Part shown: in pieces, positions 1 to 64,000 of the stretch | How the letters are laid out: every line of letters starts with the position of its first letter | How positions within the stretch are numbered: the first letter of the stretch is position 1 | Assembly (NCBI GenBank): GCA_902363575.1 | Contig: CABJAJ010000002.1 | Span: 186,001-250,000, forward strand | Origin: Rikenellaceae bacterium | GTDB lineage: Bacteria; Bacteroidota; Bacteroidia; Bacteroidales; Rikenellaceae | Length of the DNA stretch: 64,000 nucleotides | Direction of reading: 5' to 3' | Program-made: the position numbers and the translations under genes | The notes under the pieces: generated by a model | What the model saw: the letters and a program-made list of their open reading frames with translations, nothing else | Told to the model about the DNA's origin: nothing | The model's database searches: none

Positions 1-1
1 C

Positions 2-850
2 GTGCGGGTGACGGGCACCGAGATCGTCGGCCTGATTCCCAAGCGGGCCCTGATCGAGGCGGGACGCTATTTCCTCGCGAAGCAGCAGCGCTCGACCGGC
101 ATTGCCGAAAGCGAGATCATCCGTATGGCCGTCAAGTCGATGGGGCTCGACGACCTGAAGCCCTTCAAGCCGGAGGAGAAGGTGATCGAATACCTGCTCG
201 CAGCCGACGACAAGCGCAAGAAGCTGGTGGACATGACCTGCGCGGAGTTCGCGGAGGAGACCGCCAGCGAGTCGCCCGCGCCGGGCGGCGGCTCCATCGC
301 CGCCTACATGGGTGCTTTGGGCGCTGCGCTGGGCACGATGGTAGCCAACCTTTCGTCGCACAAGGCCGGCTGGGACGACCGCTGGGCCATGTTCTCCGAC
401 TGGGCCGACAAGGGGCATGCCCTGATGACCGAGCTGTTGCATCTGGTCGATGAGGATACCGAGGCGTTCAACCGCATCATGGCCGTATTCGCCATGCCCA
501 AGTCCACCGACGAGGAGAAGGCCGCCCGAAGCGCCGCCTTGCAGGAGGCGACCCTCTATGCGACGCAGGTGCCGCTTCGGACGATGCAGACCGCATTCCG
601 TGCTTTTGAAATCGTCGGGGCGATGGCTGCCGAAGGCAATCCCAACTCGGTGTCCGACGCCGGCGTAGGTGCGCTCGCGGCCCGCAGCGCCGTGCTGGGC
701 GCCTGCCTGAACGTGAAGATCAACGCCGCCGGGCTCAAGGATCGCGCCGTGGCCGACCGTCTGGTGGCCGAGGCCGAGGAGCTGGCTGCCCGTGCACAGG
801 AAGCCGAACGCGAGGTGCTCGCCGTCGTCGAAGGTAAGATCAACAGCTAA
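2..850 (+). CDS. ftcD: Glutamate formimidoyltransferase / formimidoyl-THF cyclodeaminase, 3' part (truncated by window start)
   Basis: This is the C-terminal part of a bifunctional enzyme that moves the formimino group of formiminoglutamate to tetrahydrofolate and then releases ammonia to give methenyl-THF. The first ~45 visible residues (GTEIVGLIPKRAL...) are the end of the transferase domain. The cyclodeaminase domain follows from about residue 75 and is recognised by SPAPGGGSIAAYMGALGAAL. The frame is open to the left edge, so the GTG at 2 is not a real start. hutU begins 20 bp downstream, so this is the last chemical step of the hut operon, here replacing HutG or HutF. Identity is firm. 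Confidence 0.93.
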   Translation: MRVTGTEIVGLIPKRALIEAGRYFLAKQQRSTGIAESEIIRMAVKSMGLDDLKPFKPEEKVIEYLLAADDKRKKLVDMTCAEFAEETASESPAPGGGSIAAYMGALGAALGTMVANLSSHKAGWDDRWAMFSDWADKGHALMTELLHLVDEDTEAFNRIMAVFAMPKSTDEEKAARSAALQEATLYATQVPLRTMQTAFRAFEIVGAMAAEGNPNSVSDAGVGALAARSAVLGACLNVKINAAGLKDRAVADRLVAEAEELAARAQEAEREVLAVVEGKINS

Positions 851-870
851 CCGAACAAAACCAACGCAAG

Positions 871-2889
871 ATGACCATACAGGAGTTTCAAAGACAGATC
901 ACGGCGGGCATTCCGGAGGAGCTGCCCGCCCCCAAACCCTACGATCCAGCGATCAACCACGCCCCGCGCCGCAAGGAGATTCTCTCGCCCGAGGAGCGTG
1001 TGCTGGCCGTGCGCAATGCCCTGCGCTATTTCCCCGAGCGGCACCACGAGACGCTGGCGCGCGAGTTCGCCGAGGAGCTGCGCCGTTACGGACGGATTTA
1101 TATGTATCGTTTCCGTCCCGACTACGAGATGCACGCCCGTCCCATCGACGACTATCCCCACAAGTCGCGGCAGGCGGCGGCCGTGATGATGATGATTCAG
1201 AACAACCTGGACAAGGCCGTGGCGCAGCATCCGCACGAGCTGATTACCTATGGCGGCAACGGGGCCGTGTTCCAGAACTGGGCGCAATACCTGCTGACGA
1301 TGCAGTATTTGTCGCAGATGACCGACGATCAGACGTTGGTGATGTATTCGGGGCATCCGATGGGGCTGTTCCCCTCACATCCCGATGCGCCGCGGGTGGT
1401 GGTGACCAACGGCATGGTGATCCCCAACTACTCGAAGCCCGACGACTGGGAGCGTTTCAACGCGCTCGGCGTGTCGCAATACGGTCAGATGACGGCCGGT
1501 TCCTATATGTATATCGGACCGCAGGGCATTGTCCACGGTACGACCATCACCGTGATGAACGCCGCCCGCAAGCGGCTCGAACCCGGCCGCAAGGATCTGG
1601 GGGGCATGCTCTTCGTGTCGTCCGGCCTGGGCGGTATGTCGGGCGCCCAGCCCAAGGCGGGCAATATTTCGGGCGTGGTGAGCGTCGTGGCCGAGATCAA
1701 CCCCAAAGCGGCACACAAGCGTCATGAGCAAGGGTGGGTCGATGAGCTTCACGATTCGCTCGACGAGCTGATCCCCCGCATCCGCCGGGCGCAGGAGCAG
1801 CGCGAAGTGGTTTCGCTCGCCTATGTGGGCAACGTGGTCGATCTGTGGGAGCGGCTGGCCGACGAGGAGATCCGCGTCGATCTGGGCTCCGACCAGACCT
1901 CGCTGCACAATCCCTGGGCCGGCGGATACTATCCCGTGGGGCTGAGTTACGAGGAGTCCAACCGCATGATGGCCGACGATCCGGAGGCTTTCCGTGAGCG
2001 CGTGCAGGAGTCCCTGCGCCGCCAGATCGCGGCGATCAACCGCCTGACGGCCCGGGGCATGTACTTCTTCGATTACGGCAACGCCTTCCTGCTGGAATCC
2101 TCCCGCGCCGGTGCGGATGTGCTGGCGCAGAACGGTCGCTTCCGTTATCCCTCCTATGTGCAGGATATCATGGGGCCGATGTTCTTCGACTACGGCTTCG
2201 GACCGTTCCGTTGGGCCTGCACCTCCTGCAAGCCCGAGGATCTTGCCGTCACGGACCGGCTGGCCGCCGAGGTGCTCGAGGAGATTCGCCGCACGGCGCC
2301 CGCCGAGATCGCGGGGCAGCTCGACGACAACATCCACTGGATCCGCGAGGCGGCCCGCAATAAGCTGGTGGTCGGATCGCAGGCCCGTATCCTCTATGCC
2401 GACAGCGAAGGGCGCACCAAGATCGCATTGGCGTTCAACGAGGCCGTCCGGCGGGGTGAAATTTCGGCCCCTGTCGTGCTCGGCCGCGACCACCACGACG
2501 TGTCGGGCACCGACTCGCCCTACCGCGAGACCTCGAACATTTACGACGGATCGTGCTACACGGCTGACATGGCCGTGCAGAACGTGATCGGCGACTCGTT
2601 CCGCGGTGCGACGTGGGTGTCGATCCACAACGGCGGCGGCGTCGGCTGGGGCGAGGTCATCAACGGCGGTTTCGGCATGGTCGTGGACGGCTCGGAAGAT
2701 TCGGAACGCCACATCCGCGAAATGCTGCTGTGGGACGTCAATAACGGCATCGCACGCCGCTCGTGGGCCCGCAACGACGGAGCCATGTTCGCCATCCGCC
2801 GCGAGATGGAGCGCACGCCCGGCCTGAAAGTGACCCTGCCCAACCTGGCCGACGAGGAGCTCGTGCGCCGGGCGCTCGGGCAGGATTGA
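871..2889 (+). CDS. hutU: Urocanate hydratase, long form
   Basis: Urocanase converts urocanate to 4-imidazolone-5-propionate in the cytoplasm with tightly bound NAD. The 672-residue protein contains the family's conserved stretches (ITYGGNGAVFQNWAQY, SSGLGGMSGAQPKAG, and the C-terminal NVIGDSFRGATWVSIHNGGG). It is about 115 residues longer than proteobacterial HutU (~555) and near the length of mammalian urocanase, which fits the long form known from Bacteroidetes. The ATG is preceded by an A-rich stretch and lies 20 bp after ftcD. The enzyme is the second step of the pathway encoded here. Identity is firm. Confidence 0.96.
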   Translation: MTIQEFQRQITAGIPEELPAPKPYDPAINHAPRRKEILSPEERVLAVRNALRYFPERHHETLAREFAEELRRYGRIYMYRFRPDYEMHARPIDDYPHKSRQAAAVMMMIQNNLDKAVAQHPHELITYGGNGAVFQNWAQYLLTMQYLSQMTDDQTLVMYSGHPMGLFPSHPDAPRVVVTNGMVIPNYSKPDDWERFNALGVSQYGQMTAGSYMYIGPQGIVHGTTITVMNAARKRLEPGRKDLGGMLFVSSGLGGMSGAQPKAGNISGVVSVVAEINPKAAHKRHEQGWVDELHDSLDELIPRIRRAQEQREVVSLAYVGNVVDLWERLADEEIRVDLGSDQTSLHNPWAGGYYPVGLSYEESNRMMADDPEAFRERVQESLRRQIAAINRLTARGMYFFDYGNAFLLESSRAGADVLAQNGRFRYPSYVQDIMGPMFFDYGFGPFRWACTSCKPEDLAVTDRLAAEVLEEIRRTAPAEIAGQLDDNIHWIREAARNKLVVGSQARILYADSEGRTKIALAFNEAVRRGEISAPVVLGRDHHDVSGTDSPYRETSNIYDGSCYTADMAVQNVIGDSFRGATWVSIHNGGGVGWGEVINGGFGMVVDGSEDSERHIREMLLWDVNNGIARRSWARNDGAMFAIRREMERTPGLKVTLPNLADEELVRRALGQD

Positions 2890-2910
2890 TCCCGGCTTGC
2901 GGTTTCGCAT

Positions 2911-2941
2911 GGTCTGCGGCGGTACGATGCCGTCGCAGACC
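2911..2941 (+). other. Strong hairpin between hutU and hutH
   Basis: A 13-bp stem (2911-2923 with 2929-2941, two G-U pairs) closes a 5-nt loop. No T-run follows, so it does not look like a classical terminator. It may stabilise or process the hut mRNA or tune hutH expression; that is inference. Confidence 0.6.
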
Positions 2942-3003
2942 GTGTCCGGAACCGATCCGGTTTATTGTATAACCCAACGTATCACCTAATCAAGAACAAA
3001 ACC

Positions 3004-4491
3004 ATGATTCATCAGATAAGCGCAGAACACCTCTCGATCGACCGCGTGCGGGAGATTCTGGAAAAACATTACACCCTTGCTCTCAGCGACGACGCGCGTC
3101 GTCGCATCGCCTGCTGCCGCGAGTACCTCGACCGCAAAATGGACACCCAGAAGGAGCCCATTTACGGCATTACGACCGGCTTCGGCTCGCTGTGCAACAT
3201 CTCGGTCGATCGCGACAAGCTGGCGCAGTTGCAAAAGAACCTCGTCATGTCGCACGCCTGCGGCACGGGCGAGCGCGTGCCGTCGGAGATCGTGCGGCTG
3301 ATCCTGCTGCTCAAGATCCAGTCGCTTTCATACGGCCATTCGGGCGTGCAGCTCTGCACGGTCGAGCGGCTCGTGGAGTTCTTCAACGACGACGTGTTGC
3401 CGGTCATCTACCAGCAGGGCTCGCTCGGCGCTTCGGGCGACTTGGCTCCGCTGGCTCACATGAGCCTGCCGCTGCTCGGTCTGGGGCAGGTGGAGTACAA
3501 AGGCGAAGTCCGCGAGGCCGGCGACGTGCTGCGTGAAAAGGGGTGGAGCCCGATCGAATTGCAGTCCAAAGAGGGGTTGGCGTTGCTCAACGGCACCCAG
3601 TTCATGAGCGCTTATGGCGTCTGGTCGCTCATTCAGGCCCGTCGCCTGAGCGAATGGGCCGACCGCATCGGGGCCCTCTCGCTGGAGGCGTTCGACGGAC
3701 GTATCGAGCCGTTCTGCGACGAGGTGCACCTGATCCGCGGCCACAAGGGGCAGCTTGCCACGGCCCGCGCCTTCCGCCGCCTGCTCGAAGGCAGCGAGCT
3801 GATCGGCCGTCCCAAAGCCCATGTGCAGGACCCCTATTCGTTCCGCTGCATCCCGCAGGTGCACGGCGCCTCGAAGGACACGATCGACTATGTGGCGAGC
3901 GTGCTGACCACCGAGATCAACAGCACCACCGACAACCCGACGGTTTTCCCGGAGGAGGACATGGTCGTGTCGGCCGGCAACTTCCACGGACAGCCGATCG
4001 CACTGGCGATGGACTTTCTCGCCATTGCCGTGGCCGAGCTGGGCAACATCTCGGAGCGGCGCACCTACAAGCTCATTTCGGGCGCGCGCGAACTGCCCGC
4101 ATTCCTGGTCGCCAAGCCGGGACTGAACAGCGGGTTCATGATTCCGCAATATACGGCCGCCTCGATCGTAAGCCAGAGCAAGGGGCTGTGCATGCCCGCA
4201 TCGGTGGATTCGATCCCCTCGTCGCAGGGACAGGAGGACCATGTGAGCATGGGTTCCAACGCCGCCACGAAGCTGGCCCGCGTGGTGCTCAACACCGAGC
4301 GGGTGCTGGCCATCGAGCTGATGAACGCAGCCCAGGCCCTCGAATTCCGTCGCCCGGCCCGCTCCTCAGAGCCTATCGAGCGGATGGTGGCCGCCTACCG
4401 CAAGCGTGTGCCGTTCGTGGATAACGACCAGGTGATGTACCCCCATATCGAATCCTCGATCCAATTCCTGCGCACGACATGCGACTGCTGA
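3004..4491 (+). CDS. hutH: Histidine ammonia-lyase
   Basis: This enzyme deaminates L-histidine to urocanate, the first step of the pathway. The Ala-Ser-Gly triad that forms the MIO cofactor is at residues 143-145 within GSLGASGDLAPLAH, close to the position in characterised HutH (142-144). The ATG at 3004 gives 495 residues and starts MIHQISAEHLSIDRV; an in-frame start at 2965 would add a non-homologous leader. The 3' end overlaps hutI by 13 bp, which suggests translational coupling. Signature sequences YGITTGFGS, NGTQFMSA and TTEINSTTDNP are intact. Confidence 0.96.
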   Translation: MIHQISAEHLSIDRVREILEKHYTLALSDDARRRIACCREYLDRKMDTQKEPIYGITTGFGSLCNISVDRDKLAQLQKNLVMSHACGTGERVPSEIVRLILLLKIQSLSYGHSGVQLCTVERLVEFFNDDVLPVIYQQGSLGASGDLAPLAHMSLPLLGLGQVEYKGEVREAGDVLREKGWSPIELQSKEGLALLNGTQFMSAYGVWSLIQARRLSEWADRIGALSLEAFDGRIEPFCDEVHLIRGHKGQLATARAFRRLLEGSELIGRPKAHVQDPYSFRCIPQVHGASKDTIDYVASVLTTEINSTTDNPTVFPEEDMVVSAGNFHGQPIALAMDFLAIAVAELGNISERRTYKLISGARELPAFLVAKPGLNSGFMIPQYTAASIVSQSKGLCMPASVDSIPSSQGQEDHVSMGSNAATKLARVVLNTERVLAIELMNAAQALEFRRPARSSEPIERMVAAYRKRVPFVDNDQVMYPHIESSIQFLRTTCDC

Positions 4492-5732
4492 TCCGGAACA
4501 TCGCCCGCATCGCGGGGATCGACGAGTCGGGTCGCGACCGCGTCTGCGGCGCCGAGATGGACCGCCTCGGTACCCTCGACGATGCCTGGCTGCTCGCCGA
4601 CGGGGAGCGCATCGCGGCCTATGGGCCCATGAGCGCCCTGCCCGAAGGGGAGTTCGACGCTACGGTGGACGCCGGTGGCGGGATGCTTTTCCCGTCGTTC
4701 TGCGATTCGCACACCCATCTGGTCTATGCCGGAAGCCGCGAGCAGGAGTTTATCGACAAGATCAACGGCCTGACTTATGAGCAGATTGCCGAGCGGGGCG
4801 GAGGGATTCTCAACTCCGCTGACCGGCTGCACGAAACCTCCGAGGACGAGTTGTACCGGCAGGCGATGGAGCGCATCGACGAGATCGTCCGCATGGGTAC
4901 CGGAGCCGTGGAGATCAAGAGCGGCTATGGCCTGACGACCGGGGATGAGCTGAAGATGCTGCGGGTGATCCGCCGCATCCGCGAGACGGCGCCCCTGACC
5001 GTACGTGCGACTTTTCTCGGAGCACATGCCGTAGGCCGCGCCTATGTCGGACGGCAGGAGGAGTACGTGGAGCTGATCTGCCGCGAGATGATTCCGGCGG
5101 TGGCCCGCGAGGGTTTGGCCGACTTCGTGGACGTGTTCTGTGACAAGGGATTCTTCACGGTGGAACAGACGGCCCGCATCCTGCGTGCAGGGGCGGAATA
5201 CGGCATGCGGCCGAAGATTCACGCCAACGAGCTGGCCGTTTCGGGCGGCGTACAGGTGGGCGTCGCCCACGGAGCGCTGTCGGTGGATCACCTCGAGCGG
5301 ATGGGCGCGGAGGAGATCGCAGTGTTGAAAGCCTCCCGCACGATGCCCACGATGCTGCCGGGCGCGGCTTTCTTCCTCGGTATGCCCTATCCGCCGGCGC
5401 GGGAGATGATCCGCGCGGGACTGGGCGTGGCGCTGGCCTCCGACTACAATCCCGGCTCCTCGCCTTCGGGCAACATGAAGACGGTGGTATCGCTGGCCTG
5501 CATCAAGATGAAGATGACCCCGGCAGAGGCGCTCAATGCCGCGACGCTCAACGGTGCGGCGGCCATGGATCTCAGCCGCGACCACGGTTCCGTGAGTGTC
5601 GGCAAGCGGGCCGATTTCTTCCTCACGCGGCCGATTCCTTCGGTGGAGTTCGTGCCTTATGCCTACACTACGCCCCTGATCCGTCGGGTTTTCCTCGGAG
5701 GACGCGAGGTCTGGGCGGAGTGCGGACGGTAA
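4479..5732 (+). CDS. hutI: Imidazolonepropionase
   Basis: HutI hydrolyses imidazolone propionate to N-formimino-glutamate, the substrate of the FtcD encoded upstream. The 417-residue protein is an amidohydrolase: the metal-binding SHTHLVYAGSREQEF is near residue 77, followed by GAVEIKSGYGLT, FLGAHAV and the C-terminal ALASDYNPGSSPSGNM. The start codon lies inside the end of hutH (13-bp overlap). With ftcD, hutU and hutH it completes histidine-to-glutamate conversion in one strand-consistent cluster. Confidence 0.96.
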   Translation: MRLLIRNIARIAGIDESGRDRVCGAEMDRLGTLDDAWLLADGERIAAYGPMSALPEGEFDATVDAGGGMLFPSFCDSHTHLVYAGSREQEFIDKINGLTYEQIAERGGGILNSADRLHETSEDELYRQAMERIDEIVRMGTGAVEIKSGYGLTTGDELKMLRVIRRIRETAPLTVRATFLGAHAVGRAYVGRQEEYVELICREMIPAVAREGLADFVDVFCDKGFFTVEQTARILRAGAEYGMRPKIHANELAVSGGVQVGVAHGALSVDHLERMGAEEIAVLKASRTMPTMLPGAAFFLGMPYPPAREMIRAGLGVALASDYNPGSSPSGNMKTVVSLACIKMKMTPAEALNAATLNGAAAMDLSRDHGSVSVGKRADFFLTRPIPSVEFVPYAYTTPLIRRVFLGGREVWAECGR

Positions 5733-6247
5733 TCCGTGTCCCTGTGCGGGATGCGCTTGGTCCTCTTTCCGCGATCCGGCGGGTGGCGGACGATGCGCCG
5801 CACCGGAGCGTTACGGTGGGTTTCGTTCCTTTTCGCCGGGGCGGATGCAGAAGAGACGCGGCACGCTATGCCGGATGGCGGTAAGATATGACAGTTGTTT
5901 CGGTGTGCGGACGGACGGCGAGCAGCCGCTCTGTCCGCCTCCGTCTGCGGACAGCGTGTCCTGTGGCCGGTTCGTAAGACGGACGCCGGGATCGGCTGTC
6001 GGGGCTTGTCTTTCTCGGAGGTGAGGGCCGTTGCTGACAGGTGGTATGCCGGAGCGGGAAGTTCGGAAAAATGGCTGCCCCGATCGCTGTGCGGGTCGGA
6101 ACGGCCGATCGACGGAGTGCACCCGGCTTGTGCCCGGCACGTCGGCCTTCGCACAGTCAAGGGACACCGGAATACCTGCCGTAGTTGCAGGGATGCGCAC
6201 AGCGGCACGGTCACGGCTGGCGTGATTATTGACCGGAACAAAAGGAT
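5733..6247. other. Intergenic region, no gene recognised
   Basis: This 515-bp GC-rich stretch has open frames on both strands, but their translations are rich in Arg, Ser and Pro and resemble no protein family. No clear terminator with a T-run or TAnnTTTG promoter was seen. Confidence 0.5.
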
Positions 6248-7186
6248 ATGAAAAAGCTTGTCTTGACATTGCTCTTAGGAATCACCGGGACCCTTGCGTC
6301 CCCTGTAAATGCACAGAATATGAAACCATTGACACCCGAGGAGCGTCGCGTGATCGTGGAGAAGGGGACCGAACGACCCTTCAGCGGCGCCTATTACGAT
6401 TTCAACGAGGAGGGACTCTACCGCTGTCGCCAGTGCGGTGCGCCGCTCTACCGTTCCCAGGACAAATTCGACGCCGGCTGCGGCTGGCCCAGCTTCGACG
6501 ACGAGCTGCCGGGGGCGGTGCGTCGGCAGCGCGACGCCGACGGACGGCGGACGGAGATCGTCTGCGCAGCCTGTGGCGGCCACCTGGGGCATGTGTTCGA
6601 GGGGGAGGGGCTGACGCCTAAAAACACGCGACACTGCGTCAATTCCGTTTCGCTGTCGTTCGAGAAAGGGGCGAGCGAACCGCTTGCCGCTGTCCCCCGC
6701 CTGAAAACCGACACGGCGTTCTTCGCCGGCGGCTGCTTCTGGGGCGTCGAACACCTGTTGGCCAAAGAGAAGGGGGTGGTGAATGTCACTGCGGGCTATA
6801 TCGGCGGTAAGACCGAAAATCCGACCTACGAAGCGGTTTGCAGCCAACGCACGGGACATGCCGAGGCAGTCGAGGTGGTTTTCGATCCCGCGAAGATTTC
6901 CTACGAATCGCTGGCCAAGCTCTTTTTCGAGATTCACGATCCGACCCAGGCGGACGGTCAGGGGCCCGATATCGGCGACCAGTATCGTTCGGAAATTTTT
7001 TATACCTCGCCCGAGCAGAAGCAGATCGCCGAACGGCTGATCGCCGAGCTGCGGGCTAAGGGGTACGAAGTGGTCACACAGGTTACACCTGCCGGGAAAT
7101 TCTGGCCCGCAGAGCAATACCATCAGGATTATTACGAGCGCAAGGGGACGCAGCCCTATTGTCACCGCTATACCAAGCGGTTCTGA
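6248..7186 (+). CDS. msrBA: Exported peptide-methionine sulfoxide reductase, MsrB-MsrA fusion
   Basis: A signal peptide ([17 protein letters not shown]...NAQ) is followed by an MsrB domain (about residues 27-140) and an MsrA domain (about 155-312). MsrB has both zinc CxxC pairs (CRQCGAP, CAACGGH) and the catalytic cysteine in RHCVNSVSL. MsrA has the catalytic GGCFWGVEH. Together they repair both the R and S diastereomers of oxidised methionine, here outside the cytoplasm. The MsrB-first order is the reverse of the PilB-type MsrA-MsrB order. The gene appears monocistronic. Confidence 0.93.
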
Positions 7187-7242
7187 CGGACTGAGTGACT
7201 GCCTGCGACGGTTCTATTGTTGCGAACGGCAGTCGGAATACG

Positions 7243-7270
7243 GCAACGCCGGGCATTTGCCCGGCGTTGT
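7243..7270 (+). terminator. Hairpin downstream of msrBA
   Basis: Perfect 10-bp inverted repeat (7245-7254 with 7259-7268), extendable by two pairs, with a 4-nt loop. No T-run follows, so it may be a weak terminator or an mRNA-stabilising 3' end. Confidence 0.5.
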
Positions 7271-7546
7271 ACATTGATATAGATCTGGGCCGAGGGCTGC
7301 GACCGGCCGGCGGTCGGCTGTGAGCAGGGACGCATCCGTAAGGGCTTGTGCCGGCTTCTGTATGTCCGGTGTGGCGGTTTGTCGGGAAGTTGCTCCGATG
7401 GCCCGGATGGGACGGCGGGGCGCAGGGGTGTCCCGATCGGTCGGAGCAGTTTCGCCAGAGTAACGTGTATTGTTCAATACGTGTGAAAAACAGGTTAAAA
7501 TCGGGTTAAATAGTTGTAATCATGTACGGAAGGTTGGATTCTTTTG

Positions 7547-7554
7547 TAAATTTG
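7547..7554 (+). promoter_or_regulatory. Bacteroidetes -7 element for the GT2 operon
   Basis: TAAATTTG is a perfect TAnnTTTG match. It lies immediately before the ATG at 7556, so that ATG would sit at the transcription start and the downstream ATG at 7607 is the better translation start. No good -33 TTTG is present at the usual spacing. Confidence 0.55.
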
Positions 7555-7606
7555 CATGACAGAAAAAGCGGAGGCCCTGCCCGCAGGAGATAAAAGTTAC
7601 CGAAAA

Positions 7607-8413
7607 ATGGAACAATTCAAGGATTGCCGTTTCACCGTCGTCGTGCCCGTTTATAACGAGGAGGGCAACATGGATGCGCTCGAAAAGGCGCTCGCCGGAT
7701 ATCTCCGCCGGATGGGGAGCGCAGCGTGCGTGTTGCTGGTGGACGACGCTTCGACCGACGGCAGCCTCCGGCGGATTATCTCGATGTGCCGCCGCAACGA
7801 GGGATTTTACTACATTGCGCTCGAATGCAACGGCGGCCTGAGCGCAGCCCTCAAAGCGGGGATCGACGCTGTGCGCACGCCTCTGGTGGGGTATATGGAC
7901 GCCGACCTGCAAACCACGCCCGAAGATTTCGACCTGCTGCTGCCTTATGCTGAGGAGTATGCCCTGGTGACGGGGGTGCGTGTCGATCGGCGGGACGGCT
8001 GGTTCAAGCGGTTGCAGTCCCGCATCGCAAACGCGTTTCGTCGGATGATGACCGGCGACGAGGCGACCGACACGGGCTGCCCTCTGAAGGTGATGCAAAC
8101 CGCTTACGCCCGGCGCGTTCCCTTTTTCAAAGGGCTGCACCGTTTCCTGCCGGCCATGATGTTGTTGCAGGGAGGCCGGGTCATGGAGGTTCCCGTGCGC
8201 CATTTTCCCCGCACGGCCGGCGTGTCGAAATACCGGTTGCGGAACCGGCTTGTGGCCCCGCTGATCGACTGCTTCGCCTATCGATGGATGCGTAACCGAT
8301 ACATCGACTACCGGATCGCTGCGGACAACCTGCCCGCGGATGTCGTGAAAGACGAAGTGCGTGTGCGCCGCACGGCCGGGCAATCGGCGCCGGAGGCGGC
8401 GGTGCACGCCTGA
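7607..8413 (+). CDS. Family 2 glycosyltransferase (dolichol-phosphate-mannose synthase / ArnC type)
   Basis: A GT-A fold transferase that probably moves a sugar from a nucleotide donor to a polyprenyl phosphate at the inner membrane. The N-terminus shows FTVVVPVYNEEGNMDALEKAL, then LLVDDASTDGS (~46) and the DADLQTTPEDF metal site (~97). It has no C-terminal membrane segments, so it is the short form. The start at 7607 (MEQFKD) was chosen because a TAnnTTTG element ends 2 bp before the alternative ATG at 7556. It is followed by LAB_N and GT39 genes, which suggests it makes the lipid-linked sugar that the GT39 enzyme uses. Confidence 0.85.
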   Translation: MEQFKDCRFTVVVPVYNEEGNMDALEKALAGYLRRMGSAACVLLVDDASTDGSLRRIISMCRRNEGFYYIALECNGGLSAALKAGIDAVRTPLVGYMDADLQTTPEDFDLLLPYAEEYALVTGVRVDRRDGWFKRLQSRIANAFRRMMTGDEATDTGCPLKVMQTAYARRVPFFKGLHRFLPAMMLLQGGRVMEVPVRHFPRTAGVSKYRLRNRLVAPLIDCFAYRWMRNRYIDYRIAADNLPADVVKDEVRVRRTAGQSAPEAAVHA

Positions 8414-8465
8414 CGGACATAGTCTCTGACGCATCAGCGAGCGGAGACGCTGAAACCCAACGACC

Positions 8466-9089
8466 ATGTGGATATTTGCCATCGGATTTCTGGCCCAGGC
8501 TTTTTTCTCGGCACGGATTCTCCTGCAATGGGCCCTTTCGGAGCGTGCCGGGCGGGTGCTTTCGCCGGGCGCTTTCTGGGTGCTGAGCCTTGCGGGGTCG
8601 TATCTCTTTTTCGTATATGGGTGGCTGCGGGACGATTTCGCCATCATCCTCGGACAGTTCATCTCCTACTACATTTATATCTGGAACCTGCGCGAGAAAG
8701 CCATCTGGTTTCACATTCCGCGTCCCTGCAGGTGGGTGCTCGGCCTGACCCCGTTCGCGGCTTTCGTCTGGCTGGCACGCGACCTGCCCGCCTTCGCCGC
8801 AACCTTTCTGCACAATGCAGACGTGCCGCTGTCGCTGCTTCTGCTCGGCACGGCGGGGCAGGCGGTCTTTACGCTGCGTTTCGTGTACCAGTGGCTCTAT
8901 TCCCGGCGGCGAGGGGACTCGCTGCTGCCCGCCGGATTCTGGATGCTCAGTCTTGCGGGGTCCTCGATGATCGTCCTCTATGCCTGTCTGCGCCACGATC
9001 CGGTGCTGATCGTCGGGCAGTCGTTCGGGCTGGCGGCTTACCTGCGCAACCTGATGCTTTCGTTTCGTAAAACCTCGCAAACGCAATGA
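8466..9089 (+). CDS. Small membrane protein with two LAB_N domains
   Basis: The 207-residue protein contains two copies of the domain found at the N-terminus of some lipid-A-disaccharide synthases (LAB_N). Copy one is about residues 5-75 (FLAQAFFSARILLQWALSER ... GSYLFFVYGWLRDDFAIILGQ). Copy two is about 125-200 (TAGQAVFTLRFVYQWLYSRR ... GSSMIVLYACLRHDPVLIVGQ). Each is mainly two to three transmembrane helices. The stop overlaps the next start by 4 bp (ATGA), so it is coupled to the GT39 gene. Its biochemical role is not established; context points to lipid A glycosylation. Confidence 0.85.
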   Translation: MWIFAIGFLAQAFFSARILLQWALSERAGRVLSPGAFWVLSLAGSYLFFVYGWLRDDFAIILGQFISYYIYIWNLREKAIWFHIPRPCRWVLGLTPFAAFVWLARDLPAFAATFLHNADVPLSLLLLGTAGQAVFTLRFVYQWLYSRRRGDSLLPAGFWMLSLAGSSMIVLYACLRHDPVLIVGQSFGLAAYLRNLMLSFRKTSQTQ

Positions 9090-10717
9090 CCCGGAAAAAG
9101 CATTTCCTGCTGCTCGCCCTGCTTTTCATGGCCCTTGTGCCGCTGATGTGCCTGCGCGACTTCACTCCTGATAACGAATTGCGGTATCTCAGCATCGCCG
9201 ACGAAGCGTTGCGGGAGGGGCACTTCTTCGCTTTTACGAGCCACGGGGCGCCCTATGCCGACAAACCGCCGCTTTATCTGTGGATCGTCATGCTGTGCCG
9301 CGCAGTGGCGGGCAGGCACCTGCTGCCGCTGCTGGGGTTGTTTTCCCTGCTCCCGGCTCTCGGAGTGCTCCGTGCGATGGACCGCTGGGTCGGGGTACGG
9401 ATGGCCGACCGCGACGCCCGGGCGGGGATGTTGACGCTCGCCTCGAGCGCCTTTTTTCTCGGTGCGGCCGTCGTGCTGCGGATGGATATGCTCATGTGTC
9501 TGTTCATCGTGCTCGCGCTGCGGGTCTTTTGGCGCAGGTATGAGGGTAGGGCTCGGCGCAGCGACACGGTGCGATTCCCGGCATACGTCTTTCTCGCGCT
9601 TTTCACCAAAGGACCGGTCGGATTGCTCGTGCCGCTGGTGTCGGTGGTCGTCTTCCTGCTGCTCGAAGGGCGGTTGCGGACGTTGGGACGCTACTGGGGA
9701 TGGCGGACGTGGGGTGTGATTCTTGCGGGATGCCTTGTCTGGTTCGGCGCCGTCTATGCGGAGGGAGGCCGGGAGTACCTGGACAACCTGCTGTTCCACC
9801 AGACGATCGACCGCGCGGTGGATGCGTTTCATCACAAGGCGCCCGTATATTATTACCTCGTGGCGATCTGGTATGCGCTGGCGCCCTGGTCGCCGTGGAT
9901 GGTCGCCTCCGTCGTGGCTGCACTCGTATGCAGGAAGGTCGGGGAGGCGCTGCCTAAATTTCTGTTGACCGTATTCCTGACGACACTCGTGATGCTCTCG
10001 GCCTTCAGCTCGAAGCTGCAGATCTACCTGCTGCCCGCCTTCCCGTTCCTGGCTTACTTCGCAGCGTGGCAGTTGCCGTGGTTCGGCCGCACGCGACTGG
10101 CCTGGTGGTGCATGGCGGTACCGGCTTTGCTGCTGGCTTTCGCGCTGCCTCTGCTGATCCTTACGCAGGCTGCCGAACTGCTCACACTGCCCGTGTCCGC
10201 ACCGCTTTATCTCGCTGCGGGGCTGCTGACGGCGGGCGGACTGGTCGCCATGTTCCGCCTCTGGCGCGGCAGCGATGCGGCATGCGGCGTGGCTCCCGTC
10301 GCTGCGGGATTGTTCGCAGCGCTTTTCGCGGGGGCTTTCGCGCTGCCGTCGCTCAACCCGATGATCGGCTACGGCGACCTCTGCCGGCAGGCGTCGGAGG
10401 TCGTCCGTGCGGAGGGGTTGCCGGTGCGCTACTCGACCTATCGCATCCGGCGGTCCGAGAATATGGATGTCTATCTGGGCGTGCCACCCCGGGCGATCGG
10501 TGATGCGGATTCGCTGGCGGAGGTGAGGGAGGGCGTGGTACTGGCCCGTTGCCGCGACCTGGGACACGATCCTGCGCTCGACCGTTTCGTCGGTCGTGCC
10601 GCGCTGTGCCGCAAAGCGGGGGAGTACTTGATCGTGATACCGGCCGATCCCGCCGGTGGACGACCTGCCGCGAATGTCTGCGGTGGCCCGGAAGATACGC
10701 GACGGTCGGAGCCGTAA
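9086..10717 (+). CDS. GT39-family (ArnT/PMT-like) membrane glycosyltransferase
   Basis: A 543-residue polytopic membrane protein. Near the N-terminus it has the family signature: a first helix, then DFTPDNELRYLSIADEAL with the acidic catalytic loop and HGAPYADKPPLYLW, as in ArnT/PMT enzymes that use polyprenyl-phosphate sugars. Many hydrophobic segments follow, and the C-terminus (~430-540) is soluble and likely periplasmic. In this three-gene operon it most plausibly adds a sugar or aminosugar to lipid A or another surface glycolipid. The substrate cannot be read from the sequence. Confidence 0.85.
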   Translation: MTRKKHFLLLALLFMALVPLMCLRDFTPDNELRYLSIADEALREGHFFAFTSHGAPYADKPPLYLWIVMLCRAVAGRHLLPLLGLFSLLPALGVLRAMDRWVGVRMADRDARAGMLTLASSAFFLGAAVVLRMDMLMCLFIVLALRVFWRRYEGRARRSDTVRFPAYVFLALFTKGPVGLLVPLVSVVVFLLLEGRLRTLGRYWGWRTWGVILAGCLVWFGAVYAEGGREYLDNLLFHQTIDRAVDAFHHKAPVYYYLVAIWYALAPWSPWMVASVVAALVCRKVGEALPKFLLTVFLTTLVMLSAFSSKLQIYLLPAFPFLAYFAAWQLPWFGRTRLAWWCMAVPALLLAFALPLLILTQAAELLTLPVSAPLYLAAGLLTAGGLVAMFRLWRGSDAACGVAPVAAGLFAALFAGAFALPSLNPMIGYGDLCRQASEVVRAEGLPVRYSTYRIRRSENMDVYLGVPPRAIGDADSLAEVREGVVLARCRDLGHDPALDRFVGRAALCRKAGEYLIVIPADPAGGRPAANVCGGPEDTRRSEP

Positions 10718-10750
10718 TCGTTCCTAGTGCGTGCCCGGCGTAAAACGCAG

Positions 10751-10777
10751 CGGCGGACCGCATCGTGCGGCCCGCCG
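10751..10777. terminator. Hairpin between convergent genes
   Basis: Inverted repeat of 6 plus 5 bp with one internal mismatch and a 3-nt loop, in the short gap between the convergent GT39 and BACON genes. It may end transcription from both sides, though no T-run follows. Confidence 0.45.
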
Positions 10778-10803
10778 TTCCCATCTTCCGGAGCTTAGAT
10801 CCG

Positions 10804-12252
10804 TTATTGCTGCGCCACCAGCCCCTCCGGGGTGATGTAGTACCAGCCCATATAGACTGTGCCGGCTTTCTTGCTCTTTTCGACGCAGTACCCGCTGATG
10901 ATATTGCCGTCCTCGCTTACGTTGATGATATAACGGTTCTGGTCGATAAGCACGCCGTAATGATTCCTTACCCATTCGTTCATGGGGGTCATCGATGGGC
11001 CGCGGTAGTCGTACACCCAGCCCAGGGCATCGCCCGAATCGGTCGAGTTGCCATAGCAATAGCCGTCGTTGTCGGCTGTCATGCCCTTGGCGAATGTGGT
11101 GACCGACTCGAACTTCATGATGTGCGATTCGCCGGTTTCGGTGTCCACCAGTGCCGGATAGACGATTTGCGTGGCCGGAGCTTCGTCGCCGTTCGATTTG
11201 TAGTCGTAGAAACATGAGCCGATATAGCGACCGTTGGGGCTGATGCAGTAGGGCTCGGCGGTCATGCGGATGTAGCAAGCCACTTCGCCCTCCATCAATC
11301 CGCCTGTGAGCATGCTGGATATGAGGATCGTCTTGATTTCCGAGGACTCCTGCGCGGGGTAGTACAACTGTCCGTTTTTCCAATAGATCAACCCCTGGCT
11401 GTCCCATTCCGATCCGTAAACCACCGATCCGTCGGCCGAGCATCCGCGGGCCATCGCTCCGTTTCTGAGGGCCGTGCCCCGCATGTTGAGCTCGGGAACG
11501 GACAGGACTTCCGGCGTGCCGTTTACCCACTTGATCGGGGCATATGCCCTTGTGTCGATGTTCTGGGCATAGCCCACCCAGACCGATCCGTCGGAAGAAA
11601 CCGCTTCGACGCGTGCGTTGCGGTGTCCTTCGACCTCGGGGGTGATGTGCTCTTCGCCCCGGATGAGCAGGGTGCCCCCTGCCGAGCCGATGTTGATGGC
11701 GATAACCTGCCCGTCGTCGCTCACGGCCCGCAGGTTGTAATATTCGGTAGAGCCTTCGAGCTGCCGCCGTTCGCCGGTGAGGGCGTTTATGATGACCGGC
11801 GCCTTGATCGCCGTGTTTCCGTCCTCGAGATAGCCTTCGGTAATCAGGCCGCCGCAGAATTTTCCGTTGCGCGAAAAGACGGGTTTGTCCGAGAGGTCGT
11901 ACAGGTCGGCAAACCGTCCCGTAAATCCTGCGTTCTGCTGCGAGAACGTAATCTGCCGGGTTTCGGCATTACCGCCCGAGAGCGTGACCAGCGCCGTGCG
12001 CACTGCGTCGGTCGTGTTGGCCGTCGCCGTGGCCGTGAGCTGCGTCCGGTCTTCCGATGCGGTGAGGGTCAGCCAGTCGGCATCCTTGTCCGCACTCCAT
12101 GCCGTGTTGCTCGTCACCTCGATCGTCACGCTTCCCCCGGCTGCGTCGAATGCATAGGAAGAGCGTGCGGGGTAAATCTGGTCGAAGTCCCGCTCGTCGG
12201 TGCAGGCCGCTGCCAGGAAGAGGCCGAGAAGCAGGAAAAGGTATTTTTTCAT
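10804..12252 (-). CDS. BACON-domain lipoprotein with C-terminal beta-propeller-like repeats
   Basis: Residues 1-17 form a lipoprotein signal (LLLGLFLAAAC). A BACON domain follows at about 30-115 (AGGSVTIEVTSNTAWSADKD ... ITFSQQ), a Bacteroidetes Ig-like module thought to bind carbohydrate or mucin. The rest has recurring S-D-G strands (VSDDGQVIAINI, VSSDGSVWVGY, CSADGSVVYGSE, ISPNGRYIGSC, VSEDGNIISGY) typical of an extracellular beta-propeller. It is probably surface-exposed or periplasmic. It lies 24 bp after the next lipoprotein gene on the same strand, so the two are likely cotranscribed. Confidence 0.75.
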   Translation of the reverse strand: MKKYLFLLLGLFLAAACTDERDFDQIYPARSSYAFDAAGGSVTIEVTSNTAWSADKDADWLTLTASEDRTQLTATATANTTDAVRTALVTLSGGNAETRQITFSQQNAGFTGRFADLYDLSDKPVFSRNGKFCGGLITEGYLEDGNTAIKAPVIINALTGERRQLEGSTEYYNLRAVSDDGQVIAINIGSAGGTLLIRGEEHITPEVEGHRNARVEAVSSDGSVWVGYAQNIDTRAYAPIKWVNGTPEVLSVPELNMRGTALRNGAMARGCSADGSVVYGSEWDSQGLIYWKNGQLYYPAQESSEIKTILISSMLTGGLMEGEVACYIRMTAEPYCISPNGRYIGSCFYDYKSNGDEAPATQIVYPALVDTETGESHIMKFESVTTFAKGMTADNDGYCYGNSTDSGDALGWVYDYRGPSMTPMNEWVRNHYGVLIDQNRYIINVSEDGNIISGYCVEKSKKAGTVYMGWYYITPEGLVAQQ

Positions 12253-12276
12253 GGTTTTTTACGTTTTAGCGTTCGG

Positions 12277-13665
12277 TTATTCGGTAAGGGTCGTGTATTC
12301 CACGATCGCCATTTCGCCCCAGCCGTCCGCGAGGGGGCCGTTGCAGTTCATCGGGCAACCGACGGCATAGTAGCGTTTGCCGGGTTTCCCGGCCGTCTCG
12401 GTGAAAATGGCCTTGGGCGAGTTATAAGCCCACTTGCCGCCTGTGGTGTAGAACAGATTGTGCAGGTAGGTAGGGGTGTATTCTTCGGATTTTTTGATTT
12501 CGTCGAACCAGTCGGCATCGACCGTGTCGTACATGAAGGCGAAAGTTCCCTCGGCTGCGAGATAGGTATAGGTGGCGCCCGAAGTCGTTATATCGGAAAC
12601 CGTCACGGAGACCGACGGCCGGGGGGCGTCGGGATCGATGGCGGGGGTGCTGGCGTCATAGCGCCGCACGCCGGCCGGCACACCCTCCGTATCGTAGATA
12701 AGCGCATAGACCTCGATTTCGTTGGCCGGGGTCAGCGTCGGGGTTACCAGCTCCATTTCTGCCGGGAGCCCCTGCGTCGCGACGGTCATGCCCATCGACG
12801 GGAGGCTTTCCCACCGCTCCAGCATGGTCATCAGGTCGCCTTTCCAGTGCATCCGGTGGTAGAATATTTCGTCCTGGATCGATTTGAGCTGCACGAGGGC
12901 CGATATTTTTCCGCAGCGGCGATTCGGGCTGAGCGTATAGGTTCCCTTATAAATATCGTTCTGGTAGGTGAGTTCGGCGCCGGGGGCCTCGTCGGATGCG
13001 AGGGTGCGGAACGGCTGCTCGAAGAGGTTGGCGGAGTTGCCCGCACGGTCGATTACTTCGACGTAAAAGACGTAGTCCGTGGCGGGGGAGAGCTCGAAAT
13101 AATTGACCGTATAGTCCTCGAGCAGATCGTTGATCTCTCCGTCATCGAGTTGTCCGCCGACGAATTTGTCCCGATCGGCGGCTGTGCCGAGGTAATAGCG
13201 GAAGCCGCGGTAGTCCGAGGCCATGCGGACCGTGAATCCGGCGGAGCAGTCGAGCAGGTAGGCCTGCGTGACCGACACGTCGTCGGCAAGCCGGACTTTC
13301 AACGATGCGATGCTTCCTTCGTGGCCGAAAGCGTCGGCAGCCACCGCGAAAACCGTATAGGTCGCCGCCTGCTGGACCTCTTTGAAAAGTACGGTCTCCG
13401 CACTCCCGTCGGCAACGGTCATGCTTCCCGGCAGTGTTCCCGCGCGGAAGGCTACGAAATCCGACTCGTCGCCGATCGCATAGCGATAGGAAACGCTGTT
13501 GTCCGACGGAGTGAAGCGCACCTCGAATTCGGAGGGGTTCTGGTGCCCCGTTTTTTCGATCCGCACGGATGCAGAGCCTCCGAACGGATCGGCATCCTCG
13601 GTCTGGCATCCGGCGACCGTGGCCGCGACGAAGCAGAGCGCAAGGTAGGATAAGGTTTTTTTCAT
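12277..13665 (-). CDS. Exported lipoprotein with repeated Ig/fibronectin-like segments, function unknown
   Basis: The start at 13665 gives a clear lipoprotein signal (MKKTLSYLALCFVAATVAGC); the longer frame to 13782 has a non-signal leader. The 462-residue protein seems built of beta-sandwich units: sections such as AATYTVFAVAADAFG, ATDYVFYVEVIDRAGN and ANEIEVYALIYDTEGV look like the second half of fibronectin III-type domains at about 100, 225 and 345. No catalytic motif was recognised. It precedes the BACON gene and follows a divergently placed putative regulator gene cluster on the same strand. Confidence 0.65.
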   Translation of the reverse strand: MKKTLSYLALCFVAATVAGCQTEDADPFGGSASVRIEKTGHQNPSEFEVRFTPSDNSVSYRYAIGDESDFVAFRAGTLPGSMTVADGSAETVLFKEVQQAATYTVFAVAADAFGHEGSIASLKVRLADDVSVTQAYLLDCSAGFTVRMASDYRGFRYYLGTAADRDKFVGGQLDDGEINDLLEDYTVNYFELSPATDYVFYVEVIDRAGNSANLFEQPFRTLASDEAPGAELTYQNDIYKGTYTLSPNRRCGKISALVQLKSIQDEIFYHRMHWKGDLMTMLERWESLPSMGMTVATQGLPAEMELVTPTLTPANEIEVYALIYDTEGVPAGVRRYDASTPAIDPDAPRPSVSVTVSDITTSGATYTYLAAEGTFAFMYDTVDADWFDEIKKSEEYTPTYLHNLFYTTGGKWAYNSPKAIFTETAGKPGKRYYAVGCPMNCNGPLADGWGEMAIVEYTTLTE

Positions 13666-13795
13666 AGCAGATGGTTTAAAGTGGTCGAATCGATGCCCGG
13701 CATATCCGGGTGCGGAAAACCGCTCTGCTAAAATACTTCGGAAGAAGACCCGCGACAAATTTCTCTTTGAAAGAAACGTCAAATTTTACCTTTCT

Positions 13796-15544
13796 TTAAA
13801 CATTTCCACCCGGTAAACGCACATCGCGGATGCGTTGGGCCTCCTGCCGGTAGCGCGATGGCGGGACGCCGGTTTCCTTCTGGAAATTCTGGTAAAACGT
13901 GGGGAGGTTGTTGTAGCCGAGGTAGTCGGCCAGCGCCTTGATCGGGGTGCCGTTCTGCGGGTCGGAGAGCAGCTCGACGGCTTTGGCGATCCTGAACGTA
14001 TTGACATAACCGGCGAAGGAGGTGCCCGAGAAGCGGTTTACCGCCCGCGAGAGATACGAGCGGTTGGTGTCGAGCCGCCGGGCGGCCGTCTCGATCGTCA
14101 GGTCGTTGCTGCGGTAGAGCTCCTCTTCGGTCATCAGGCGGTTGAGCCGGTTGAATAGCTCCTTGAGCCGTGTGTCATTGCGATCCTCCTCGGCTTCGCC
14201 GTTGTCGCGGATGCGGTCGGCGAGCAGTCGTTCCCGTTTCAGGTGCAGCTCGTAGTTCCTGACCAGTTGCCGATACATCACCGTTTTGCGGCGGTAGAGC
14301 AGGAAAATCGCGCAGGCCGTGACCAGCAGGAATACCGAGAGGGAAACCATGAGCTGCAATCGTTTCCGGCCCTTGAGCAGACGCAGGTCGCGTTCCTGGA
14401 TGGCGTTTTCGCGTTTCTGGTTTTCGTAACGGAGTCTGAGGCTGTTGTACGAACGCTCCTTTTCCACGTTGAACACGCTGTCGGCGATGCTTTGGTAGGT
14501 ACGCATGTATTCCAGCGCCTTGTCGCTGCGTCCGACGGCGGTGTAGGCGTCGGCAAGCGTCAGGTAGAGCTTGTAGCCGTGGAAATACATATTGTGCCGC
14601 TCGACGATGGCCAGTCCGTCGAGGTAGTTGCTTATGCCGCCGCGGAAGTCGCCTTTGCGACAGAGGAAATCGCCGTAACTTTTGTACGATTCGATGAGGG
14701 TCGAATAATCGGGCAGGCTGTGCGTGATCGCCCGGCGGTAGAAATGCTCCGCTTCGGCGTCGCGACCGAGCCGGGCCAGGATATTGCCGTGGAGCGCGTC
14801 CGAATTGTTGATCCCTCCGCGGTAAGCATCCAATCGGGTCGTCCGCTCGATATAGTCCAGGGCACGGTTGTCGTCGCCCGCCACATAATACATATAGGCG
14901 GTCATCAGAGCTCCGATATAGATGATCTCGTCGTCGTCGGTCTGTTGGCCGTAAGCGTAGATTTCCAGAGCCGGTTCCAGTCCCGACGGATCGTTGCGCA
15001 GGTAGCAGGCATTGACGATGTTGCACAGGATCTGATAAGACGCTCTTTCATCTACTTTGCGGCAATGGGCGAGGGCTTCGTAGAAACAGTGCAGCGCCTC
15101 GTCGTAATTCATGGCATACATCAGGTTGTGGACGCCGATCGTATTGTAGATCACCATGAGCGGGAAATCGTAATCTCCCTCGCGGGCCGGCCCGGTGATC
15201 TCGTCGAAATAATAGTACATGGAATCCGGCTTGAACAGCATCCCGAAAGCCTGCCCGATGTAGGCGCCCGCGTAAACGGCCGTCTTGGTTTCGCCCCGCA
15301 GGAGCGCCTGACGGTAAACCGGACGCGCCATGTCGATGAGCTCCCGGTTGCGCTGCTGCGAGGCATAGGATGCCCAGGTCATGTTCAGCTCCTCGAGGTC
15401 ATACACGGCTTCCTGCCCGCTGTCCGTGGTTTCCGGATCATGCGTTTCGACCGGTGGCTGATCCGCCGCGCCGCCGCATGAAAATACGGAGGCAAGGAGC
15501 CATGTGAAGAGGATGGTCAGCGTTGTGGAACGGACGGTTTTCAT
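13796..15544 (-). CDS. TPR-AraC hybrid membrane-anchored transcriptional regulator
   Basis: The 582-residue protein starts with a lipoprotein-like signal (LLASVFSC). It then has TPR-like repeats (about 55-350, e.g. YRRAITHSLPDYSTLIESYKSYG region), one transmembrane segment (LMVSLSVFLLVTACAIFLLY, ~405) and a short coiled coil. The C-terminal AraC-type DNA-binding domain is at about 480-575 (LDTNRSYLSRAVNRFSGTSF; IKALADYLGYNNLPTFYQNF). The layout implies a periplasmic sensor joined to a cytoplasmic HTH, as in other Bacteroidetes TPR-HTH regulators. The two lipoprotein genes just downstream on the same strand are candidate targets. The lipobox may instead be part of an uncleaved anchor. Confidence 0.8.
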   Translation of the reverse strand: MKTVRSTTLTILFTWLLASVFSCGGAADQPPVETHDPETTDSGQEAVYDLEELNMTWASYASQQRNRELIDMARPVYRQALLRGETKTAVYAGAYIGQAFGMLFKPDSMYYYFDEITGPAREGDYDFPLMVIYNTIGVHNLMYAMNYDEALHCFYEALAHCRKVDERASYQILCNIVNACYLRNDPSGLEPALEIYAYGQQTDDDEIIYIGALMTAYMYYVAGDDNRALDYIERTTRLDAYRGGINNSDALHGNILARLGRDAEAEHFYRRAITHSLPDYSTLIESYKSYGDFLCRKGDFRGGISNYLDGLAIVERHNMYFHGYKLYLTLADAYTAVGRSDKALEYMRTYQSIADSVFNVEKERSYNSLRLRYENQKRENAIQERDLRLLKGRKRLQLMVSLSVFLLVTACAIFLLYRRKTVMYRQLVRNYELHLKRERLLADRIRDNGEAEEDRNDTRLKELFNRLNRLMTEEELYRSNDLTIETAARRLDTNRSYLSRAVNRFSGTSFAGYVNTFRIAKAVELLSDPQNGTPIKALADYLGYNNLPTFYQNFQKETGVPPSRYRQEAQRIRDVRLPGGNV

Positions 15545-16043
15545 GCGTTTCCTGATTAAGTGCGGGCCGGACGGCAGCGCGTGCAGGCCGTAAATCCGTT
15601 TGATTACGGTGTAAATTTAATCATTTTCGGCCGATAACTGCAGAAAAAGTCTGTCGTCTCTGTCTTCCGTTCCGAATCGGATGGCCTTGAACGACCTGAC
15701 AACATAGCTTTGTCCGGAAAGACTTATCCCGGCTTTGCCAGTAGGGGCTCGTCGGGGCAGGGGCAACCTTAAACTGTCGTCCCTGCTGCTCATGCTCCCG
15801 TGCAAGGGGCGCCGTCGTCTGCGTTGGTTTCGCGGTGCCGACGGGTCCGGCTGCTGCGACCGGGTGGGCGGCTTCAGTTTTATGCCGCCTGCCAGGTGAG
15901 AATTCGGTAAAAATGCGTAATTTTAACCGGTCGTTTCCGTTGCGCGATCGGCGGTGTGCGCCGAGCGTGACGGATTCGGGCGGCGAGTCGGCAGTGGACG
16001 CCGCCGAACGTACCACTATAAATCCATTCCGAACTTCCATAAC
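15545..16043. other. Intergenic region upstream of galK
   Basis: This ~500-bp gap separates the divergent regulator and galK. It contains an isolated TAGCTTTG at 15705-15712 (plus strand), with no well-spaced -33. I see no convincing coding sequence or hairpin with a T-run. Confidence 0.4.
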
Positions 16044-17198
16044 ATGATGACAGCACGTATTGCATCGGCATTTGCAGCCCGATTCGGCGGAGAGGGGACC
16101 CTTTACGCCTCGGCCGGACGCATCAACCTGATCGGGGAACATACCGATTACAACGGAGGCTTCGTCCTCCCCGGAGCCGTGGATTGCAGCATTACGGCCA
16201 TGATGAGGCCCAACGGAACGAAGTTCGTGCGGGTCCGGGCCCTCGACCTGGATGCCGAAACCGTATTCGGGCTGACAGAAGAGGACAAACCCGACGAAGC
16301 GTGGGCCCATTATGTGTTTGGGGTTTGCCGTGAAATCCGCAAGTGCGGCGGCTCGATCGGCGGATTCGACGCCGTATTTGCCGGCGACGTTCCTTCGGGC
16401 GCGGGCATGTCCTCGTCGGCCGCGCTCGAATCGGCGTTCGCCTACGGGCTGAACGACCTGTTCGCGCTCGGTATCGACCGGTTCGGATTGGCCCGTATCG
16501 GGCAGGCGACCGAACATAACTATTGCGGCGTTCAATGCGGCATCATGGACCAGTTCGCCTCTGTGTTCGGCCGGCGCGGCAACCTGATTCGGCTGGATTG
16601 CCGTTCGATGGAATACAGCTACTTCCCGTTCGATCCCCAGTCGCACGGTTACTGGCTCGTGCTGCTCGATTCGACTGTCAAACACGAACTTGCGGATTCG
16701 CCATACAACCGTCGCCGTGCTTCGTGCGAACGGGTCGTCGAGGCGATACGCCGGCGCTGTCCCCGGGTGGAGCTGCTGCGCGATGCCGATATGCGGATGC
16801 TCGATCAGGTGCGATCGGAGATTACGGACGAGGATTATCGGCGTGCCCGCTATGTGATCGGCGAGAACGAAAGGGTGCTTCGCGTGTGCGACGCGCTCGA
16901 AAGGGGCGACTATGAAACCGTCGGCAGGATGATGTACCTTTCGCATGATGGGCTGCGGGACGACTATGAAGTGAGCTGCGAGGAACTTGATTTCCTCAAC
17001 GGGCAGGCCCGCTCGTTCGACGTTGCGGGGTCGCGCATGATGGGCGGCGGTTTCGGCGGCTGCACGATCAACCTTGTTCGGGAGGAACTTTATGATGATT
17101 TCGTCGCGGGGGCGTGCAAAGCCTTTACTGACCGCTTCGGGCACGAACCGAAAGTCTATCCGGTCGTCATTTCCGACGGAGCGAGGCGGGTGGAATAA
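16044..17198 (+). CDS. galK: Galactokinase
   Basis: A GHMP kinase that phosphorylates galactose to galactose-1-phosphate, the entry step of the Leloir pathway. The start at 16044 gives 384 residues with the galactokinase signature near the N-terminus (GRINLIGEHTDYNGGFVLP). The ATP-binding PSGAGMSSSAALE is at ~115 and the C-terminal GGGFGGCTINLV at ~330. The longer frame from 15954 has no homology to the family. No galT, galE or transporter is next to it. Confidence 0.95.
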   Translation: MMTARIASAFAARFGGEGTLYASAGRINLIGEHTDYNGGFVLPGAVDCSITAMMRPNGTKFVRVRALDLDAETVFGLTEEDKPDEAWAHYVFGVCREIRKCGGSIGGFDAVFAGDVPSGAGMSSSAALESAFAYGLNDLFALGIDRFGLARIGQATEHNYCGVQCGIMDQFASVFGRRGNLIRLDCRSMEYSYFPFDPQSHGYWLVLLDSTVKHELADSPYNRRRASCERVVEAIRRRCPRVELLRDADMRMLDQVRSEITDEDYRRARYVIGENERVLRVCDALERGDYETVGRMMYLSHDGLRDDYEVSCEELDFLNGQARSFDVAGSRMMGGGFGGCTINLVREELYDDFVAGACKAFTDRFGHEPKVYPVVISDGARRVE

Positions 17199-17241
17199 CA
17201 TCGGATATGGAGGAGCCGGCCTGTTTCTTTAGGAGTGCTTT

Positions 17242-17961
17242 ATGCGGATTAATTTAGATCTGAAAAATATGAGATGGATGTTTTTAATGGCGTGTTCTTG
17301 GTCGATTGTCTTAGCTGCTTGCGATTTTTCCAGTCAATCCCAAACGGAGGGTGAAAGAAAATCCGGTCAGAACGTGTGCGGAGGGCATGGCCCGGATTCT
17401 CGGAAAACAGGACACGGGGCGAAGATACCCGATGTTTTTTCTGAGGCCGAGCAAAACAGGGCATTGCGCTATCAGATCAAACTCTATGTCGCGGAACGGA
17501 TCGCCGAATCCGCAATGTATGGTTATGAAGATTTCAGATATGAACGCCTGATCACTCTTCAACAAAGTTTGTCGGGGGATACGCTCGTTTACCGGGTCGA
17601 ACAAACGAGCGATTTCTGTCTGTTTTACGACAGGCCGCAGTATCTCTATAAAATTGACGATATATATGTATTATGCTATTGTACTGATGCACAAATATCA
17701 GTACTTACTTTAGAAGAATTGATCTCCTCTCTCGCGGAGGATTATCCGAATTACCGTCGGGATTATGAAAGCTATTTGCAAACAAAGAAAAAATTTGCGG
17801 GATTCCTGCCAATTGGCGATGGACTGATTTTCGAGGGCGATTATTATGTGCTTAAATTTTATCACGGCATGATGTATAAAACCGTTTGTTCGGAATTAGG
17901 TGCCAAGGACAAGGTGGTTAGCGCATCCCCTGTATTCTATGATCCTGTTTGGAATAAGTGA
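17242..17961 (+). CDS. AT-rich hypothetical lipoprotein
   Basis: The 239-residue product begins with a lipoprotein signal (WSIVLAAC). An AGGAG sits 6 nt before the ATG, which supports this start. The first ~65 residues after the cysteine are Ser/Gly/Lys-rich and probably flexible; the remainder is rich in Tyr, Asp and charged residues. I do not recognise a family. The base composition is clearly lower in GC than galK, suggesting recent acquisition or weak constraint. It ends just before a bidirectional terminator. Confidence 0.65.
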   Translation: MRINLDLKNMRWMFLMACSWSIVLAACDFSSQSQTEGERKSGQNVCGGHGPDSRKTGHGAKIPDVFSEAEQNRALRYQIKLYVAERIAESAMYGYEDFRYERLITLQQSLSGDTLVYRVEQTSDFCLFYDRPQYLYKIDDIYVLCYCTDAQISVLTLEELISSLAEDYPNYRRDYESYLQTKKKFAGFLPIGDGLIFEGDYYVLKFYHGMMYKTVCSELGAKDKVVSASPVFYDPVWNK

Positions 17962-18012
17962 TAAGACTTTTGTCCGGGTTTAAGTTTTGCTCCCATAGGT
18001 ATAGACAAAGAA

Positions 18013-18057
18013 AAAGAGTTTATAAATCATCTTTGCAGATCGGTTTATAAACTCTTT
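18013..18057. terminator. Bidirectional terminator between lipoprotein gene and tRNA-Asp
   Basis: A perfect 14-bp inverted repeat (18013-18026 with 18044-18057) closes a 17-nt loop. On the plus strand TTTATTTT follows; on the minus strand a T-rich stretch follows. It can therefore end both the upstream lipoprotein transcript and the tRNA transcript. Confidence 0.8.
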
Positions 18058-18063
18058 ATTTTG

Positions 18064-18137
18064 CGGTGTGTAGGGGACTCGAACCCCTGACCCCGTGCGT
18101 GACAGGCACGTATTCTAACCAGCTGAACTAACACACC
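18064..18137 (-). tRNA. tRNA-Asp (GTC)
   Basis: Read on the minus strand, a 74-nt cloverleaf has acceptor stem GGTGTGT/ACACACC, a D arm, an anticodon loop CTGTCAC with GTC, and a T arm GGGTTCGAGTCCC-like. The discriminator base is G, as expected for Asp. CCA is not encoded. Confidence 0.95.
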
Positions 18138-18156
18138 TTTTTGCTGATTGCGAATG

Positions 18157-18187
18157 CAAAGGTAATACAAAATTTAAAAACTCCAAA
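18157..18187 (-). promoter_or_regulatory. Promoter of tRNA-Asp
   Basis: On the minus strand TTTG (18184-18187) is followed by exactly 19 nt and then TACCTTTG (18157-18164), a complete Bacteroidetes -33/-7 pair. It ends 19 nt before the mature tRNA and starts just past the rsmD stop. Confidence 0.8.
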
Positions 18188-18195
18188 CAAATTTT

Positions 18196-18729
18196 TCACT
18201 TTTTGAAAAGAGAAAAATGCACGCTCCCGTAACTCCTTAATTGCCAGAATCGAGGATGTGCGGAGAAATCGAATTTTTTAGCGTGTTCGTAAATCAGGAG
18301 CCCCTGCTCACGCAGGATGGGGCCGTCGAGGACGAGGTCGATGATCTCCGATGCCCCCTCCAGATCGTAAGGCGCGTCCGAAAAGACGACGTCGAATTGC
18401 TTGGAAGCATTGCGCACATAGAGGAAAGCGTTGGCCTTGACCGCATAGAGGTTATCGATGGCGAGGGCTGCGGCCGTCTGCCGGATGAAGCGGTGATGGA
18501 CGGGGTTGATCTCCACGGCCGTGACGCTCCTGACGCCCCGCGAGGCGAATTCATAGCTGATCGACCCGGTGCCGGCGAAGAGGTCAAGCACGTCGCAGTC
18601 AGCGTAATCCACGAAGTTCGACAGGACGTTGAACAGGTTTTCCTTGGCGAAGTCGGTCGTCGGCCGCGCCCTGAGGTTGCGGGGCGGATCGATCGTCCGG
18701 CCGCGGTATTTGCCGCTTACGATACGCAT
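18196..18729 (-). CDS. rsmD: 16S rRNA (guanine(966)-N2)-methyltransferase RsmD
   Basis: This SAM-dependent enzyme methylates G966 of 16S rRNA during 30S assembly. The 177-residue protein shows the family N-terminus MRIVSGKYRGR, RPTTDFAKENLFNVL, the SAM-binding VLDLFAGTGSISYEFASRG (~45) and the motif IV region VVFSDAPYDL (~120). Family members usually have D-P-P-Y at motif IV; this one reads D-A-P-Y, a notable change at the active site. The start overlaps the end of the DUF3822 gene by 13 bp, so they form an operon. Confidence 0.92.
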   Translation of the reverse strand: MRIVSGKYRGRTIDPPRNLRARPTTDFAKENLFNVLSNFVDYADCDVLDLFAGTGSISYEFASRGVRSVTAVEINPVHHRFIRQTAAALAIDNLYAVKANAFLYVRNASKQFDVVFSDAPYDLEGASEIIDLVLDGPILREQGLLIYEHAKKFDFSAHPRFWQLRSYGSVHFSLFKK

Positions 18730-19334
18730 ACGACCCGTCGGAAATAGCGGCGCAGCAGTCGCGCGGTTTCCCGTGCGCTGTCGCCCGTGATATGTAGCGT
18801 CTGGTTGCGCAGGCCGAGGACGGCATCCAGGTCGGTCATGTGGACCAGTACGTCCGCTTCGGTCGGGGCGGCCAGGGCCGCCGCATAACGCAGTTCCGGC
18901 CCATAGCTCCGCACATAGAGGGTGTCGCCCGTATGCCGGAGCACCGTATAGGATCCTTCGTATGCGGGAAGGTGAAGCAGCGGGGAGGTGAAGGCCAGCC
19001 GGTCGCCGAGGCGATCCCGGAGTGCGGCGCAGCAGGCGCGTGCGACGGCCATCACGACGACTTCCGGCGCAGCAGGATCGCTGTGTACCGTCGTCTCGTC
19101 GGCCAAAGGCGCGAGTCCCGCGATCCGCAGGTAGCGTTCGGCGAGTTCCGAACGGAAAGCTTCGCGGGGAACGAGCAGCGTGCGGGGCGTTACGAGCGAG
19201 CAGAGCACGCGGGTATCGCCGCTCAACGCCTGGGCGGGCAGGGTGTCGGCTGAAAAAGAGTGTCCACCCAACTTGAGCTGAATGGACACGTGTGCGGCGG
19301 ATTCCGGAAGGTTATTCCCAGTTGCCGGCTTCAT
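18717..19334 (-). CDS. DUF3822 family protein
   Basis: The ATG at 19334 has a GGAGG ribosome site just upstream and gives 205 residues; the longer frame to 19556 is not protein-like. The sequence matches the Bacteroidetes-restricted DUF3822 family (LCSLVTPRTLLVPREAF ... LLHLPAYEGSYTVLRHTGDTLYVRSYG). These proteins are often encoded next to rsmD, as here, and have an actin/ATPase-like fold in some predictions; the function is unknown. It overlaps both neighbours (23 bp upstream gene, 13 bp rsmD), showing tight coupling. Confidence 0.8.
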   Translation of the reverse strand: MKPATGNNLPESAAHVSIQLKLGGHSFSADTLPAQALSGDTRVLCSLVTPRTLLVPREAFRSELAERYLRIAGLAPLADETTVHSDPAAPEVVVMAVARACCAALRDRLGDRLAFTSPLLHLPAYEGSYTVLRHTGDTLYVRSYGPELRYAAALAAPTEADVLVHMTDLDAVLGLRNQTLHITGDSARETARLLRRYFRRVVCVS

Positions 19335-19950
19335 TGTTTCCTCCTTCCATCGATCCGAACTTGATGCCCGGATAACGGTTGTAGTTATTGACCTGATCGT
19401 CCCGCAGGTTGATGATCTCCTGGCGGTATCTGACCGTGTCGAGGTACATTTCGTAGGGGATGCGAACCTCCACCACGGGAATGACCACTTTGGATTCGGT
19501 CGTGAGCATGCCCGCTTCGAGGATGTACTCGGTTTGATGGTCGGTGCCGGGCACATAGCGCAGATTGCGCACCTGTGCGGACGAAAGACGCTTGGGGGAG
19601 AAAATCGTGTCGATCACGGGCACCTGGAACTTTTCGATGTTCTGGCGGCCGCTCTTCTTGAGCTGGGCCATCGCCACCGAGTCATCTTCGTCCACGATCT
19701 TGCGCTCGAATTCGAGCCGGTCGTTGAGAACGAAATGGATGAGCGTGTCGAAGCTGTCCGTAAAGCGCTGGTATTTCGATTTGTAGGCGCGCTCAGCAGT
19801 ACGGATGTCCTTGATGCGGTCGATGATAAGGGCCTCCTGAGCCGCCCGTTCCTTTTCAAACTTGATCGGCGTAGAGATCTGACGATAGATCACGTAGACC
19901 AGTCCGACGATCACTACGGCCAGAAGAATTTGAAAGATTTTTTTTCCCAT
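19312..19950 (-). CDS. Conserved membrane-anchored hypothetical protein
   Basis: The 212-residue product has one N-terminal transmembrane helix (IFQILLAVVIVGLVYVIY) followed by a helical region (~25-75) and a mixed alpha/beta part. It lacks recognisable catalytic motifs. It is first in the operon with DUF3822 and rsmD. Such genes recur next to DUF3822 in Bacteroidales, which I recall but cannot verify here. The likely location is the cytoplasmic membrane with a periplasmic body. Confidence 0.65.
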   Translation of the reverse strand: MGKKIFQILLAVVIVGLVYVIYRQISTPIKFEKERAAQEALIIDRIKDIRTAERAYKSKYQRFTDSFDTLIHFVLNDRLEFERKIVDEDDSVAMAQLKKSGRQNIEKFQVPVIDTIFSPKRLSSAQVRNLRYVPGTDHQTEYILEAGMLTTESKVVIPVVEVRIPYEMYLDTVRYRQEIINLRDDQVNNYNRYPGIKFGSMEGGNNEAGNWE

Positions 19951-19965
19951 TTTATGTATTTGTAT

Positions 19966-19973
19966 TAAGTTTG
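19966..19973 (+). promoter_or_regulatory. -7 element for the helicase gene
   Basis: TAAGTTTG is a perfect TAnnTTTG match 27 nt before the ATG at 20001. It supports that ATG rather than the internal one at 20082. No clear -33. Confidence 0.5.
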
Positions 19974-20000
19974 TATCCCTGTTAGAAACCCGCCGAAGCG

Positions 20001-21416
20001 ATGCTCAGTACCCATATTGCGACCCAAATTTACGCTAAAATTTGTTTTGCACCAACTTCTGGTCAAAAAAAAATCATAGAAATGTTGTCCGAATATCTTG
20101 CGGATGACGATTTTTCCAGGATTTTCGTGTTGAACGGTTATGCGGGCACGGGCAAGACCACGCTTATCGCTGCGCTGGTCGGGGCGCTTAAGGCGTTGGG
20201 GATCAAACCCGTGTTGCTGGCTCCGACGGGCCGTGCCGCCAAGGTGCTGTCGCAATACGCCTCGGAGCCGGCCCTGACCATTCACAAGCGCATCTACCGC
20301 GAACGCACCAATGCCGAATACGAATCCAGGTTCTCGCTGGGGCTCAATACCGAGCGGGGCGCCGTATTTATCGTGGACGAGGCTTCGATGCTCGCCGACG
20401 GGGAGCAGGCCGGGGCCCTCTTCGGCAGCGGCTCGCTGCTCGACGACCTGGTGCGGTATGTGCGCAGCGGGCGGGAATGCCGCCTTGTGCTGGTGGGCGA
20501 CAGCGCCCAGTTGCCGCCGGTCGGGAGCGACCGCAGTCCGGCGCTCGATGTCGGTACGATGGGGCGTTATGGCGACGTGGTCGGCGCGACGATGGACGAG
20601 GTGGTGCGGCAGCAGGCCGAGTCGGGGATTCTTTTCAACGCGACGCTCGTGCGCTGCATGCTCGAAAACGGCATCTGCGAGGTGCCGCGCTTCGAGACGG
20701 GGTTTCCCGACTTCGAGGCGATCGAGGGAGGGGAGTTTTCCGAGAAGCTGCAGGAGTGTTATGACCGTTACGGCCGCGACGAAACCATCGTCATCACACG
20801 CTCGAACAAACGAGCGAACCGGTATAACGAAGGGATTCGACGCAATGTGCTGGGGGCCGAGGAGGAGATCGAGAGCGGCGATATGCTGATGGTGGTCAAG
20901 AACAACTACCATTTCACCGAGCGTGAAAAGGATTGTCCGATGGGATTCGTGGCCAACGGCGATATCGCCCGCCTGAAGCGGCTGCGTCGTTTCGAGGAGT
21001 TCTACGGTTTCCGCTTCGCCGAGGCGGTGCTCTCGTTTGGCGATTATGACGATACGGAGCTCACGTGCAAAATTCTGCTCGACACGCTCGCCTCGGAATC
21101 GCCGTCGCTTTCGCGCGAACAGAGCACGCAGCTGTTTTACGAGGTGGAGAAAGACTACCTGGAGACCAGGAGCAAGCTCAAACGCTTTCGCGAAATCCGG
21201 GAAAATCCGCATTACAACGCCTTGCAGGTCAAGTTCGCCTATGCCGTAACCTGCCATAAGGCGCAGGGCGGGCAGTGGAAAGCCGTCTTTGTGGACCGCT
21301 TTCTGTTCGGCGACGAGGGGATGGATCCCGACCGGTTGCGCTGGCTCTATACGGCCCTCACGCGTGCCACCGAACGGCTCTATCTGGTCAATTTCGACGA
21401 GCGGTTTTTCGCGTGA
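20001..21416 (+). CDS. RecD2/Pif1-like ATP-dependent DNA helicase
   Basis: A superfamily 1B helicase of 471 residues. It has Walker A GYAGTGKTTLI (~51), motif Ia LLAPTGRAAKVLS, the DEAD-like VDEASML, motif III LVLVGDSAQLPPVGSD, and a C-terminal UvrD-like domain (YAVTCHKAQGGQWKAVFVD; LYTALTRATERLYLV). The FAPTSGQKKIIEML stretch before Walker A is conserved in the family, which supports the start at 20001. It lacks the long N-terminal region of full RecD2. It probably acts in replication or repair. Confidence 0.88.
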   Translation: MLSTHIATQIYAKICFAPTSGQKKIIEMLSEYLADDDFSRIFVLNGYAGTGKTTLIAALVGALKALGIKPVLLAPTGRAAKVLSQYASEPALTIHKRIYRERTNAEYESRFSLGLNTERGAVFIVDEASMLADGEQAGALFGSGSLLDDLVRYVRSGRECRLVLVGDSAQLPPVGSDRSPALDVGTMGRYGDVVGATMDEVVRQQAESGILFNATLVRCMLENGICEVPRFETGFPDFEAIEGGEFSEKLQECYDRYGRDETIVITRSNKRANRYNEGIRRNVLGAEEEIESGDMLMVVKNNYHFTEREKDCPMGFVANGDIARLKRLRRFEEFYGFRFAEAVLSFGDYDDTELTCKILLDTLASESPSLSREQSTQLFYEVEKDYLETRSKLKRFREIRENPHYNALQVKFAYAVTCHKAQGGQWKAVFVDRFLFGDEGMDPDRLRWLYTALTRATERLYLVNFDERFFA

Positions 21417-21640
21417 GCGGTCGGTACGGTCGGTCTGCCGCGGCCGAGCGAACGGGGATCGGCTTGCCGGTCGTATTCGGCGGCAAGCTCGACGACAGAA
21501 CTGTGGGAGAAGTTCGTCATGCATGCAGGTGCAAGCGCGTGGTGGCAGCGGACTGACAGGTATTCGTTGTGTGTTTACAACATGTTGAAAATTAATTTGT
21601 TGATCGATGTATCAAAAGTATCACTTCAATTAACGGCAAG

Positions 21641-22216
21641 ATGACAATCGAGAAACATCCGCTTGAACCCTTCCTGCCGCCGCATGCCCGGGTGCTGATG
21701 CTCGGCAGCTTTCCGCCGCAGCGTATCCGCTGGTCGATGGATTTCTTCTATCCCAACCTGCAGAACGATATGTGGCGCATCATGGGACACCTCTTTTTCG
21801 GCGACCGCGATTACTTCCTGCTGCGGGAAGAGCGTCGTTTCGACCGTGAGAGGATCGCCTCGTTCTGTCTGGAACGCGGGATTGCACTCTATGATACGGC
21901 AACGGAGATCATTCGACTGAAAGATAATGCGTCGGACGCTTTTCTTCAAGTGGTGCGCGAAGTGGATCTGGCGGCTCTGTTGCAACGGATTCCCGACTGC
22001 CGCACGCTGATCGCAACGGGGCAGAAAGCCGCCGGGACGCTCGCTGCGATCACGGGTTGCGAGACCCCGGCCGTCGGCGCGTGCGTCGATGTCGATTTCG
22101 CCGGCCGGTTGTTGCGGCTCTACCGCATGCCCTCTTCGTCGCGGGCCTATCCCCGACCGGTAGAGTGGAAGGCAGCATATTACCAGGAGCCTTTCCGGGC
22201 TGCGGGGATGATGTAG
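21641..22216 (+). CDS. Uracil-DNA glycosylase superfamily protein
   Basis: The 191-residue protein has the superfamily motif 1 region VLMLGSFPPQRIRWSMDFFYPNLQNDMW, resembling small DNA glycosylases that act on uracil or hypoxanthine. The end (RLYRMPSSSRAYPRP) fits motif 2 in this group (S-S-S/P). The exact lesion specificity is not clear. It lies alone, 224 bp after the helicase, and probably acts in base excision repair. Confidence 0.8.
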   Translation: MTIEKHPLEPFLPPHARVLMLGSFPPQRIRWSMDFFYPNLQNDMWRIMGHLFFGDRDYFLLREERRFDRERIASFCLERGIALYDTATEIIRLKDNASDAFLQVVREVDLAALLQRIPDCRTLIATGQKAAGTLAAITGCETPAVGACVDVDFAGRLLRLYRMPSSSRAYPRPVEWKAAYYQEPFRAAGMM

Positions 22217-22362
22217 TGATGAGTAATCCCGATGCCGGGAATGTTCTCAACCCCGGACGATGTGCATTTTCTTGCGGTCGGCCGGATTTGCAATGGTTGT
22301 TGTTCAGGCCGATCTTGCTTTGATTTTTTGCCGTTTCTGCGGGTGCTTTTCAGCCGAAAACA

Positions 22363-22950
22363 TTACGGCTTCTTTTTCCTGACCAGCTGGTATTTCGGGC
22401 TTCTGAGACGGCTCAGCGAATTTTCGGCGATACCGAGGTAAGATGCGATGGCCCTGATAGGCGCCTGCCTGAGCAGCTCGTTGCGCTGTTTGACCAGTGC
22501 ATCGTATCGTTCGAGGGCGTCGCCTGTCAGGATGATGCATTTGCTCTCGATGACATAAAGTTGCATCAGAAACCATTCGATTACCCACACCATGAATTCC
22601 GTGGATGCCGCAGCCATGCGTATGACTTCCTGTATCGGGATTGCCGTCACCACCGTGTTCGTAAAGGTTTCAATCGAAATAGAGGTAGGCTTTCCCAGAC
22701 ACAGACCGGCAGTCGAGCCGATGATATCACCCGGAAATGCGAAATAGATGGTGTGTTCACGGCCTTTTGCCCGATAGACTCCGCACGCCAATCCTTTTTT
22801 TATCAAAAAGATTCGATCGTCTGCAACGCCTGGGCCGACGATCGGCGTTCGCGGTTTGAAGCGGAGTTCCGTGCCCTTCGACAACAGGGATTCAAACTCT
22901 TTTTCCGGAAAGGGACTCCTGACCGTAAGCCTTTTCTTAATCTCTTTCAT
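22363..22950 (-). CDS. Crp/Fnr family transcriptional regulator
   Basis: The product has an N-terminal cyclic-nucleotide-binding-like beta-roll (about 30-115, FKPRTPIVGPGVADDRIFLIKKG ... PGDIIGSTAGLCLG), a long dimer helix and a C-terminal HTH (APIRAIASYLGIAENSLSRLR). The frame extends to 22989, but a perfect -7 element covers 22987-22994, so translation must begin downstream; ATG at 22950 or 22959 are both possible. The C-terminal wing is short, as in many Bacteroidetes Crp-like proteins. It is divergent from two surface lipoprotein genes that it may control. Confidence 0.85.
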   Translation of the reverse strand: MKEIKKRLTVRSPFPEKEFESLLSKGTELRFKPRTPIVGPGVADDRIFLIKKGLACGVYRAKGREHTIYFAFPGDIIGSTAGLCLGKPTSISIETFTNTVVTAIPIQEVIRMAAASTEFMVWVIEWFLMQLYVIESKCIILTGDALERYDALVKQRNELLRQAPIRAIASYLGIAENSLSRLRSPKYQLVRKKKP

Positions 22951-22986
22951 GGACAGCATAACCGGTAGAACGAAAGGTTTTTCTAA

Positions 22987-23018
22987 CAAATGTAATCAAA
23001 AATACGGGATATTTGCAA
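22987..23018 (-). promoter_or_regulatory. Promoter of the Crp-like gene
   Basis: On the minus strand TTG (23016-23018), then 21 nt, then TACATTTG (22987-22994). It overlaps a weaker plus-strand GATATTTG at 23008-23015 that could serve the divergent lipoprotein operon, so the two promoters may compete. Confidence 0.65.
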
Positions 23019-23086
23019 CCGTAAATATTTTTTACGAAGTTCGTCGAACCAAGATTAAATGTTCTTTTTTTAACCATTCTTGACCT

Positions 23087-24142
23087 ATGAAAAAATTAAT
23101 TATTCTACTCGCGACGGTGCTGTTTGCCGCCTGTGATTCGGATTCCAAATGCGATCCGGGGCCTGGAAATGAAGTTTCTTTCGACGGAAATGTCTCATGG
23201 ACGGATGAAAAGGAACAAGGCGACGGAGGCGATGTGCTTTTCCGAATCTTCTCTCCCGACGAGGTTTCTGTTGCGGTTTGCGGCGAAGGACGTGTCGTCA
23301 AGGAAAACCAGAACTGGGTGCTGAGAGGCGGTAACGAGATCGAAGTATGCGTTGCCTGTCCGGTCGATAAGAATTTCATCGGCATGGAGGTGGGTGGCGT
23401 TTACGAATTTTTGGGTGAATGGGACTACGAATCGAACCTCGCAAAGGGAAGGTTCCGCCTGCGGGGAGATGTGACGCTGACACCCGAATACGCCGAGATC
23501 GAAGCCCCGCAACCGGGGGACTATTACTACGCAGACGGAACATGGTCGTCCGAATTGAATTCGAGCAAGGTCTGCATCGGGATCGTTTTTGCGGCGGGCC
23601 GCAGCGAGCATGATACGCAAGAGTATGCAGAACTGGCCGGCGAAGTGCGTGGATATGTTGTCGCGGTGCGTAACGCCGATCCTGCGAAGCAGCGCTACTC
23701 GTTCGGTCGTTACGGGGTGGTGGATATTTCGGGGTTCGATGACGATATCGAAACATTCTGCGGCTATACCCGAACCAGAGCGATGGAGCAACAGCCGGGG
23801 TTTTCAGAGGCTGATTATTGGGCATGTTGGTCTGCCGTGCATCACATTCAGGCGGCTCCCGGGACAAGCAGCGGATGGTATGTGCCGGCTTTCGGGGAGA
23901 TGAATGTCTTGTGCGGGGTTTACCACGAGACGGTGCGCGAACGGATCACGCGTATCGAATACGGCGAGGATATGGCGGATGACGGGAAAGGTTTGGAGCA
24001 GTATTGGGCAATGGGAAAACTCGCAGACAGCAACAGTTTCGTGCATGTCGATTTCCGGGATTCCCAACCGTTTGAAACTTTTGCGGATCGTCTCAAAACG
24101 AGTCCGATGTTCGCATATTGCCGTCCGATTCTTACCTTCTAA
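23087..24142 (+). CDS. Surface lipoprotein with fimbrillin-associated C-terminal domain
   Basis: A lipoprotein signal (LIILLATVLFAAC) opens this 351-residue protein. The N-terminal half (about 30-140) is beta-rich and unassigned. The C-terminal half (about 150-351) starts PQPGDYYYADGTWSSELNSSKVCIGIVF and contains GWYVPAFGEMNVL, features shared with the C-terminus of the next gene. That domain is common at the end of Bacteroidetes fimbrillin-like and other surface lipoproteins. It lies 13 bp before the next gene, forming an operon divergent from the Crp-like regulator. Confidence 0.7.
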   Translation: MKKLIILLATVLFAACDSDSKCDPGPGNEVSFDGNVSWTDEKEQGDGGDVLFRIFSPDEVSVAVCGEGRVVKENQNWVLRGGNEIEVCVACPVDKNFIGMEVGGVYEFLGEWDYESNLAKGRFRLRGDVTLTPEYAEIEAPQPGDYYYADGTWSSELNSSKVCIGIVFAAGRSEHDTQEYAELAGEVRGYVVAVRNADPAKQRYSFGRYGVVDISGFDDDIETFCGYTRTRAMEQQPGFSEADYWACWSAVHHIQAAPGTSSGWYVPAFGEMNVLCGVYHETVRERITRIEYGEDMADDGKGLEQYWAMGKLADSNSFVHVDFRDSQPFETFADRLKTSPMFAYCRPILTF

Positions 24143-24155
24143 CTTAATTTAAACC

Positions 24156-25808
24156 ATGAAACGATACGATTACATTTTTACGTTTTTTCTGACAGCCGTT
24201 TTTTTGTTTTCTTCGTGCGGTGAAGAGCCGTTCTCTCCGGACAATGGTGTAAATTTGCCGTCCGACGGACTGCTGCGACTCTCGATTGGAGTCGATGATT
24301 ATGTCGATGAGAATGGGGCGGAATCCCGAGCGGAAGACTCCGGCGCTGAATTCAGTTTCGAGTCGGGGGACCGGGTGGGCATTTTGGTTTTCTCGAACGG
24401 CGATTCTGCGCCACAAAATAACCTGCCTTATATTTTTGACGGAGAACGGTGGATATTCGATACCGCGACGGCACAATCCGAAAACAGCGGCAAAGTGGCC
24501 TGGTCCGATGCGGGGGAGGCGATTCTCACGGTTTACTATCCTTACGATGCGGCTGCGGACAGGGTATTCGACCAGACTGGATTGAAACGTCTGTTTGCAC
24601 CGCTTGCCGACCAACAGACCGCCGAGGCGTATCGCAAATCCGACCTGATGGCCTGTTCGGCGACTGTTCGGAACCTTGTGCTGGAGGCAAGGTTGAGTCA
24701 TGTGTATGCGTCGTTCTCATTGCAGCCGTCGGTAGCTTATACCCTCACGGACGGCAAAGGCACCCGGATCGAGGGAGAACTCGCCCGGGTCAATCTAACG
24801 GTGGGTGATCGCTCCGCAATCGTTCCCTATTGCGCTGAAGACGGCAGTTACCGGTATATCCTGCCTGCCGATTTTACTTCGGGCGAAGTGCGCTGGTTCT
24901 ATTCATGCGGCACGGCTACTTACGGAGGCACCCGGTATCTGGACGAAGCAGCTCCCAATGTCCGTTATTCTCAGATCGACCGCGTGGATTGCGGTGAATA
25001 CGGGTATGGGCGTGCGAAAGTCGGAGATTATTTCTGCACGACGCAAAACGGTACGGTCGGGTATCTGCTGCCCAGCGAAGCGGCCCGACTGATCGACGAA
25101 CACGAGTGCGTCGGCGTTGTGTTCCAAACCGACCTCGCCCGTATCGGGGAGGCGGAGAAAGATGCTTTGGGCGGGGTTGCGCATGCGTTGGCAATTTCCG
25201 TTAAAAATGCCCCCTGTGCGGGTGGCTATGGAGACCAGGCATGGTGGGGCCGCTACGGATATCCCGAGGAGCAAATCAGGGACTGCACGACGAAAGTGGA
25301 CAACTATACCGATCTGAGCGGGTATCACAATACACAGGCGATTTTGGTAGATCGTGCGGAGGACATCGATCAACTCGGACTTTACCAGGCTTTCCGGGCG
25401 GTTCGGGATTATCGGCATAGCACTCCTCTGCCTGAAAATACGTCGGACTGGTTTCTGCCCTCAGCCGGCCAGTGGTGGGATGTGCTGCAAATTATGGGGA
25501 AAGCCCCTGCTCTTGCAGAGGCAGCGGAACAGCAGAGTACGGAGCATAATGGCACGGAGTGGATCGAGCAGGGCGATGTCATTGGGATGCTGAACAGTTG
25601 GATAGCCGGTATTGCGGTGGAAAAGCGGGATGATTTTACAGCCGTAGAAGATCAATACGGCATATCGTCAGGCGGATATTGGACGTCGTCGGAATATTCG
25701 TTGATCTATGCGGTAAAGTGGATTTATCAGGCCGACGTGGGGCATTTGGTGATGACCCGCGACTCGAAGCATTTCAATGCCAATGTCCGTTGCGCATTCG
25801 CTTTCTAA
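24156..25808 (+). CDS. Fimbrillin-like (Mfa-like) surface lipoprotein
   Basis: This 550-residue lipoprotein (signal ...AVFLFSSC) has an N-terminal fimbrillin-type region at about 35-280. Typical elements are FESGDRVGILVFSNGD, WSDAGEAILTVYYPYD, SDLMACSATV and LEARLSHVYASFSL. The C-terminal domain (~290-550) starts AKVGDYFCTTQNGTVGYLLP and ends with DWFLPSAGQWWDVLQ, GYWTSSEYS and NVRCAFAF, the same type as in the preceding gene. It is probably a pilus/adhesin-related surface protein; it could be an accessory tip rather than a shaft subunit. Confidence 0.75.
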   Translation: MKRYDYIFTFFLTAVFLFSSCGEEPFSPDNGVNLPSDGLLRLSIGVDDYVDENGAESRAEDSGAEFSFESGDRVGILVFSNGDSAPQNNLPYIFDGERWIFDTATAQSENSGKVAWSDAGEAILTVYYPYDAAADRVFDQTGLKRLFAPLADQQTAEAYRKSDLMACSATVRNLVLEARLSHVYASFSLQPSVAYTLTDGKGTRIEGELARVNLTVGDRSAIVPYCAEDGSYRYILPADFTSGEVRWFYSCGTATYGGTRYLDEAAPNVRYSQIDRVDCGEYGYGRAKVGDYFCTTQNGTVGYLLPSEAARLIDEHECVGVVFQTDLARIGEAEKDALGGVAHALAISVKNAPCAGGYGDQAWWGRYGYPEEQIRDCTTKVDNYTDLSGYHNTQAILVDRAEDIDQLGLYQAFRAVRDYRHSTPLPENTSDWFLPSAGQWWDVLQIMGKAPALAEAAEQQSTEHNGTEWIEQGDVIGMLNSWIAGIAVEKRDDFTAVEDQYGISSGGYWTSSEYSLIYAVKWIYQADVGHLVMTRDSKHFNANVRCAFAF

Positions 25809-25828
25809 CGTTTGTGCTCAGCAGGGGT

Positions 25829-25858
25829 ACGGCAGCAACGAAAGTTGCTGCCGTTTTT
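25829..25858 (+). terminator. Intrinsic terminator of the fimbrillin-like operon
   Basis: An 11-bp perfect stem (25829-25839 with 25844-25854) has a GAAA loop and is followed by five T residues, 20 bp after the stop codon. Confidence 0.9.
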
Positions 25859-26085
25859 CAGTTCCGACCGTCGTTGTTTTCCGTCTTTGCGGCGGGATGA
25901 TCCCACGGCTCCCTCTCCCTTGCACGGTATATTCCGTGCTTAGGCGGTAAAAACCGCTAAAGGCGATTGTCGGAAATCTGTGAGGTCCGAAAGGGGCGAC
26001 TTGCTGTTTCGACTGGGATGCACTGTTCCGGGATCGGATTTTCAATTTTTGCACCGACCTCTCCTTGCGATTCGCAGGGGGAAAT

Positions 26086-26116
26086 TTTGGACAGTGCGCA
26101 AAATTGTCTATATTTG
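26086..26116 (+). promoter_or_regulatory. Promoter of the GMSK-repeat adhesin gene
   Basis: TTTG (26086-26089), 19-nt spacer, TATATTTG (26109-26116): a full consensus Bacteroidetes promoter. It implies a 5' UTR of about 75 nt before the ATG at 26199. Confidence 0.85.
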
Positions 26117-26198
26117 CATATCATCAGCCGATGCCATCCAGAGCAGGATGGGTAAGGCTCGATAATTAATTAGTCGCTTACCCTTAATTATTTCCGCT

Positions 26199-27011
26199 AT
26201 GTATTGTAGATTTCAATTGCATGCACGTACCTTGTTCCTGGCCGTGCTGCTCTTTGCTGCGGCCGCCTGCGTCGCCCGTCCCACGGAGGCGAAGAAAACG
26301 GTTAAATTCCAGGTGCCGATCGAAAAGGCCTACGAGGGGATTCGGGTCAGCTCGATGGTCAGCGTCGTGCTGGACGACCGCGACCCGTCGTCGGTGGAGG
26401 TCACAACGGACGCCCGGCTTGCGGATAACGTCGCGATCGGGGTAAACCGGGGAGTCCTCGAAATCCGGATGAAAGAGATGCGCAAGCAGGAACGCAAGCG
26501 CAGGAAGAACGAAGATTTCGTTCCGACGGTCGTTTACGTCGGACGGGGGATCGTTTGTTCGGCCGAATTGGACGGCATGGCGAAACTTACCTCCGAGAAG
26601 AGTCTTGCCGGGGACCGGGTCGCCGTATCCGTGACGGGTATGAGTAAAGTCGATATGCCTTTGGAATGCGTCGATGCTACGATCCGCGTGAGTGGAATGA
26701 GCAAGATCGATTCGCGTGTGCAATGCAGCGGCAGGCTGCGGCTCGAAATCGGAGGCATGAGCAAGGTGTCGCTGAAAGGTGAGGCGTCGCGGCTGGAGGC
26801 TGAGGTGATCGGGATGAGCAAGCTCAGCGCCGGCGAGCTGACCGTGACCGAATACGCCGATTGCGCGGTCGGAGGCATGAGCAAGGCCGACGTGACCTGC
26901 GAGGGCGAGCTGAAGGCCCGCACGGAGGGGATGAGCAAACTCTCTTACGGCGGAAACTGCACCCTGGCCGACGGGAGCGAGATCAGCGATTCGTCGCTGA
27001 AAAAACGCTGA
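26199..27011 (+). CDS. DUF2807 (GIN-domain) adhesin-like protein with GMSK repeats
   Basis: A 270-residue exported protein; the signal ends LLFAAAAC, so it is probably a lipoprotein. The body matches the DUF2807 / 'head GIN domain' family, which forms a right-handed beta-helix. The striking feature is a G-M-S-K tetrapeptide (first copy G-M-A-K) with its Met at residues 127, 148, 167, 187, 206, 227 and 245, one per ~20-residue coil. This places a Met-Ser-Lys ladder along one face. Family members usually have S-G-x-S at this turn. A basic linker (KEMRKQERKRRKNEDF) separates the helix from the N-terminal part. Function is unknown. Confidence 0.82.
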   Translation: MYCRFQLHARTLFLAVLLFAAAACVARPTEAKKTVKFQVPIEKAYEGIRVSSMVSVVLDDRDPSSVEVTTDARLADNVAIGVNRGVLEIRMKEMRKQERKRRKNEDFVPTVVYVGRGIVCSAELDGMAKLTSEKSLAGDRVAVSVTGMSKVDMPLECVDATIRVSGMSKIDSRVQCSGRLRLEIGGMSKVSLKGEASRLEAEVIGMSKLSAGELTVTEYADCAVGGMSKADVTCEGELKARTEGMSKLSYGGNCTLADGSEISDSSLKKR

Positions 27012-27039
27012 AAAAGGCATCCGATTTTATCCCCTTTGC

Positions 27040-27070
27040 TTTGAGAGGCGAGGTATTTCCGCTATCTTTG
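27040..27070 (+). promoter_or_regulatory. Promoter of mutS
   Basis: TTTG (27040-27043), 19-nt spacer, TATCTTTG (27063-27070). It predicts transcription starting ~25 nt before the GTG start at 27103. Confidence 0.85.
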
Positions 27071-27102
27071 TCTGGTAATTTCGGACTATTTTTTATCAGG
27101 CA

Positions 27103-29775
27103 GTGGAAAAGAAAATTGACAAAAAGTACGTCGAAACCCCTCTCATGAAGCAATACTACGCGATCAAGGCGGTGCATCCCGATGCGATCCTCCTTTTTCG
27201 TGTGGGAGACTTTTACGAAACCTTCGGTGACGACGCCATTCGGGCGAGCGGCATCCTGGGCATCACGCTGACACGGAGAGCCAACGGCTCGGCGTCTTAC
27301 GTCGAGTTGGCCGGCTTTCCCTACCATGCGATCGACACCTACCTTCCGAAGCTCGTCAGGGCGGGCGAGCGGGTGGCGATCTGCGAGCAGCTCGAAGACC
27401 CGAAACTCGTCAAAGGGCTCGTAAAGCGGGGGGTTATCGAATTGGTGACGCCGGGCGTGGTGCTCGGCGACAACATCCTTGCGAACAAGGAAAACACCTA
27501 TCTGGCGTCGGTCTATTTCGGACGCAAGACCACGGGAGCGGCGTTTCTGGATATTTCGACCGGCGAATTCTATGCGGCCGAGGGGAGCGACGCCTATGTG
27601 GACAAACTCATTTCGAACCTCGCCCCCAAGGAGATCATCTACCAGCGGGGCTGCGAGGATCGTTTTACCGGGGCCTTCGGCTCGCGGCACTACACCTACC
27701 GGCTGGACGACTGGGTCTTTTCGGAGCAGGTCAATCGGGAGAAGCTGTGCAGCCAGTTCGGGACGCTGTCACTCAAGGGTTTCGGCATCGAGCATATGGG
27801 GGCGGGGATTTCGGCCGCAGGAGCCATCCTGCACTACCTGGAGTTCACCGAGCACCGACAGATCGCCCACATCGGCTCGATCGCCCGCATCGACCAGGAC
27901 GATTACGTGTGGGTCGATAAGTTTACGATCCGTAACCTGGAGCTTTTCTCCTCCAACGGTTCGCGCGAGCGGTGCAGCTTTGCCGATGTGATCGACCGTA
28001 CGCTCACTCCGATGGGCGGGCGACTGCTCAAGCGCTGGATCGCCATGCCCATCAAGGATCCGGCCCGCATCGACCGGCGGCTGGATGTCGTGGAACGTCT
28101 GGCCCGCGACGGAGAGCTGGGCGACGCCGTGCGGGAGCAGGTGGCGCTGATCGGCGACCTCGAGCGCATCGGGTCGCGCATTGCGGCGGCCCGCGTGACG
28201 CCCCGCGAGCTGGTGCAGCTCAAGAATTCGCTTGCGGCGGTCGATACGCTCAAGGCCCTGCTGCAATCCACGGACGACGAGCGGCTGCACGAGATGGCGG
28301 CGCGCATCGATCCGCTGGAGGAGGTGCGCGGGAAGATCGCCCGCGAGGTCTATCCCGATCCGCTGAACAACCAGATTCAGAAAGGGGGCGTGATTGCCGA
28401 CGGCGTGGACGCCGAGCTGGACGACCTGCGGCGTATCGCCCTGCACGGCCGCGACGTACTCGCACAGATTCAGCATCGTGAGAGCGAGGCGACCGGAATT
28501 CCTTTGAAAATCAGTTACAACAATGTTTTCGGCTACTATATCGAGGTGCGCAATACGCACCGCGACAAGGTGCCGGATAACTGGATTCGCAAGCAGACTC
28601 TTGCCAATGCCGAGCGCTACATCACCGAGGAGCTGAAGGAATACGAGGAAAAGATCCTCGGGGCCGAGGAGAAGATGCTCGTGATCGAGCAGCGGATTTA
28701 CGCCGAGTTGATGCGTTTCATTGCAGGAGCGCTCCAGGCGTTGCAGCGCGACGCCAACGTGGTCGCCCGTATCGACTGCCTCCAGTCGTTCGCCCGCATT
28801 GCCCGCGAGCGCCGTTACGTGCGGCCCACGCTCGACGAGGGCAAGCGGATCGAGATCACGCAGGGACGCCACCCCGTGATCGAGACCCTGATGCCCGTGG
28901 GCGAACAATACATCCCCAACGATATCATGCTCGATGACCGCGAGCAGCAGATCGTGATGATTACAGGCCCCAACATGTCGGGTAAGTCGGCCCTGCTGAG
29001 GCAGACGGCTCTCATCATTCTGATGGCCCAAATGGGGTCGTTCGTGCCGGCCGAAGCCGCTCATATCGGAGTGGTGGACAAGATTTTCACCCGTGTCGGG
29101 GCGTCGGACAACATTTCGCAGGGCGAATCGACCTTCATGGTCGAGATGCTCGAATCGGCCAGTATCCTCAATAATATTTCCGACCGCAGCATCGTACTGC
29201 TCGACGAGATCGGACGCGGCACAAGCACCTACGACGGCATTTCGATCGCCTGGGCCATGGTCGAGTACCTGCACAACCATCCGACGGCCCATGCCAAGAC
29301 CCTGTTCGCCACGCACTACCATGAGTTGAACGAGATGGAGCAGATGTATCCCCGCGTGAAGAACTACCATGTGTGCGTCAAGGAGATGGACCATACGATC
29401 GTGTTTCTGCGCAAGCTGGCGCGGGGCGGTACGGAACATTCGTTCGGCATCCACGTCGCCCGTATGGCCGGTATGCCGGGGTCGGTGGTGGCGCGTGCGG
29501 AGGAGATATTGCGCAATCTGGTGCAGGTGTACGGCAACAACGAGATCGTTCCGAGCCGCAGCCCCCGCAGCCGCGACCGCAAGGGCGGCAGTGCCCTGAA
29601 AGAGGCTGTGGAGCGAGCCGACCAACCGCAGGGCATGCAACTATCGATGTTCCAGCTCGACGATCCCGTGCTGATGCAGATTCGGGACCAGATCAAGGGT
29701 ATCGACATCGATGCGCTGACGCCGCTCGAGGCGCTCAACAAGCTGAGCGAGATTAAGAAAATCGCTGGCATCTGA
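27103..29775 (+). CDS. mutS: DNA mismatch repair protein MutS
   Basis: MutS recognises mismatches and recruits MutL. The N-terminus shows [34 protein letters not shown], containing the F-x-E mismatch-reading motif (FYE). The ATPase has Walker [12 protein letters not shown] (~623), Walker B [16 protein letters not shown] and [12 protein letters not shown]. The C-terminus ends in a short beta-clamp/tetramer-like tail. The start is GTG at 27103, which fits the promoter; the next Met (27145) would remove the conserved ETPLM start. The 890-residue length is normal for Bacteroidales. Confidence 0.97.
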
Positions 29776-30223
29776 CGTGTCGCTTGAGCATGTTCCGCTT
29801 GCTTTCCGGCGTGGCGTGGTGATGTGGAGGTTGAAGGGCGCAGAGGTGACGGCATTTTGACGTAATGCTTGAATCGCATGGGATCGCTGGTCAGCGCGGG
29901 TCGGTAGCGTGCAGAGTGAAAGGAAGTGATGGATGCCTTCCGAGTGTTGTCTGAACCGCAGGGGAGGAGGCTTGTCGGCTCGGATAGAGCAGAAAGCATG
30001 GAGGGGAGCACGGACGGCATCTGGGAATCGGTTGACCGTGACGGATCGCCCCATTGCACTGCGGTCTGAGGTAAAGAGTGAAGGCAATGAGCGGTGGAAG
30101 CGGCGGGGCTTTTGTAACATCGCCCGTGGTTAATACCTGACCTGTGCCTGGACGGAGGCTCCTCCCTTACAGGTTGTAGGGATATTGCGAGATGAATCGG
30201 ATAATTTTTAATGGTTGAACCGT
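29776..30223. other. Intergenic region after mutS
   Basis: About 450 bp without a recognisable gene or T-run terminator. An imperfect inverted repeat (ACCTGT ... ACAGGT, near 30138-30175) with an inner GGAG/CTCC stem lies near the right end. Confidence 0.4.
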
Positions 30224-31429
30224 ATGAATATCAGCAAGTCGATACGAGCAGGTTTACTTGCAGCCGGCCTGTTGCTGCTTTGCCATCCGGATGCACAGGC
30301 GCAACGCGAGCGGAAACAATCCGCCGTCCGCATAAAATTCGCCTATGTGGGCGAGCCGCACGATGGCAGGGTATTGGTTGCTTCGGGCGGAGGATACGCC
30401 AATCCGCTCATGGGGAAATTCAAAACCCGCGGGCTTTTCGGCTACCTCGATATGCTCGGGGGCATAGCTATTCCTCTGGAATACGACTACGGCTCGGATT
30501 TCCGGGACGGCTATGCCGTCGTCGGAGTGGGTGAGCCGGAGCAGCGGCGGTTCGGGATCATCGATACGACGGGCCGCAGGGTGGTGCCCTGCATGTATGC
30601 CGACGTATTGCCGTTCAGCGACGGACGGGCTTTGCTTCTCGAAAGCCGGGAAACAGGGCGTAAATACGGTTATGCCGATACTACGGGAAGGATTGCAATT
30701 CCGATGGAGTACGATTACGCCTCGGTATTCCGTGACGGCACGGCCGTTGTCGGGAGAGGATCATGGAGCAGAGACGAGCAGGGTCGATGGAGTTTCGACG
30801 GCAAAGCGGGCGTGATCGACACGACGGGGCGGTTGATTATCCCTCTCGAATACGACGACGCTTCGGTATTTTCGGAAGGCTTGGCGGCGGTCGGCCGGGA
30901 GGGTAAATATTATGTCCTCTGGGGTTACGTCGATCGCTCGGGTGAGCTGGTCATACCGATGCGTTATTACGAGGCGGGGGATTTCCAGGATGGTCTTGCC
31001 CTTGTGAGCAGGGTCATGCAGGGAGCTCCGCGTTACGGTTTTATCGATAAAACGGGGGACGAGGTGATCCCCTGCCAGTACGATTATGCCAAACCGTTCG
31101 CCGAGGGTTTGGCATGGGTCGGGGTGGGGGTGTATCCCGACTGCGCCTATTGGCTGATCGACCGCACGGGACGCAATGTGCTCTCTTATAAGGTTTATGA
31201 TTTGAACGACAGCGGACGGTACGGTCATGTTTCGGCTGCTGTGCCGGACGAAAACGGCGTGCTCCGTTACGGTCTGCTCAGCAAGACCGGGCGGGTGGTG
31301 GTGCCCTTTGAATACGACCACATCACCATCTTTTCGGAGCGCGATCCCAAAACCGGCCGGATGGTCGAGCGCGGCAGTGCCGAGCGGGCAGGCAAATCTG
31401 TTGGGTTCACCGTCCGCAAGCGGGATTAG
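30224..31429 (+). CDS. Secreted WG-repeat protein
   Basis: A signal peptide (AGLLAAGLLLLCHPDAQA) is followed by about eight WG repeats, each near 30-50 residues. Examples are FGIIDTTGRRVVPCMYADVLPFSDGRALL, GVIDTTGRLIIPLEYDDASVFSEGLAAV, WGYVDRSGELVIPMRYYEAGDFQDG and YGFIDKTGDEVIPCQYDYAKPFAEG split across the chain. These beta-hairpin repeats are predicted to form solenoids or propellers used in protein contacts. ATG at 30224 is preferred over the upstream TTG at 30215. Function beyond export and likely binding is unknown. Confidence 0.85.
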   Translation: MNISKSIRAGLLAAGLLLLCHPDAQAQRERKQSAVRIKFAYVGEPHDGRVLVASGGGYANPLMGKFKTRGLFGYLDMLGGIAIPLEYDYGSDFRDGYAVVGVGEPEQRRFGIIDTTGRRVVPCMYADVLPFSDGRALLLESRETGRKYGYADTTGRIAIPMEYDYASVFRDGTAVVGRGSWSRDEQGRWSFDGKAGVIDTTGRLIIPLEYDDASVFSEGLAAVGREGKYYVLWGYVDRSGELVIPMRYYEAGDFQDGLALVSRVMQGAPRYGFIDKTGDEVIPCQYDYAKPFAEGLAWVGVGVYPDCAYWLIDRTGRNVLSYKVYDLNDSGRYGHVSAAVPDENGVLRYGLLSKTGRVVVPFEYDHITIFSERDPKTGRMVERGSAERAGKSVGFTVRKRD

Positions 31430-31585
31430 CCGGGCCTTGCGTTGCGTTATCGTTGCTTCCCTTCCGGGATGCGGATGGCGACAGGGGATAATGCCGCAAG
31501 CCGTGGCCGGGATTGCCGTTGCGCATAGGATGCGGACTTTGGCCCCGAATTTGAACGGAAAAGCCGAAACCAATCATACGAACCG

Positions 31586-31756
31586 ATGCCTGCAAAGAGC
31601 GAAAAACAAAGGAGACTGATGGGGGCTGCTCTCTCATACAAACGCGGCGAGAACAAGCATCCCAGCCAGGAGGTGAAGCATGTGGCCGACAGCATGACCG
31701 AAACCCAACTGGAAGATATGGCCAAAAAGCCGATTGCGGCAAAGAAACGGAAATAG
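31586..31756 (+). CDS. DUF3008 family small basic protein
   Basis: A 56-residue protein starting MPAKSEKQRRLMGAALSY and ending in a Lys-rich tail. It matches the small DUF3008 family (MPAKS...Q...GAALA.KRGE, SM.E.QLEDMAK). Composition is highly charged and probably helical. Function is unknown; possibly nucleic-acid associated, by composition only. The intact start and family match support a real gene despite its size. Confidence 0.8.
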   Translation: MPAKSEKQRRLMGAALSYKRGENKHPSQEVKHVADSMTETQLEDMAKKPIAAKKRK

Positions 31757-31784
31757 GCGTTTTATTTCGTTCGGCATCCCTTGT

Positions 31785-31813
31785 GCCGATCGGCAGGCCG
31801 GCTGCCGGTCGGC
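31785..31813. terminator. Hairpin between convergent DUF3008 and DUF6984 genes
   Basis: A 12-bp stem with one G-U pair (31785-31796 with 31802-31813) and a 5-nt loop in the 67-bp convergent gap. There is no T-run, so assignment as terminator is tentative. Confidence 0.5.
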
Positions 31814-31823
31814 TGCGGTACGT

Positions 31824-32444
31824 TTATGGATCGATGGCTGCAGTTACCGCGTCTATTGTATCTTCAATGGCCTCACCTATGGCGTTGACTTCTTCTCCGT
31901 TTTCTTCTAATCCTTCTTTGACAAGTAACATCGTCAGTTTATCCAAAAGGTTATCAAAGTAAAGTTTATTACCTGTTAAATAAATTGTTCTATCCAGAAA
32001 AATGAAGTGATTTTCATTAATCAGGTTATATTCTTTTAGGAAGCTATAAATATTCTTCTTAATTTTTACCTGCTGGATAATGCTATTGTCAGGGCGTGTT
32101 TCTACCTGTTCAAAATTATTCATGGGAATTTGTTTCATCGGGCTGAAGTCTGTTTTCCAAATATCCAATTCATATAAATCGCCATTGGTGTCGGCGTATA
32201 AAGAAACGATTACTTCAACACCATCCGTATCGGTGAAAGTGCAGTCGCTGATTTGTTTGCCGAATGACCTCTTCCTATCGGTAGTAAACGGGAAAAACAA
32301 GGTTAAACTGCCCATTCCGCCATCATTCATCGGAGAAACCAACAAACAATCCTTCCAATCCTGAGGTATGGCAAAATGTGCTTTATCAATCAGATAATTA
32401 AGCAGATTAATCTCTCTTTCTGTTGGTTTTCGTTTAATTCTCAT
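31824..32444 (-). CDS. AT-rich DUF6984 protein with extra C-terminal domain
   Basis: The ATG at 32444 (MRIKRKPTEREINLLNYLI) gives 206 residues. Residues 1-105 match DUF6984 (FAIPQDWKDCLLVSPMNDGGMGSLTLFF ... DVELDIWKTDFSP-type end). The remaining ~95 residues form a second, unassigned helical part ending in an acidic tail. A -7 element at 32496-32503 lies 52 bp upstream and rules out the longer frame. The gene is much more AT-rich than udk and gyrB next to it, hinting at transfer. DUF6984 proteins are sometimes found among toxin-immunity loci; no toxin is seen here. Confidence 0.7.
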   Translation of the reverse strand: MRIKRKPTEREINLLNYLIDKAHFAIPQDWKDCLLVSPMNDGGMGSLTLFFPFTTDRKRSFGKQISDCTFTDTDGVEVIVSLYADTNGDLYELDIWKTDFSPMKQIPMNNFEQVETRPDNSIIQQVKIKKNIYSFLKEYNLINENHFIFLDRTIYLTGNKLYFDNLLDKLTMLLVKEGLEENGEEVNAIGEAIEDTIDAVTAAIDP

Positions 32445-32495
32445 TAGTTTATGATCGTGGACCGTGTGTTGTTCTGCCCATCCGGGTGAGCTATA

Positions 32496-32503
32496 CAAAT
32501 ATA
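32496..32503 (-). promoter_or_regulatory. -7 element for the DUF6984 gene
   Basis: Minus-strand TATATTTG, a perfect TAnnTTTG match, 52 nt before the chosen start. No -33 at the usual distance. Confidence 0.5.
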
Positions 32504-32768
32504 GCGAAACAGGACGGATAATTCCCCGATGGCGATGATTTTTTCCGAAGCGCATCTGCGCCCCATGAAATACGAAAAGACCGTTTGACTGGTATATCCA
32601 TTCAACGAACGAAACAACTTTCGAGACGTGGGGCGGTTTTGTAAACGACAACTCTTTCGGCCCGTCGGCCGGCCCGTTAGCGGAAGGCGATCCATCGACG
32701 CAAAAATCACCCGATACATCGTACGGATGCGCCGGATGCGGGTGCGGCGTGCGGGATGCCGTGCCCGG

Positions 32769-33386
32769 TTACTTCCCCTCGATCAGCGACCGGATGTTCT
32801 GGATCAGCATGGCGACGGCGACCGAGTTGAAGCCGCCCTCGGGGATGATGACGTCGGCGTATTTCTTGGAAGGTTCGACGAACTCCTCGTGCATGGGCTT
32901 CACGGTGGAGGTGTATTGGGCGATTACGGACTGCATGGTGCGTCCCCGCTCGCAGACATCGCGCAGGATACGCCGTGCCAGGCGGATATCCGCGTCGGTA
33001 TCCACAAAAACTTTAATGTCCATCAGCTCCCGCAGCTCCTTGTTCTCGAAGATGAGGATGCCGTCCACAATGACCACTTTCGACGGACGCACGGGCACAG
33101 TCTCGGGCATGCGGTCATGCTCCACGAACGAATAGACCGGATGCTCGACGGGTACGTTGCTCTTGAGCGCCCGAATATGCCCGACAAGCATGTCGGTATC
33201 GAAAGCCTGGGGATGGTCGTAGTTGAGCTTGGTGCGCTGCTCGTAGGTCAGCTCCGGATGGGCCTTGTAGTAGTAGTCGTGGCAAAGCGTGACCACCTCG
33301 CCCTGAAAAGCTTCCTGAAGACGTTTGACCAGCGTGCTCTTGCCGGAACCGGTGCCGCCGGCAACCCCGATGACCGTTACGTTCAT
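32769..33386 (-). CDS. udk: Uridine kinase
   Basis: Phosphorylates uridine and cytidine to UMP and CMP for pyrimidine salvage. The 205-residue protein has the P-loop GVAGGTGSGKSTLVKRL (~10), the nucleoside-binding region YDHPQAFD, HPVYSF, and VVIVDGILIFENKELRELMD. The RRILRDVCERGRT lid is also present. Length and motifs are normal for the family. Confidence 0.95.
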   Translation of the reverse strand: MNVTVIGVAGGTGSGKSTLVKRLQEAFQGEVVTLCHDYYYKAHPELTYEQRTKLNYDHPQAFDTDMLVGHIRALKSNVPVEHPVYSFVEHDRMPETVPVRPSKVVIVDGILIFENKELRELMDIKVFVDTDADIRLARRILRDVCERGRTMQSVIAQYTSTVKPMHEEFVEPSKKYADVIIPEGGFNSVAVAMLIQNIRSLIEGK

Positions 33387-33586
33387 AAGTTCGATAGTTT
33401 GAGTTTGTGTCCCGTATGTTTAACCTCACCCTCCGGCACTGCGGGCAGTGAGAAGCGGTGTCTTTTTGTTTTCTGCCTCCCGTTTCCATCGGCGGGAGCT
33501 TTGTCGCCCGACCGATCGGGAAATGCAGTAACCTCGCTATTCTTGTGCGCTCTGCGAGCGGCGAAGCAGTGCGGCCCGAATACAAA

Positions 33587-33617
33587 TGCCGCCGGAAAGG
33601 AAAACCTTCCGGCGGCA
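33587..33617 (-). terminator. Intrinsic terminator of gyrB
   Basis: An 11-bp GC-rich stem (33587-33597 with 33607-33617) that can extend inward by AGG/CCT with a bulge. It lies 9 bp after the gyrB stop and is followed on the minus strand by TTTGTATT. Confidence 0.8.
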
Positions 33618-33625
33618 AACGATGG

Positions 33626-35596
<1,971 letters not shown>

Positions 35597-35608
35597 TTAA
35601 ATATCGTA

Positions 35609-35639
35609 CAAATATACGAAACTTTTTCAGATAAAACAA
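35609..35639 (-). promoter_or_regulatory. Promoter of gyrB
   Basis: Minus-strand TTG (35637-35639), 20-nt spacer, TATATTTG (35609-35616), about 20 nt before the ATG. Confidence 0.8.
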
Positions 35640-35854
35640 GCCGTAAAACGGGCTTTGCGGCACAATAAAACGCATATTGTGCGGAATATTTCAGGGCAGC
35701 CGCACGATGGCGCGGAGCGTTTGGCCGAAGGCGCGCGTAAAGGGTCGCCGGACGATCATTTGCAGGTTTCATCCGGGGCCCCGCTGCCGGTTTTTGTTGT
35801 GATGAATATAGACAGTCTCGGTCGGACGAATCGGCAATCGGCGCCGTCTGTTTT

Positions 35855-36592
35855 TCAGGCGAGCTCCTCCCGCAGATCGACCTCACGGATGCGTCCGTGG
35901 GAGAAGAGGACGGCGCGGGCGGGGTACTGTTCGATCAGCGAGGTGTTGTGGGTGGACATGACCACCGCGCAGCCGCGCGATGCGATTTCGCGGAACAGCG
36001 TCATGATCCCGTCGGCCGTAACGGGATCGAGGTTGCCGGTCGGCTCGTCGGCCAGCAGCAGGCGGGGCCGGTTGAGCAGGGCGCGGGCGATTACGAGCCG
36101 CTGCTGCTCGCCGCCCGAAAGCTCGAAAGGCATTTTGTAGCTTTTGGATTCGAGCCGCACCACCTGCAGCACTTCGCCTATACGCTGGCGGATCTCCGTC
36201 TCGCGTTTCCACCCCGTGGCTTTCATCACGTAGTAGAGGTTCATAAAGACGTTGCGGTCGGTGAGCAATTGGTAGTCCTGAAAAACGATGCCCATGCGGC
36301 GGCGCAGGCAGGGAATGTCGCGGCGTCGCAGGCGTCGCAGGTCGAAACCCGCGACGCTCCCTTCGCCCGAGACGAGTTGCAGGTCGGCATAAAGGATTTT
36401 CAGCAGCGAGCTTTTGCCGCTCCCGACGCGACCGATCAGGTAAACGAATTCCCCCTCGCGCACCTCCAGATCGAGGTCGGAGAGCACCAGTTCGCCGCGC
36501 TGCATGAGCTTGCGTGGCGAACAACTGCCGAACGGGTCGTCGGCGTGATAGACGTTTACATGGCGGAGTCGGATGACGGTCTGTTGGTCCAT
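35855..36592 (-). CDS. ftsE: FtsE-like ABC transporter ATP-binding protein
   Basis: A 245-residue ABC ATPase with Walker A GRVGSGKSSLL, Q-loop region MGIVFQDYQLL, signature LSGGEQQRLVIARAL, Walker B LLLADEPTGNLD and H-loop STHNTSLIEQYPARAV. The FQDYQLLTDR...NV stretch is typical of FtsE, which with FtsX links septal peptidoglycan hydrolysis to division. No ftsX is adjacent. An insertion after the first beta strand (GSCSPRKLMQRGE) distinguishes it from E. coli FtsE. The ATG at 36592 follows a -7 element at 36615-36622, so the longer frame is not used. Confidence 0.82.
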   Translation of the reverse strand: MDQQTVIRLRHVNVYHADDPFGSCSPRKLMQRGELVLSDLDLEVREGEFVYLIGRVGSGKSSLLKILYADLQLVSGEGSVAGFDLRRLRRRDIPCLRRRMGIVFQDYQLLTDRNVFMNLYYVMKATGWKRETEIRQRIGEVLQVVRLESKSYKMPFELSGGEQQRLVIARALLNRPRLLLADEPTGNLDPVTADGIMTLFREIASRGCAVVMSTHNTSLIEQYPARAVLFSHGRIREVDLREELA

Positions 36593-36614
36593 TGCCTGAT
36601 GGTGCTTGTACGGA

Positions 36615-36622
36615 CAAAGGTA
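36615..36622 (-). promoter_or_regulatory. -7 element for ftsE
   Basis: Minus-strand TACCTTTG, perfect TAnnTTTG, 22 nt before the chosen start. Confidence 0.55.
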
Positions 36623-36843
36623 AGAAAAAATCCCGTTCCGCACCCTGCGACAGGCTGAAATCTTGCGTCGGATGTTGCAGGATCGGCCTTGCCTCTCGGC
36701 AACAGGTATCTTGGCGTAGCGAGGGTGGCGGAGGATGATGGTATCCGTCCTGTGCCGGTTCCTTAGAAAGAGCATAAGGAGGAGCGGTGGGAAAGATACG
36801 GCCCGAAATCGGGACGAAGTGGACGATTCCCGAAAAATTGTAT

Positions 36844-36851
36844 TATCTTTG
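36844..36851 (+). promoter_or_regulatory. -7 element for ssrA
   Basis: TATCTTTG, perfect match, 15 nt before the first base of the mature tmRNA. Confidence 0.65.
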
Positions 36852-36866
36852 CAGGAGCTAACATTG

Positions 36867-37267
36867 GGGGCTGACCGGTTTTGACAGCAGGCAGAGTTCG
36901 ATCGTAAGCACGCCGAGCGTTGTGTGGTGGCTCGTAAATCCCAACATGCGAATTACAAATGGCAATAACAGCTATGCACTCGCTGCCTAATTTTCCAAGA
37001 AAATTAGCTTAATCGCCGGGCCCAAGGAGGTTTGGCGACGAGTATCCCGGACGGCGGTTCCGCTCTTTAACCGCTTTCCATACGGGGTATCATTCATTTA
37101 GAGATAGCGCGAGGGAGCGTTCCGGCCGCTGCGCGAAAATCAAGGAACTGGGCCATGCGTTAGGCAGCCGCCTGCCGGGCGCGTGGAGAAGGATTAAACG
37201 GCGGCTAAGCGTGTAGAAAGCTTTTGGGTTCCCTGTTTGGACGCGGGTTCGACTCCCGCCAGCTCCA
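36867..37267 (+). ncRNA. ssrA: tmRNA (transfer-messenger RNA)
   Basis: Rescues stalled ribosomes and tags incomplete proteins. The 5' end GGGGCTGACCGGTTTTGACA and the 3' end (T arm GCGGGTTCGACTCCCGC, acceptor CAGCTCC plus discriminator A) form the tRNA-like domain; the acceptor pairs GGGGCTG with CAGCTCC. The tag frame reads GGC AAT AAC AGC TAT GCA CTC GCT GCC TAA (36961-36990), giving GNNSYALAA, close to tags of other Bacteroidales. CCA is not encoded (ACGA follows), matching the tRNA in this window. An intrinsic terminator follows at once, then tandem copies of this 3' end. Confidence 0.95.
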
Positions 37268-37784
37268 CGACAGCAACGGCGTCCGGGATGATCCGGGCGT
37301 TGTTTTTTTGTTACCTCCCTCGTGAAACCCCGGTCCGCCTTTGGCGACACCGGCACTCGGTCGGTGAGCTCGGCGGCTCAGGCCGCCTCGGTTCGACTCC
37401 CGCCAGCTCCACGACAGCAACGGCGTCCGGACGATCCGGGCGCTGTTATTTGTTACCTCCCTCGTGAAACCCCGGTCCGCCTTTGGCGACACAGGCACTC
37501 GGGCGGTGAGCTCGGCGGCTCATGCCGCCTCGGTTCGACTCCCGCCAGCTCCACGACAGCAGCAGCGTCCGGGACGATCCGGGCGCTGTTATTTGTTACC
37601 TCCCTCGTGAAACCCCGGTTCGCCTTTGGCGACACCGGCACTCGGTCGGTGAGCTCGGCGGCTCATGCCGCCTCGGTTCGACTCCCGCCAGCTCCACGAC
37701 AGCAACGGCGTCCGGGATGATCCGGGCGTTGTTTTTTTGTTACCTTCCTCGTGAAACCCCGGTCCGCCTTTGGCGACACCGGCA
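37246..37784 (+). repeat. Tandem array of ssrA 3'-end/terminator units (~143 bp, ~3.7 copies)
   Basis: The 25-bp end of ssrA (T loop, acceptor strand, discriminator) recurs starting at 37246 (native), 37390, 37532 and 37675, so the periods are 144, 142 and 143 bp. Each unit holds this end, the terminator hairpin, a second hairpin (CGCC TTT GGCG flanked by CCGG), a D-arm-like CTCGGTCGGTGAG and a GGCGGC/GCCGCC hairpin. The last unit stops at ~37784. The copies differ by a few bases. In copies 2-4 the 5' half of the T stem is changed (CCTCGG), so they are not functional tRNA-like domains. Open frames across this array are not considered coding. Confidence 0.9.
37275..37309 (+). terminator. Intrinsic terminator of ssrA
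   Basis: A 12-bp stem (37275-37286 with 37293-37304, three G-U pairs) with a GATGAT loop runs into seven T residues. The same hairpin recurs in each downstream repeat, with partly compensating changes in the third one. Confidence 0.85.
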
Positions 37785-37805
37785 AGCTCAATTTGATTAT
37801 CCGAC

Positions 37806-38213
37806 TTATTTAATCATATAATCCGGTATATCTTCTGATGCTTTTTGAATTTTAGAAATAATTTTCTCAAGTCGATACACGTAAATGCTTGCATCGGCAG
37901 GCGGCTCGTCTAACCTATATTGGTTCACTGCGATTACATACTCATATCCCTCCTCATACAATTCATCGAACCCGACAATCGGTTGGAGACTGTACCATAA
38001 TCTCCAATCCGAGTCGTTCTCTTTGAATATGTATATCGGTGGTATTTTATCGGTAGCCCCACCGATCAAACAGGTTACATCATTAACAACCGGTTTTACC
38101 GAAGCAATCAACAATGTTCGCTGTTCGCCGGATGATTCATTGTTTTTTTCGCAATTTGAAAGTATAAAAACAGTCAGTATCAGAAATACAAACCCGAATA
38201 TTTTGGTTTTCAT
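37806..38213 (-). CDS. DUF4377-type lipoprotein
   Basis: A 135-residue lipoprotein (MKTKIFGFVFLILTVFILSNC). The C-terminal ~75 residues resemble DUF4377: DELYEEGYEYVIAVNQYRLDEPPADASIYVYRLEKIIS. Such domains occur in exported Bacteroidetes proteins, sometimes beside META domains; the function is unknown. The gene is AT-rich and sits directly after the ssrA repeat array, so it may be part of a segment acquired at the ssrA site. The start at 38213 is set by the signal peptide. Confidence 0.7.
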   Translation of the reverse strand: MKTKIFGFVFLILTVFILSNCEKNNESSGEQRTLLIASVKPVVNDVTCLIGGATDKIPPIYIFKENDSDWRLWYSLQPIVGFDELYEEGYEYVIAVNQYRLDEPPADASIYVYRLEKIISKIQKASEDIPDYMIK

Positions 38214-38709
38214 AGTATTGATTATTTGAGAAAATTCGACCCCTAAAGCAGTTATCATCCAACCATTAAGGATGGGATGCCATTATTCTGTCGGGGGGAA
38301 CTGGACCACCGGAACGATCGTCATGTGGTACGGGGAAACCACGCCGTCCGGTCACTTGTGTTTGACGGGCAAACGAATTAACGGAAGTAGGTTTTTTTCA
38401 TGGGCACAGAGTTTCAGTTAAACGCATATAGGACGCAGGAAAGAAATCGGCCTTTTAATTGCCGTAATATAATGAAAATAATTACGAAAAGCAAGAATCT
38501 ATGAAAGTCGAATCCTCACGACGGAGCACCCCCCCCCGAGCTGATGAGCTTCTGCAAATGTATTTCACCGTGTCGGTGATACACCGGCAAGGGCAGCCAG
38601 TTCGCCCCGGGTTGCTTTGGGATTGCTTCGTATCTCGTCAAGGAATCCGGCGGTAAAGTGGTAGAATTATCCGAGAGACCGCTGGCGTAAACGGAATCAT
38701 TACGACCGT
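38214..38709. other. Intergenic region with a C9 homopolymer, no clear gene
   Basis: About 500 bp, AT-rich on the left. A run of nine C residues occurs at 38529-38537. A 51-codon frame starts at 38501 (MKVESSRRSTPPR) but matches nothing I recognise. It may be decayed DNA between the ssrA-linked segment and ndh. Confidence 0.4.
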
Positions 38710-40101
38710 TCAAGGCTCCTCCTGTCGGTGGGCGTCTCCGTTGTCGGAGGCGGTCGCCGAGGGAGCGGCACCGGTTGCGGATTCGGAATCGGCACAGACG
38801 CCCAGGCGGTTGCGGAGGCTGCGGGGCAGGCGGGCGAATACGATCATGCGAAGCGACTGGTCGTAAGTGAAGTAGTTCCAAACCCAGTTCAGGAGCACGA
38901 ACAGTTTGTTTTTCACCCCGAGGATCGAGCGCAGGTGAACCACCAGCCAGATGATCCAGGCCGCCCAGCCGTGGATGTGCACCCGGGCGAAGTCGGCGAC
39001 GGCCCGATTGCGTCCAATGGTTGCCATGACCCCCAGGTTGCGGTAGCGGAACGGGCGCATCGGCCGTCCCTGTTCCGCAAGCAGCAGGTTGTCGGCGAGC
39101 CGGCGGCTTTGCTGGATGGCGACCTGCGCGAGCTGGGGATGGCCGTCGGGGTAGGAGGGGTCGGTGGTCATCAGGCATTGGTCGCCGATGGCGAAGATGT
39201 TGCCCAGCCCCTCGACACGGTTGAAGGCATCGACCCGAATGCGACCACCCCGTCCGATAAGAGCGGGATCGAGGCCTGGAATCGACTCGGCCCTGACACC
39301 GCTGACCCAGATCAGGGCGCGCGTAGGGATGGCGGTGCCGTCGGCAAGGATCACCCGGTTGTTGCGATAGCCCGTCACTTTTGCGCCCGTTATCACCTCG
39401 ACCCCCATGCGGCGCAGAAATGCCTCGGCGTGGCGCGATGCCGAAGCGGACATGCCGGCCAACAGGCGGTCTCCCGCCTCCAGCAGCCTCACGTGCATTT
39501 TGTCGGCCGGCAGATCGGGGTAGTCGCGGGGCAGCACGAAACGTTTCATCTCGGAAAGGGCACCTGCGATTTCGACGCCCGTGGCGCCGCCGCCGACCAC
39601 CACGATATCGAGAAGCTCATCCCGCTCCTCCGGCGTTGCGCAGGTGAGTGCCCGCTCGAAATAGGTCAGCAGCGTATTGCGCAGCCCCATCGCTTCGGAT
39701 ACCGTTTTCATCGGCATCGCCTGCTGCTCGATCTCCTCCATCCCGAAGAAATTGCTGGCGGCACCGGCGGCAAGCACAAGCAGGTCGTAACCGATCTCGC
39801 CGACGGAGGTGCGGAGCAGGTTGCGCGAGGGGAGGATTTCGAGGACTTCGGCCATACGGAAATAGCACTCCCGCCGCTGCCGGAAGATGCGGCGGAAGGG
39901 GAACGAAATCGAACTGGGCTCCATGCCGGCCGTGGCGACCTGGTAGATCAGGGGCGGGAACTGGTGAAAGTTGTTGCGGTCGATCAGTACGATCTGGAAA
40001 CGGCCTTCGCGCACGAGACGCCGGGCGAGTTTCAGACCGCCGAAACCGCCGCCGACGATGACGATTCGCCTGCGGTCGCTGCGGGGAATACGGATGTTCA
40101 T
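38710..40101 (-). CDS. ndh: Type II NADH dehydrogenase
   Basis: A single-subunit flavoprotein that oxidises NADH and reduces menaquinone without pumping protons. The 463-residue protein has the FAD-binding IVIVGGGFGGLKLARRL (~13), NFHQFPPLIYQVATAGMEPSSI and the NAD-binding DIVVVGGGATGVEIAGAL (~165). The second FAD-binding segment is NIFAIGDQCL (~305). The C-terminal ~70 residues contain the amphipathic membrane-binding part (GWAAWIIWLVVHL). The last ~40 residues are Ala/Ser/Pro-rich and probably disordered. Confidence 0.93.
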   Translation of the reverse strand: MNIRIPRSDRRRIVIVGGGFGGLKLARRLVREGRFQIVLIDRNNFHQFPPLIYQVATAGMEPSSISFPFRRIFRQRRECYFRMAEVLEILPSRNLLRTSVGEIGYDLLVLAAGAASNFFGMEEIEQQAMPMKTVSEAMGLRNTLLTYFERALTCATPEERDELLDIVVVGGGATGVEIAGALSEMKRFVLPRDYPDLPADKMHVRLLEAGDRLLAGMSASASRHAEAFLRRMGVEVITGAKVTGYRNNRVILADGTAIPTRALIWVSGVRAESIPGLDPALIGRGGRIRVDAFNRVEGLGNIFAIGDQCLMTTDPSYPDGHPQLAQVAIQQSRRLADNLLLAEQGRPMRPFRYRNLGVMATIGRNRAVADFARVHIHGWAAWIIWLVVHLRSILGVKNKLFVLLNWVWNYFTYDQSLRMIVFARLPRSLRNRLGVCADSESATGAAPSATASDNGDAHRQEEP

Positions 40102-40391
40102 GGTAGCATTGCTTTGGCTTGTTTAACGACGGGCGTGTTGTGGACGGCCCTCGGGTTATTCCTTGCAAACATTCCGGCCCGACAGACCGCGGGGCCGGAA
40201 CAGGATGCACCGCATGGCGGCTGTTCGTTGCGGCGGACAGGGGCGGGTTTGAAGATCGTCGTCCCGTATCCCCGGAACAAGGCCGGCATCGTGGTCTATG
40301 GGAAGCCGTTTCCTGTCGTCTGCCGCCGGGGAAGCGTACCAGCCCACTTGGAACTCGAGGTGGCAGCAGCGGGACCCGCCCGAGAAGCGGA

Positions 40392-41579
40392 TTACCGGTG
40401 AAGCCGCTCCCGGATACGCTGCGCCGCCTCTTCGAGCACCTCCGCGGGATAGCAGAGGGTGATGCGGATGTAGCGCAGCCCCTGGCTGCCGAAGATGCCG
40501 CCGGGGGTGAGGAACACGTCGCATCTATCGAGCACCATATCCGAAAAGTCGTAGCAGTCGCCGATGAAAGCATCCGGAAGCCGTGCCCAGATGAAGAGTC
40601 CCGCCTGATGGGGCCGGTAGGTGCAGCCGAGCGTATCGAGCAGCTTGGAGCCTGCTTTTTCGCGTTCGCGGTAGATGGCGTTCAGCTCGTCGAACCACGC
40701 CTCTCCGAGCGAAAGCGCCTCGGCTGCGGCTGCCTGTACCGGGTAAAACATGCCCGTGTCCATGTTGCTTTTGAAGGTGAGGATCGCATCGAGCCACTCC
40801 CTGCGGCCGACCGCCACGCCCACGCGCCAACCGGCCATCGAGTGGCCTTTGGAGAGGGAGTTCAGCTCGAGAGCTACTTCCCGCGCCCCTTCGACCTCGA
40901 GTATGCTGAGCGGCCGTGAGTCGTTGCGGACGAAGCTGTAAGGGTTGTCGTGGACAATCAGGATGTTATGGCGTCGGCCGAAATCCACGAGCCGGCTGAA
41001 GAGCTCGGGCGTCGGCGTGCGGCCCGTGGGCATGTTGGGATAATTGACGAACATCAGCTTCACCCCTGCGGCAGCCTGCTCCAAAGCGCAGAAATCGGGC
41101 AGGAAATCGTTTTCTTCGTCGAGGGGATAGGGTACGATCTCGCCGCCGGCGAGCCGCACGGCGGCGCTGTAGGTGGGGTAACCTGGGTCGGGCACCAACA
41201 CCCGGTCGCCCGGATCGAGGAACGCCATGCAGACGTGCATGATGCCCTCCTTCGACCCGAGCAGAGGCAGCACCTCCCTCTCGGGGTCGAGTTCGACACG
41301 GTACCAGCGACGGTACCAATCGGCGAAAGCCCTGCGCAGGATCGGTTCGCCCCGGTAGGACATGTACCGGTGGACGTCGGGACGGTGAGCCGTTTCGCAG
41401 AGCGTCTCCACGACGCAGGGGGCGGGCGGCAGGTCGGGGCTGCCCATTGCGAGTTTGATGATCCGCCGTCCCGTGGCGGCTTCTATCTCGGCGATTTCGC
41501 GCAGGCGGCGCGAAAAGTAATATTCGCCGATTCCGTCGAGCCGCTTCGACCGCTCGATCCGTACTCCGTTGTTTTCCAT
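40392..41579 (-). CDS. Class I/II PLP-dependent aminotransferase
   Basis: A fold-type I aminotransferase of 395 residues. It has AMGSPDLPPAP, GSKEGIMHVCMAFLDPGDRVLVPDPGYPTY, the NYPNMPTG motif, IVHDNPYS and the PLP-lysine in LNSLSKGHSMAGWRVGV. The sequence is nearest to the aspartate/alanine aminotransferase-like group rather than to DapL, whose typical N-terminus it lacks. The substrate cannot be set. The start at 41579 (MENNGVRIERSK) replaces an upstream frame extension without homology. It is not tightly linked to ndh (290 bp). Confidence 0.85.
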   Translation of the reverse strand: MENNGVRIERSKRLDGIGEYYFSRRLREIAEIEAATGRRIIKLAMGSPDLPPAPCVVETLCETAHRPDVHRYMSYRGEPILRRAFADWYRRWYRVELDPEREVLPLLGSKEGIMHVCMAFLDPGDRVLVPDPGYPTYSAAVRLAGGEIVPYPLDEENDFLPDFCALEQAAAGVKLMFVNYPNMPTGRTPTPELFSRLVDFGRRHNILIVHDNPYSFVRNDSRPLSILEVEGAREVALELNSLSKGHSMAGWRVGVAVGRREWLDAILTFKSNMDTGMFYPVQAAAAEALSLGEAWFDELNAIYREREKAGSKLLDTLGCTYRPHQAGLFIWARLPDAFIGDCYDFSDMVLDRCDVFLTPGGIFGSQGLRYIRITLCYPAEVLEEAAQRIRERLHR

Positions 41580-41936
41580 GATCTGATTTTGACTGACTGT
41601 TGCATGCCCCGAAACACCCCGAATTTCGTGCCGGAACGAACGAAAATTTCCGACCGCTTCTTTTGCCGGCTGCGTGGCCACACGACCGGATGCGGCCGGA
41701 GGAGGAGGGATTAACGAAAAGCTCCGGCGTTCATGCGCCGGGTTGGTGCCGTCCGCTCAAAATCACGGCGTCGGTGGCGGGGACATGTGACCGGGCCTCG
41801 AATAGTACAACGGGTCATCGTCTTTCCTCACGGATTGTGCGATGGGCGTCAATTTTCCGTCCGGCAAGGTCGGCGGACATGGTCGGGAATATTCATATCC
41901 GGTCGGTCAGTAACTTACTGTTTACCAACATGTACC
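41580..41936. other. Intergenic region, nothing recognised
   Basis: A 357-bp gap between the aminotransferase start and the end of a lipoprotein gene, both on the minus strand. I see no strong hairpin, promoter pair or coding sequence. Confidence 0.4.
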
Positions 41937-42431
41937 TTATCGCGTCTCCTGCCGCTGTTTCGCGGCGGCTGTACGGTAGTCGGCGTCGGTAACATAGTAA
42001 GTGCGCCAGATGATCCGGTCGTTGATTCGCTCGCTATGCCACTGACTTTCGTCGCACAGGTCGGGCGAAGCGGAGGGTGTGCCGAAGTTCGGATAGGAAT
42101 AGTAGCTCTCTGCCCTTTCGGGATAGCGGAACGAGAGGGAAATATAGGCGAAATCCCGGTCGAAAGGGGCCTCCTGCGGTGAGACGACCGCATAGACGAA
42201 AGCATGGCCTGGCTCACAGGTCTTGCCGTACTCGATGTCCGTACCCGATTCACATACCCCGACCGTCAAAGGATAGTCGGTCGCATTGGCAATGCGGTAA
42301 TAAGCATAGCAGGATATGCCGTCGTCCGGGTAGCTGTCGATGTATTCGTCGATAAAGCCCCCATTCGTTTTGTCCTCGTTGCAGGCGGAAAATAGCAGCA
42401 ATCCGAAGACGAAGGATAAGATCATTTTCAT
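41937..42431 (-). CDS. Hypothetical lipoprotein
   Basis: A 164-residue product with a lipoprotein signal (ILSFVFGLLLFSAC). The mature part is Tyr- and Asp-rich with beta-type sequence (CYAYYRIANATDYPLTVGV; FAYISLSFRYPERAES). It may be a small beta-sandwich. I recognise no family. It lies alone and divergent from lrgA. Confidence 0.6.
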   Translation of the reverse strand: MKMILSFVFGLLLFSACNEDKTNGGFIDEYIDSYPDDGISCYAYYRIANATDYPLTVGVCESGTDIEYGKTCEPGHAFVYAVVSPQEAPFDRDFAYISLSFRYPERAESYYSYPNFGTPSASPDLCDESQWHSERINDRIIWRTYYVTDADYRTAAAKQRQETR

Positions 42432-42593
42432 GGCGTCGGCCGTTTTGTTTTAATGAATCGCAATAGTCCGTTCATCCGAATATGATGAGCGACGTATTAC
42501 CGTCCCTAATTGCGAATATAATGATAATTATTTAATTTGCAATATGTTCTGACAAAATATTTTCCGCAGACGTACGAATTGACGAAATCCCCT

Positions 42594-42601
42594 TATCTTT
42601 G
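42594..42601 (+). promoter_or_regulatory. -7 element for lrgAB
   Basis: TATCTTTG, perfect TAnnTTTG. The GTG at 42606 begins only 4 nt later, so the mRNA may be leaderless. Confidence 0.55.
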
Positions 42602-42605
42602 CGGC

Positions 42606-42956
42606 GTGATCGGGCTGTTTTATATCCTGCTTTGCTGGGTGGCGGGCAATGCGCTCGCCCGCCTGACGGGAGACTACGTGTCGGGCAACATCATCGGGAT
42701 GGTGCTGCTGTTCGTCGCGCTCCGCATGAAGATCGTGCCGGCGGAACGGGTGCGACCCGCGGCGCGGTTCCTGCTCGGGGTGATGGCGCTCTTCTTCGTG
42801 CCTTTCGGAGTGGGGCTGATGATCTCCTATGAAACCCTGCTGTCCCATTTCTGGGCCATCATGGTCGCCATCGTCGCAAGCACGGTCGTGGTGTTGCTGA
42901 CCGTGGGATGGACGTTTCAGAAACTCAACCGCAAAGACGATGCGCGAACTCCTTGA
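42606..42956 (+). CDS. lrgA: CidA/LrgA family membrane protein
   Basis: A holin-like membrane protein that with LrgB modulates murein hydrolase activity, or exports pyruvate/glycolate-type metabolites in other species. The 116-residue form has about four hydrophobic segments and the family core ALARLTGDYVSGNIIGMVLLFVALRMKIV. The frame extends to a TTG at 42537, but a -7 element ends at 42601, so GTG 42606 (MIGLFYILL) is the better start and gives the usual family length. It overlaps lrgB by 17 bp. Confidence 0.85.
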   Translation: MIGLFYILLCWVAGNALARLTGDYVSGNIIGMVLLFVALRMKIVPAERVRPAARFLLGVMALFFVPFGVGLMISYETLLSHFWAIMVAIVASTVVVLLTVGWTFQKLNRKDDARTP

Positions 42957-43632
42957 ATCTGACCTTTTCCTGCTGACGCTTACCGTGGGGCTGTACTGTG
43001 CGGGCGCATTCCTTTACCGCCGTACGCGGTTGGCGCTCTTCCATCCCGTGCTGCTGGCTTTCGGCGGCATGATCGCATTCCTCTGCCTGTGCGGAATCGA
43101 CTATGCCCGTTACCGCGAGGCGACGAAGCTGCTCGATTTCGGGCTGGGACTGTCGGTGGTGGCACTGGGATACCTGCTTTACGAACAGTCGGAGCAGATG
43201 CGGGGGCGGATGCTCCCCGTGTTCGCGTCGGTGGTCACGGGCTGCGTGGCGGGGGTGCTGAGCGTGGTTTATATCGCTCGCTGGCTCGGGGCCGACCGGG
43301 TGATTCTCAACTCGATTGCCGCTAAGTCGGTGACCGCTCCGATCGCGTTGGCGGTCACGGAGCCGCTCGGAGGCATCGTGGCCCTTACGTCGGTCGCGGT
43401 TTTCATCGTGGGAATTTTCGGCAGCCTGGCCGGGGTGTGGATTCTCGGCGTGGCCGGAGTCAGCGACCCGCAGGCCCGGGGATTCGCGCTCGGGTCGGCC
43501 GCGCATGGCATCGGTACAGCCCGCGCCGTCGAGCTCGGGGCGGTCGAAGGGGCGCTGAGCGGGCTGGCAATGGCTCTGATGGGGATTACGACGGCCCTGC
43601 TGCTCCCGCTGATCGAGCGGTTTCTCTATTAG
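42940..43632 (+). CDS. lrgB: LrgB family membrane protein
   Basis: The 230-residue partner of LrgA with about six or more membrane segments. Family features are LFHPVLLAFGGMI, LDFGLGLSVVALGYLLYEQ, LNSIAAKSVTAPIALAV and RGFALGSAAHGIGTARAVELG. The start lies inside lrgA, which indicates coupled translation. No LytTR regulator is adjacent. Role inferred from the family: control of autolysis or of small-organic-acid export. Confidence 0.9.
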   Translation: MRELLESDLFLLTLTVGLYCAGAFLYRRTRLALFHPVLLAFGGMIAFLCLCGIDYARYREATKLLDFGLGLSVVALGYLLYEQSEQMRGRMLPVFASVVTGCVAGVLSVVYIARWLGADRVILNSIAAKSVTAPIALAVTEPLGGIVALTSVAVFIVGIFGSLAGVWILGVAGVSDPQARGFALGSAAHGIGTARAVELGAVEGALSGLAMALMGITTALLLPLIERFLY

Positions 43633-43704
43633 GCGGCCGGGCGGAACGTGCGGCGGGCAGCGAGGAGCGCGATAAACGCGGCGCTGAGCAAAAACGGAGC
43701 TGCG

Positions 43705-43735
43705 TTGCAACGGTCGGAAAAAAACGCTATCTTTA
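43705..43735 (+). promoter_or_regulatory. Promoter of the SecDF-head-like lipoprotein gene
   Basis: TTG (43705-43707), 20-nt spacer, TATCTTTA (43728-43735; one mismatch), 18 nt before the ATG. Confidence 0.65.
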
Positions 43736-43753
43736 TCCGGTAAATCCGTAACC

Positions 43754-44191
43754 ATGAAATGGAAGAGTTGGGCGGTTATTGCAATCGCCGTATTCACGGT
43801 CGCCTGTTGCGGCCGTCATGCCAAATTACCCGACGGCTGGTATCTGCTCGGTGCCGGGTCGTCGGAAGTCCTGACGCCCGCGATCGTCACGGTGCATGAT
43901 TTCGCCTCCCTGCGGGTCGATTCGCTGTCGGAGGCGCAGGGGATGTTCCGGTATCGGATTACCGGGCAGTTGAACGAAGAGGGAACCGGACGTTTCGCCC
44001 GCGCGACCGAAAAGGCGATCGGCAGCCGGATCGCGTTCCTGTGCGACGGGAGGGTGGTTTGTACGCCTGCCGTCCATGCCCGGATCGAGGACGGGAATTT
44101 CCTGATCGTACTGGAGGATGATCCGGGCGGGGTGCGCACGCGCCGGATTTATGCCCGTCTGGAAGCCGCCATGCATGGGAAACGGGAGTGA
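43754..44191 (+). CDS. Small lipoprotein with SecDF P1-head-like domain
   Basis: A 145-residue lipoprotein (AVIAIAVFTVACC). The mature part (~30-130) resembles the periplasmic P1 head of SecD: FRYRITGQLNEEGTGRFARATEKAIGSRIAFLCDGRVVCTPAVHARIEDGNFLI, split by short loops. It follows the P1-head pattern 'G..fa.aT....G..iAi..Dg.v...P.v...I..G'. Free-standing copies of this domain are known in Bacteroidetes but their role is unclear. It is monocistronic with its own promoter and a small terminator at 44253-44275. Confidence 0.6.
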   Translation: MKWKSWAVIAIAVFTVACCGRHAKLPDGWYLLGAGSSEVLTPAIVTVHDFASLRVDSLSEAQGMFRYRITGQLNEEGTGRFARATEKAIGSRIAFLCDGRVVCTPAVHARIEDGNFLIVLEDDPGGVRTRRIYARLEAAMHGKRE

Positions 44192-44252
44192 ATCCGTGTG
44201 GTAAGAGATGGCTGCGGTGGAGGCTTGGCGCCATAATCGCAGGAAAGGACAG

Positions 44253-44275
44253 GCGGCCAGAAGGCCGCTTTTCTT
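44253..44275 (+). terminator. Intrinsic terminator
   Basis: A 6-bp stem GCGGCC/GGCCGC with an AGAA loop, followed by TTTTCTT, 62 bp after the SecDF-head-like gene. Confidence 0.7.
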
Positions 44276-44464
44276 ATGCAGCTTGTCCTGTGGCGGGACG
44301 CACGACCGGAGATCGGGCCGACTTGTCGGGGGCCGTGCAGGACAGGCCGAGCTTCCGTTCGGGCAGTCTCCGGGAATATCTTGGTCCGATGAAAATTTCC
44401 CGATGCAGAATCGTGGCGCAGGAACAGCGGACGATGTACGATAGGGGCAAACTCTTCACGCGGC

Positions 44465-44668
44465 TCAACGACAGCATCCGGAACCGCTGTCGCCACGGTG
44501 TCGCCGTGCCGAACGGCGGCGCGGCGAGAGTTCGCGCAGCGGGCAACTTCGGCTCGCACAACTTGTGCACGGCTTTTTTCCGCGCCGGAACGCACAGACC
44601 ATCCACCGGACGATCGCGCCCAGCGCGGCGAGCCCGATAAGGGCGACGACGATTTGCTGCCAGTCCAT
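44465..44668 (-). CDS. FeoB-associated Cys-rich membrane protein
   Basis: A 67-residue protein with one transmembrane helix (IVVALIGLAALGAIVRWMV) followed by a Cys cluster CTSCASRSCPL and a basic tail. It matches the small FeoB-associated family encoded after feoB in many Bacteroidetes and Firmicutes. Its ATG lies 1 bp past the feoB stop. It may help assemble FeoB or handle iron; the mechanism is not established. Confidence 0.85.
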   Translation of the reverse strand: MDWQQIVVALIGLAALGAIVRWMVCAFRRGKKPCTSCASRSCPLRELSPRRRSARRHRGDSGSGCCR

Positions 44669-44669
44669 A

Positions 44670-47129
44670 TCAGAAGAGGCGCATCAAATGATAGGCCAGC
44701 CACGCCAGCAGCCAGGCCATGCCCGTATCGTATAGTACCGCGAGTGCGGCCCAGCGCCAGCCCGCTTCGGATGCGATGGCCGCGACGGTGGCCAGACAGG
44801 GGAAATAGACCAGCAGGAAGACGAGCAGCGCCAGGGCGGAGGCGGCGTCGAAATCGCCGCTGTCCCGGAGCCGCTGCGAGAGGGTGGTGATCTGCTCCTC
44901 CGTTTCGGGGGCCTGCTCCCCGTCGGCATAGAGTACACCCAGCGTACTTACCACCACCTCTTTGGCCGCCACGCCCGAAAGAATGGCTACGTTGGCTTTC
45001 CAGTTCAGCCCGAGGGGGGCGAAAACGGGCTCGCAGGCTTTGCCGATGCGCCCCAGGTAGGAGTTCTCGTAATGGTCGGCCGCAGGGCTGGCTGTATCCT
45101 GCCTCGGGTAGTAGCTCAGGAACCACACCACGACCGAGGCCACGAGGATCAGGCCCCCCATCTTGCGCAGGTATTGGGCGCATTTGTCCCACATGTGCGA
45201 GAGCGTGGCCCGCATGGTGGGGATGCGGTAGGGCGGCAGCTCCATCACGAAGGGGGTTTCGTCCACCGGGAACATGAAGCGCCGCATGAGCCGGGCCGTG
45301 AGCACGGCCAGCAGGATGCCGACGATGTAAAGCCCGAAGAGCATGAGACCCGCATGGGCCGGGAAGAAGGTGCCGATCAGCAGAATGTAGATTGGCAGCC
45401 GTGCGCTGCACGACATGAAGGGGGTAATCAGGATGGTGATGAGCCGGCTGCTGCGGCTTTCGATGGTGCGGCAGGCCATGACGGCGGGTACGTTGCAGCC
45501 GAAACCCATGATGAGCGGGATGAACGACTTGCCGTGCAGCCCGATGCGGTGCATCACCTTGTCCATGATGAAAGCGGCGCGGGCCAGGTAGCCCGAATCC
45601 TCCATGAAGGAGATGAAAAGGTAGAGGATGACGATGTTGGGGAGAAAGACGATCACGCTTCCCACGCCTCCGATCACACCGTCGATCAGCAGATCGCGCA
45701 GGGGACCGTCGGGAATCAGGGCGTCGAAGCCTCGACCGATCAGTTCGACCAGCGAGCCGATCCACTCCTGGGGATAGGCGCCGATCCGGAACGTGCAGTA
45801 GAACATGAACCACATCAGCACGAAAAAGATCGGGAAACCCCAGAGCTTGTGCGTGACCAGCGTGTCGATCACCTGCGTGGTCTGGGCCTGTTCCCGCTTG
45901 CCGGGAGTGTAGGTCTCGCGCAGGGCGCCGGAGATGAAGCCGTACTTCTGGTTGGCGAAGGCCGTTTCGACGTCCTCGCCCAGCTCCTGTTCGATGCGGC
46001 GGGCCTCGCGGTGGGCGATCTGCTGCCACGTCCCGAATCGTTTGCAACGCTTGAGCTGATCCACGATATAAGGATCACCCTCAAGCATTTTCATGGCAAA
46101 ATAGCGGGGCGGAAAGTGGTTGGGGAGCTCCTCGCGGAAGGCCTTGAGGTCGCTGTCGAGCAGTCGGAGGCTCTCTTCGATGACCGGTCCCTGGTTGATG
46201 TGGATGTGACGGACGCGGTCGTCCTCGTTTTCATAGACGGCGATCACGGTGTCCAGCAACGCTTCGACGCCCCGGCCCGTCTTGGCCACAACCGGAACCA
46301 TCGGTACGCCCAACATGCGCCCGAGGCTGTCGTAATCGAGGCGTGCGCCGCTCAGGAGCAATTCGTCGTACATGTTGAGCGCCACGACCATGCGGGGGTT
46401 GATGTCGATGAGCTCGGTAGTCAGGTAAAGGTTGCGTTCGAGGTTGGATGCGACCACGGCATTGACGATCACGTCGGGCGTCTTCTCGATCAGGTGTCGG
46501 CGAACGTAAAGCTCCTCGGGGGTGTAGGCTGCCAGGGCATAGGTGCCCGGCAGGTCGGTGATCTCGAATTCGTAACCCCGGTAGGAGTAGTGGCCCCGCT
46601 TGGCATCGACGGTCACCCCGCTGTAATTGCCCACGTGCTCGTGGCCGCCCGATATGGCGTTGAATAGCGAGGTCTTGCCGCTGTTGGGATTGCCCACCAA
46701 TGCGACGTTGATCCGGCGGCCGCTGCGGGCGATGACCTCCCCGATGTAATCGCTGTCGGTCGAAGTGCCCGCATCGCATTGAGCGAGCGTCGCTTCGGCG
46801 TCGCGGTCGGTGACGACCACGACCATTTCGGCCTCGCTGCGCCGCAGCGATACGCCATAACCCATGATGCGGTATTCGATCGGATCGTGCAAGGGGGCGT
46901 TCTGGAGCACTTCGACCCGTTTGCCGCGCACGAAACCCATCTCCATGATCCGGCGGCGGAAACCTCCGTGGCCCAGCACCTTGAGGATGGTGCCCGATTC
47001 GCCGGTGCGGAGCTCCGAGAGGCGCCGTACCGGATGGTCGTGCCACGGGGCATGGCGAATGCGGCGGCCGGGGCGCTGCGTTTCCGCATGATCGGCGGGA
47101 TTGGTGTCCGTATGGCGATGGTGCATCAT
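44670..47129 (-). CDS. feoB: Ferrous iron transporter, FeoA-FeoB fusion
   Basis: GTP-linked Fe2+ importer of 819 residues. An N-terminal FeoA SH3-like domain (~35-115, LSELRTGESGTILKVLGHGGFRRRIMEMGF) is fused to FeoB. The G domain has G1 GNPNSGKTSLFNA, G3 DLPGTYAL and a Gate-rich membrane region with the cysteine-containing IMGFGCNVPAVMACRTIES and LITPFMSCSARLPIYILL. The start is placed at 47129 because the -7 element at 47150-47157 excludes the longer frame; 47126 is also possible. The Cys-rich partner follows at the 3' end. Confidence 0.95.
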   Translation of the reverse strand: MMHHRHTDTNPADHAETQRPGRRIRHAPWHDHPVRRLSELRTGESGTILKVLGHGGFRRRIMEMGFVRGKRVEVLQNAPLHDPIEYRIMGYGVSLRRSEAEMVVVVTDRDAEATLAQCDAGTSTDSDYIGEVIARSGRRINVALVGNPNSGKTSLFNAISGGHEHVGNYSGVTVDAKRGHYSYRGYEFEITDLPGTYALAAYTPEELYVRRHLIEKTPDVIVNAVVASNLERNLYLTTELIDINPRMVVALNMYDELLLSGARLDYDSLGRMLGVPMVPVVAKTGRGVEALLDTVIAVYENEDDRVRHIHINQGPVIEESLRLLDSDLKAFREELPNHFPPRYFAMKMLEGDPYIVDQLKRCKRFGTWQQIAHREARRIEQELGEDVETAFANQKYGFISGALRETYTPGKREQAQTTQVIDTLVTHKLWGFPIFFVLMWFMFYCTFRIGAYPQEWIGSLVELIGRGFDALIPDGPLRDLLIDGVIGGVGSVIVFLPNIVILYLFISFMEDSGYLARAAFIMDKVMHRIGLHGKSFIPLIMGFGCNVPAVMACRTIESRSSRLITILITPFMSCSARLPIYILLIGTFFPAHAGLMLFGLYIVGILLAVLTARLMRRFMFPVDETPFVMELPPYRIPTMRATLSHMWDKCAQYLRKMGGLILVASVVVWFLSYYPRQDTASPAADHYENSYLGRIGKACEPVFAPLGLNWKANVAILSGVAAKEVVVSTLGVLYADGEQAPETEEQITTLSQRLRDSGDFDAASALALLVFLLVYFPCLATVAAIASEAGWRWAALAVLYDTGMAWLLAWLAYHLMRLF

Positions 47130-47149
47130 TCGACTCTTTGTTTCGGCGG

Positions 47150-47157
47150 CAAAGATA
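47150..47157 (-). promoter_or_regulatory. -7 element for feoAB
   Basis: Minus-strand TATCTTTG, perfect match, 20 nt before the chosen start and just past the oprM-like gene end. No Fur box was identified. Confidence 0.6.
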
Positions 47158-47223
47158 GTCGAAATATTCCAATCGTGCACTCACTACTTTTAGTGAGAAA
47201 GCGACCGTTTCGTGGCGAACGGG

Positions 47224-48591
47224 CTACCAGCCTCCGCCCAGGGCCTTGAACAGATTGACGTAGTTGATGTACTGCTGCGCGACCAGATTGGAGTACTCCA
47301 TCTGGGATTCGTACAGCGAGCGTTCGGCATCGATGACGTCCAGGTAGGCCGACATGCCGGAACGGTAGAGCGTATTGGTCATCAGGGCGATCTGCTCGTT
47401 TGCATCGACCAGCTTGCGGTAGCGTTCGGTCTGTTCGGTATAGGTGGTGATGCTCACCAGAGCGTCTTCCACGTCGGAGAAGGCCTCCAGGACAGCCTGT
47501 TCGTAGGCGAATACGCTTTGGTAGTAGGCTTCTCGGGCCGAGGCTTCCTGGCGTTTCAGGCGGCCGAAAGCGAAAATCGGTTCGGTCAGGGCCGCCGCCG
47601 CGCTCCAGGCCCAGGGGTTGCCCTTGCCCAGTCCCTCGACCGTGGAGGAGACCACGCCTCCCTTGCCCGTGAGACTGAGCGAAGGAAACCGCGCGCTGCG
47701 GGCCACGCCCACCCGTGCGGCGGCCTCCTGGAGATCGTAATAGGACTGCATCACGTCGGGCCGCCGGTAGAGCAGGTCGGAGGGAAGCCCCACGGGGATT
47801 TCGAGGGGGCGGAAGCGGGCGATCAGCGAGTCGCCGCCGCTTTGACCGGCAATCCTGCGGGGCGGCTGTCCGAGCAGGATGTTCAGCGAAAGCTGCGCCT
47901 GCTCGACTGCCCGCCGGTATTGAGGGATATCCGCAGCGGCGGAATAGACCAGGCTGCGGGCCTGTTGGAGTGCGACGCCGTTGGACATGCCGTACCGGAA
48001 CATCGAATCGATCAGGGCGGCGGACTGGCGGCGCAGCTCGTAGCTCTGGCGGGCGATCTGCAGGTCGCGGTCGTATTGCAGCAGGGTGTAATAGGTCGTC
48101 GCGACCTCGGCCGTGAGCGAGAGCAGCACGCCCCGGAAAGCCCATTCGGTCGAGAGGATCTGGGCCTGCGCCGCCCGCTCGCTGTGCTTCAGGGCCCCGA
48201 AAAGCGAGATTTCCCACGAGAGCGAGGGCTCGATGGTGTACTCTTGCACGATTTTCTGCTCGGCGTTGTAGTCGGCCCCGGCCGAGACGCCGACGCCGAA
48301 CTGCGGCAGGTATTGGGCGCGCACGATCCCCAGGTTGAGCCGGGCCTGCTCCACGCGCGAAGCTGCGGCCGCCAGGTTGCGGTTGTTGGCCAGGGCGAGC
48401 TCCATGAGCGAGTCGAGCGCCGGATCGTCGAACAGCTTCCACCAGCGGAAGCCGTAAGGGAGCGAATCCTGCGGAAATTCATCGGCGAAGAGGTAGCGTT
48501 CGGGCACCTCCACCACGGGCGAAAAGAGCTTCGGGTTGCAGGCCGCCAGCACCGTGGCGGCGATGCAAAGGGTGACGATCAGCCGTTTCAT
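47224..48591 (-). CDS. RND efflux outer-membrane factor (OprM/TolC type)
   Basis: A 455-residue outer-membrane lipoprotein (signal ...AATVLAAC) that forms the exit duct of a tripartite pump. It has two OEP repeats with long helices (ALANNRNLAAAASRVEQARLNLG at ~75; QEASAREAYYQSVFAYEQAVLEAFSDVEDAL at ~355) and the usual LLYRRPDVMQSYYDLQEAAARVGVARSARFP. It is the last gene of the pump operon, overlapping the RND gene by 4 bp. Confidence 0.92.
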   Translation of the reverse strand: MKRLIVTLCIAATVLAACNPKLFSPVVEVPERYLFADEFPQDSLPYGFRWWKLFDDPALDSLMELALANNRNLAAAASRVEQARLNLGIVRAQYLPQFGVGVSAGADYNAEQKIVQEYTIEPSLSWEISLFGALKHSERAAQAQILSTEWAFRGVLLSLTAEVATTYYTLLQYDRDLQIARQSYELRRQSAALIDSMFRYGMSNGVALQQARSLVYSAAADIPQYRRAVEQAQLSLNILLGQPPRRIAGQSGGDSLIARFRPLEIPVGLPSDLLYRRPDVMQSYYDLQEAAARVGVARSARFPSLSLTGKGGVVSSTVEGLGKGNPWAWSAAAALTEPIFAFGRLKRQEASAREAYYQSVFAYEQAVLEAFSDVEDALVSITTYTEQTERYRKLVDANEQIALMTNTLYRSGMSAYLDVIDAERSLYESQMEYSNLVAQQYINYVNLFKALGGGW

Positions 48592-51500
48592 GCGTTGCGT
48601 GGTTTTGGTTTACGGACGGATTTGCGGGCCGGTTTGCTCTGTGCTTCCGCCTCGGCCTGCTCGCGGCGCATGCGCTCCCGTCTGCGGTCGAAACGTCCGG
48701 CCCGGGCGATCAGGTAGTAGAGGGCCGGATAGACGAAGATGCCCAGCAGCGTGGCCAGCAGCATGCCTCCGACGAGCGCCACGCCCATGATGTTGCGGGC
48801 GGTGGCATACACCCCGCTGGCGAATACGAGCGGCAGGACGCCCAGGATGAAGGCGAATGCGGTCATCAGGATGGGACGCACGCGCAGCCGTGCCGCTCCG
48901 ACGGCTGCGTCGAGCAGGGACTTGCCCTGCTCGAAGAAGAGTCGGTCGGCATACTCCACCACGAGGATGGCGTTTTTGGCGGCCAGGCCGATGAGCATGA
49001 CCAGCGAAATCTGCATGTAGATGTTGTTTACGAACAACGGGTCGATCAGGTGGGCCAACCCGACGAAGGCGAGCGCCCCGAGCACGGCCAGAGGCACGCT
49101 CAGCAGGATCGCCAGCGGCAGACCCCACGATTCGTAGAGCGCCGCCAGCGAAAGGAAAACGAATGCCAGGGCGAGAACATAGACCAGCGGACCGGTTTTC
49201 GAGGCGTTGCTCTCCTGATAGGAGATGCCGCTCCAGGCGATGGCCACATCGTCGGGCAGCACGCGCGAAGCGGTGGAGGCGATCTCCTTCATCACCTGTG
49301 AGGTCGAGGCTTTCGCATCGGTGGTCACGGTGAGTTCGATCGAGCGGTAGAGGTTGAACTGTGAGACGTATTCCACGCCGACGGTGTCCTTGACGCTCAG
49401 GAACGAGGACAGGGGTACGTTGTCGCCCGAAGAGTTGGTGATGAAATAGCTGTCGAGCGAGCGGGCGTCGCGCCGGTAGTCGGGGGCCGCTTGAACGTAA
49501 GTCTGATAAAGTTTACCGAAGCGGTTGAAGTTGTTGATGTAGGCCCCGCCCAGCAGGGTGGTCAGCTCGTTGTAGAGTTCGCCCAGCGAAACCCCCTGGC
49601 TCAGCGCCTGTTCCTTGTCGATCACCAATCGACGCTGGGGAACGCCGTCGTTGAACTGGGTCGTCACGGAGGCCACGCCCGGCTTGCCGTGGAGCGAATC
49701 GATTAGCCGGAAAGCGTTTTCGGCCAAATAGGAGGTGCCCTTTCCTTCGAGATCCTGGACCTGCACGGAGATGCCCGACGAGACGCCCAGTCCGGGAATC
49801 GAGGGCGGGATGAAGGCATAGCACTGGGCCCCGGGTACGGCCATGTAAAGCTCCTCGGTAAGTTGCTGGGCGATCTGCATGGCCGAGAGCTTGCGATCCT
49901 TGTAGGGGGTGAGCGTGGCGAAGATGATGCCGCTGTCGGTCGAGGCGATGCCGGCCATCATGTTGAATCCCGCAGCGAGCGAAGTGCTCTGCACCTCGGG
50001 AAGCCGGCTCACGACGGCATCCACCTCGCGGAGCGTCTCCGTGGTGACTTGCAGCGAGGAGGCTTCGGGCGTCGAAACCATGACCATGACGAATCCCTGG
50101 TCCTCTTCGGGCAGGAAGCCCGCGGGGAGGGCCCGCCATACGAAGAAGATCGCCACGAGCAGCACACCGATGAAAATGGCGGTGCGGGCCGTGTGTTTCA
50201 TCACCGTAGCGGTGAAGGAGGAGTAGCGCTCCATCCGGCGGTTGAACCAGCGGTTGAAGGCGGCGAAGAAGCCCCGTCGGGGCTCGTCGCGGCGGCGGAG
50301 CAGCAGGGCGCAGAGCGCGGGCGAGAGGCTCAGGGCGTTGAAGGCCGAGATGACCACCGAGACGGCGATGGTGATGGAGAACTGGCGGAAGAGCAGTCCC
50401 GTGATGCCGCCCGTGAAGGAGACCGGCACGAAGACGGCCAGCAGCACGACGGTGGTGGCGACGATCGGCGGCGCGACGCTGCGCATCGCTTCGATGGCCG
50501 CCTGTTTGGGCGTCATGCCTGCGGCCACATTGACCTGCGCGGCCTCGACCACCACGATGGCGTCGTCCACGACCAGGCCGATAGCCAGTACCAGGCCGAG
50601 CAGCGAGATGATGTTGATCGAAAATCCCAGCAGCGGGAAGAGGATGAAGGCTCCGATCAGCGAAACGGGGATCGCCACCAGCGGGATGAGCGTCGCCCGC
50701 CAGTCCTGGATGAACAGGTAGATGATGAGGATGACCAGCACCAGGGCGATGATGAGCGTCACGAAAATGTCTTTGATGCCCGCCTTGATGCTCGTGGTGG
50801 TGTCCACGACCGTAGTGTAGGCGATGCCGTCGGGCAGGCGCTCGGCGGCGGCCTGCATTTCGGCTTTGATCTTCCGTCCGACGTCCACGGCGTTGCTGCC
50901 CGGTTCCTGATAGAGTACGATCAGGGCCGCCGGCTTGCCGCCGAAGAGCGAGCTGACGCCGTAGGACTGACTGCCCAGGGTCACGTCGGCCACGTCGCGG
51001 ATGCGGATCTGCTCGCCTGACGAGGTGGTTCGGATTACGATATCGGCGAACTGGTCGGCCGTGGAAATCTGGGCCGGCATGGTCACCGTGTAGGTGTAGG
51101 TTGTACCGTCGGGAGCCGGCTCGGCTCCGAACTGTCCGGCGGGGTAGATGCCGCCCTGCATCTCGATGGCCGAGGAGATTTCCTCCATCGAAATGTTGTA
51201 GTAGCGCAACACGTCGGGTCGAACCCAGATGCGCATGGCGTATTCGCCCGAGCCCATGACCGAGACCTTGCCGACGCCGTTGATCTTGAGCAGGCGGTTT
51301 TGCAGATTGATGTAGGCGTAGTTGGCCAGAAATTCGTTGTCGTAACGGCCGTCGCTGTAGATGGCGTAAACCATCAGGAAGCCCGTGTTGGACTTGCGCG
51401 TGACCACGCCCTGCTTGGTTACGGACGCCGGCAGAAGGGGCGCGGCGGTCGTGACGTTGTTCTGAGTGAAGATGGCATCGAGGTCGGGGTCGGAGCCGAT

Positions 51501-51785
51501 GTCGAACGTGACTTCGAGGGTCATCGATCCGTCGTTGGCGCTGGTGGACTGCATGTAAAGCATGTCGCTCACACCCATCACATGCTGTGCGACGGGCGTG
51601 GCGACGGCATTGTTGACGGTCTCGGCGTCGGCGCCCTCGTAGGAGGCCGAAACCTGCACCACGGGCGGCGTGATGTCGGGATATTGCTCGATCGAGAGGT
51701 TCAGGATCGAGATCCCGCCCAGCAGCACGATGGCCACGGCGAGCGCGATGGCGAAAATCGGCCGATTGACGAAAAATTTTTCCAT
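48588..51785 (-). CDS. RND multidrug efflux transporter (AcrB/MexB, HAE1 type)
   Basis: A 1065-residue inner-membrane proton antiporter with 12 membrane helices and two large periplasmic loops. It opens FFVNRPIFAIALAVAIVLLGG and has PDITPPVVQVSASYEGADAETV. TM4 contains GLVLAIGLVVDDAIVVVEAA with the paired aspartates of the proton relay. Its Ala-Ala after VVVE differs from the usual E-N. The C-terminus is a basic Lys/Arg-rich tail. It is cotranscribed with the adaptor (2-bp gap) and overlaps the outer-membrane factor by 4 bp. Substrates are unknown. Confidence 0.95.
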   Translation of the reverse strand: MEKFFVNRPIFAIALAVAIVLLGGISILNLSIEQYPDITPPVVQVSASYEGADAETVNNAVATPVAQHVMGVSDMLYMQSTSANDGSMTLEVTFDIGSDPDLDAIFTQNNVTTAAPLLPASVTKQGVVTRKSNTGFLMVYAIYSDGRYDNEFLANYAYINLQNRLLKINGVGKVSVMGSGEYAMRIWVRPDVLRYYNISMEEISSAIEMQGGIYPAGQFGAEPAPDGTTYTYTVTMPAQISTADQFADIVIRTTSSGEQIRIRDVADVTLGSQSYGVSSLFGGKPAALIVLYQEPGSNAVDVGRKIKAEMQAAAERLPDGIAYTTVVDTTTSIKAGIKDIFVTLIIALVLVILIIYLFIQDWRATLIPLVAIPVSLIGAFILFPLLGFSINIISLLGLVLAIGLVVDDAIVVVEAAQVNVAAGMTPKQAAIEAMRSVAPPIVATTVVLLAVFVPVSFTGGITGLLFRQFSITIAVSVVISAFNALSLSPALCALLLRRRDEPRRGFFAAFNRWFNRRMERYSSFTATVMKHTARTAIFIGVLLVAIFFVWRALPAGFLPEEDQGFVMVMVSTPEASSLQVTTETLREVDAVVSRLPEVQSTSLAAGFNMMAGIASTDSGIIFATLTPYKDRKLSAMQIAQQLTEELYMAVPGAQCYAFIPPSIPGLGVSSGISVQVQDLEGKGTSYLAENAFRLIDSLHGKPGVASVTTQFNDGVPQRRLVIDKEQALSQGVSLGELYNELTTLLGGAYINNFNRFGKLYQTYVQAAPDYRRDARSLDSYFITNSSGDNVPLSSFLSVKDTVGVEYVSQFNLYRSIELTVTTDAKASTSQVMKEIASTASRVLPDDVAIAWSGISYQESNASKTGPLVYVLALAFVFLSLAALYESWGLPLAILLSVPLAVLGALAFVGLAHLIDPLFVNNIYMQISLVMLIGLAAKNAILVVEYADRLFFEQGKSLLDAAVGAARLRVRPILMTAFAFILGVLPLVFASGVYATARNIMGVALVGGMLLATLLGIFVYPALYYLIARAGRFDRRRERMRREQAEAEAQSKPARKSVRKPKPRNA

Positions 51786-51787
51786 AA

Positions 51788-53017
51788 TCAGCTACGCTTA
51801 ACGGTCGTCTCCCTGCGGTCAGCAGGCGGGAGATAGGAGGCCGCCGAGTCGGCCGGGATGCCGGCGGACGAAGCGGGACGGCGGGGTGAGCAGCACGACC
51901 GTTCGGTCATGCGGGGGATGACTTTCGAGCCGGTGCGGACTTTTTGCTGTCCCGTAACGAGCACCGTTTCGCCCGCCTCGACCCCCGAATCGATGCACCA
52001 GCCGTCGCCCCAGGTGGGACCGAGTTCCACACGCCGGTATTCGACCGTGCTGTCGGGCCGCACGACCCAGACCGAATTGACCCCCTGAGCCTGACTCACA
52101 CTGCGTTGCGGTACCACCACGCGAAGCCGCGTAGCGCCCACATCGGCCGTGACGCGGGCGAACTGCCCGGGCTTGAGCGTCAGGTCGGGGTTGGGGAACA
52201 TGACCACGATCACGATGGTGCCCATCGTATTGGAAATGTTCTTGCGGGTATAGTCGTACAGTCCGGGGATCGGATAGATCGAATCGTTGGCCAGACGCAG
52301 AGTGATGTCGGAAAGCAGGTCGGCATTTTCGTATATCGACGGGCGGTTGCCGGCGTAACGCAGGTATTGGGCCATCGGCAGGGCCAGATCGACGAGCATC
52401 GTATCGAGGTTGGAGATCGTGGTGAGCACTTCAAACTGCGTACCTGGCCCCACATAGTCGCCCACATGGGCCGAGGTGGTCTCGATCATGCCGTCGATGG
52501 GCGCGTAGATCTTGGTGTAACCCACCTCCAGACGGGCGTTGTTGAAGGTCTGTTCGGCGGAGTGGACGGCGGCCTGTGCCGCAGCATACTGGGCGGTATA
52601 TTGGTCGAGCTGCGTCTGGCTGATGGCGTTGATGCGTGCCAGCGGTACCGCGCGTTCGTAGTTGTTCTTCGCCTCGACTGCCTGCGCCCGCGCGGATTCG
52701 AGCGACGCGCGTGCTGAGAGCAGCGTGGTGGACAACTGGTCGGGATCGATGGTGAAAAGCAATTGTCCCCGCTTGACGGGCATGCCGTTGCTGTATCGCT
52801 TGGAGGTGAGGTATCCGCTGACACGGGGCTGGATGACCGCATTGAAATTGCTGGCCAGGTAGCCGATGAAACTCATCCGGTTGGGCACGCTGTCCAACTC
52901 GGCGCGTATGACTTCCACCTCGAGCGGAGGCATCCGGGCAGGTTGCTTTTTCGCGCGGTGGCAGCCGGTCGCCAGCAGTGCGAAAACCGCGACGAGCAGC
53001 GGGAGAATTTTCTGCAT
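51788..53017 (-). CDS. RND efflux periplasmic adaptor (MexA type)
   Basis: A 409-residue membrane-fusion lipoprotein (signal LLVAVFALLATGC). It has the split lipoyl domain (VIQPRVSGYLTSKRYSNGMPVKRGQLLFTID; RLEVGYTKIYAPIDGMI), an alpha-hairpin (~100-165) and beta-barrel and membrane-proximal domains. The last ~50 residues, including CCSPRRPASSAG, are a non-conserved Ser/Ala-rich tail. It is first in the adaptor-transporter-duct operon. Confidence 0.93.
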   Translation of the reverse strand: MQKILPLLVAVFALLATGCHRAKKQPARMPPLEVEVIRAELDSVPNRMSFIGYLASNFNAVIQPRVSGYLTSKRYSNGMPVKRGQLLFTIDPDQLSTTLLSARASLESARAQAVEAKNNYERAVPLARINAISQTQLDQYTAQYAAAQAAVHSAEQTFNNARLEVGYTKIYAPIDGMIETTSAHVGDYVGPGTQFEVLTTISNLDTMLVDLALPMAQYLRYAGNRPSIYENADLLSDITLRLANDSIYPIPGLYDYTRKNISNTMGTIVIVVMFPNPDLTLKPGQFARVTADVGATRLRVVVPQRSVSQAQGVNSVWVVRPDSTVEYRRVELGPTWGDGWCIDSGVEAGETVLVTGQQKVRTGSKVIPRMTERSCCSPRRPASSAGIPADSAASYLPPADRRETTVKRS

Positions 53018-53149
53018 AACGGTGCGTTTTAGGCCCCGAAAGGGACAAAAAACGTACCGACAGCGGAGGCATCAGGGGTACTCCTGCATGATTTTCCGTA
53101 AAATAGCGCGATTTTTCCGATCCTTCCGAAAGAAATTAGAATATTTTGC

Positions 53150-53157
53150 TATCTTTG
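53150..53157 (+). promoter_or_regulatory. -7 element for the histone H1-like gene
   Basis: TATCTTTG, perfect match, 30 nt before the ATG at 53188; it also excludes the longer frame from 53146. Confidence 0.6.
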
Positions 53158-53187
53158 CACACAAACAAACCCATAATCTATAGCCAT

Positions 53188-53361
53188 ATGAAAAAGTTAG
53201 TTGAACAAATTCAAGCACAGTACGAGTTATTTGCTGCCAACGCTGAGGCACAGGTTGAGAAGGGCAACAAAGCCGCCGGTGTCCGCGCACGCAAGGCCGC
53301 TTTGGAAATTTCCAAACTGATGAAGGATTTCCGCAAGGAGTCGGTTGACGCCGCGAAATAA
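53188..53361 (+). CDS. Histone H1-like (Hc1-type) small DNA-binding protein
   Basis: A 57-residue helical, Lys/Ala-rich protein (MKKLVEQIQAQYELFAANA ... KAAGVRARKAALEISKLMKDFRKESVDAAK). It matches the short H1-like proteins common in Bacteroidetes and related to chlamydial Hc1. It is thought to help compact the nucleoid. The gene is monocistronic, with a -7 element and two successive terminators, suggesting strong, insulated expression. Confidence 0.9.
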   Translation: MKKLVEQIQAQYELFAANAEAQVEKGNKAAGVRARKAALEISKLMKDFRKESVDAAK

Positions 53362-53377
53362 TCTCCGATAAAACCTC

Positions 53378-53404
53378 AGCCATCCCTCGACGATGGCTAT
53401 TTTT
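53378..53404 (+). terminator. First terminator after the histone H1-like gene
   Basis: A 7-bp stem (53378-53384 with 53392-53398), 7-nt loop, followed by ATTTTT. Confidence 0.8.
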
Positions 53405-53406
53405 CA

Positions 53407-53442
53407 CGTAACAGATCGGCAAACGATCTGTTACGTTTTTTT
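53407..53442 (+). terminator. Second, strong terminator
   Basis: A perfect 12-bp stem (53407-53418 with 53424-53435), 5-nt loop and seven T residues. It separates the histone-like gene from the CRISPR array. Confidence 0.92.
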
Positions 53443-53470
53443 ATGGGAGCGGGCGTTTTCATTGCACGCT

Positions 53471-54280
53471 GTTAATTTTTCTACATCAAACAACAACACA
53501 TAGCGGCCGAACGTTTTACGGAAAGAGTTGTATCCTATTCTACATCAAACCACAACGCAAAGAGGGTCTTTTTGTGGGATTGGAGCGTTGTATCCTATTC
53601 AGTTTCTACATCAAACCACAACTCATGCGCGGCATACGCAAGGTCTCGGGCTGTTGTATCCTATTCAGTTTCTACATCAAACCACAACAACAAAACAAAA
53701 TCGAATATTCCATTGAGGTTGTATCCTATTCAGTTTCTACATCAAACCACAACCCTCCGGTATATACTCCAATACCTGACCTGGTTGTATTCTATTCAAT
53801 TTCTACATCAAACCACAACTGCTTCTGTTTCGGCAGGAAATTGAAAATCGTTGTATCCTATTCAATTTCTACATCAAACCACAACGTTGTACTCTTTCGT
53901 GCCTACTTTGCAGCGTTGTATCCTATTCAATTTCTACATCAAACCACAACCAAATTCATGGCAGAGTTCCTCAATGATGTGTTGTATCCTATTCAATTTC
54001 TACATCAAACCACAACACCACGCTGCCCAAATCCTTTTTATCCGCTGGTTGTATCCTATTCAATTTCTACATCAAACCACAACGGGCGTTGCTCTCGCCT
54101 GCTTTCATCTCCGTTGTATCCTATTCAATTTCTACATCAAACCACAACCGGCGCGCAGCGCGAAAACAAAGGCTGGCAGTTGTATCCTATTCAATTTCTA
54201 CATCAAACCACAACGTTTGGCGTGCTCGACTGGTATGCCCATAGGTTGTATCCTATTCCATTTCTACATCAAACCATAAC
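53471..54280. CRISPR. CRISPR array, 36-bp repeats, 12 repeats plus one degenerate repeat, no cas genes in the window
   Basis: The consensus repeat starts GTTGTATCCTATTCAATTTC and ends TACATCAAACCACAAC (36 bp, GTTGT/ACAAC ends complementary). Full copies start at 53587, 53653, 53718, 53784, 53850, 53915, 53981, 54048, 54113, 54179 and 54245. A 30-bp copy missing 6 bp is at 53527 and a 27-nt relic at 53471-53497. Spacers are 29-31 bp and all differ. Copies 53587-53718 share a variant (CAGTTTC); copies 53850-54179 are identical; the one at 54245 has two changes. Repeat and spacer sizes fit type II-C (VI-B shares these sizes but has an internal repeat hairpin not seen here). The left end looks leader-distal. 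Confidence 0.95.
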
Positions 54281-54311
54281 CTCGGATCACTATATTCCAT
54301 AAATCCAGCCG

Positions 54312-54335
54312 TTTAAAGCGGAATTGCGCTTTAAA
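54312..54335. repeat. Perfect inverted repeat flanking the CRISPR array
   Basis: TTTAAAGCG and CGCTTTAAA (9 bp each) separated by 6 nt, between the last CRISPR repeat and a minus-strand -7 element. It could be part of the leader or a binding site. Confidence 0.6.
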
Positions 54336-54395
54336 AAGTCGTCCATATCCTGCCGAGGAAGCGGGTTGAATGCAGTTTTTCCAATCTCAGTTGGA

Positions 54396-54403
54396 CAAAT
54401 ATA
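54396..54403 (-). promoter_or_regulatory. Candidate CRISPR leader promoter (-7)
   Basis: Minus-strand TATATTTG, perfect TAnnTTTG. It would drive transcription leftward through ~110 bp of AT-rich DNA into the array. A TTG lies only 11 nt upstream, so the -33 is not canonical. Confidence 0.45.
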
Positions 54404-54648
54404 ACGAAAAAATCCAATTGTAGCGGTATTCGGTCCGATGCGTTCGATTTTATCCCGAGAATCCAGGGGGTTTCACCGGATTGCTTACCGGTCTCACCCC
54501 AATATTCTCGTATCCGGAACGCGGCGCACCTGCCGGACGGTATCTTTGCATGTTCTATCTGATAATAAATGCACCCCACCCCTCAATCTATCTGACTGAG
54601 CCATCGGCAAGAGAGCCGTTCCGGGGCGGAGGAGTACGGATAGGACGG

Positions 54649-56340
54649 TCAGAATTCGATTCCGTGACGGCGGAAATTCGCGATGTCTTCGTCGTTCATG
54701 CCCGTTCGCGGGAAGGGTATGGCCAGATTGTGGTCGTTCAGATAACGGCGCGGAGCCGTTCGGTCGTAGTCGGGGCTGACCAGCGAAGCCGTGGGATCGA
54801 CAAAGCGTCCCTCGACGGAAGCCATGCCGGCCATCGTCTGGAAAAGTGCGTGGGTGGTGGCCGCCGCATCGCTGTTGTTGCGGGCCGCTTCGACCTTTTC
54901 GGGGAAAGTGCGGCAGTAGGCGGGTGAAAACCAGGCCAGCGAAGCGACCCACAGTTGGTAGAAAGTCGTGGTGGGTGACGCGTGGAGAAACCGTTCACGG
55001 TTGTCGTCCAGCAGGTCCTCACCGTGGTCGGAGCAGTAGAGCAGGGCTGAAACGCAACCTTCGCGCCGCAGGAAATCGATGGTCGAGGCCAGGAAATCGT
55101 CGGTGTAGCGGATCGAGTTGTCGTAGGCGTTGCGGATCATTTCGAGGTTAGCGGCAGCGATGGCCACATCGTTGTCGGGTCGGAAATAGGCGTATTTGCG
55201 CGGATAACGCTGGTGATAGCTGAAGTGCGAGCCGTAGGTGTGGAGGATGAAAAGCAGGTCGTGGGTGCGGTCCTGGGCGACGATGCGTTTCATCGTGTCG
55301 AGCAGTTGCATGTCGTAACGCTGCCCGCGCAGGTAAACCACGCTGTCGGCATCGTGCGCGAGCTTGTCGATCATGGCCCCCTGCGGCGCCTGGTTCGAGA
55401 GGAACCAGGTGCGGAAACCCGCCTCGTTGAACAGGGCCGGCAGTCCGCGGCGGCGGTAGAGCTCTTCGTGCTCGTCGGTTCCAACGGACGAGAGGATCAT
55501 CGGCACGCTTTTGTGGGTGGCGTTGCTCTGGGTGATGAGGTTGCGAAAGACGACCACGCCCGCTTCGCGGCTCAGGCGGGGATTGGTCTCGCGGTCGTAA
55601 CCGTAAAGCTGCCAGCTCGGAGCCCGCGACGCTTCGCCGATGATGAAGACATAGATTTCCCGCCCCGGGGCGTCGGCCGCACGGCGGGCGTCGAAGCGAA
55701 AATCCCCCGACGTTCGCTGGAAATCGCGCATCTTGCGGAACTCCGATGCGCTGACCTTCGCGTTGTAGAAGACATTGAGCGGGAAGATATCCGTCTTGAG
55801 CACCCGCTTGTCCTCGCTCACGCGGTAAGCGGGAATCAGGATCAGCCCGCCGATGGCCATGAGCGTAATGCCCAACAGCGCGAGGTTCTTGCGCGTGGTG
55901 TGCGAGAGGTAGCGACGATGTCCTATTTCGCGGGAGGCGAACCACAGCAGGGGCACGTACATCACACAGACGATGATGATGGACGGGTAGATATTGCCCA
56001 GCAGCTCGCCCGCCTCGCCCGGATTGGTCGTCAGTACGTTGGTGAGCATGTCGGCGGCGATGATCGAGTTGCCGAACAAGTAGAGCAGCACGATCTGGAA
56101 GGCGCAGAAGAAGATGAACGGGAAGGCGAGCCAGATCATGACTCCCGAACGTCGGAGCGCGACGCTCCAGATCATGTAGAATCCGAGCGGCATCAGCAGC
56201 GAGGCTTCGGCCGACCAGATCGAGTAGGGCTCGGTATAGAGCAATACGATATTGGGGATGATGAGGGCGACGAAGAAATAGACGGCCAGCAGGGTGCTGC
56301 TGCGTCGGGTATATCGGGGGCGGTTCAGGCGGTTTTTCAT
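54649..56340 (-). CDS. Lipid A phosphoethanolamine transferase (EptA/Mcr family)
   Basis: A 563-residue inner-membrane enzyme that adds phosphoethanolamine to lipid A phosphates, lowering binding of cationic peptides such as polymyxin. Five N-terminal membrane helices (~17-170) precede a periplasmic sulfatase-fold domain. Visible metal-site elements are IIGEASRA (E ~236), the likely nucleophile Thr275 in NATHKSVPM, and CSDHGEDLLDD (~455). It lies 3 bp after the Omp85-like gene, in a tight operon with it and the YtfJ-like gene. The exact acceptor is inferred from the family. Confidence 0.9.
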   Translation of the reverse strand: MKNRLNRPRYTRRSSTLLAVYFFVALIIPNIVLLYTEPYSIWSAEASLLMPLGFYMIWSVALRRSGVMIWLAFPFIFFCAFQIVLLYLFGNSIIAADMLTNVLTTNPGEAGELLGNIYPSIIIVCVMYVPLLWFASREIGHRRYLSHTTRKNLALLGITLMAIGGLILIPAYRVSEDKRVLKTDIFPLNVFYNAKVSASEFRKMRDFQRTSGDFRFDARRAADAPGREIYVFIIGEASRAPSWQLYGYDRETNPRLSREAGVVVFRNLITQSNATHKSVPMILSSVGTDEHEELYRRRGLPALFNEAGFRTWFLSNQAPQGAMIDKLAHDADSVVYLRGQRYDMQLLDTMKRIVAQDRTHDLLFILHTYGSHFSYHQRYPRKYAYFRPDNDVAIAAANLEMIRNAYDNSIRYTDDFLASTIDFLRREGCVSALLYCSDHGEDLLDDNRERFLHASPTTTFYQLWVASLAWFSPAYCRTFPEKVEAARNNSDAAATTHALFQTMAGMASVEGRFVDPTASLVSPDYDRTAPRRYLNDHNLAIPFPRTGMNDEDIANFRRHGIEF

Positions 56341-56343
56341 GGG

Positions 56344-57555
56344 TCAGAATGCTTCGTTTACGTTGAACAGGAAGCCGCTGGTTTTGCGTCCGAACCCGAA
56401 GTCGAACCGTACATTGACCCGGTTCTTGAACTCCCACCGCAGCCCTGCGCCATAGTTGGGCAGGGTTTGACTCCACCGGAAATCCGCGAGGGTGGGGAAT
56501 ACATTGCCCGCCCCGCCCCATACGACGCAGCCGATCCGCCGCCAGATTTTCTGCCGCAGTTCGGCCTGGACGGTAATCATGTCGCGGTCGGTGTAGCGCC
56601 CTTCGTAATAGCCGCGCATACGGTAGTTGCCCCCCAGCCTTGCGAGCATCGGCCACGGAGTGCCCCCCGAGTTGAATTCGGCATGGAAATCCACGGCCAG
56701 AATTCCTCCGTTCCAGAGTTTCCGGTAGCCGTCCACGGTAACCTCCGTGCGCCATAAGTCGCTGCCGCAGTCGCCCAGGGCCCGGGGAAACCAGCTTTCG
56801 CGCAGGCTGACGTACAATCCTTTCGCCGGATTGGGAATGAAATCCCGGGAGTCGTACTCAGCGACCAGACCGACGGAGGTGGCGTTGTAGCGGGTGCGCT
56901 GGCCGTAGAGGTAGTCCGTTTCGGTGAAGCGGATGCCGCGCGTGGACTCGAATCCTGCTGCGACCCCCAGGAAGGTGTTTTTCACCACCTGCCGCATGAA
57001 GTTGGCATTGATCTGCAGATGTTTGCGAACGAAGGTGCTGCGCGGATTGTTGGCTCCGGCGTCGTAACCGATGCCCCAGTAATCGGTCGGCTGCGAGGAG
57101 AAGGAGAGTTCATAACCGATGCGGCTGCGGTTTTGCCGGAAGATGTTGTTGCCTCCCACGCCGATCAGGTAGAATCCCGTGATGGATGCCTGCAGGAAGA
57201 TCGAGACGTTCGACGGAGCGGTGACCGAGTCGGTGCGGTCGAGCCGGTAAAGTCCCGCCGCCAATCCGCCGATGCCGAGCGACGTGTTTTTGGAAAAGCT
57301 CGGCCCGGCGATGAAGGTGAAATCGATCTTTTTCTCAAACGTCTTGTCCACGGTCGATTCGGAAAAGTAATCCACCACCCTGCGCAAAAACGGCCGACGG
57401 GTCGGGGCGACCGTGTCGGCTGCCGGCAGGGTATCCTGCAATGGCGTGTAGGTGTAGCGCAGCGTGTCGCACTCCCGCACATAGTAACGCTGTTGCGCGA
57501 CTGCCGGGAGCAGGGACAACAGCAGGAGCACGGTTGCGGCGACGCCTCTGCGCAT
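56344..57555 (-). CDS. Omp85/BamA-superfamily outer-membrane protein without POTRA domains
   Basis: The 403-residue protein has a signal peptide (AATVLLLLSLLPAVAQ) and then goes almost at once into a 16-strand-type beta-barrel resembling bacterial surface antigen/D15. Visible elements are GIGYDAGANNPRSTF, LVAEYDSRDFIPNPAKGLYVSL, MLARLGGNYRMRGYYEGRYTDRD (loop 6-type RGY) and a C-terminal Phe beta-signal. There is no room for POTRA domains. Such short barrels may transport or insert lipids or proteins; the substrate is unknown. It sits between the YtfJ-like and EptA-like genes with gaps of 5 and 3 bp. Confidence 0.82.
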   Translation of the reverse strand: MRRGVAATVLLLLSLLPAVAQQRYYVRECDTLRYTYTPLQDTLPAADTVAPTRRPFLRRVVDYFSESTVDKTFEKKIDFTFIAGPSFSKNTSLGIGGLAAGLYRLDRTDSVTAPSNVSIFLQASITGFYLIGVGGNNIFRQNRSRIGYELSFSSQPTDYWGIGYDAGANNPRSTFVRKHLQINANFMRQVVKNTFLGVAAGFESTRGIRFTETDYLYGQRTRYNATSVGLVAEYDSRDFIPNPAKGLYVSLRESWFPRALGDCGSDLWRTEVTVDGYRKLWNGGILAVDFHAEFNSGGTPWPMLARLGGNYRMRGYYEGRYTDRDMITVQAELRQKIWRRIGCVVWGGAGNVFPTLADFRWSQTLPNYGAGLRWEFKNRVNVRFDFGFGRKTSGFLFNVNEAF

Positions 57556-57560
57556 GCCTG

Positions 57561-58079
57561 TTATTTATAGGGTTCGAGCACGCGGTAGAACTCCGCGATG
57601 TCCTCTTCGGAAAGGACGCCCTTGTGCATGTACACCAACTCACCCTCCTTATTGACGAGCAGCAGCACGAACTGGTTGTTGCAGTCGCCCAAGTTCCAGC
57701 TTTCGCTGAGCACGCGATTCTGGTCGGCGAGCACGGTAGCGCCGTTCTTGGCCGTCCGTTTGCGGGCCATGCTGCGGGCCATGCCGTTGGGGATCATGGG
57801 GGCGTCGGCGAGGTTCATCACGCCGAAGCCGAAAAGATTTTCCCCCTCGGCGAGGTGTTTTTCCTCCATCTCGACCGTGAAGTCGTTGTTTTGCTTATGC
57901 CGGTCGGGATCGACGTAAAAGATCATCAGGTTCTTTTCGCCCCAATAGGGGAGTCGCGCGGGCTTGCCCTCCAGGTTGAGCACTTCGACGTTCGAGACTT
58001 TGCGCGGGAGCGTCTGCGCGTTCACGGCAGCCCAGCCCAGCAGTCCGAACAATGCGAGCAGGATGGTTTTGCACTTCAT
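57561..58079 (-). CDS. YtfJ-family thioredoxin-fold exported protein
   Basis: A 172-residue periplasmic protein with a signal peptide (ALFGLLGWAAVNAQ). The body is thioredoxin-like but has no CxxC pair; conserved features are LMIFYVDPDRHKQN and MIPNGMARSMARKRTAKNG, then LSESWNLGDCNNQFVLLLVNKEGELVYMHKG in two halves. It fits the YtfJ family, whose function is not known. It is the first gene of the operon with the Omp85-like barrel and EptA-like enzyme. Confidence 0.68.
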   Translation of the reverse strand: MKCKTILLALFGLLGWAAVNAQTLPRKVSNVEVLNLEGKPARLPYWGEKNLMIFYVDPDRHKQNNDFTVEMEEKHLAEGENLFGFGVMNLADAPMIPNGMARSMARKRTAKNGATVLADQNRVLSESWNLGDCNNQFVLLLVNKEGELVYMHKGVLSEEDIAEFYRVLEPYK

Positions 58080-58121
58080 ATGGCCTCTGTTTTATTTTCC
58101 GTTATTCGGGAATATTCGGTG

Positions 58122-58129
58122 CAAAGGTA
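58122..58129 (-). promoter_or_regulatory. -7 element for the YtfJ-Omp85-EptA operon
   Basis: Minus-strand TACCTTTG, perfect match, 42 nt before the YtfJ-like start. Confidence 0.6.
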
Positions 58130-58175
58130 CGATTTTATTTCTTCCCGGGGAAACGGGCTGCAGGCTAAAGCTGTT

Positions 58176-58610
58176 CTAATCGTTCGGTTTAATTGGTTTT
58201 TTGGCAAATAACGCCGCATCGAAGGAGTAGGCACCAGCACCCGAAATAATCAAAAAGACGTAGATGCCCATATAAACGAATTGCAGTTCGGCGGCCAGGA
58301 ATCCGGCCGAAGGAAAGACCAAAAGGATCGACACGAGCATCCCCAGCGCCATGACCGCGGCCGAGAGGCGTACCCACAGCCCCAGCATCAGCATCACGGC
58401 GAAAAGCACCTCGGCCACGCAGATTACCACGAAAGTCGCGGCGCTGTCGATAAAGAGCAGCGACGGGTAGGCATTGACGATTTCGTCGTAGTGCTGCATC
58501 TTTCCGATGTTGTGCAGCAGCAGGATGCCGCCGATGAACAGCCTGAGGTACAAAACGGCCCAGTCCATGCAGCGGTACTGCGCCAACCATGCGCGAAGGG
58601 TTCTTCTCAT
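58176..58610 (-). CDS. DoxX family membrane protein
   Basis: A 144-residue protein with four membrane helices and the family pattern LYLRLFIGGILLLHNIGKMQ, VAEVLFAVMLMLGLWVRLSAAVMALGML. DoxX proteins are linked to redox functions in some organisms (thiosulfate:quinone oxidoreductase subunit), but this stand-alone form has no assigned role. It is divergent from the phosphatase gene, 48 bp apart. Confidence 0.85.
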   Translation of the reverse strand: MRRTLRAWLAQYRCMDWAVLYLRLFIGGILLLHNIGKMQHYDEIVNAYPSLLFIDSAATFVVICVAEVLFAVMLMLGLWVRLSAAVMALGMLVSILLVFPSAGFLAAELQFVYMGIYVFLIISGAGAYSFDAALFAKKPIKPND

Positions 58611-58658
58611 GACCGCGGAATCTGCAAAAGGTATTCCAATTTTTCATACCTTCGCGCC

Positions 58659-59144
58659 ATGAAACAACGGATTCTTTTCGTTTGCCTGGGCAACATCTGC
58701 CGCTCGCCGGCGGCCGAGGGGATAATGCGCCGTCTGGTTGCGGACGCCGGACTGGAGGGAGTGATAGAGGTCGATTCGGCCGGGACTTACGGCGGGCATG
58801 CGGGGGAGTTGCCCGATGCCCGCATGCGGCGGGCCGCCGTGAAACGGGGATACGACCTGCGACACCGGTCGCGGCGCGTTGCGGAGGAGGATTTCGCGGC
58901 TTTCGACCGCATCGTGGCGATGGACGACACCAACTACGAGGCGCTGTGCCGGATGGCGCCTTCGCGCGAGGCGATGGGCAAAGTCTGCCGGATGGCGGAG
59001 TTTTTCGGTCCGGCGCATGCGGACCGGACCTATGTGCCCGACCCCTACTACGAGGGGCACGAAGGGTTTGAGCGGGTACTCGATATGCTGCAGGAGGGCT
59101 GTGCCAACCTGCTTGCGGAGGTCAGAAGTCGAATCCGAAGCTGA
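58659..59144 (+). CDS. Low-molecular-weight protein-tyrosine phosphatase
   Basis: A 161-residue enzyme with the catalytic P-loop CLGNICRSPAAEG (Cys ~9) near the N-terminus and the general acid in VPDPYYEGHEGF (~128). It dephosphorylates tyrosine or arginine residues; in Bacteroidetes such enzymes often regulate surface polysaccharide synthesis. A near-consensus TACCTTCG lies 4 bp before the ATG. The 3' end overlaps the convergent PorV-like gene by 23 bp. Confidence 0.9.
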   Translation: MKQRILFVCLGNICRSPAAEGIMRRLVADAGLEGVIEVDSAGTYGGHAGELPDARMRRAAVKRGYDLRHRSRRVAEEDFAAFDRIVAMDDTNYEALCRMAPSREAMGKVCRMAEFFGPAHADRTYVPDPYYEGHEGFERVLDMLQEGCANLLAEVRSRIRS

Positions 59145-60003
59145 TGCTGTAGGTGTTGTGCAGCGCCGTGCTCCGGGCGGCGAAGATGTAAGCGAAGTCG
59201 AGTTTGATATGCAGGAAGCGGACGCCTACGCCGATGGTGGCGTAGTTGGGGTAGTACTCTTTTTTCTGCCCGACGTGATAGCCGCCGCGGAGCTGGAAGA
59301 GCTGCATGAGGTTGTATTCTACGCCGAACGACGCCTGCAATCCCCGCACGTAATCGGGGGTGAAATAGTAGCCCAGGTCGGCCGCGAGCGTGATCTCGTG
59401 GGCGTCGGTGATATAGGTGTCGAGGGCTGCGCCGGCTCCGAGGTTCATCGGCAGGGTCATGCCCTCGGCGTTGAAGTAGGCGCCCAGGTTGGCCAGTCGG
59501 GCTCCGGCCCGCAGGGTGCTGTAATAGCCGAAATTTTCGAGCGGCAGCGAGTACATGGCGTTCACGTCGGCCGCGAGCGCATGGTACACCCGGTCGGGCC
59601 GCTTCATGTGGTAATAGTGCGCCACAAGGGCCACCGACCAGCGCTCCCCGATGCGGCGGGCGTAACCCGCGTCGAAGGTCATGTCGTTGTCGTCGTGCCG
59701 CCGGCGGAACATACGCCAGCCCAGCTCCAGCACGTTGCGTCCGTCGAAGTTGTAGAATCCCGAAACCACATAATAGTTGTAGTTGTCCTGCGAAAAGTAG
59801 GTGGAGGCGAGCTGCGACCTTTCGCCCGAGAAGAGCGGGGCGGCGGCGTTGTTGTAGATGGTATGGGAAGCCGAAAGGGTGGTCATCGTCACGCCGCCCA
59901 TGCCGATGGCCTTGGCGTCGGGCGTGAGCAGCATCAGTTCGTTCTGCGCCGAAGCCGTGCCGAACAGCCCGAGGATGCACGCTATCGCGAAAAGTCGTTT
60001 CAT
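59122..60003 (-). CDS. PorV/PorQ family outer-membrane protein
   Basis: A 293-residue beta-barrel protein with a signal peptide (IACILGLFGTASAQ). The N-terminus LMLLTPDAKAIGMGGVTMTTL and NAAAPLF are typical of the PorV/PorQ/FadL-like family linked to type IX secretion and outer-membrane transport. The protein ends in Phe (SISFGFDF), a barrel-assembly signal. Its start lies 4 nt after a -7 element. Whether it belongs to a type IX system cannot be told; other components are not in this window. Confidence 0.78.
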   Translation of the reverse strand: MKRLFAIACILGLFGTASAQNELMLLTPDAKAIGMGGVTMTTLSASHTIYNNAAAPLFSGERSQLASTYFSQDNYNYYVVSGFYNFDGRNVLELGWRMFRRRHDDNDMTFDAGYARRIGERWSVALVAHYYHMKRPDRVYHALAADVNAMYSLPLENFGYYSTLRAGARLANLGAYFNAEGMTLPMNLGAGAALDTYITDAHEITLAADLGYYFTPDYVRGLQASFGVEYNLMQLFQLRGGYHVGQKKEYYPNYATIGVGVRFLHIKLDFAYIFAARSTALHNTYSISFGFDF

Positions 60004-60007
60004 AATG

Positions 60008-60015
60008 CAAAGATA
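60008..60015 (-). promoter_or_regulatory. -7 element for the PorV-like gene
   Basis: Minus-strand TATCTTTG, perfect match, only 4 nt from the ATG, suggesting a leaderless or very short-leader mRNA. Confidence 0.6.
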
Positions 60016-60336
60016 GGGAAAAATCCCCTGCAAAAAAGGTTCCCAAAACGCGGCCGGGGAGAAAGGATTGACCGATTGCTCCCCGAAACGGTCGCATTTG
60101 CCGCCGCTGCGTACTGTCCGCCGAGAGTGGGTGACCGGCAACCGTGTGCCGCATGGGGGATGGCAGCGAACCGGACGGGAAGAGCGTGCCGGGTTTCGGC
60201 ATGCGGAGGTTGCCTGACGCATGATAAGGGGCGCATGCTGCGGAAAGAACCCGATCGGCTGCGGGCAATGTCGGGCTGCAGGCTCCGGCACGAAAAGTCC
60301 GGGAAGTTGGCGACTTTGTGCGGGACGGGTTGCAAT
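60016..60336. other. Intergenic region between the PorV-like promoter and the fabG terminator
   Basis: About 320 bp of GC-rich DNA with no recognisable gene. Confidence 0.4.
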
Positions 60337-60365
60337 AAAAAATCGGGGCGGTCTGACCGCCCCGA
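60337..60365 (-). terminator. Intrinsic terminator of fabG
   Basis: A 9-bp GC-rich stem (60343-60351 with 60357-60365), 5-nt loop, followed on the minus strand by six T residues; 20 bp after the fabG stop. Confidence 0.9.
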
Positions 60366-60384
60366 ATGGTTTGTTTGCCGCCGA

Positions 60385-61131
60385 TCAGCAGTTCATCGCC
60401 CCGCAGCAGTGGATGACCTGTCCGCTCACATAGGACGAAAGGTCGGAGGCCAGGAACAGCGCTACGCGGGCCACGTCCTCGGGCGTGCCGCCGCGACGCA
60501 GGGGGATCTGTTTGTACCATCCCTCTTTCACCTCGTCGGGCAGTTGGGCGGTCATGTCGGTCAGGATGAAGCCCGGAGCGATGCAGTTGGCCCGGATGCC
60601 GCGCGGCCCCATCTCCTTGGCGATCGACTTCGCAAGGCCGATCATGCCGGCTTTGGAGGCGGAGTAGTTGCATTGTCCGGCATTGCCGCTCACCCCGACC
60701 ACCGACGACATGTTGATGATCGAGCCGCTGCGCTGGCGGGCCATGACGGGTACCACCGCGTGAATGAAGTTGAATGCCGACTTGAGGTTCACATTGAGCA
60801 CCGCGTCCCACTGCGCCTCGGTCATGCGCATCATCAGGCCGTCTTTGGTGATGCCGGCGTTGTTCACCAGCACGTCGATGCGGCCGAAATCGCGGACGAT
60901 CTCCTCCACGACGCGGTGCGTGTCGTCGAAATTCGCCGCATTCGACGCATAGCCTTTGGCGCGAACGCCCAGTGCGGTCAGCTCCTGCTCGGTAGCCTTG
61001 CCGTTGTCGTCGATCGTAAGGTCGGTAAACGCCACGTCGGCGCCCTGCTTCGCAAATTCAAGGGCGATCGCCTTGCCGATACCGCGGGCCGCGCCCGTGA
61101 CGACGGCGACCTTTCCTTCGAGTAGTTTCAT
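60385..61131 (-). CDS. fabG: 3-oxoacyl-[acyl-carrier-protein] reductase
   Basis: A 248-residue short-chain dehydrogenase that reduces 3-oxoacyl-ACP in fatty acid synthesis with NADPH. It has TGAARGIGKAIALEFAKQGA, the NNAG motif (VLVNNAGITKDGLMMRM), catalytic Ser and the Y-x-x-x-K in CNYSASKAGMIGLAKSIA. It ends IAPGFILTDMTAQLP...VSGQVIHCCGAMNC; the usual end is 'VDGGMAM', so the Cys-rich end (CCGAMNC) is odd. It stands alone, divergent from glyA. Confidence 0.92.
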   Translation of the reverse strand: MKLLEGKVAVVTGAARGIGKAIALEFAKQGADVAFTDLTIDDNGKATEQELTALGVRAKGYASNAANFDDTHRVVEEIVRDFGRIDVLVNNAGITKDGLMMRMTEAQWDAVLNVNLKSAFNFIHAVVPVMARQRSGSIINMSSVVGVSGNAGQCNYSASKAGMIGLAKSIAKEMGPRGIRANCIAPGFILTDMTAQLPDEVKEGWYKQIPLRRGGTPEDVARVALFLASDLSSYVSGQVIHCCGAMNC

Positions 61132-61367
61132 AGCTTGACAAAAGATTTAGGTCAATAAATTCAAAGTATTCGATTCCAAAATTTTGCTGTTCGCTTGCAA
61201 TTCGTTCCGCTCCCACGGTCGGGCCAAAGGCCGCCACCTGCGGCAGCAGCCCGTCCGTTCGCGCCGGTCTGTGACGGAACGCGAAAGAGGGAAACGCTTT
61301 GCAGCTCCAAAGTTACGAAAAATATCCCGAATCGATGGGCACGGGGTGAAAATTCAGCAATTTGTGC

Positions 61368-61375
61368 TATCTTTA
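61368..61375 (+). promoter_or_regulatory. -7 element for glyA
   Basis: TATCTTTA (one mismatch from TAnnTTTG), 40 nt before the chosen ATG at 61416; no consensus -33. Confidence 0.45.
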
Positions 61376-61415
61376 CGTCGCCAAACCGAAAATGCAAACT
61401 TCACTAATATTTTCT

Positions 61416-62696
61416 ATGAAAAGAGATTCTCAGATTTTCGACCTCATTTCCGAGGAACGCAAACGCCAGATGCGCGGCATCGAGCTCATCGCATCGGAGA
61501 ACTTCGTGAGCGACCAGGTGATGGAAGCCATGGGCTCCGTGCTGACCAACAAATACGCCGAAGGCTATCCGGCGGCCCGTTACTACGGCGGCTGCGAGGT
61601 GGTCGATCAGGTGGAGCGTCTCGCCATCGAGCGCATCTGCAAACTCTACGGCGCCGAGTACGCCAACGTGCAGCCACACTCGGGCGCCCAGGCCAACATG
61701 GCCCTATTCTTCGCCGTGATGCAGCCGGGCGACACCTTCCTGGGGCTGGATCTGGCGCATGGCGGGCACCTCTCGCACGGATCGCCGGTCAATATGTCGG
61801 GCAAGTATTTCAAGGCCGTGGGCTATCAGCTCGATGAAAAGACGGGGCGCGTCGATTACGACCACATGGAGCGGCTCGCCATGGAGCACAAACCCAGGCT
61901 CATCGTGGGCGGCGCATCGGCCTATTCGCGCGAATGGGATTACAAGCGTATGCGCGAGATCGCCGACAAGGTGGGGGCGCTGCTGCTGATCGATATGGCT
62001 CACACGGCCGGTCTGATCGCCGCCGGGCTGCTCGACAACCCCGTGAAATACGCCCACATCGTGACCTCGACCACCCACAAGACCCTGCGCGGACCGCGCG
62101 GCGGCATTATCCTGATGGGTAAGGATTTCGAGAATCCCTGGGGCCTCACCACACCGAAGGGCGCCGTGAAGATGATGTCGCAGATTCTCAACTCGGCTGT
62201 CTTCCCCGGTATTCAGGGCGGCCCGCTCGAGCATGTGATCGCGGCTAAGGCCGTCGCGTTCGGCGAAGCGCTCGAACCGAGCTACAAGGCGTATCAGCAG
62301 CAGGTGCAGAAGAATGCCACAGCGATGGCCGAAGCCTTCGTGAAACGCGGCTATAAGATCGTCTCCGGCGGTACGGACAACCACCTGATGCTGGTCGATC
62401 TGCGGACCAAGTTCCCCGAACTGACGGGCAAGCTGGCCGAGAAGTGCCTGGTGGCCGCCGACATCACCACCAACAAGAACATGGTGCCGTTCGACAGCCG
62501 TTCCCCGTTCCAGACCTCGGGTCTGCGCTTCGGCACGCCCGCGATCACCACGCGCGGTGTGAAGGAGGATCGGATGGACTACATCGTGTCGCTCATCGAC
62601 CGCGTGCTGAGCGACCCCGAGAACGAGCAGAACATCGCCGACGTGCGCAAGGACGTCAACAAGCTGATGGCGGACTATCCGCTGTTCGCATGGTAG
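61416..62696 (+). CDS. glyA: Serine hydroxymethyltransferase
   Basis: A PLP enzyme interconverting serine and glycine while charging THF with one carbon. The start [11 protein letters not shown] matches the Bacteroidales N-terminus; upstream in-frame starts overlap the promoter. Motifs are [32 protein letters not shown] and the PLP-lysine in [14 protein letters not shown]. The 426-residue length is usual for the family. With ftcD in this window it feeds the folate one-carbon pool. It overlaps the DUF2461 gene by 7 bp. Confidence 0.97.
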
Positions 62697-63382
62697 GCGC
62701 GATGCGCGAGGTGACGGACTTTCTCGCGGAGCTCTGTGAAAACAACGAGCGCGGATGGTTTGAAGCCCACCGGAAAGCATACCTCCGGGCAAGGGAGGTG
62801 TTTGAAAGTTTCGTAGCGGAATTGATCGAAGGCATCGCGTCCTTCGATCATTCCGTTGTGGGGCTTACGGTAAAGGACTGCACCTACCGCATTTACCGCG
62901 ACACGCGGTTCAGCCCCGACAAGACGCCCTATAAGAGTTATATGGGAGCTTATGTGGCTCCCCGTGGCAAGAAGAGCGGCTATGCGGGCTATTATTTCCA
63001 CGTCGAACCGGGCGCTGCCCGACAGGCGGGGCACAGCCTGCTGTCGGCGGGTCTCTACTGTCCGGATCCCCTCGTGCTGCGCAGCGTGAGGGAGGAGATC
63101 GCCGACCATGGTGCGGAAATTGCAGCCGCCATCGACGCGGCTGCGGGTTTCCGGATTTATGAAGGGAACAGGCTGCGGAGGCTGCCGGCGGGATTCGTTG
63201 CCGGGACGCCTTACGACGAGCTGCTCAAGCTGAAGGATTTTTACATCGAGCGACCGATGGATGGGGAATTTCTTTGTTCCGATAAGTTGCTCGAATCGAC
63301 GGTCGCGGCTTTCCGCACGACGGAGCCGTTGGTCAGCCGGCTCAACCGGGCGGTGAAATATGCGTTCGAGGAGATGCGGTAA
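62690..63382 (+). CDS. DUF2461 domain protein
   Basis: A 230-residue protein (or 226 from ATG 62702) of the DUF2461/TIGR02453 family: [32 protein letters not shown], then the core [24 protein letters not shown] and YYFHVEPG. The family is widespread and of unknown function. The start overlaps the glyA stop by 7 bp, so it is translated with glyA. Confidence 0.88.
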
Positions 63383-63427
63383 AGCGGGCGACAACCCGTC
63401 GGGCGGAATGTAATGCGAAAACGGAAT

Positions 63428-64000
63428 ATGAAAAAATGGTGGATTGCCTGTGCGGCGCTCGTATGCGTTCTTTCGGCACAGGGGCAGGCGGTGCGGCAGA
63501 CGTACCTTTATGCGGTCAAGGGGGCGGACAGCCTCTACCTCGACCGGTACGAAGCCGTGCCGGCGGTGAGCGGGGCGCGGCCCTGCATGATTTTCGTCTT
63601 TGGCGGCGGATTCGTGGACGGTATGCGCGACGATGCGCGGTATGTGCCGTTCTTCGAGTACATGGCCGCAAAGGGCATCACCGTGGTATCGATCGACTAT
63701 CGGTTGGGGCTGCGCGAGGTGATCGCATCGGGGGATTTCTCGGCCGGGCATGTGGTCGGGGCCTTTATGCGGACGGTCGCCATGGCGACCGAAGACCTCT
63801 ATGACGCCACGGCCTATGTCCTGGCGAACGCCGAACGGTGGAGAGTCGATCCCGCGTGCATCGTGGCGTGCGGATCGAGCGCCGGCGCCGTGACGGTGTT
63901 GCACGGCGAACTGGGGCTCTGCAACCGCATCGAAGCGGCCGCACGGCTGCCCGAGTCGTTCGACTACGCCGGGGTGATTTCGTTCGCGGGGGCTGTTTTC
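63428..64000 (+). CDS. Exported alpha/beta hydrolase, 5' part (truncated by window end)
   Basis: The frame is open to the window edge. A signal peptide (MKKWWIACAALVCVLSAQGQA) is followed by an alpha/beta hydrolase fold of the esterase/carboxylesterase type. It has the oxyanion region CMIFVFGGGFVDG (in place of HGGG), VVSIDYRLG, and the nucleophile elbow CGSSAGAVT with Ser at about residue 146. The catalytic Asp and His are outside the window. It probably acts on esters in the periplasm. It begins 45 bp after the DUF2461 gene. Confidence 0.85.
   Translation, partial: MKKWWIACAALVCVLSAQGQAVRQTYLYAVKGADSLYLDRYEAVPAVSGARPCMIFVFGGGFVDGMRDDARYVPFFEYMAAKGITVVSIDYRLGLREVIASGDFSAGHVVGAFMRTVAMATEDLYDATAYVLANAERWRVDPACIVACGSSAGAVTVLHGELGLCNRIEAAARLPESFDYAGVISFAGAVF

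Follow-up and report, generated by a model that had tools for sequence, protein, structure and literature searches.

The window, by which we mean the whole stretch of 64,000 nucleotides analysed here, comes from an Alistipes-like genome of the Rikenellaceae (its gyrB is at most 91% identical to those of the relatives compared) and carries an intact tmRNA gene, ssrA, whose 3′ end is at the same time the head of a tandem array. Rfam model RF00023 places the gene at 36867-37270 with 152.3 bits, nearly as ARAGORN does, and Tandem Repeats Finder describes the array with a period of 143, 3.8 copies, 94% matches and a score of 966. The T-arm/acceptor motif starts at 37246, 37390, 37532 and 37675, with spacings of 144, 142 and 143, and in each repeat the homology to the gene starts at GGTTCGAC within the T-loop. 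The features are as follows:

36867..37268, + strand: ssrA (tmRNA gene), intact, by ARAGORN; unit 1 starts with its last 25 nt
37246..37784, + strand: tandem array of 3.8 units of 143 bp, by Tandem Repeats Finder
37275..37304, + strand: terminator-like hairpin of unit 1, 13 pairs, by terminator-hairpin search
37308..37369, + strand: hairpin X of unit 1, model R1, 81.9 bits (among the ten units from which R1 was built)
37372..37387, + strand: small hairpin GGCGGC-TCAG-GCCGCC of unit 1, from the sequence, folded as DNA
37390..37414, + strand: ssrA 3′ end, copy 2, motif match
37419..37447, + strand: terminator-like hairpin of unit 2, 13 pairs
37450..37511, + strand: hairpin X of unit 2, model R1, 74.7 bits (also used to build R1)
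37532..37556, + strand: ssrA 3′ end, copy 3, motif match
37561..37590, + strand: terminator-like hairpin of unit 3, 13 pairs, both stem sides changed
37593..37654, + strand: hairpin X of unit 3, model R1, 78.1 bits (outside the set that built R1)
37675..37699, + strand: ssrA 3′ end, copy 4, motif match
37704..37733, + strand: terminator-like hairpin of unit 4, 13 pairs
37737..37784, + strand: truncated hairpin X of unit 4; the R1 match extends to 37798, the repeat stops at 37784

The first-pass annotation, made from the letters of the window, had reported that the last 25 nt of ssrA recur at three downstream positions and that the homology begins inside the T arm, and both observations hold, giving four copies of the 3′ end with the native one. 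Its terminator hairpin after each copy was also found, but what it had called a second hairpin and a D-arm-like element are the two strands of a single, longer hairpin (about 60 nt), here named hairpin X; an identity with a D-arm is not supported. Between 36700 and 38300 there are five terminator-like sites, against a mean of 2.4 in shuffles. The terminator stems of units 2 and 3 carry CGCTGTT on the 3′ side, with the T run interrupted, and that of unit 3 has in addition AGCAGCG instead of AACGGCG on the 5′ side; with both stem sides altered, the earlier description of this stem as partly compensating is a fair one. In the first three units the large hairpin is followed by the small GGCGGC/GCCGCC hairpin, and directly past the cut-off fourth large hairpin, from about 37784 on, the DNA is AT-rich by eye, as had been noted. 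The identity of 99% between units 1 and 4 (over 110 nt) and of 97% between units 2 and 3 (over 143 nt) indicates that the array has grown by block copying or been evened out.

A scan of the window with Rfam 15 placed only the tmRNA and one tRNA above the gathering score; matches to RcsR1 were weak (17.4 and 17.3 bits against a cut-off of 60). The array had no match in the phage and plasmid collections, and its junction, searched as an exact pattern of 25 bases, had none in the genome contig collection. For the ssrA of the window (36867-37268) ARAGORN calls the tag AMHSLPNFPRKLA; since the gene also holds GNNSYALAA, the reading seen in relatives, that call is probably out of frame.

Hairpin X and the T-loops of tRNA and tmRNA genes

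Hairpin X is a family. A covariance model (R1) trained on ten units, of which two belong to the window, has matches in at least 34 of the 180 genomes that represent the relatives' genus (to which Alistipes montrealensis belongs); copy numbers per genome are lower bounds, and genomes with no match may hold diverged copies. Over 118 matches (95 distinct) 95.4% of cells are paired, and two-sided pair changes number 247, where shuffles give 63.5 and slid controls 13-36, in alignments (A3 and A4) that were fitted to R1 and therefore favor its structure. The pairs change directly among G-C, C-G and A-T. One T-G pair is kept in 91 of the 93 sequences with letters there, and apart from it only 7 G-U and 39 A-C cells occur among 1682, whereas the acceptor stems of 30 tRNAs from the same loci hold 17 G-U and 0 A-C in 210 cells. 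This near absence of G-U intermediates, unlike the situation in acceptor stems, suggests that the fold of X is kept in DNA rather than in RNA, a suggestion weakened by DNA folding of the individual window hairpins, whose stability does not exceed that of shuffles (z from -0.14 to -1.42). Within one genome, X can be up to 94% identical behind tRNA-Asp and tRNA-Val.

With the four hairpins of the window excluded, a tRNA or tmRNA gene precedes 101 of 114 X matches on the same strand, 44-639 nt upstream. The loci behind this count number 90, of which 30 were best-match loci and 60 were regions from 12 mostly match-rich genomes, and some places are represented twice. Twelve of the remaining 13 matches are no more than 309 nt away from the end of a contig, and the last one, at locus L211, follows a lone tRNA-Glu 3′ end and, by eye, the apparent start of an integrase gene. 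The hosts are tRNAs for Val, His, Lys, Gln, Met, Asp, Cys, Ser, Pro, Arg, Gly, Leu and Glu as well as tmRNA, altogether 17 types of gene by anticodon. In sister genera X is dispersed: of 34 matches in 20 loci, a tRNA stands within 100 nt at one locus only (L292), with X upstream of it. Since the sister genera carry X away from tRNAs, the link with tRNA genes characterizes the relatives' genus and not the hairpin itself. Many of the dispersed copies are found in genomes G193, G258, G260 and G212 (L275-L291), where counts per genome are again lower bounds.

Leaving out the 13 matches with no gene in view and 11 identical ones gives 90 distinct units, and in 70 of these X is flanked by T-stem-TT on the left and TT-CRA on the right, i.e., the hairpin interrupts a T-loop. 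Thirteen others have a hairpin-hairpin junction at the same TT (7 on the right only, 4 on the left only, 2 on both sides), six have another right side and one an odd left side; TT alone is common to all half-sites. When units of different gene types are compared, identity on the left side stays at 0.23-0.44 as far as GG-TT, where it rises sharply. Compared with its own tRNA, the right copy starts with ten positions at 0.91-1.00, one of them excepted (0.83), continues at 0.60-0.76 through the acceptor and falls at the gene end, in a profile whose first bases are fixed by selection, its 70 units having been picked for TT-CRA. The five bases left of TT agree with the cognate T-stem at 3.64 of 5 positions, against a mean of 2.95 and a maximum of 3.20 in 1000 permutations, and 239 of the 350 cells that they form with the right T-stem are paired, where shuffles give 192.8 +- 6.2. 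Because the left bases match the cognate T-stem and the right flank matches the cognate 3′ half, sequence comparison places X in the T-loop of an additional, incomplete T-arm of the cognate tRNA. The cognate sense copy on the right has a shuffle p of at most 0.01 in 71 of 90 units and outscores all other gene types in 48 of 90, a ranking in which the tmRNA units could at most tie, as their labels differed. On the left, an antisense copy of the tRNA 3′ end reaches the same p value in 38 of 90 units and is best over the other types in 38 of 90.

Loci of relatives and possible exchange of modules

Among the best 80 of 572 relatives' loci around gyrB, ssrA was visible in 40, and in eight of these 40 a further ssrA 3′ end lies within 3 kb, making two or three copies in all. 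The number of copies is thus not fixed among the relatives, a fixed number being what the first-pass annotation had said would argue against attachment sites. Hairpin X is common to seven of the eight multi-copy loci; the eighth (L038) has an unrelated unit of 257 bp, three times, with the break point also in the T-loop. One array (L054) comes from an isolate, Alistipes montrealensis kh20, which argues against an artefact of metagenome assembly. By a stricter test, a direct copy of the 3′ end within 700 nt, 7 of 37 relatives' ssrA loci were positive and 0 of 28 in other Bacteroidales, the latter being the testable ones of the 30 best-scoring loci in a search with 103 of 119 genomes above the cut-off. 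In the loci selected by gyrB, independently of the hairpin, 6 of 40 tRNA genes also have a direct 3′-half copy within 700 nt (L046, L048, L052, L072, L101 and L112), with several different inserts, L101 bearing X.

The DNA behind the genes appears in different combinations. For 45 units with 3′ halves at least 80% alike (repeats removed, similarity cut-offs chosen by us), we compared the 45 nt that follow the intact gene with the 45 nt that follow the displaced 3′ half: the two stretches resemble each other in 20 units, do so in part in 5 and are unlike in 20. By eye, 13 of the 20 unlike units have another terminator-like hairpin and seven have no terminator visible behind the displaced half. 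The tmRNA units of this set have the same terminator in four of six cases, and so has the window. A backup terminator, one of the readings offered by the first-pass annotation, is not supported as the cause of the repeats, because the sequence behind the 3′ halves differs in those 20 units and it is the hairpin, not the terminator, that is conserved between species and tRNA types. The tRNA-His genes of genomes G031 and G032 are 98% identical through the gene and have their downstream modules in swapped order, G031 carrying terminator B with element Y and then X, and G032 carrying X with terminator A and then B and Y; the swapped blocks are 98% (X) and 94% (B-Y) identical, although duplication and deletion of modules could also yield this order. 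At the tRNA-Gly of G058, G106 and G170 the stretch behind the intact gene is unlike that behind the displaced half, and species lacking X at that tRNA-Gly have other, unrelated inserts or a plain terminator. The nearest relative of 88 units stands behind the same gene type in another genome in 39 cases and differs in both respects in 42; since only seven have it behind another gene type in the same genome, spread between genes is not a frequent event. The final units of arrays are truncated at differing points.

X has company at these genes. A second module family, Y (GATGGGCGTAACGGAGC ... GTAGCCAATCC), likewise interrupts a cognate T-arm copy, at L180, L188, L205, L231 and L212, behind tRNA-His, Glu, Val and Arg. 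At the tRNA-Gly of G051, G031 and G070 (L306, L311 and L312) there are two to three copies of the 3′ half, with a third, unrelated insert between antisense and sense T-arm, and at the tRNA-Gly of G074 (L305) an antisense 3′-half copy lies past the terminator with no sense copy.

Enzymes and carriers that might move the modules were sought with a profile from 30 related tyrosine recombinases of one lineage, applied to ORFs of at least 120 aa. It found nothing in the window and nothing beside the ssrA hairpin arrays, and among the ssrA loci it recognized only L047, in G025 and without a hairpin array, and L081, about 11 kb from ssrA. In G025 (L047, L331, L332) an incomplete integrase ORF begins 253 bp behind ssrA, and another contig carries a lone ssrA 3′ end with its own hairpin (the 23-mer with 1 mismatch), homologous from GGTTCGAC; this looks like an apparent integrative element at ssrA. 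The sole X array with a neighboring recombinase gene in the profile search is that at the tRNA-Leu of G002, and this gene was dropped as a candidate for the missing enzyme, as an 83% relative sits at the same tRNA in G008, which lacks X there. RAYT transposases were set aside as movers too, the IS200-type Y1 transposase family PF01797 being present in 5 of 268 genomes of the family and in 2 (G207 and G254) of the 48 with X. Seven viral contigs matched the left-arm pattern of X, none having the hairpin by eye or a nearby tRNA. The 23-mer of ssrA occurs in 34 viral contigs (L001-L034), inside ARAGORN tmRNA or tRNA genes in 22 and preceded by GACGCG in 10 of the other 12, and these viral 23-mers probably belong to phage-borne tmRNAs.

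Origin of the arrays and comparison with known systems

We regard recombination at the T-loop, acting on hairpin modules joined there, as the most likely explanation (probability about 0.5), the window array being one site of a Rikenellaceae family of such modules. The family consists of short non-coding modules, anchored in the relatives' genus at tRNA and tmRNA T-loops. Each module begins in the T-loop and comprises the gene's 3′ half, a terminator and a variable stretch, often with an antisense tRNA 3′ end; it closes with the 5′ strand of a T-stem and TT, hairpin X, the small second hairpin and TT-CRA, at which the next 3′ half starts. With its 3′ half and terminator coming from the first module, the gene in front would remain whole, and older 3′ halves would come to lie farther downstream. 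The comparisons demonstrate the family and its fold, the junctions in the T-loop, the cognate 3′ halves, the differing terminators and, at a single orthologous locus, the swapped order; from these we infer that recombination at the T-loop exchanges modules, most likely by way of a site-specific recombinase; this putative enzyme would read the T-arm, perhaps also the extruded hairpin, and might be the cell's own or be lent by integrative elements that use the same site. In the window, whose four terminators are near-identical, the array would have come from a single module repeated on the spot, its final hairpin being cut short; local duplication is the simplest last step for it, whether recombination or template switching is assumed. 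In favor of recombination are the covariation of X, its position behind same-strand tRNA and tmRNA genes, the T-loop junctions with their sharp TT boundaries and cognate flanks, the 20 units of 45 with unlike downstream stretches, the swapped order at tRNA-His, the near-equal X behind tRNA-Asp and tRNA-Val, the apparent element at the ssrA of G025 and the direct ssrA copies in 7 of 37 relatives' loci against 0 of 28 elsewhere in the Bacteroidales. Weighing against it are the single recombinase neighbor seen with the profile, the 20 units of 45 that keep one terminator (4 of 6 tmRNA units and the window likewise), the mere 7 of 88 units related most closely to one behind another gene type of their own genome, the reduction of the common half-site to TT, the dispersal of X in sister genera, the possibly few events behind the X-X junctions, the unremarkable DNA stability of the window hairpins and the varying truncation of last units.

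A substantial but lesser likelihood goes to an origin with no dedicated recombinase, by replication slippage, template switching and homologous recombination. The palindromes of T-arm and hairpin would stall replication, the unit end CTCGGTTCG, which has microhomology with the T-loop GGTTCGA, would misalign so that 3′ half and terminator are copied again, and fold-back synthesis would yield the antisense copies. The same terminator in 20 of 45 units and in all four units of the window would follow readily from such recopying, as would the antisense 3′ ends left of X in 38 of 90 units and the varying truncation points of the last units, and the GGTTCG microhomology is present both in the window and in the dispersed copies of sister genera; arrays of unrelated sequence, such as the 257-bp units of L038 and those at tRNA-Gly, also fit. 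It accounts poorly, however, for the 20 units of 45 whose two 3′ halves are followed by unlike sequence, 13 of them by eye with another terminator-like hairpin, for near-equal X behind different tRNAs, each with its own T-stem, and for TT hairpin-hairpin junctions behind several tRNA types, although these X-X junctions may stem from few events; the swapped modules at tRNA-His speak against it as well, with the reservation already made.

Rather doubtful is a bolder form of the recombination reading, in which the tRNA and tmRNA genes of Alistipes are landing platforms of a gene-less cassette system whose recombinase reads the extruded hairpin and the T-loop and trades modules at TT. The tRNA gene would then be the constant part, with 3′ half, terminator and downstream DNA swapped repeatedly, as in an integron but anchored at a tRNA.

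Scars of ordinary integrative elements, i.e., stacked attL/attR sites with the hairpin in an attachment arm and the cargo lost, are improbable, even if part of this idea, first raised by the first-pass annotation, stands. The T-loop junction GGTTCRA is common to the window array and the tRNA arrays of relatives, the apparent G025 element at ssrA has the same homology start, and at L211 the tRNA-Glu 3′ end and apparent integrase start lie, by eye, between the array surroundings and any intact tRNA. Each integrase is normally confined to few sites, however, and here one hairpin family with strong pair conservation extends over 17 gene types; what is stacked is this conserved family, and in the one-lineage profile search no integrase adjoins any ssrA hairpin array, nor any other array except that at the tRNA-Leu of G002. 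Least probable is that the repeats form a functional RNA or a processing element, be it a back-up of the terminator, a tRNA-like decoy or a regulator: while the structured fold that had been proposed is conserved, with its T-G pair, and 101 of 114 matches lie on the strand of the front gene, a terminator-like hairpin precedes each X in the window, the scarce G-U and more frequent A-C cells, opposite to those of acceptor stems, suggest DNA, 146 of 180 genomes of the genus have no X match (diverged copies being possible), X stands away from tRNAs in sister genera, and the Rfam matches were nowhere near the cut-off.

Three known systems invite comparison. REP sequences and BIMEs are short palindromic repeats mobilized by RAYT transposases (PMC3733652), and X resembles them in being a short non-coding imperfect palindrome, a hairpin at the DNA level with one kept mismatch-like pair, and in occurring in tandem and dispersed copies with no gene of its own. 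Unlike them, X in the relatives' genus is tied to tRNA and tmRNA T-loops with a cognate 3′ half, 46 of the 48 genomes with X have no RAYT-type transposase, and by eye, alignment A3 included, X has no constant GTAG or CGTC foot. We rejected a REP-like reading for the relatives' genus, where X stands at tRNA genes, although it fits the sister genera. The attachment sites of tyrosine integrases in tRNA and tmRNA genes share the T-loop junction, the imported 3′ half that restores the gene and the old 3′ end displaced downstream, but the modules described here are about 85-280 bp long and carry no genes, a single hairpin family serves all 17 gene types, and the one adjoining integrase gene, at the tRNA-Leu of G002 in the one-lineage profile, is shared with a genome lacking X.

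Integrons hold arrays of cassettes with folded attC sites of core GTTRRRY. The X arrays are like them in their head-to-tail modules, each with a folded DNA site, in a new module that apparently comes to lie next to the fixed gene and in a module order that differs between relatives at one tRNA-His locus, where duplication and deletion could also account for it; they are unlike them in having no coding cassettes, in a fixed end that is a tRNA gene and in junctions, GGTTACC and GGTTCRA, that differ from the attC core. Each likened system thus fails a defining feature as far as tested, and the X modules would be short non-autonomous palindromic elements, apparently undescribed. No description of such arrays was found in the literature searched, which reached few subscription journals, and the available part of a survey of structured RNAs of the human microbiome describes other motifs, with X possibly among its unnamed supplementary entries (PMC8040213).

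X occupies copies of the T-loop downstream of 17 kinds of tRNA and tmRNA genes, in most cases together with the cognate 3′ half, and this implies that the ends of these genes turn over with no large elements involved, at a place, the T-loop of tRNA genes, that is a classical landing site for mobile DNA. If a recombinase drives this turnover, it would be a new recombination system and a possible tool for altering the DNA behind tRNA genes harmlessly; if no enzyme is involved, the arrays would preserve, in nature, the traces of template switching at tRNA palindromes. In both cases, the frequent choice of the T-arm by integrases becomes a testable question.
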